Positions 1 to 21,855 of a stretch of DNA of 21,855 nt are shown in pieces; position 1 is the first letter of the stretch, and every line of letters begins with the position of its first letter. The notes under the pieces were generated by a model. That model ran no database searches. It was not told where the DNA came from and saw only the letters and a program-made list of their open reading frames with translations. Location of the stretch: IMG/VR virus record IMGVR_UViG_3300030106_003528, positions 1 through 21,855 of that record; one strand, given 5' to 3'. This DNA is from a virus. The translations under genes and the position numbers were made by a program.

Positions 1-344
1 ACGGATATCTCGTTTTTGATTATATCCCCTAGTCCATTCTCACGAAGCCAGTTAAACGCCGTTTCTTTATTTGCTTCAGTAATTGTAGCACGATACGACG
101 TTGAAACTTTTAGATGTGATCCATCATGAAGTTTTAATTCTGCTAAACCCATTTCAGACATCATGGTTGGTATAACCTCACCTGATATGTGGTCTCTTTT
201 CTTTTTTAATAACTTAATTCTAGATTCTGCATCTTCTATTTCCGATGATACTCCCTCTAATCTTTCAACTTGATCTGCAAGTGACTGAATGTTGTCAGTC
301 TTTTTCATTGCGTCTTGTTGGTCTTTTTCAAAATCAATTGTCAT
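1..344 (-). CDS. Conserved phage protein with N-terminal coiled coil (3' end cut by window edge)
   Basis: The frame is open from an ATG at 344 to the window edge, giving 114 residues without a stop. Residues about 18-55 are rich in E/K/L/I and should form a coiled coil. The C-terminal half carries a short beta-rich piece (KLHDGSHLKVSTSYRA) followed by an amphipathic segment with FNWLRENGLGDIIKNE. I recognise this layout (coiled coil, then a WLRENG..D.IKN tail) from uncharacterised proteins encoded near replication genes of many phages; no function is known to me. The start is supported by a good Shine-Dalgarno (GGAG, about 8 nt upstream) lying in the end of the upstream gene, which it overlaps by 11 nt, so the two are probably translated from one leftward message. 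Confidence 0.75.
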   Translation of the reverse strand, partial: MTIDFEKDQQDAMKKTDNIQSLADQVERLEGVSSEIEDAESRIKLLKKKRDHISGEVIPTMMSEMGLAELKLHDGSHLKVSTSYRATITEANKETAFNWLRENGLGDIIKNEIS

Positions 345-711
345 CTATTTCTCCTTTCTCGTATAGATTAATTTCAATAGGATAATATTTTCTTTCTTGT
401 TTATCCCACTTTAACAAATTGTATTTGCCGTTTGTAATATCAGATACAATAGAACATGCAACACCTATTATAGCAGGATCACCTGTAAGTAATAAATAAT
501 CTTCTTTTGTAAAATCTTTTAACCCTTTTCTTAATTTATAAATAAGTGGACCAGGTGAAAAAATCATTTGAGAAAATTCTGGTAACAAAAAATTAAATTT
601 TCCATAACTAGATGCACCCATAATATTTATTTTAGGATTGCCTGCTTTAGTTCCAGCAATTTCTTGTATTACAAAAACTCTACTTTCTGACATTGACAAA
701 TCATATAACAT
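334..711 (-). CDS. Small conserved phage protein, function unknown
   Basis: This frame encodes 125 residues with no family I can name. It is a mixed alpha/beta protein, likely soluble: the first third is hydrophobic/beta (SRVFVIQEIAG), the middle has a Pro/Gly-rich loop (FSPGPLIYKLRKGLKDF), and a hydrophobic helix-like segment GDPAIIGVACSIVSDI is too short and polar-flanked to be a clear membrane span. The C-terminus is Lys/Glu-rich. The start is uncertain: ATG at 711 has AAAGG directly against it, and ATG at 693 (MSESRV) has no Shine-Dalgarno but could be leaderless from a weak promoter. The gene diverges from the helicase gene with only 25 nt between start codons, so the helicase promoter lies inside its 5' end. 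It overlaps the next gene by 11 nt. Confidence 0.7.
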   Translation of the reverse strand: MLYDLSMSESRVFVIQEIAGTKAGNPKINIMGASSYGKFNFLLPEFSQMIFSPGPLIYKLRKGLKDFTKEDYLLLTGDPAIIGVACSIVSDITNGKYNLLKWDKQERKYYPIEINLYEKGEIDDN

Positions 712-721
712 CCTTTATATT
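693..721 (+). promoter_or_regulatory. Near-consensus sigma70-type promoter for the helicase-oxygenase unit
   Basis: A perfect TTGACA (-35, 693-698) is followed after exactly 17 nt by TATATT (-10, 716-721; five of six consensus bases). The predicted start near 728 leaves a leader of about 10 nt before the ATG at 737. It is the best promoter match I found in the window and stands just ahead of the only two rightward genes. It lies inside the 5' end of the divergent gene. Confidence 0.6.
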
Positions 722-729
722 AAAGTCAA
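702..729 (-). promoter_or_regulatory. Weak candidate sigma70-type promoter for the leftward 125-aa gene
   Basis: On the minus strand TTGACT (729-724) is followed after 16 nt by TATATG (707-702). Transcription would start close to the ATG at 693, giving a leaderless or nearly leaderless message, which would favour 693 over 711 as the start codon. It overlaps the opposite-facing helicase promoter almost completely. The -10 match is poor and AT-rich DNA throws up such matches often, so this is tentative. Confidence 0.2.
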
Positions 730-736
730 TAGAAAG

Positions 737-2167
737 ATGAATTATAAATTTAAGACAAAGCCGTATAAGCATCAATTGATTGCTTTAGAAAAGTCATGGA
801 ATAAAGAAACGTACGCATATTTTATGGAAATGGGTACAGGTAAAACAAAAGTGTTAATAGACAACATGTCCATGCTTTATGACAAAGGTAAAATAGATGG
901 TGCATTAATCGTAGCTCCCAAGGGTGTTATAAAAACTTGGCACGAGCAAGAAATACCTGCGCACTTACCAAAACATATAGAAAATGTGTCAGTATTATGG
1001 CAATCAAATATTACAAAAAATCAACAAGAAAAATTAGATTCTTTATTTGAATTAGAACCATCTTTACACATTTTAATTATGAATGTTGAAGCGTTCTCTA
1101 CAGATAAAGGTGTTAAGTTTGCATCTAAATTTTTAAACTCACACAAAGTTTTAATGGCTATTGATGAATCTACAACCATTAAAACACCTACGGCTAAAAG
1201 AACTAAAAATATTATTGATCTTGGAGAGTATGCTAAATATAGAAGAATAATGACAGGATCGCCTGTTACCAAAAATCCGTTAGATTTATATACACAATGT
1301 TATTTTTTAGATCCTTATTTGTTAGATCATGCTTCGTATTACTCTTTTAGAAACAGATATGCTATTATGAAAACAATGCATGTTAGAGGTAGATCAATAC
1401 AAGTTGTTCACAAATTTCAAAATTTATCTGAGTTATCAGAAACTCTACAAAATTTTTCTTACAGAGTTTTAAAAGAAGATTGTTTAGATTTGCCTAAAAA
1501 AATTTTTACAAAAAGACATATATCACTTACACCCGATCAGTTTAAAGTTTACCAACAAATGAAAAAACAAGCTATGGCTGTCTTAAATGGTAAAGTAACT
1601 TCTACTATGACTGTGCTTACACAACTAATGCGTTTGCACCAAATAACTTGTGGACATTTTACAGCTGATGATGGCAGCACACAATTATTACCTAATAATA
1701 GAATTACTGAACTAATGAACGTGTTAGAGGAAACAGAAGGTAAGGTTATTATTTGGGCAAATTATCAAAGAGATGTCAATCAAATTATAAAAGCTATTGT
1801 AGATAAATATGGTCCGGGGTCCGTGGTCGATTATTATGGGTTAACACCACAAGAAGAAAGACAAGAAAACATACGTAAATTTCAAAATGGTGATGAGTGT
1901 AGATTTATCGTTGGCACAACTCAAACCGGTGGTTATGGTATTACACTTACAAAAGCAAATACCGTAGTTTATTATTCTAATGGTTATGACTTAGAAAAGA
2001 GATTACAATCAGAAGATCGAGCGCACAGAATAGGACAAACAAAATCAGTAACATATGTAGATCTTATCGCAGAAGACACAGTAGATGAAAAAATTGTAAA
2101 AGCTTTACGTGATAAAATAAATATTGCATCTGAAGTATTGGGTGAAGAATTAAAAGAGTGGATTTAA
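737..2167 (+). CDS. SNF2-family (superfamily 2) DNA helicase/ATPase
   Basis: This is an ATP-dependent DNA translocase/helicase of the SNF2-like branch of superfamily 2. The 476-residue product shows Walker A EMGTGKT (residues 31-37), motif Ia-like VAPKGVIKTW (about 59-68), Walker B as DEST (143-146) and motif III TGSP (173-176). The C-terminal RecA lobe has a VIIWANYQRD strand, TTQTGGYGITL (motif V) and motif VI QSEDRAHRIGQ (424-434), the SNF2 hallmark. There are no extra domains, so it is a minimal phage form, probably used in replication, fork remodelling or recombination. The frame is open further upstream, but the ATG at 737 is preferred: it sits just behind a strong promoter and the protein then begins right before the Q-motif-like KPYKHQ. 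Its stop overlaps the next start (TAATG). Confidence 0.93.
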   Translation: MNYKFKTKPYKHQLIALEKSWNKETYAYFMEMGTGKTKVLIDNMSMLYDKGKIDGALIVAPKGVIKTWHEQEIPAHLPKHIENVSVLWQSNITKNQQEKLDSLFELEPSLHILIMNVEAFSTDKGVKFASKFLNSHKVLMAIDESTTIKTPTAKRTKNIIDLGEYAKYRRIMTGSPVTKNPLDLYTQCYFLDPYLLDHASYYSFRNRYAIMKTMHVRGRSIQVVHKFQNLSELSETLQNFSYRVLKEDCLDLPKKIFTKRHISLTPDQFKVYQQMKKQAMAVLNGKVTSTMTVLTQLMRLHQITCGHFTADDGSTQLLPNNRITELMNVLEETEGKVIIWANYQRDVNQIIKAIVDKYGPGSVVDYYGLTPQEERQENIRKFQNGDECRFIVGTTQTGGYGITLTKANTVVYYSNGYDLEKRLQSEDRAHRIGQTKSVTYVDLIAEDTVDEKIVKALRDKINIASEVLGEELKEWI

Positions 2168-2610
2168 TGATAGTAATAGAAGATTTTTTAAATAAAGAAA
2201 CTTGTGACTATTGTATTGAGTATATGCATAAAAATAAATCTAAAACATGGCCATTTAACAAAACAATGCGATTAGGATTATTAGATTGTAAAGATGATAA
2301 TACAATAAAAAAATTAGTTGATAAATATTCTAAAATATATCCTGGACACTATTTAAAAAATATTGAAATTTCTAGATGGCCAATAGGAGAGTCTCATAAA
2401 TGGCATAGAGATAAACCTTATTATGATAGAACAACAATAACTTATTTAAACGACAATTACAAAGGCGGGATAAATTTTGTAAAAAAATTTAAATCGGAAC
2501 CTAAAACAGGAAAAATAATTATATTCAATTCTAATGATATACATATGGCTTCCATGTTAGAAGAGGGTGTTCGATATGTTATTTTAGCCTGGTTTAATAT
2601 ATTAAAATAA
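2167..2610 (+). CDS. Small 2OG-Fe(II) oxygenase, coupled to the helicase
   Basis: The 147-residue protein has the double-stranded beta-helix signature of 2-oxoglutarate/Fe(II)-dependent oxygenases. Metal ligands are H80 and D82 (KWHRDK) and H126 (NDIHMAS); R136 (GVRYVILAWF) would bind the 2OG carboxylate. At this length it is a bare catalytic core. The start at 2167 overlaps the helicase stop by one base (TAATG); an in-frame GTG at 2158 is possible but less likely. It is the only oxygenase gene on the plus strand and is transcribed with the helicase, away from the late-region oxygenases, so an early role (for example acting on DNA, on a replication protein or on a host factor) can be imagined, but the substrate is unknown. 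Its end overlaps the convergent endolysin gene by 9 bp. Confidence 0.82.
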   Translation: MIVIEDFLNKETCDYCIEYMHKNKSKTWPFNKTMRLGLLDCKDDNTIKKLVDKYSKIYPGHYLKNIEISRWPIGESHKWHRDKPYYDRTTITYLNDNYKGGINFVKKFKSEPKTGKIIIFNSNDIHMASMLEEGVRYVILAWFNILK

Positions 2611-3078
2611 TTCTTTCGCTGAACCTAACACAGGTTTATATTTAGTTTTGCCCTCTGATTTATATGCGTGTAAGAATGATGCACGTCTACCCTCAGGTAT
2701 CCAGCTGCAATGAATCCAGCCCGAGTTAGGTTCGCCTGGAGTATAGAACTCAAGGATTAATTGATCTGGTTCAAGATTATTTTTTATCCAGTCAAAAAGT
2801 TCAGCGTTGTCCACGCCAACACATTCGAAGTCGGCCGCCTCAGCTTTAGCATGTTGGCTGTTTGCTGAACTATTTATGGCTAGGCACAGCTCTACTGAAC
2901 GAAAACAACTAGTCACCTTTACCCTACCAAAATGATCTCGTACCGGCTGAAGAATATTTTCACACAACGCTTTTAATTTTTCTATCTGTTCTGCACTAGG
3001 ATTATTGTTAATTCCCATACGTATAGCAGTGTCTGATTTAGTCAGCTCTGAAAGAGTAAAATTACGCGAAAGGTTCAT
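2602..3078 (-). CDS. Endolysin: zinc peptidase of the M15 family
   Basis: The 158-residue product belongs to the peptidase M15A group (D-Ala-D-Ala carboxypeptidase or L-Ala-D-Glu endopeptidase), which cuts peptidoglycan stem peptides. The N-terminus NFTLSELTKSDTAIRMGI is typical. The zinc site is H76 and D83 in SQHAKAEAADF and H123 in WIHCSW; E110 (LILEF) may be the catalytic base region. The canonical SxHxxGxAxD motif is changed at one place, Ala79 replacing Gly. There is no signal peptide, so it should need a holin, and a mini-holin candidate is two genes upstream. Base composition is unusual: sampled lines are about 40-48% GC against about 25-30% in both neighbours, suggesting a separate origin. 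The start overlaps the previous stop by 4 nt (ATGA). Confidence 0.88.
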   Translation of the reverse strand: MNLSRNFTLSELTKSDTAIRMGINNNPSAEQIEKLKALCENILQPVRDHFGRVKVTSCFRSVELCLAINSSANSQHAKAEAADFECVGVDNAELFDWIKNNLEPDQLILEFYTPGEPNSGWIHCSWIPEGRRASFLHAYKSEGKTKYKPVLGSAKELF

Positions 3079-3560
3079 AGGCTAAAATTTATATTAATAG
3101 TTATTCTTTGCTTGGTATTAGTTTGAGGGACACTTGCATGCTCTTCTGTTCCATCAAAAATTATAATTTTATTTTCCTCCGATAATATCTTATCACCTTT
3201 TTTAAATAATGTATACCCATCACAAGTATTTACATAAAATAAAGCAACTTTATGTGGCTTCGATGAGTCAACGTGAAAATCAGATATAATATTTTCTTCA
3301 TGTTTAGTATACATATTTGCTCTACTTCTTAACAAATAATTATATTTTAATCTCCCTAAAATAGGTGACATAATTCTATTAAACCAAGTGCTTACTTGTT
3401 TTTCATCTGTGTAAAAAATATGTCTAAAGAAAAAATCTTTCGTATCTTTATTTGAACCAACACAGTCACTATAATACCAAGGAAACTCTGAGCTAGTAAG
3501 AACATTTTTTATATCATTAAAAACATTTTTGTCTTCAATAAAATTTTTTATTTCTTGCAT
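3075..3560 (-). CDS. 2OG-Fe(II) oxygenase inside the lysis cassette
   Basis: This 161-residue oxygenase-fold protein has H96 and D98 (DFHVD) and H141 (EEHAS) as iron ligands and R152 (QRITININF) for 2OG binding. It is clearly paralogous to the 168-aa oxygenase at 14910-15416: both share a (F/Y)F.H.FY(T/S)D segment, an RAN.Y.K.E stretch before the HxD, an NT..GYT.F..G.K block, and an (R)I.ININ C-terminus. It sits between the XhlA-like mini-holin and the endolysin, with a 1-nt TAATG overlap upstream and a 4-nt ATGA overlap downstream, so it would be made with the lysis proteins. There is no visible Shine-Dalgarno. The substrate is unknown; the position does not prove a lysis role. Confidence 0.82.
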   Translation of the reverse strand: MQEIKNFIEDKNVFNDIKNVLTSSEFPWYYSDCVGSNKDTKDFFFRHIFYTDEKQVSTWFNRIMSPILGRLKYNYLLRSRANMYTKHEENIISDFHVDSSKPHKVALFYVNTCDGYTLFKKGDKILSEENKIIIFDGTEEHASVPQTNTKQRITININFSL

Positions 3561-3736
3561 TAATTTAATGCGTTCATGAGTAAAGCTAATATAATAGCTC
3601 CGCCTCCACCCATGATCATCTTCTCCATTCTTGATACACGTTCTTTAATTTCTTTTATTTGTTCAAAGGTCTGCTTTTGCATTATTCTGCAAAGCTTCTC
3701 GTGATCTTCAATTTTTTGTAGTGCCGATTTTTTCAT
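3560..3736 (-). CDS. XhlA-like mini-protein, candidate holin
   Basis: The frame encodes 58 residues. Residues 1-40 are charged and helical (KIEDHEKLCR, EQIKEIKERVSRMEKM), predicted as a coiled coil, and residues about 41-57 form one C-terminal membrane span (MIMGGGGAIILALLMNAL). This small coiled-coil-plus-C-terminal-anchor layout is that of XhlA/hemolysin-type phage proteins associated with holin function. It ends one base into the next start (TAATG) and its own start overlaps the stop of the 1444-aa gene in the same way, so it is held in the operon by coupled translation. It stands two genes before the endolysin, which lacks a signal peptide. It may be the holin itself or a partner of an unseen one; the evidence is layout and context, not homology. 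Confidence 0.65.
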   Translation of the reverse strand: MKKSALQKIEDHEKLCRIMQKQTFEQIKEIKERVSRMEKMIMGGGGAIILALLMNALN

Positions 3737-6700
3737 TATGTTCTACTTGCTATTACTTGTTCTTCAGGAGATAATAGAGCTTGCTCTGTACGTGTCAAGT
3801 TAGTATTTGGATCTTTTACTTCCGCAGTTTGAACAACAGGTTGTGGTAAGTTGTTAGGTAAAGAACCAACATTTAGAGGATCTGTTACAAAATCAATACC
3901 TTCTCTTATAGTTGGAGATATAAAATCTAACCCTTTTTCTATAATTCCTTTATCAACTGGTATTGGATTACCTTCTTCATCAAATAATATTCTACCATTT
4001 TTATTTAATTTATACTCAAATTTACCTGGATCATATTCTTCTTCAAAAAGATCTTTTCCTCTGTAGTCACTGATTACTTCATTTAATTCTTCGCTTGGAT
4101 ATACAAAATCTTCGTTTAATCTAAATTGTCTTTTTTCTGTTGTAAGTTTTTCTAACTCTCTTTCAATTGTATCTACTTTTGTATCAAACCTTTTTTTAGA
4201 ATAATTTACAGGAGTAAACACACCATTCATTAAATTCCCTGCAACTCTTCTTGATACTCCCGACTTAGTAAGTATTCTTCTTATTTCAGATTCATCTAAA
4301 TCTAACAATTCAAAATCTTTAATTCTAATATACATATCTCTTTGTATTCTAAGAGCTTCTTCTTGCATTTTTTTAAAAGTTGCAACCATGTCATCAGGTG
4401 TGTTATTTGCATAATTATCTACATTATAAAAATTTTCATTTTCATCCACAGCTCTTAACAATCTGTTCATGGTAGCAGCTTGATACTTTAATGTATTTTT
4501 AACATCTATTCTTATAATTCTAGTACCAGCAAACAATGCAAGCAGTTCATCAAGAAGTTTTAAAGGTTTACCACCTTTTGTTAAATCTAATCCTAATGAA
4601 CCTGATATTTTGTCAAAACTTTTTGTAACACCAGGTTGAACACCATCTAAAATATATGCAAGTGATTTTACAATTTTGTCCCCTAAATCATCTGATGCAG
4701 AATACACCGTTCCACCTTGATCTTTTCTACCGTTTCTAGTTGTTACATCTATAAGTCTGTCAAAACCAATTGGCTCTGTAATAAAAGGTTCTAATAAAGT
4801 CATCACTGGTCCCTCTTCTGCAAACATTAAATCTAATACATACTTTTCTGTTTCTTGTGGGTTTAAATTTTGTTCTCTTGCTTTAGCTAGTGCAGCGTTA
4901 AAAGGTGCTTGTAATACATCGTAAGGTGAAAAATAAGAAAAATTAATCGCTGCAGATTCTCCATTTGTCCAACCTTCAATAGGTATTAGTTTAGATCTAG
5001 AGTCCCATACAGCAGCTCCTGATCTTTTGTATGCATCCCATTGTGTAGAAGATGTCCCTGTTAAAAATTGTGCTATTTCAGTAACACCTTTTCCTATTGC
5101 AAAACTAGTTGTTCCAAAACCAAGTAATCTACGTAAACCCATTTGTCTTATGTATGGGTTAGAATGACCAGCTTCTTTTAAACCTATAGACATGATATTT
5201 GCACTTGTTCTAATTATTTCTGCTGGAAATGATATAAAAGCACCAACAGGTAGTTTTCTTAAATTTTGTATTGAAGGAGGAACTTTACTATATGTTGGAT
5301 AAGTGTTTCTAAGTAAATAAGCTGCAGCTTCATCTAACGCATCATCAAAAGTTTTCTTAACTCCTGTAGTAGCATTAATTTCATCAAATGGTTGACCCAT
5401 AAATCTAAACCATTCTTTTACATCCTCTATGTTTTTAAGAGCTTGTGATAATTGTCCTCTTGAATAATTATAACCATAACCTTTCCATAAATTATCACCT
5501 CCTGCATATAATCTTGCAACCTTATCAGTTGGTGCCATTTTAACTAATTTATCAAATAATTTATCTGTTGTATTTATTGTGTTGTTTCTTATTTGATTAA
5601 CCACAGCTTTTAATTCTGATGCTACAACGTTTTCATCCCACACACCAAGTCTTGTCATTTTTTCTACAAACTCATTAAATTTTACTTCATCGACACCTTG
5701 CTTACCAGCACCAAAAATGTCATCAAAAACCATTTTCATAGCGTTAGCAACACTTGCGTTTCCTCCGATATGTCCATTTGCTAACGCAAATAAAGAAGCA
5801 GAAGAAACATTTCTAACTTGTGTCTGTGGTGAATATAAAGTTTTACCAATTTGTATTCCAACTTTACCTTGCATAATTAATCTATACGCAGGAATTGCAA
5901 TTAAATTATCTAACACTCCACCAGTTCCTTTAAACATTTGAACATACTCTGGAGCTGCAAACAACTCCGTGATTTCTGATTTTAAAGTATTGCCTAGTCT
6001 TGGAATTGTTGTTATTTTTTGTGCGTCTAAAACACCAGCGTTTCTTGCAGCGCTAGCTGATCTAAACAACCAACCATTATCTAATCCTGATTTTGCAATT
6101 AAATCAAACGCTCTTTTATTTGCAGCTGCAGATATCATTTCTGATACTGTTAATGATACAGAACTTTTTAAATTTTTTTCTGCTCCTAATAAATTTTTAA
6201 TTGCAGTGGGTAGTTCTTCTCCAGTTTTTAATATTTTGTAATCTTTAAAGTTAATTAATTTACCAATTTCTTTTAATTGAATTAATGGATTTACATTATC
6301 TATTTTACCTGTTCTTAAAATACTATAAGCTAAATTAGTAGCAGACTTTTTAATAGCTTCTGTTTCTGACAGTTTTGGAAATTGTTTTATAGCCTCTCGT
6401 TTTAATTCACCTTTGATTACATTTTTTGATAACCAATTAACCGCTTTATTTAATACAGTTTCATTTGGTGCATAATTAGGATTTGTAAAAGTTGAAAAAG
6501 ATTTTACTAAGTAACTATTAATTCTACCTATTTCTGTTTCTTCTAAAGATTTTACTAATTGATCTTTTGTTTTACCTTTTGGTAGAAGACTTTTAAACTC
6601 TGTCATAGTTTTTTGTATTTCTTTTTTTAAATCTGTAGCAAAAGGTTGAAGTTCTGTAGGTATATCTTTTAAAGGTCTTTGACCTCTTAAAAAATCTTCA

Positions 6701-8070
6701 ACTAATTCTAAATAATATTTTTGTAATGCAGGTGAACTATCCCCTCTATTGTAATTATTTTCAAACTGTTTTGCTAAATTGTAAGCTTTCTTTTCTAGAC
6801 CTTCCATAGTTCTGTCTAATTTTCTAGCTCTAGCTTTAACAAATAACATGACTTGTTCTGATACACCTTCAATATCTTTTGGTGATTTTCCAAAAGATCT
6901 AAAGTATGATAAAAAATTATCTAATCTTTTAAGACCCACTTCTTCTTTATTAGGAGAGGTTACATTATACAGTCTCCAGTTTTTAAATTCAGGCATTTGT
7001 TTTATAAATTTACCACCAAGACCAGATGCTAATAATCTTGCAGTGTTGGATAAAGCATAGCCACTAATACCTTGTATTGCTTTTGATGCTCCTGCTACAA
7101 CAGGTTTTGCAAGTTTTGTTGATCCAAGATACACGATTGGTTTGAACACAGCAGTATCAACTGCTTTTGCACCAAGACTTGCTGTTGTTTTTATCGTTGG
7201 TTTTATACCGTATCTATAACCAAGTGCCATACCCTTACCCATCAACGGAAAACCTCCACCGATTAAAGCACCTTCTTGTCCATATTTTATTTTATTTCTA
7301 AATATTGCTGCAGCTTTTTTTCTTCCTGTTAATCCTTCAGTTGATTCAGGTTCAAAAAATATAGATTCTCGGCCAGGCTCTGATGCAATAAAATCTGTTG
7401 CACCAATTATTGTTGCACCTTCTAGTATGTTAACAGCTAAGTTTGCAGATGCTTTTTTCTTAGATCCTTTTATAGTTTGTACTGACTTTTTTAATTTTGC
7501 AACTTTTGGTATTCTAGTAATTACTTTTTGTATAATACTCCCTGGCACACCAAACTGTGTCAATAATCCAACTAATTCACCTTGCCATGTTTCAGGTCTA
7601 TCAGGTTCTTTATCTTTCATAAAATCTTCAAATGAAGATTGAAAATCTGTGTCAAAAGCAAAGTCTGTACCTGCAAATAATAATGTGCCTAACCCTGTGG
7701 ATAAATCAAATACTCCTGTTTCAATACCTTTTCTTATTTCATCTAGTGATGATATATAATCTTTTTCGTCTTGGCTTTCTAATTTTTTAATTATATCCTC
7801 ACCTGCAGTAATAGAAGCAGCTGTTCTTAATTGTGGGTTTAAAAATAATCCAAACCTTAAAGCACTAGTATCAGTTATTTTTCCTTCATCTGTTTTTCTA
7901 GGGACAAACGATCTAAAAAATTTTGTAGGTTTAGTTGGTTCTGATAAATTTTCTAAAGCTCTTTGAAAGCTTTCTTTCATTTCTTCTATGCTATTATCTG
8001 CACCTTGCTCGCCAATAGCTTCACCCTCTTGTTTATCTTTAAGATATCGTTCAAACGGTTTTACGGCCAT
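3736..8070 (-). CDS. Giant virion protein, probable internal/DNA-ejection protein
   Basis: At 1444 residues this is the largest gene of the window. I do not recognise a catalytic domain. It is largely alpha-helical, Lys/Glu-rich, with Gly/Ala-rich, membrane-compatible patches, for instance about residue 265-285 (GALIGGGFPLMGKGMALGY), about 747-765 (TQVRNVSSASLFALANG) and about 940-1010 (FISFPAEIIRTSANIMSIG, then LGFGTTSFAIGKG). Such size, helicity and patches fit the large ejection proteins of podoviruses (analogous to T7 gp16 or P22 gp16), which enter the cell envelope with the DNA. The middle-to-C-terminal segment may be one of the 'large polyvalent protein' helical domains, but I cannot confirm this. 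A strong GGAGG precedes the start, which overlaps the previous stop (TAATG). Confidence 0.65.
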   Translation of the reverse strand: MAVKPFERYLKDKQEGEAIGEQGADNSIEEMKESFQRALENLSEPTKPTKFFRSFVPRKTDEGKITDTSALRFGLFLNPQLRTAASITAGEDIIKKLESQDEKDYISSLDEIRKGIETGVFDLSTGLGTLLFAGTDFAFDTDFQSSFEDFMKDKEPDRPETWQGELVGLLTQFGVPGSIIQKVITRIPKVAKLKKSVQTIKGSKKKASANLAVNILEGATIIGATDFIASEPGRESIFFEPESTEGLTGRKKAAAIFRNKIKYGQEGALIGGGFPLMGKGMALGYRYGIKPTIKTTASLGAKAVDTAVFKPIVYLGSTKLAKPVVAGASKAIQGISGYALSNTARLLASGLGGKFIKQMPEFKNWRLYNVTSPNKEEVGLKRLDNFLSYFRSFGKSPKDIEGVSEQVMLFVKARARKLDRTMEGLEKKAYNLAKQFENNYNRGDSSPALQKYYLELVEDFLRGQRPLKDIPTELQPFATDLKKEIQKTMTEFKSLLPKGKTKDQLVKSLEETEIGRINSYLVKSFSTFTNPNYAPNETVLNKAVNWLSKNVIKGELKREAIKQFPKLSETEAIKKSATNLAYSILRTGKIDNVNPLIQLKEIGKLINFKDYKILKTGEELPTAIKNLLGAEKNLKSSVSLTVSEMISAAANKRAFDLIAKSGLDNGWLFRSASAARNAGVLDAQKITTIPRLGNTLKSEITELFAAPEYVQMFKGTGGVLDNLIAIPAYRLIMQGKVGIQIGKTLYSPQTQVRNVSSASLFALANGHIGGNASVANAMKMVFDDIFGAGKQGVDEVKFNEFVEKMTRLGVWDENVVASELKAVVNQIRNNTINTTDKLFDKLVKMAPTDKVARLYAGGDNLWKGYGYNYSRGQLSQALKNIEDVKEWFRFMGQPFDEINATTGVKKTFDDALDEAAAYLLRNTYPTYSKVPPSIQNLRKLPVGAFISFPAEIIRTSANIMSIGLKEAGHSNPYIRQMGLRRLLGFGTTSFAIGKGVTEIAQFLTGTSSTQWDAYKRSGAAVWDSRSKLIPIEGWTNGESAAINFSYFSPYDVLQAPFNAALAKAREQNLNPQETEKYVLDLMFAEEGPVMTLLEPFITEPIGFDRLIDVTTRNGRKDQGGTVYSASDDLGDKIVKSLAYILDGVQPGVTKSFDKISGSLGLDLTKGGKPLKLLDELLALFAGTRIIRIDVKNTLKYQAATMNRLLRAVDENENFYNVDNYANNTPDDMVATFKKMQEEALRIQRDMYIRIKDFELLDLDESEIRRILTKSGVSRRVAGNLMNGVFTPVNYSKKRFDTKVDTIERELEKLTTEKRQFRLNEDFVYPSEELNEVISDYRGKDLFEEEYDPGKFEYKLNKNGRILFDEEGNPIPVDKGIIEKGLDFISPTIREGIDFVTDPLNVGSLPNNLPQPVVQTAEVKDPNTNLTRTEQALLSPEEQVIASRT

Positions 8071-9395
8071 TATGCCTCCGCTGGTAATATTAACTCAACA
8101 TTGTATTTCATGTTGAAATTATTTACATCCTGTTGTGTTTGAATAGTTGCAAAATCTTCTAAAGCTTCTGGGCTAGTGGCTATTAATCTTACTATATCAT
8201 CACCTATTTCTTTTGGTAGTCTAGCTCTTAATGTATTAAAATCTATATTAGGTGTTTCAGCTGCGGTCATTACATCACCACCACTTTGATACTCAACTCT
8301 ACCACCATCAGCTAACATTAACGATGGTAAAAACTTTCCTGTTTCTAAATAATAATTTACTGCTTCATCAATTTTTTGTTGTTGTATTAATTTTTCAGAC
8401 TCATTAAGACCCTCTTTTTCCATTTCTATAAACTCTTCTGTTTTTTCTAATCTTTTTTTAATTCTAGTTCTTAAATCTGTTATAAAATTTGGATCTTTTA
8501 ATAATGCATCAGCAAAAGGTTTTGTATTTTTACTGTTTCTTAAATACTCTAGCACTGTTGTTTTTTCTTTTAATGCTTGCTCATCTTCAATTGTTTTTTC
8601 TTTTTTATTTTGTAATTCAAATATTTCACCCATTATTTGTGTTATCTTATTAGCAACTTCTAATTTTTCAAATGGTCGACCGCTTTTATCTGCTTTTGAA
8701 GGACCATAATTTTCTAAGTTTTTGTACACATCTGCAGCTTTTACAATTACATTCTCTTGTTTTTCTTTGTCAAACAACGTTAAAAGTTGTTGACTATCTT
8801 TTAATTTTTCAGCTGCTTGTTTCTTTTCAAATCTTCTATCATCTAAACCTGCTGATAAAAATACGTTAAATAAATCTGCTTCTTTTTCTTCTTGTGTTTT
8901 TGCTCTTTCATCTCTTGTTTTAAATAATTGCCTTGCAGGTTCTTCTGCTGCCCCTGCTGCTGTTGCAAATAAACCAGATAAACCATCTCCCATAGGTCTT
9001 GCTGTAGCAAGATTAAGACCAAAAGGTATTAAGAATCTAGATAATTCTTGTCTACCTGTTAATCTATTGTCACCAGCAATCTCTCCTGATTTAGCTCTAG
9101 CCATTGCTATAGCATCTTCTAAACTTGTTCCACCACCAACAGCTGTATCTCCTGTTGATTGCATTGTGTTTATACCTTCATTTGTATTAAACTGTCCTCT
9201 ATTTTTTGCTCCTTCTAAAAATACACTCATAGCAGCGTCTTTTAAATTTGCTGCATTTTGTACTAATCTATCCGCTTCAAATTGATTTACTATACCTGCT
9301 TTATTGTATTGTTGTCTTGGTTTATCTAAACCAGATGTGATGCCTTCTGCTGCACCACCCATTCTAAACATAGGTCTTCTTAATATTCTATTCAT
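8070..9395 (-). CDS. Probable internal virion protein with Gly-rich 'ADGG' motifs
   Basis: The 441-residue protein begins with MNRILRRPMFRMGGAAEGI, a basic, Gly-containing N-terminus that I recognise from uncharacterised structural genes of marine phages. Residues about 120-150 are hydrophobic/Gly-Ala rich (FLIPFGLNLATARPMGDGL, then LFATAAGAAEE). A long charged helical section follows (about 160-350; coiled coil expected). A short LADGGRVEYQSGGDV motif lies near residue 358-372, echoing ADGG/AEGG motifs in the 493-aa protein two genes upstream. Its place between two other probable ejection proteins suggests the same role. AGAGG precedes the start, which overlaps the previous stop (TAATG). No enzymatic motif is visible. 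Confidence 0.6.
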   Translation of the reverse strand: MNRILRRPMFRMGGAAEGITSGLDKPRQQYNKAGIVNQFEADRLVQNAANLKDAAMSVFLEGAKNRGQFNTNEGINTMQSTGDTAVGGGTSLEDAIAMARAKSGEIAGDNRLTGRQELSRFLIPFGLNLATARPMGDGLSGLFATAAGAAEEPARQLFKTRDERAKTQEEKEADLFNVFLSAGLDDRRFEKKQAAEKLKDSQQLLTLFDKEKQENVIVKAADVYKNLENYGPSKADKSGRPFEKLEVANKITQIMGEIFELQNKKEKTIEDEQALKEKTTVLEYLRNSKNTKPFADALLKDPNFITDLRTRIKKRLEKTEEFIEMEKEGLNESEKLIQQQKIDEAVNYYLETGKFLPSLMLADGGRVEYQSGGDVMTAAETPNIDFNTLRARLPKEIGDDIVRLIATSPEALEDFATIQTQQDVNNFNMKYNVELILPAEA

Positions 9396-10498
9396 TAACG
9401 ACCTCTACCTAAATAAGCTCCTGCTAATGTAGTTCCGATACCAAGTGCTGTTTGTAAAGGTGTAGGGTTAGGAACATTTGTTGCAACCGTTCCTAGTCCT
9501 CTTGCACCACCCATGATACCTGTTGTTATATCAGCAAAATTTCCTAATTGTTCTTGTGGTAAGAATGCTGCTTGTCTTGTTGCTTCTCTTGTTGCATCAA
9601 GTTCAGCTTGTCTTTGCGCCTGGTTCAGTGCGCCCAACTGACCTAAACGTGCTAAATTTTGTCCTGCTAAACCTGTTGCTGCTTGTCCAAAGGCAGCTTG
9701 TTGTCCTCCAAGCCCAGATCTAAATGAACCTAAACCTTGTGTTGCTTGCGCTAAACCAAATCTATTTGCTATGTCCTGTTGTCTAGCAGCTTGTGCTTGA
9801 TCAAATCCTTGTTGCAAGAGTCCTGCTTGTAATAATGCACGTTCTCTTGCCGCCCCCGTACCAAACTCGGCGAGTTGTACGCCCGCTCGACCTGCGCCGA
9901 GCACACCCAATTTTGCTTGTTGATCTCGTATACTTTGTTCTTGTATAGCTCTGTTACGATCAAACTCTGCTAATGTAGCATCAATTACTTGTGATTGGTA
10001 TGGTGACATGAAATCTTGAACACCTTGTTGAAAAGATTGTGCGCCTGTTCCAACTCCTGTTAATTGTCCAAGGGCCAAGGTCCCTAGACCAGAGGCAAGA
10101 GTTGTTTGTGTTTGTGCACTATCTAAAAATGGTTGAAAGCCTGCAATACCTGTTGTGCCAGCCTGTGCCCGAGCTATTGCTTGTGCATCTTTTTGTAGTT
10201 GATCTTGTTCTGCCACTTGTGGTGCAAGGCCTTGCAAAGCTAATTGTCTTTGATCAAAACCTAATGCTGCTCTTTGTTGAGCATCAAATAAACCTTGTCT
10301 TGCTTCAAATTGTTCTTGTGTTTCAAAATCTTGTTTTTGCGCTAAGGGTAAACCTGCTTGTTGTGCGGCTTTTTGAAAGGCACCTAATCCTTGTGTTACA
10401 ACAGGGACTTGTTGTTGAGCTAACGTTTGTTCTGCTAACGCTTTTCCTATATCTTCGACAAAAGGTGCTGGTCTTGATACTGTAGTTTCTACTGCCAT
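9395..10498 (-). CDS. Ala/Gln-rich helical protein, probable internal/ejection protein
   Basis: The 367 residues are extremely rich in Ala, Gln, Gly and Leu (for example AEQTLAQQQVPVV, LLQQGFDQAQAARQQDIANR) and should be nearly all helical, with heptad-like Q/A repeats. A MSPYQSQVIDATLAEFDRNR segment near residue 160-180 is followed by a Gly-rich turn LGVLGAGRAGVQLAE at about 197-211; this pair is a recurring feature of marine podovirus virion proteins. The C-terminus has GIMGGARGLGTVA and GTTLAGAYLGRGR, weakly hydrophobic. The composition resembles T7 gp14-like or P22 gp7/gp20-like ejected proteins; that assignment is by analogy. A short stretch at 9837-9908 is far richer in GC than the rest of the gene. 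Start and end both lie in TAATG overlaps. Confidence 0.6.
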   Translation of the reverse strand: MAVETTVSRPAPFVEDIGKALAEQTLAQQQVPVVTQGLGAFQKAAQQAGLPLAQKQDFETQEQFEARQGLFDAQQRAALGFDQRQLALQGLAPQVAEQDQLQKDAQAIARAQAGTTGIAGFQPFLDSAQTQTTLASGLGTLALGQLTGVGTGAQSFQQGVQDFMSPYQSQVIDATLAEFDRNRAIQEQSIRDQQAKLGVLGAGRAGVQLAEFGTGAARERALLQAGLLQQGFDQAQAARQQDIANRFGLAQATQGLGSFRSGLGGQQAAFGQAATGLAGQNLARLGQLGALNQAQRQAELDATREATRQAAFLPQEQLGNFADITTGIMGGARGLGTVATNVPNPTPLQTALGIGTTLAGAYLGRGR

Positions 10499-11979
10499 TA
10501 TATGACTTCTCCTAATCTTTGTGATGTTTGAAACATTTCTCTAGCGCCTTTTAAGCCTTGCGATTCTTCTGATACGTCACCTCCGGCTTCGAGGTTTTTC
10601 ATCATGTTATACATAACTTCTGCGCCTTTGTCCACATTTCCATCACCTGCATTTCTTACAGCGTCAGCTGTAAATACAAACTCATTCTTGCTTAATCTTG
10701 CAGGTACATCATCTGCTTTTTCCATTCTACCTATTGGTACAAATCCACCTTCAGCTCTTAAATCCATTTCTTGCCCATCCATATCTAATAGCGGCATAGT
10801 TTTTTTAGCCACAGGTTCTTTAGATCCTTCTTGATATCCTGCTCTCATTAAACCACCTTCTGCTGCTAATCTGTAAAATGGTTGAGCATTAGTATCTAGC
10901 CTTGGCCCTTCTGCTAAATCTATATTTTCATCTTGTTTTGGTTCATTTAAACCTAATATTTCACCTACAAAAGGTGCCGATGTAAGAGCGGCTATAATAC
11001 CTTTATCTGTAAGTCCACCACCTTCTTTAATAAAAAAATCTTTTAAAGCAGAACTCTTTAAAAAACCTGCTCCAGCTTTGTTTTTAAAAGGACCTAAGCC
11101 TAAACCATAAGAACCCGCAGCTGCAAATAAAGCAGCTTTACCTATTGGTGATTTTGCAACTTTTTTAACTGCTCTTGTTACACCTTTTAAACTTTTCTTA
11201 ATTCCTTTAACAATACCTCCTACAAAAAATTCATCTCTCATTGCAAGATCTGTAAGTCCTCCTTGAATCATTGGAGCGTCTTCAGGCATACCACCGTCAG
11301 CCATAATTCTAAAAAATCTTGTTGGATCTGGTTCTTCTATTTCGTCCTCGTTTGTTTCGTTTTGATTCTGTGCTATTGATTGTAAAGGTAATATAAATGG
11401 ATTATCATCTCTTCTATTATCTATCGGGTTACCAAAAGCATCTATATTTCCATCCATTCTAGATCGCAGATAATTTTGATATGCATTTTCTAATTCTGTT
11501 GGAGTAAAATTCTTAAGGTTTGCAAAATTTAATCCAGGTATTTTACCTGCTCTAATTACGTCTTCAAAAAATTTTCTATTTCTTGTAGTTGTAAAATCAG
11601 ACAGTTTTTGTATGGGTGATTTAAAAAATCTAAAAATACCAAGAGGTGGTGTTTTTACTCTTGGTTTAAATTCTTGAAAGTCTCTTAACATTTGTTCTGT
11701 TTGAGTTAATGGAACTTGATCAATAGTTTCATAATCTTCATCACCTAATATACCTAAAGCTACTTTAGTATTATAGTCTTGTAGTGGAGTGCTTCTATCA
11801 TCTACACCTCCACTAGGATCAGGTCTTGTACTTGATGTTGGTTTTCCTGCAGCTTTAGCTTCTTCATTTCTTGCTTTTTCGGCTCTGGCTGCATCATCAC
11901 CACGATACCCAGGTCTTTTTTTACCTTTCATCGGTGGATTTACTAATTGTTTGAATTGTTGTGCGTTTGTAATGGCCAT
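10498..11979 (-). CDS. Structural protein with Gly-rich motifs and 'SKNEFVFTADAVRNAG' C-terminal motif
   Basis: The 493-residue protein is modular. Residues 1-75 are charged and probably disordered. Residues about 226-245 hold MADGGMPEDAPMIQGGL, residues about 255-290 a Lys-rich then hydrophobic segment (KGIKKSLKGVTRAVKKVAK, then KAALFAAAGSYGLGLG) that could touch membrane or DNA, and about 380 AEGGLMRAGYQEG. Near 423-470 is DDVPARLSKNEFVFTADAV followed by YNMMKNLEAGG, a motif I know from many uncharacterised structural genes of marine phages. Its location at the head of the ejection-type cluster suggests an internal virion or head-tail role. No good Shine-Dalgarno is near the start, which follows the stop of the 59-aa gene by 9 nt. 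The end overlaps the next start (TAATG). Confidence 0.62.
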   Translation of the reverse strand: MAITNAQQFKQLVNPPMKGKKRPGYRGDDAARAEKARNEEAKAAGKPTSSTRPDPSGGVDDRSTPLQDYNTKVALGILGDEDYETIDQVPLTQTEQMLRDFQEFKPRVKTPPLGIFRFFKSPIQKLSDFTTTRNRKFFEDVIRAGKIPGLNFANLKNFTPTELENAYQNYLRSRMDGNIDAFGNPIDNRRDDNPFILPLQSIAQNQNETNEDEIEEPDPTRFFRIMADGGMPEDAPMIQGGLTDLAMRDEFFVGGIVKGIKKSLKGVTRAVKKVAKSPIGKAALFAAAGSYGLGLGPFKNKAGAGFLKSSALKDFFIKEGGGLTDKGIIAALTSAPFVGEILGLNEPKQDENIDLAEGPRLDTNAQPFYRLAAEGGLMRAGYQEGSKEPVAKKTMPLLDMDGQEMDLRAEGGFVPIGRMEKADDVPARLSKNEFVFTADAVRNAGDGNVDKGAEVMYNMMKNLEAGGDVSEESQGLKGAREMFQTSQRLGEVI

Positions 11980-11988
11980 TTATCTATT

Positions 11989-12168
11989 CTATTTTGTTTC
12001 TCCAAATAAATCAAGGCTAGGCATGATGAGTTTAACATCTTTTCTAATATCAGATTCTGGCACTCCTTTAGCCTTCCAATCAGCATCATCCTTATATTCT
12101 TCGCCTGTTTTCATATTTGTTATTGTTGTTATAATCTCTTTTGGTTCTATTACTGGTAGATCTTTCAT
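11989..12168 (-). CDS. Small conserved hypothetical protein (59 aa)
   Basis: ATG at 12168 opens 59 residues ending at TAG 11991-11989. The protein is soluble and charged, with a beta-like start (LPVIEPKEIITTITNM), an acidic/aromatic middle (GEEYKDDADWKAKGVPESDI) and LIMPSLDLFGETK at the end. I do not recognise it. It is accepted as a gene because its start overlaps the preceding stop by one base (TAATG), with AAGGAG about 11 nt upstream, and because it fills what would otherwise be a 189-nt gap in a gap-free operon. It could be a small assembly factor or connector of the hub/ejection machinery, purely by position. Confidence 0.62.
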   Translation of the reverse strand: MKDLPVIEPKEIITTITNMKTGEEYKDDADWKAKGVPESDIRKDVKLIMPSLDLFGETK

Positions 12169-12497
12169 TATGTTGTTATCTCCTTTTTAATGTTTAAGTA
12201 GCTAACCGCTACATCAAATGAATTTGTGTTACTTGATTGCACAGTTAGAGTATTACCACCCTCAACTACTAATGGTTGAGAAAGTAATTCTGTTGTAGTG
12301 TTAGCAGTTAAAGCTGCTGATTTTATAGCTGTAATACTATTATTTGTTACTGTTACCGTGGGTGTGCCTTCTGATGTAACTAATATAGATTTAATTACAT
12401 ATGTTTCACTTACCAAAGGATTGCCAGTTCCAAAAGGATTTATAGCACTTCCTGATGTACTATTGTCTGTTCCTACAAATTTAAATTGATTAGCCAT
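12168..12497 (-). CDS. Small beta-sandwich virion protein (109 aa)
   Basis: The protein is Ser/Thr/Val-rich with a regular alternation of beta strands: YVIKSILVT, TVTVTNN, IKSAALTANTTTELL, PLVVEGGNTLTVQSS, DVAVSYLNI. The same strand order and key residues (SI.V.N, LTANT/VPADA, EGG/EEGD, V.(V/I).Y) occur in the 121-aa protein at 20000-20365, so the two probably share a fold. Such small all-beta proteins in phage structural operons are often head decoration or tail accessory proteins; that is inference. No Shine-Dalgarno is visible at the start, which overlaps the stop of the 54-aa gene (TAATG), so translation is probably coupled. Confidence 0.68.
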   Translation of the reverse strand: MANQFKFVGTDNSTSGSAINPFGTGNPLVSETYVIKSILVTSEGTPTVTVTNNSITAIKSAALTANTTTELLSQPLVVEGGNTLTVQSSNTNSFDVAVSYLNIKKEITT

Positions 12498-12661
12498 TAG
12501 TTAATAAAAAAGTTAAACGCTTCTATCTCTTCTTTTAAATCCTCTTGATATGTTGAGTTAAGTTTTTCTACAATTGCATCAAGATCTCTTACTTGAGCCT
12601 CTGCAGTTTGTAGATCATATTCTTGTGATGGTCTAGTTATTACTTGTGCAATTTTTGCCAT
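12497..12661 (-). CDS. Tiny helical phage protein (54 aa)
   Basis: ATG at 12661 opens 54 residues ending at TAA 12499-12497. It is acidic and helical (EYDLQTAEAQVRDLDAIVEK, EDLKEEIEAF) with a hydrophobic FNFFIN end. I do not recognise a family. The case for a real gene is a good GGGAG about 7 nt before the start, one-base TAATG overlaps at both ends, and a full-length open frame exactly filling the gap between the hub-like gene and the beta-sandwich gene. A role as a small tail-assembly factor is conceivable from position only. Confidence 0.65.
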   Translation of the reverse strand: MAKIAQVITRPSQEYDLQTAEAQVRDLDAIVEKLNSTYQEDLKEEIEAFNFFIN

Positions 12662-14868
12662 TATCTTCTCCCGTCTACTTGTGTATCTAATCTAAAAGTT
12701 CCTAATTTCCAACTTTGACTAGCTGCTGTGTTTTCTATTTTTAATGCTATTGCTCTTGCTCTAGCACGTGTATCTATTTTTTGTGTAGCAGATGTAATAT
12801 CAAAAGGTCCAAGTGCTGAGCTAGCTGCTGTATCATTAGGAAAATTTCTTAAATTTAAAGTTATTCTAGTTGCTCCTGTTTGTGATATAAAATCAGGTAT
12901 AAATCTTCTAATCTTCATTAAAAATTCACCATCCCCTCTAAATGTTGCAACACCTGTCGTTTGACCTAAAGCACTTCTTTGTTGAGTAATATCAAAATCT
13001 CCTGATGTAATATTTGCAGTTATAGCTGAGATTGTACCATTTTTATTTTGGTCAGTGCCTGTTTCATGTTCATAGTATGCAGTTCTACCTTCTGTGTTGC
13101 CCACGACATCAAAAGATGTATCAGTGTCTGCATCGTATTCTAATGCATGTGGTAAACCAAACACAGCAGAATCACGCCACATTGTTCTAGCTAAACTACC
13201 AACTGTCCATACTGGTCTTTGTGCTGATGAATCAAAATAATTATAACACACCATTCTATTTACAACACTAGATCCTGTTTCTGGATAAAACCACATAACC
13301 TCACCAAATAAATTATTTAATCCTGCTGATACCATTTGATTACCAGATTCTAAATTTATACTATCATAAACAAAGTCTTCTACTAAACATGGTAGTGACT
13401 CTAATTTACCAGCATATCTAAAGAAACCATTCTCTGACATCCAATACGCAGCACCATCAACTTCTACACATGCGTTCTGTCCAACAAGTCCACAGTTAGT
13501 TCCGACTTGCGCAAATGCAAATGTAAATGGTTGACCAACAAAACGTTGCGTGAATAATGCGGTGTCAGTCCAAACATAAATTGCATCTCTACCTCTGATA
13601 GCTCCTCTGATCTGTGATCCGTCGGCCAGTCTTTGTGTGCCGGCTGTGTTAGTTGCTGTGGGTGTGTACGTATTTATATCTTCTTGGTCAGAGAATCTTA
13701 TAAACATATCATCTTGAGTTCCTGTATCTCCAATAGTTGTTTCTGTTCCAAAAAATACTAAGTGTCTATCTGGTGTTGATACTAACATGTGTCTTGATGC
13801 AGTCGGTGCACCAGTTATGATTGTAGCTCTTGTATCTGTTGCATTTGATAAACTAGAGTCCCAAGAAAAAACAGCACTGTCATGAATTAAACAAATTGCT
13901 TTATCACCAAAATTATCTAATGACCACATTCCTGGTTCGAGGACCAAGTCCCCTGATGCAGCTTCACCCCATGCAACAAAGTCAGATGTGTTTGTAACAG
14001 TATCTCCACTATTATGCGCTGCTCTTGTTGTGTTTCTAACATTTCTTGTAATACCTGTTAAATCATTTCCTGATACTCCTGTATAAGATATTTCTTCTGT
14101 TCCTACTTTTATAAAGTTTGTTCCAGAACTTGGAAAGTTAGTAGTGCTTGTTAATGTAATTGAAGTCCCTGATCCACCAGTACCATTAGCATCATTTAAT
14201 AACGCACCATTTAATGTTGTCGTGATTGCAGATGTGTCTTCTCCACCCCAAGATCCAAGACCCCAACCAAAACCTTTTGCTTGAACAGCTGGACCTACAG
14301 TGTAATATTTTTGAATTCTTATACCTCCTGATGTTGTAGCACCAGATCCACTTTCATTAGAGGGCATTGTAATTGTAAGTGTTGTGTTAGTTGGTGTGGT
14401 TACAACCATAAATTTTTTATCATTAAAATCAGATGCACCAAAATTAGAATTAGTAATAGTTGAAAAATTATCCGCTAAAAAAATATCTCCAGGAATCATG
14501 TTGTGTGCACTAGAAAAAGTTATAGTTACAGTTGGTGATCCGTTGCTTGTGCTAAATGCACTTGTAAGAGTTGTGGTTGTTTGAATAGGATGTATGTCAT
14601 AAAATACTCCACCCGAGTATGCATATAAAATTCTATTTGTTCCAATAATTGCATATTTTCTACCTAGACTATTAACAAAATGATGCAGTCCTCTACCAGC
14701 TCCTGTTAATTCATTTTGCCCCGTCCCTCCTAACTGGCTCCAACCACCTATTTTTTCAGGTGTGCCATATCTAAATCTAACATTATCACAATCTACCCAT
14801 TGACCTTCTGCTCCTGTGGGTGTGATTTGTTTATTAATACCTGGTTGAAATCCTATTTTTTGTAACAT
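12661..14868 (-). CDS. Tail hub/nozzle-like structural protein
   Basis: The 735-residue protein starts with MLQKIGFQPGINKQITPTGA and continues with WVDCDNVRFRYGTPEKIGGW and a HHFVNSLGRKYAIIGTNRIL strand pair, the pattern of beta-propeller-like podovirus tail proteins comparable in role to P22 gp10 or T7 gp12; this is by pattern, not alignment. Two Thr/Ser/Gly-rich insertions interrupt it: about residues 95-180 (TVTITFSSAHNMIPGDIF) and about 218-293, which has the FIKVGTEEISYTGVSGN and RAAHNSGDTVTN signature seen as a mobile beta module in marine phage proteins. The C-terminal region (ALKIENTAASQSWKLGTFRL) is again beta-rich. It lies between the oxygenase block (41 nt) and the small assembly proteins. 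AAAGG lies only 2 nt from the start. Confidence 0.65.
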   Translation of the reverse strand: MLQKIGFQPGINKQITPTGAEGQWVDCDNVRFRYGTPEKIGGWSQLGGTGQNELTGAGRGLHHFVNSLGRKYAIIGTNRILYAYSGGVFYDIHPIQTTTTLTSAFSTSNGSPTVTITFSSAHNMIPGDIFLADNFSTITNSNFGASDFNDKKFMVVTTPTNTTLTITMPSNESGSGATTSGGIRIQKYYTVGPAVQAKGFGWGLGSWGGEDTSAITTTLNGALLNDANGTGGSGTSITLTSTTNFPSSGTNFIKVGTEEISYTGVSGNDLTGITRNVRNTTRAAHNSGDTVTNTSDFVAWGEAASGDLVLEPGMWSLDNFGDKAICLIHDSAVFSWDSSLSNATDTRATIITGAPTASRHMLVSTPDRHLVFFGTETTIGDTGTQDDMFIRFSDQEDINTYTPTATNTAGTQRLADGSQIRGAIRGRDAIYVWTDTALFTQRFVGQPFTFAFAQVGTNCGLVGQNACVEVDGAAYWMSENGFFRYAGKLESLPCLVEDFVYDSINLESGNQMVSAGLNNLFGEVMWFYPETGSSVVNRMVCYNYFDSSAQRPVWTVGSLARTMWRDSAVFGLPHALEYDADTDTSFDVVGNTEGRTAYYEHETGTDQNKNGTISAITANITSGDFDITQQRSALGQTTGVATFRGDGEFLMKIRRFIPDFISQTGATRITLNLRNFPNDTAASSALGPFDITSATQKIDTRARARAIALKIENTAASQSWKLGTFRLDTQVDGRR

Positions 14869-14909
14869 AACCTTTGTATAACAGACTATTTATGCGCTGT
14901 AAATATTGT

Positions 14910-15416
14910 CTATTTCTCTATGTAGTTAATATTAATCAAAATACGCCTATCTTGATCAGTTTGACTGACTGCTCTATGTTTTAAAGAAGCATCAAATATA
15001 ACTATTTTATTTTGAACAGAATCTACTTTTTCACCTCGTTCAAACTCGGTGTAACCATTATTAGTGTTGATATAGAATATAGCTGTCTTGTGATTATATT
15101 TATTTTCTCCGTCAGCATCATCTGTGTGATAACAAGACATATACGGCTCATGTTTTTTTACATACAAGTTTGCTCTCGCAAACATTAAAGATTTAACATT
15201 ATCTAATGAAAATAATAAGGGTTCCATAATGCTATCGTAATATCCAGATCTAGGTTGATTGTCTGAATAAAATAAATGAGAAAAATAAGGATCATCTTTT
15301 TGTCCTTTATTTTTAGTTTGAGAAGCTTGATAGAACCACGCAAAATTAGGAGAGGTAATTTCTCTAAATGTGCTTTCAAAAACGTTTGGTAATAAAAAAT
15401 TATCTATTGTTTTCAT
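14910..15416 (-). CDS. 2OG-Fe(II) oxygenase, sixth gene of the block
   Basis: The 168-residue protein has H97 and D99 (SCYHTDD) and H147 (LKHRAVS) as iron ligands and R157/R158 before ILININY for 2OG. It is the paralogue of the 161-aa oxygenase at 3075-3560, sharing the FSHLFYSD-type N-terminal segment, the RANLY segment before the HxD and the NGYTEFERGEK block. The start overlaps the preceding stop by 4 nt (ATGA) and lacks a Shine-Dalgarno, implying coupled translation. It ends the run of six oxygenases, 41 nt before the tail-hub gene. The substrate is unknown. Confidence 0.84.
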   Translation of the reverse strand: MKTIDNFLLPNVFESTFREITSPNFAWFYQASQTKNKGQKDDPYFSHLFYSDNQPRSGYYDSIMEPLLFSLDNVKSLMFARANLYVKKHEPYMSCYHTDDADGENKYNHKTAIFYINTNNGYTEFERGEKVDSVQNKIVIFDASLKHRAVSQTDQDRRILININYIEK

Positions 15417-16015
15417 TTAGGTGCCGGCTCTGGTTCTGCTTTTACTGTATAATTAGCTGCTACTGAAATACGCTCTATGTCTGATTTAAAAGGATAAACT
15501 AAATGTCTAAGTGATCCAGGAAACATAAAAAAATCTCCCTCGTTAGGAAAAAATGTTTTTTGATGTATGCTATATTTTGCTGGTTCTCCTGATAAGAATT
15601 GTATACAACCTGGTCCTGATGCAGTTCCAACGTATGCTTTATTTTCTTTTTTTAACTCTTCAGGAATATCTAAAAACAATACACTAGAAAAATCACATCC
15701 AGTATGTATATGTGGTGGATTAAACTCTCCTGCTTTCATATAATTAACCCAAGCAGAGGTTACAACAATGTCCGCACCTTTTTTAAAACTATACCACTCT
15801 TTAGCTGCTTGATTAAAATCACTTAAATAAGGTACCATTATTTCTAAATAATCTCTTAACTCTATTGTGTACTCGTGTTCTATAATACCTGCTAAAGATT
15901 TTCTATGATCTAGTTTTGGATCTTTACGACAAATACGTTTAAGTTTTTTTAAATGACCAGGTAATATTGTTGTATGAAATAGTAATGGACCCCAATAAAA
16001 AAATTGCCAACTCAT
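15413..16015 (-). CDS. 2OG-Fe(II) oxygenase-fold protein with HxH site, fifth gene of the block
   Basis: The 200-residue protein resembles the '2OG-FeII_Oxy_5' type of oxygenase: TSAWVNYMKAGEFNPPHIH, then a hydrophobic strand SSVLFLDIP, a GPGCIQFL strand, and GDFFMFPGSLRHLVYPF with ERISVAANY at the end. The likely metal residues are H102, H104 and H171, with R182 for 2OG. Where most relatives have HxD it shows HxH (HIHTGCD), so the acidic ligand is either D108 or missing; activity therefore needs checking. The C-terminus is a short Ala/Glu/Pro tail. The start overlaps the previous stop by 4 nt (ATGA) with only a weak TTAGAAA upstream. Confidence 0.8.
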   Translation of the reverse strand: MSWQFFYWGPLLFHTTILPGHLKKLKRICRKDPKLDHRKSLAGIIEHEYTIELRDYLEIMVPYLSDFNQAAKEWYSFKKGADIVVTSAWVNYMKAGEFNPPHIHTGCDFSSVLFLDIPEELKKENKAYVGTASGPGCIQFLSGEPAKYSIHQKTFFPNEGDFFMFPGSLRHLVYPFKSDIERISVAANYTVKAEPEPAPK

Positions 16016-16671
16016 ATTTTTCTAATCACCCTTGTTTTTATAAGTTCTGCATTTTCTTTCCTAAACCAATCTGGTAAACCTATATGAGATCTACCATCAA
16101 ATTTATCTTCTGATTTAAAAGTTCCCTCTTCATTATAATGTAAAAAAACTTGAACACAATCATCTCCTTCAAAAGGTTTTCTCCAATGTTCTAAATCGCA
16201 ACCACGATAAACTAACATATCTCCTGGATTTAAATCAACTTTAATTCCTTTATTATTCACCCCACCTGTTGGGTCTAAATAAATAGGATAAGGTTTATCA
16301 AAACCTAAAGCCATGGTTGTTGATATAGCACAACTAGGTCTATCTTTATGTCTGTCAAGTTTATCTCCTTTTCTATAAATACGAGCATATGAATACATAG
16401 GCGACAAATCTAAACCAGTATGTTTTTTCATAACTGGATGCATCCAAGCTAATAATGTTTCCATGGCAACATCTGAATAATGAACATATGTTCCTGGAAC
16501 TTGTTCATCACCCCATCGTCCCCATTCGCTGGTTGTATTGTCTGTGATTCCATATCTAAAAAATGTATGTGATACTTCTCTTTTTAATAAAAAATAATCA
16601 GTAATAAATCTTGAAAGTATTTCAGGAATAGCCTCTTTTATAATTATATATCTATCTTTTTCAAAGTTCAT
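16012..16671 (-). CDS. 2OG-Fe(II) oxygenase, fourth gene of the block
   Basis: The 219-residue protein has an N-terminal helical region, then the beta-helix core: SYARIYRKGDKLDRHKDRPS supplies H108 and D110, and GDMLVYRGCDLEHWRKPF supplies H162. The usual RxS arginine on the last strand is replaced by a QVFLHY strand, so R164 next to the distal His, or another basic residue, may hold 2OG. This EHWR variant is familiar to me from oxygenases of marine bacteria and phages without an assigned substrate. A C-terminal tail of about 40 residues (SHIGLPDWFRKE) follows the core. Its start and end lie in 4-nt ATGA overlaps. Confidence 0.82.
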   Translation of the reverse strand: MNFEKDRYIIIKEAIPEILSRFITDYFLLKREVSHTFFRYGITDNTTSEWGRWGDEQVPGTYVHYSDVAMETLLAWMHPVMKKHTGLDLSPMYSYARIYRKGDKLDRHKDRPSCAISTTMALGFDKPYPIYLDPTGGVNNKGIKVDLNPGDMLVYRGCDLEHWRKPFEGDDCVQVFLHYNEEGTFKSEDKFDGRSHIGLPDWFRKENAELIKTRVIRKI

Positions 16672-17312
16672 GTTTTGTATAAGGGTATATAGTTATGCAT
16701 AAATTTATGAGTGAACTCATGATATCTTCTTAACACACCAACAGGTATAATATCAAATGCTATGGTTACTCTATGATCTTCATTTAACCATGGCGAACTT
16801 CTGTGTTCGTCTCCATCTGATTTTCCAAAAACACATAAACCATTTTTACTTGTAATTCTTAATACATTTTCTTTATTAGGAAGTTTGTAATCTGTATATG
16901 AATCATGTTTACCTTCTGTATGAACACAATAAAAACCATGGTATGTTTTAAATTCAGGTTCCCAATGACTGTGCCAACCTATATTTTTTTCTTTTGCAAA
17001 TAGATTAACCCAACATCTTACATAATATTGTTCTTCTAAATTTATTACTCTGTTAATACTGAATGAAAGAGTGGTATATAATTTTTGTAATTGTGGGCAT
17101 GGAAAACTAAATAAATTATATTCTGTATGATAGTAACTTGAAAAACAACCATATTTATTTTCTTCAATAGCAGGAAATTTTTCTTTTAATTCTTTCTCTA
17201 CTTCATAACAAGTTAGTAGTAATTTTTTATTATTTATACCTGGGTATTTAAACAACCATAAATAATCTTTTACGGCATTTTCTATTTCATAATTAGAATA
17301 ATTATACTCCAT
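16668..17312 (-). CDS. 2OG oxygenase-like protein with HxH site, third gene of the block
   Basis: The 214-residue protein has a helical first half and an oxygenase-like second half: YVRCWVNLFAKEKNIGWHSH, then a GFYCV strand, a GLCVFGKSDGDEHRSSPW segment and EDHRVTIAFDI. The candidate metal residues are H114, H116 and H170, with R181 on the last strand. As in the 200-aa protein, HxH stands where HxD is usual; E118 just after it could provide the carboxylate. The family is close to hydroxylase-like genes of marine phages, with no assigned substrate. It overlaps the upstream stop by 11 nt, and TAGAG lies just ahead of the start. Confidence 0.74.
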   Translation of the reverse strand: MEYNYSNYEIENAVKDYLWLFKYPGINNKKLLLTCYEVEKELKEKFPAIEENKYGCFSSYYHTEYNLFSFPCPQLQKLYTTLSFSINRVINLEEQYYVRCWVNLFAKEKNIGWHSHWEPEFKTYHGFYCVHTEGKHDSYTDYKLPNKENVLRITSKNGLCVFGKSDGDEHRSSPWLNEDHRVTIAFDIIPVGVLRRYHEFTHKFMHNYIPLYKT

Positions 17313-17880
17313 ACTCTAACCATCCAGTAATAATATATTTGTCTTTTGTTAGAGGGGAATTACCTCTATGTGTGTGAGTGAAACCACTAGGCCAAATTAA
17401 ACAAGTTCCTTGAGTTGGTTTATATCTTTTCTTAATATATAAAAACTCAGTTTCTCCACCTTCCTCTATATCATTTAAATAAACTGTAAAAACTAAAAGT
17501 CTATCTCTTGTAACTTTTGATTCATGTTCCGTGTGCCATACATGATATCCTTCTCCTGGACAAGTTTTCTGTAATTTAAAATCATATATAGCGTGTTTAG
17601 ATACTCTATTTAATATAGAAAATTTAGATGCATACTGATCATAAAGAGGGAAAAATATTTCACTAAACTCTTTCATAAAATACAAAGGTAAATTTATAGA
17701 TTCTAAATTATCTAATACAGACCCTGGTATGCTAATACTTTCATCAGTTATCTCTGTTTTATTTCTTCTAAATGTTAAACCTGATTTTTTGTAAGTTTCA
17801 AATACATTTATATATTTTTCACAAAACTCTTTAGAAAAAGAATTCTCAAATATCCCTATAAAATTTTCTTCTTGCATCAT
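17302..17880 (-). CDS. Prolyl-4-hydroxylase-type 2OG-Fe(II) oxygenase, second gene of the block
   Basis: The 192-residue protein has the most recognisable prolyl-4-hydroxylase-like pattern of the set: CPGEGYHVWHTEHE with H116 and E118 (HxE instead of HxD), the LLVFTVYLND..EGGETEF block (about 128-146), PTQGTCLIWPSGFTHTHRGN with the distal His at 169 or 171, and KYIITGWLEY in which K181 replaces the usual Arg/Lys that binds 2OG. The family hydroxylates protein side chains, typically proline. I chose ATG 17880 because it gives the 4-nt ATGA overlap typical of this block; the frame is open to an ATG at 17898 (six extra residues, 22-nt overlap). Confidence 0.85.
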   Translation of the reverse strand: MMQEENFIGIFENSFSKEFCEKYINVFETYKKSGLTFRRNKTEITDESISIPGSVLDNLESINLPLYFMKEFSEIFFPLYDQYASKFSILNRVSKHAIYDFKLQKTCPGEGYHVWHTEHESKVTRDRLLVFTVYLNDIEEGGETEFLYIKKRYKPTQGTCLIWPSGFTHTHRGNSPLTKDKYIITGWLEYGV

Positions 17881-18506
17881 ACAAAAGGTTTTCCACAAGA
17901 CCAGATTACTAAACTATACCTTTTACCTTTAGTAATCGGTTTTACTCTATGATATAAATGACTTGGAAAAACAATTAAACTTCCTGCTTTTTTAATTTCT
18001 TTACAATCAATTATTCTTTCTGAACCCTTTAAACTAGGGTTTCCATTATAAAATTCTAAACCACCTCCTTCATATTCTGAAGCATTATTTAAAGAAAGAA
18101 TGGCAGATAACTTTCTTATCTTACCATGTTTGTGTTTATTTTCTGGAGTATTGTAAGGTTCATCCCAACAATCAATGTGCCAATTATAAAATTGATTTAA
18201 ATTATATTCAGTAAATTGCATGGGTTCTGTATAATCAATTTGAAAATTCCATTGAGTATTAATATTAGCCTTTGCCATCAATGGTAATATTATATCATAC
18301 ACCCAGCTATCACTAAAAAAACTTACGTTTGAATTTCTAGTTTGTTTCTGTAACTCTTGTTCTTTTTCATTTAATTTTTCTTTCCCACTAAAATCACCAG
18401 TTCTGCCTAAAAAAGTTTTTTTGCTTTTTCCATGTTCGATTACTTTTTTACAAAAATCAGAGGTAATTTGTGAATCAAAGAACCAATAAAAAAATTTTAA
18501 ATTCAT
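17877..18506 (-). CDS. PKHD-type 2OG-Fe(II) hydroxylase, first gene of the block
   Basis: The 209-residue protein resembles PKHD/PiuC-type hydroxylases: YNLNQFYNWHIDCW gives H110 and D112, the GKIRKLSAILSLNNASEYEG strand pair is followed by GGGLEFYNG, and KKAGSLIVFPSHLYHRVKPI with GKRYSLVIW gives H186 and R196. All four key residues are in place, so it should be active. It is the first gene of the six-oxygenase run and has a 57-nt gap upstream, in which a candidate promoter is found; only a weak AGAAAG precedes the start. Its stop overlaps the next start by 4 nt. It is a protein-oxygenase family with unknown substrate here. Confidence 0.86.
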   Translation of the reverse strand: MNLKFFYWFFDSQITSDFCKKVIEHGKSKKTFLGRTGDFSGKEKLNEKEQELQKQTRNSNVSFFSDSWVYDIILPLMAKANINTQWNFQIDYTEPMQFTEYNLNQFYNWHIDCWDEPYNTPENKHKHGKIRKLSAILSLNNASEYEGGGLEFYNGNPSLKGSERIIDCKEIKKAGSLIVFPSHLYHRVKPITKGKRYSLVIWSCGKPFV

Positions 18507-18531
18507 AACTTTCTATTAAAAAATTATTGGT

Positions 18532-18559
18532 ACTATAAACGATTTGTAAGAAATAGCAA
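18532..18559 (-). promoter_or_regulatory. Candidate sigma70-type promoter for the oxygenase block
   Basis: In the 57-nt gap between the Gly-rich adhesin gene and the first oxygenase gene, the minus strand reads TTGCTA (18559-18554), 16 nt, then TATAGT (18537-18532; five of six -10 bases). Predicted transcription would start about 20 nt before the ATG at 18506. It is one of the few real gaps in the late region, which makes a local promoter plausible, but the -35 match is only four of six. Confidence 0.35.
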
Positions 18560-18563
18560 TATA

Positions 18564-19499
18564 TTAGCTAGACCAGTTTCCTTCTTTTATGTATGCATAG
18601 ATATTTTGTAGTCTCCAAACACCTGAAGTGTTTTGCAATACATTAAGTTCTTTAACTAATACTATACCAGATCCACCTTGACCATCTCCAGTAGGTGATC
18701 CTCCAGGAGTGCCAGGGGCTGCTCCTTTTCCACCACCTCCAGTGTTAGTTTGACCATTAAGATAAGATTGGTTTCCTGCTGAAGCTCCACCTCTTGGGTC
18801 GCCAGCATTTCCTGCTGGTGGTCCGCCTTGTGGTGGGTTTCCACCACCAGATCCTCCTCCAGAGTAAGATCCAGAATCTCCAAAGTCACTAGGGAATGCA
18901 GGTACAGCTTTTCCTGCTCCTCCAGTTGTACCTGATCCTGAGCCGCCGGCTCCACCACCGCCACCACCATATCCAGTAGTGTCAGGAGTTGTTCCGCCTG
19001 CTCCAGGATTACCAAAACCATATGTTCCAGAATCTCCAGGTTGATTTGGTTGAATACCTGGACCTGGAGGTCCACCGTTTCTTCTTCCACCGCCACCTGA
19101 TCCACCAGGTGCTCCTTCTTGGTGTCCTGTGTTAAAATAAGTTCCACCGCCACCACCGCCTTTTGCGACTAGTGCAGTTCCAAAAGATGAGTCTATTCCG
19201 TTACCACCTTGGTCAGCATCTCCTGGTGGTTGAACAGGGTGAGGAGTAGATGGTCCACCGCCACCACCAACAGTAATTGTAGTAGCCGTTGCAGGTAAAG
19301 GATAAGATGAAGGTGTTAAAATAAGGCCTCCACCTCCGCCTCCTCCAGCGATTGAAGATCCACCTTGTGCTCCACCAGCTACAACTAAAACTGTTCCAGT
19401 TGTTGCCGATCTATTAAATGTTCCTGATCCTGTAAAATCTGATATTAAAGTTCCTGCAAAGGGAGTTCTATCAACTCCTATAAATCCACCGTTAGCCAT
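18564..19499 (-). CDS. Glycine/proline-rich tail adhesin
   Basis: The 311-residue protein has a short N-terminal region, GTLISDFTGSGTFNRSATTG then VLVVAGG (about residues 16-44), followed by a core (45-275) of long Gly runs mixed with Pro, Ser and Asn: GGGGGGG, GGPPGPG (142-148), QPPGD (90-94), NPPQGGPPAG (221-230). It closes with GSGIVLVKELN and a C-terminal cap SGVWRLQNIYAYIKEGNW. This resembles the Gly-rich, polyglycine-II-type receptor-binding tips of phage tail fibres, and the VWRL..IY....GNW cap recurs in marine phage fibres. The Gly/Pro-rich core could be a substrate of the following hydroxylases. The start was set at 19499 (MANGG) because GGGAGG precedes it and it overlaps the previous stop (TAATG); a longer form would begin at 19514. 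Confidence 0.75.
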   Translation of the reverse strand: MANGGFIGVDRTPFAGTLISDFTGSGTFNRSATTGTVLVVAGGAQGGSSIAGGGGGGGLILTPSSYPLPATATTITVGGGGGPSTPHPVQPPGDADQGGNGIDSSFGTALVAKGGGGGGTYFNTGHQEGAPGGSGGGGRRNGGPPGPGIQPNQPGDSGTYGFGNPGAGGTTPDTTGYGGGGGGAGGSGSGTTGGAGKAVPAFPSDFGDSGSYSGGGSGGGNPPQGGPPAGNAGDPRGGASAGNQSYLNGQTNTGGGGKGAAPGTPGGSPTGDGQGGSGIVLVKELNVLQNTSGVWRLQNIYAYIKEGNWSS

Positions 19500-19984
19500 T
19501 ATGCTTCCTCCCAAGTGTTAGTTTCTGTATTCCAAATATAATCCACATCGTTACCGTTTCCATTCCATCTCTGATTAGCTTCATCCCAAGCCGGTGCCAC
19601 ATAAATATTTCCATGTATGGGACTAGGTTTTGGAATAGGTGCCTCGTATTGACATGTTTCAGTATTTAAAGTCCATGAATCAAAATACTTTGGCCCTTCA
19701 AATCTATCTTCGGCAGCATTAAAAGTGCATCCTACACCTGGATAACATCCTCTTTTATTTTTATTATAAGAACATTGTTTCCAGTATGTTGTTGAAGGAT
19801 AACTCCCTCCATAAATTTCTTTTATGCTTTCGCTTTGAGCATCAGGTGCAGACATTAAATTTGTAACCCAAGTTTCAGCACCTTCAGAATAATCACCACC
19901 ATTAGCATCAACATCTTTATTTTTAATAACGATTACTCTTAAGACTTCGTGTGTATCTGTTCTAACTTCAGCAAAGTGAGCCAT
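19499..19984 (-). CDS. Conserved marine-phage structural protein, function unknown (161 aa)
   Basis: The protein belongs to a family I recognise from cyanophages and pelagiphages: an N-terminal MAHFAEV...HEVLRVIVI, a WKQCSYN core (about residue 68), a GCYPGVGCTF segment, a FDSWTLN strand, a YEAPIPKP linker, and repeated Trp at the C-terminus (PAWDEANQRWNGN, YIWNTETNTWEEA). It is usually encoded beside tail-fibre genes and is thought to be a virion or fibre-associated protein, without a defined role. Cysteines (C72, C80, C86 and C110 by rough count) are unusual for the window. No strong Shine-Dalgarno stands out before the start. It overlaps the adhesin start at the TAATG junction and is 15 nt from the preceding gene. 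Confidence 0.72.
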   Translation of the reverse strand: MAHFAEVRTDTHEVLRVIVIKNKDVDANGGDYSEGAETWVTNLMSAPDAQSESIKEIYGGSYPSTTYWKQCSYNKNKRGCYPGVGCTFNAAEDRFEGPKYFDSWTLNTETCQYEAPIPKPSPIHGNIYVAPAWDEANQRWNGNGNDVDYIWNTETNTWEEA

Positions 19985-19999
19985 ACTCTACGACCCTCC

Positions 20000-20365
20000 T
20001 TAACTTAGTTCCTCGTAGTTGATTGTGATAGTCGCATCTGAGTTTGCACTTGCTCCGGCTTCAATGTTATCGCCTTCTTCAAGATACAAATTAGTGTTCT
20101 TATCAATAACAACTAGAGTTGCGTCTGCTGGCACAGAAACTGTGCTAGCTATCGCTATAGGTGATCCACCGCTTTTAGTTATAAAAACTGAAACGTCCAC
20201 TGCGGATGAACCATCGATGTTTGCAATTATTATACTATTAACTTTAAAAACTTTTCCAGAGGATGATGCGTTTGCAAGAATCTCAGTTGTAAGCGTTGTG
20301 TCTAAAGCTGCTTGTTTAGACTTAGCTGTTATCGTTGCTACGTTTACTAGATTTGGTGCTGCCAT
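20000..20365 (-). CDS. Small beta-sandwich virion protein (121 aa)
   Basis: This all-beta protein shows KVFKVNSIIIANID, AVDVSVFITKSGG, SPIAIASTVSVPADATLVVI, TNLYLEEGDNIEAGAS and ATITINYEEL in order. The same scheme is seen in the 109-aa protein at 12168-12497, so both probably belong to one family of small virion proteins. Proteins of this kind in phage structural regions are often decoration or fibre-accessory proteins; the exact role is unknown. The start is supported by GGAG about 8 nt upstream, in the 21-nt gap after the tail-fibre gene. Confidence 0.7.
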   Translation of the reverse strand: MAAPNLVNVATITAKSKQAALDTTLTTEILANASSSGKVFKVNSIIIANIDGSSAVDVSVFITKSGGSPIAIASTVSVPADATLVVIDKNTNLYLEEGDNIEAGASANSDATITINYEELS

Positions 20366-20386
20366 ATTTTATTCTCCTTTTTTCTT

Positions 20387-21331
20387 TTAACCGAAAATGA
20401 AAGCCATTGCAATAGCTTTTCCTGTGTTTATTGGTGTGGAATCGAACGTTAATTGACCAACCGCTGATGTCCCTGAACCTGTTATACTATCTACTTTTAA
20501 AAACGTTCCTGCTGTTATATTTCCAGTAGGAAACTTAATCTCATACGATTGAGAACTTGAATGAGGGGGTGATGTAAGCTTTATACCATGACTGTTATTT
20601 TCACAATTAAGCTGAATTGAACCTGGGTTTGATGCACCCATAGCTTCAATAACACCAGTTCCTTTTGGTCTTAAACGTAAGTTAAGGTTTGAATCATCTC
20701 CAACTGCACCAATTTGTGCACCAGCTCCTGTTGCAGCATTTGTAATATCTATGTGGTTAACTGCAGAACTAGTTGTTTCAAAAATTAATTGTTCTGCTCC
20801 ATTTTCATCTCTGATACCATGAGCGTCATCAAAGTCTATCATGAAAGAGTTAGTATCTAAATTACCACCTAATTGTGGTGATGTATCATCTACAACATCT
20901 CCACCAAATTCAATTGTACTAATATTTGGGTTAACTCCATCATCTGCTTTAGCATATGCAATTAAAGTTTTACCACTTGCAACTGCCGCTGAAGTTCCAG
21001 TACCACTAACATATTTAAATGTTACAGTTTGAGAACCAGAAGTTGCATTTTTTAAAATATAAAAGTTTTGAACATCTATAGGTATTGTAACGTTTCTTGC
21101 TCCTGTAAGAGAACCTGTAAATTCTATAATTCTGTGAGAAAGAGTTGCACCAGTTGATCCATCTGAAACTGATAGTGTTGTATCTCCTGAATCAGAGACA
21201 GCTTGAGTTGTATATCCACCAGATATTTGTTCTATAATTTGTAAATTTGTATTAGTTTTGGTTCCCCATGTACCAGCGTTTTCACCGGTTGCTTGTAATT
21301 CTACCCCTAAAGGTGTGTATGTAGATGCCAT
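20387..21331 (-). CDS. Tail fibre protein
   Basis: The 314-residue protein begins with MASTYTPLGVELQATGENAG followed by TWGTKTNTNLQIIEQ (about residues 21-35), a well-known N-terminal signature of phage tail fibres. It is followed by beta-rich, Thr/Ser/Gly-rich sequence, the SPQLGGNLDTNSF motif (about 150-162), a NLNLRLRPKGTGVIEAMG motif typical of fibre repeats, and a C-terminal GKAIAMAFIFG that recurs in pelagiphage fibres. It probably forms a trimeric fibre used in host adsorption. TAGGAG lies in the gap to the preceding gene and overlaps its stop codon, so expression of the two is linked. It heads a run with two small virion proteins and the Gly-rich adhesin. Confidence 0.82.
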   Translation of the reverse strand: MASTYTPLGVELQATGENAGTWGTKTNTNLQIIEQISGGYTTQAVSDSGDTTLSVSDGSTGATLSHRIIEFTGSLTGARNVTIPIDVQNFYILKNATSGSQTVTFKYVSGTGTSAAVASGKTLIAYAKADDGVNPNISTIEFGGDVVDDTSPQLGGNLDTNSFMIDFDDAHGIRDENGAEQLIFETTSSAVNHIDITNAATGAGAQIGAVGDDSNLNLRLRPKGTGVIEAMGASNPGSIQLNCENNSHGIKLTSPPHSSSQSYEIKFPTGNITAGTFLKVDSITGSGTSAVGQLTFDSTPINTGKAIAMAFIFG

Positions 21332-21343
21332 AAATTTTTTCTC

Positions 21344-21855
21344 CTATGCAGCGTCACTATAACTTGTATTTGATCCAGTTGCAACATCCGAATATGTATC
21401 ATTCGAACCTGTTGAAACATTACTATAAGATGTATTTGAACCAGTGTCAACATCACCGTAAGCAAATATATTTACTGTTCCTATGTTAAATGTTGCAGAT
21501 TGTCCTGTTAATCCTACTTGTATATCAGCAACAGTTACTGAACCAATACTAGCGCTAAATGACTGACTTGTTAATCCTAAAGTCATATCATTAGGGTCCA
21601 TAGCACCAACACTGCTTGTCATAGCTAGACCACTAGGTTGAACTAAAGCGCCACCTAAACCTATGATAGATCCTTGACTAAATGTTGCCTCAAGGCCAGA
21701 AAGCACCACAGCATTATTTGGTGCAATAGCTGTCCCTAAAGAAGATGTTAAAGAAAATCCTGTTACATCAACTTGGTTATCAGATGAACCTATTGCTGTC
21801 CCTTGACTTAAAGTCATAGACAGTCCAGATATAAGAGCTGTTGCGTTTGGTACGG
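21344..21855 (-). CDS. Beta-repeat structural protein, N-terminus beyond the window
   Basis: The frame is open to the window edge; an ATG at 21817 is internal, since the codons before it (PNATALISGLS) continue the repeat pattern. About six repeats of 20-24 residues follow the scheme (V/L)..(S/T)G.(S/E).T.S.G(T/S), for example GLSMTLSQGTAIG, GFSLTSSLGTAIA, GLEATFSQGSIIG and GQSATFNIGTVNI. Such VTGQ..TSSLG repeats are familiar from marine phage structural proteins and should form stacked beta units. A C-terminal tail has three copies of an 11-residue TGSN.(S/T)YS unit. It directly precedes the tail fibre and is likely a tail or fibre-base component; the full length is unknown. Confidence 0.72.
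   Translation of the reverse strand, partial: VPNATALISGLSMTLSQGTAIGSSDNQVDVTGFSLTSSLGTAIAPNNAVVLSGLEATFSQGSIIGLGGALVQPSGLAMTSSVGAMDPNDMTLGLTSQSFSASIGSVTVADIQVGLTGQSATFNIGTVNIFAYGDVDTGSNTSYSNVSTGSNDTYSDVATGSNTSYSDAA
21354..21452 (-). repeat. Three tandem 33-bp coding repeats
   Basis: Units at 21354-21386, 21387-21419 and 21420-21452 encode TGSNTSYSD-like 11-residue units at the C-terminus of the beta-repeat protein, with clear but imperfect identity at the DNA level. Unit 1 and unit 3 are most alike. A half unit (tcaccgta) follows. The copies have drifted, so this is an old protein repeat rather than a fresh expansion. Confidence 0.7.

Follow-up and report, generated by a model that had tools for sequence, protein, structure and literature searches.

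A block of six 2OG-Fe(II) oxygenase genes in a marine phage: one version of an exchangeable tail-side island with a possible role in modifying tail proteins

Introduction

The closest described systems are those of the HTVC023P-type pelagiphages, in which eight non-orthologous 2OG-Fe(II) oxygenase (2OG) genes lie near one another, beside a gene named 'ferrochelatase' (PMC9599517). A 2014 survey placed 8 Fe(II) oxygenase genes of hypervariable metaviromic islands under 'host recognition' (PMC3909814). Earlier proposals for such genes include DNA repair, nitrogen or 2OG control, and a general part in auxiliary metabolism involving a haem-iron partner; for the halogenase, antibiotic protection has been put forward. 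VirX1, a characterised viral halogenase, has an active site that is large and accessible, and no natural pathway is listed for it (PMC8407142). Clustering of the oxygenases has been reported in part. As a tailoring system, the island was not found in the accessible parts of these proposals, in a literature drawn mostly from outside subscription journals; given this scope, priority for the idea is not established.

The window analysed here is the 21,855-base virus record IMGVR_UViG_3300030106_003528 (positions 1 to 21,855). It likely derives from a marine phage whose host is probably a SAR11 bacterium, since its stabilization protein is ~47% identical to those of 023Pt_psg01, HTVC027P and HTVC023P.

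Architecture of the array

The array comprises six minus-strand ORFs arranged head to tail (14910-18506), running from its first gene, g6 (from 18506), to g1 (to 14910), and is bordered upstream by the gene for a Gly-rich protein (PF21722) and downstream by the tail stabilization gene (Table 1). The overlaps g1/g2, g2/g3 and g3/g4 measure 4 nt each and g4/g5 11 nt. The g5/g6 overlap is 4 nt if g5 starts at the in-frame ATG at 17880, which is the likelier start, and 22 nt if it starts at the TTG at 17898. ORF coordinates, profiles and the models of g3 and g4 confirm the original prediction of six adjacent, overlapping minus-strand genes of the oxygenase fold. Every one of the six evolves under purifying selection (dN/dS 0.04-0.29), and chance is excluded as the source of the block. 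Two further 2OG-type genes lie outside it, one after the helicase gene and one, 40% identical to g1, overlapping the start of the endolysin gene.

Table 1. Features of the window (W), of related pelagiphage-like contigs and of the Syn10 array (L173).
Feature	Location	Strand	Evidence or remark
g1: 2OG oxygenase, 168 aa	W:14910..15416	-	phrog_274 4.2e-44, phrog_61 7e-6, HxD..H..R
g2: 2OG-FeII_Oxy_5 type, 200 aa	W:15413..16015	-	PF13759 1.7e-15, phrog_81 5e-33, HxH..H..R
g3: 2OG oxygenase fold (predicted), 219 aa	W:16012..16671	-	phrog_2954 6e-46, AF2 model, HxD..HWR
g4: divergent 2OG oxygenase, 214 aa, HxH type	W:16668..17312	-	AF2 model, Foldseek, g2-family profile
g5: prolyl-4-hydroxylase-like 2OG oxygenase, 198 aa (192 from ATG 17880)	W:17302..17898	-	PF13640 6.6e-11, phrog_61 5e-44, HxE..H..K
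g6: PKHD-like 2OG oxygenase, 209 aa	W:17877..18506	-	PF13640 7e-16, phrog_61 2.8e-31, HxD..H..R
Gly-rich tail-type protein, upstream border	W:18564..19514	-	PF21722 8.7e-14, phrog_2295, weak phrog_863 (tail fiber assembly)
phrog_7759-type small protein, Trp-rich family	W:19499..19984	-	phrog_7759 8.8e-25
Virion structural ('stabilization') protein, downstream border, conserved flank	W:12661..14868	-	phrog_3287 3e-96
2OG-type gene outside block	W:2158-2610	+	
2OG-type gene outside block	W:3075-3560	-	
VirX1-like tryptophan halogenase in array	L134:7962-9545		
VirX1-like tryptophan halogenase in array	L090:8234-9751		
VirX1-like tryptophan halogenase in array	L101:3787-5268		
VirX1-like tryptophan halogenase in array	L137:3601-5025		
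VirX1-like tryptophan halogenase in array	L125:5607-6992		
VirX1-like tryptophan halogenase in array	L112:5348-6547		
Carbamoyl- or sulfotransferase in slot	L095:8534-9922		
Carbamoyl- or sulfotransferase in slot	L098:7327-8904		
Carbamoyl- or sulfotransferase in slot	L104:6612-7955		
Carbamoyl- or sulfotransferase in slot	L118:7693-8499		
Carbamoyl- or sulfotransferase in slot	L096:8569-9381		
Syn10 VirX1 gene	L173:13499-15091		
Syn10 JmjC_2 gene	L173:18618-19328		
Syn10 DUF6445 gene	L173:20434-21045		weak 2OG match

Superfamily membership

All six proteins are assigned with high confidence to the 2OG-Fe(II) oxygenase superfamily, and activity is predicted for them. Four are placed by profile: g2, g5 and g6 score above the Pfam cut-offs, and g1 would owe its place to its phrog_61 match together with sub-threshold Pfam matches (PF05118, 0.0015; PF13640, 0.007). 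Neither g3 nor g4 has a Pfam match at E<=1; g3 is placed by a confident model, and g4 by a weaker model and a profile match. The AF2 model of g4 (pLDDT 75) has 3bvc as its best Foldseek match (E 3e-5), followed by human PHDs, and its profile aligns with that of the g2 family across the HxH, the distal His and the Arg. Sequence searches with g4 returned no match in the PDB, and none to g4 itself in cultured phages, although genes of Syn9/Syn10 do match its family profile. The double-stranded beta-helix fold is matched confidently by the g3 model and moderately by that of g4.

The metal residues of all six proteins are invariant in their family alignments: HxD/E..H in g1, g3, g5 and g6, and HxH in g2 and g4 (in g4 HxH..R, with a distal H). 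Since HxH is invariant in the PF13759-type family, it is probably functional. A C-terminal Arg/Lys for 2OG binding is seen in g1, g2, g4, g5 and g6, while g3 shows no clear equivalent. The proposed diversity of subfamilies stands: g6 is of the PKHD type, g5 of the P4H type, g2 and g4 of the HxH type, g3 of the EHWR type and g1 of the 161/168-aa type. By profile resemblance, g6 appears nearest to PKHD hydroxylases (3dkq, PiuC) and g5 to prolyl 4-hydroxylases (3itq, 5hv0). Most of the structures closest to g3, g5 and g6 are those of hydroxylases that act on proteins or peptides.

A role in repair or modification of nucleic acids, by AlkB-, Tet- or demethylase-like chemistry, is an older proposal for phage 2OG genes (PMC3037559, PMC9146016). 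It could draw on the PHROG name of g1 ('DNA endonuclease V') and on profile searches, in which g1 weakly matches an N6-methyladenine demethylase and g3, likewise weakly, Tet-like enzymes. However, these matches reach only E 0.01-0.3, and the genes are exchanged together with the tail genes that surround them, which leaves this role very improbable. The PHROG name of g1 belongs to phrog_274; phrog_2297 is named 'DNA endonuclease', and both families look like 2OG oxygenases.

g3 and the 'ferrochelatase' family

The PHROG family of g3, phrog_2954, carries the name 'ferrochelatase'. This identity is rejected for g3, given the lack of any Pfam family at E<=1, the oxygenase-fold model and the invariant metal motif. 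The AF2 model, built from a 46-sequence alignment (pLDDT 93.8), finds prolyl 4-hydroxylases as its best Foldseek matches, and in VIA-align prolyl hydroxylases, a PKHD oxygenase and the epimerase SnoN score Z ~17 against it. Among the misnamed 2OG-like PHROGs, phrog_2954 is the one backed by a (predicted) structure. No correction of the name was found in the literature searched, mostly outside subscription journals. Among 50,697 phage records, 154 contain relatives of g3. By name these are Synechococcus, Prochlorococcus, Pelagibacter or 'cyanophage' records, with the exception of one phage of unknown host and one marine single-cell virus.

The top Foldseek match of g3 is the Pseudomonas putida (P. 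putida) prolyl-4-hydroxylase solved with EF-Tu, and a JmjC_2 gene is present in the Syn10 array. Both would suit enzymes that hydroxylate host proteins during infection (e.g., EF-Tu or ribosomal proteins), in the manner of cellular prolyl hydroxylases and JmjC ribosomal oxygenases. Such conserved targets, however, leave the hypervariable enzyme sets, their confinement to the tail module and their exchange unexplained, and we consider this role improbable, second among the alternatives.

Arrays in related contigs

Relatives were fetched from IMG/VR with g4, g3 and the stabilization protein as queries, and the related contigs are HTVC023P-type pelagiphage-like. Oxygenases were called in them from iterated profiles, and 656 of the 666 ORFs so called keep the HxD/E/H...H...R/K pattern. 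The original prediction would have been contradicted by a block absent or scattered in all relatives; instead, the six-gene order of the window recurs in eight other contigs, and the location is strict. Within 81 loci centred on the stabilization gene, 320 of 328 2OG ORFs lie upstream of that gene and within 6.5 kb of it. At least two 2OG genes are present in 46 of the 48 loci with at least 6 kb of upstream sequence, with more where a Gly-rich gene is present, and some loci hold 2-5 oxygenases without one.

The arrays bounded by a Gly-rich gene contain 2-10 genes (48 loci, window included), which rules out six in a row as exceptional: the unusual size claimed for the block is not borne out, six being ordinary for this slot. 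Overlaps are found at 255 of 322 junctions over all arrays, 113 of them by exactly 4 nt. The largest, in L139, runs to ten consecutive array genes, all of which have matches to these families in PHROGs.

The location also bears on the published reading (PMC9599517, PMC11561400, PMC3037559), in which the genes serve auxiliary metabolism, with small molecules as substrates (2OG/nitrogen signalling, iron or secondary metabolites), and lie near tail genes by chance of recombination. Halogenases and SnoN-like matches do belong to metabolite tailoring. Nevertheless, the confinement of 2OG genes is too strict for this account, no biosynthetic scaffold genes are seen in the slot, and the 'ferrochelatase' partner on which it partly depends is predicted to have an oxygenase fold. 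The pairing of 'ferrochelatase' and oxygenase is weakened as a metabolic argument if, as it appears, the partner is another oxygenase. A metabolic role is unlikely, although it ranks first among the alternatives.

Exchange of the array

Not one of the 438 array genes is most closely related to another gene of the same contig, and for 403 no relative is detectable there at all. Recent tandem duplication is thereby ruled out, and separate acquisition, as originally proposed, is supported in the form of shuffling, with older duplications possibly lying behind it.

Two contigs, L086 and L088, encode stabilization proteins 90-91% identical to that of the window, yet their arrays are mostly unrelated to it, so that variable content lies between conserved flanks, as in a metaviromic island. 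Their Gly-rich and phrog_7759 proteins have diverged as well (31-41% identity; global alignment for the Gly-rich proteins). In L003, by comparison, the stabilization protein is 86%, the array 93-100% and the upstream proteins 95-96% identical to those of the window. When the loci fetched with the stabilization gene are compared, similarity between arrays tracks the Gly-rich protein (partial r 0.40, reached by 1 of 2000 permutations) but not the stabilization protein (partial r 0.00), though the stabilization gene equally adjoins the array. In the L086-type clade (L086, L107, L109 and others), the array is retained although the Gly-rich protein diverges; this, and the loci that lack a Gly-rich gene, argue that the Gly-rich protein is not the sole target.

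The Gly-rich protein is nonetheless the first candidate substrate, and the phrog_7759-type protein the second; both would be located in the virion. The Gly-rich protein has no sequence match in the PDB and may resemble the polyglycine gp38-type adhesins. In the phrog_7759-type family Trp averages 4.9%, against a background of 1.4%, and in 37 of 73 loci its gene is no more than 2.5 kb away from the array. The Trp/Pro composition of the candidate substrates, compared with halogenase presence or array size, gave a mixed outcome.

Other tailoring enzymes in the slot

Further tailoring enzymes are encoded inside the slot in 22 of the 81 loci: tryptophan halogenases (PF04820) in 8, carbamoyltransferases (PF16861/PF02543) in 8, sulfotransferases in 6 and methyltransferases in 2. 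None of these four classes was found outside the slot in these loci, and several of the genes are joined to oxygenase genes by equally short overlaps. The halogenase of L101 has VirX1 as its nearest match (E 5.5e-93).

Cultured phages with such arrays exist. A Syn10 gene matches the VirX1 sequence end to end, and follows tail-side genes and precedes eight genes that match 2OG profiles plus the JmjC_2 gene; a DUF6445 gene with a weak 2OG match is also present in this array. HTVC008M has five consecutive 2OG genes, its 'ferrochelatase' among them, and Sf-CH11 has the order 2OG-2OG-halogenase-2OG-'ferrochelatase', flanked by genes with Gly-rich matches.

Carbamoyl-, sulfo- and methyltransferases can also act on sugars, and a glycosyltransferase gene lies downstream of the stabilization gene in HTVC023P and HTVC027P. 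The enzymes or their products might modify host-surface or phage-bound glycans, and so mask or alter the receptor. The structures closest to g5 and g6, however, are those of prolyl and PKHD hydroxylases, and the slot of the window has no glycan pathway; this role appears quite improbable, third among the alternatives.

Discussion

From these observations we infer the catalytic activity, target and purpose of the array enzymes. Modification of tail or adhesin proteins fits best, because of the likeness to protein hydroxylases, the presence of a halogenase and of transferases able to use new hydroxyls, and the confinement to the tail slot with exchange alongside a tail-type gene. An exchangeable island with this function, of which the block would be one version, is a reading in which we place about even confidence. 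The six oxygenases would probably be made from one translationally coupled message, and each would hydroxylate a different side chain on a newly made tail or adhesin protein. In relatives, carbamoyl- or sulfotransferases may cap the new hydroxyls, and aromatic residues may receive halogens. Exchange of one enzyme set for another would then give the tip that contacts the host a different surface chemistry, and the island would in this way serve host recognition.

On the other side, the fold does not give the substrate, and the g3 model also matches a small-molecule enzyme (SnoN). The linkage may arise from recombination hot spots alone, and a literature search found no report of hydroxylated virion proteins. 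As for the original prediction as a whole, its diverse subfamilies and shuffling stand, and a dedicated modification cassette fits the strict location, the module exchange and the co-residence with other tailoring enzymes; the unusual size does not.

More tentatively, and with considerable doubt, an exchangeable island of natural-product-like tailoring enzymes may diversify tail adhesins in marine phages of several families, which would also supply the missing native role of VirX1. If so, phages would vary host contact by enzyme-made chemistry of the tail tip besides protein sequence, a further route in the arms race with SAR11 and picocyanobacteria, and orphan viral enzymes (VirX1, phage carbamoyltransferases) would gain a shared, testable context.

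Comparison with known systems

The window is an ordinary member of a remarkable, mostly unrecognised island. The HTVC023P-type pelagiphages belong to the same phage lineage. However, their 2OG genes were called non-adjacent and metabolic, with a haem-iron partner (PMC9599517), whereas here they form contiguous, overlapping arrays of 2-10 and the partner is predicted to have an oxygenase fold. For the islands of the 2014 survey, neither the structure of an array nor a mechanism was given, and no further tailoring enzymes (PMC3909814). The cyanophages Syn9/Syn10 and Sf-CH11 and the pelagiphage HTVC008M resemble the window in having 2OG genes and a g3-like gene beside tail-type genes, but they are T4-like myoviruses with other neighbours, and arrays in this group include a halogenase, which the block of the window lacks. 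With PKHD hydroxylases/PiuC and bacterial prolyl 4-hydroxylases, the array enzymes have a common fold and metal motif, although identity in the structural matches is 10-16% and g2 and g4 carry HxH rather than HxD/E.
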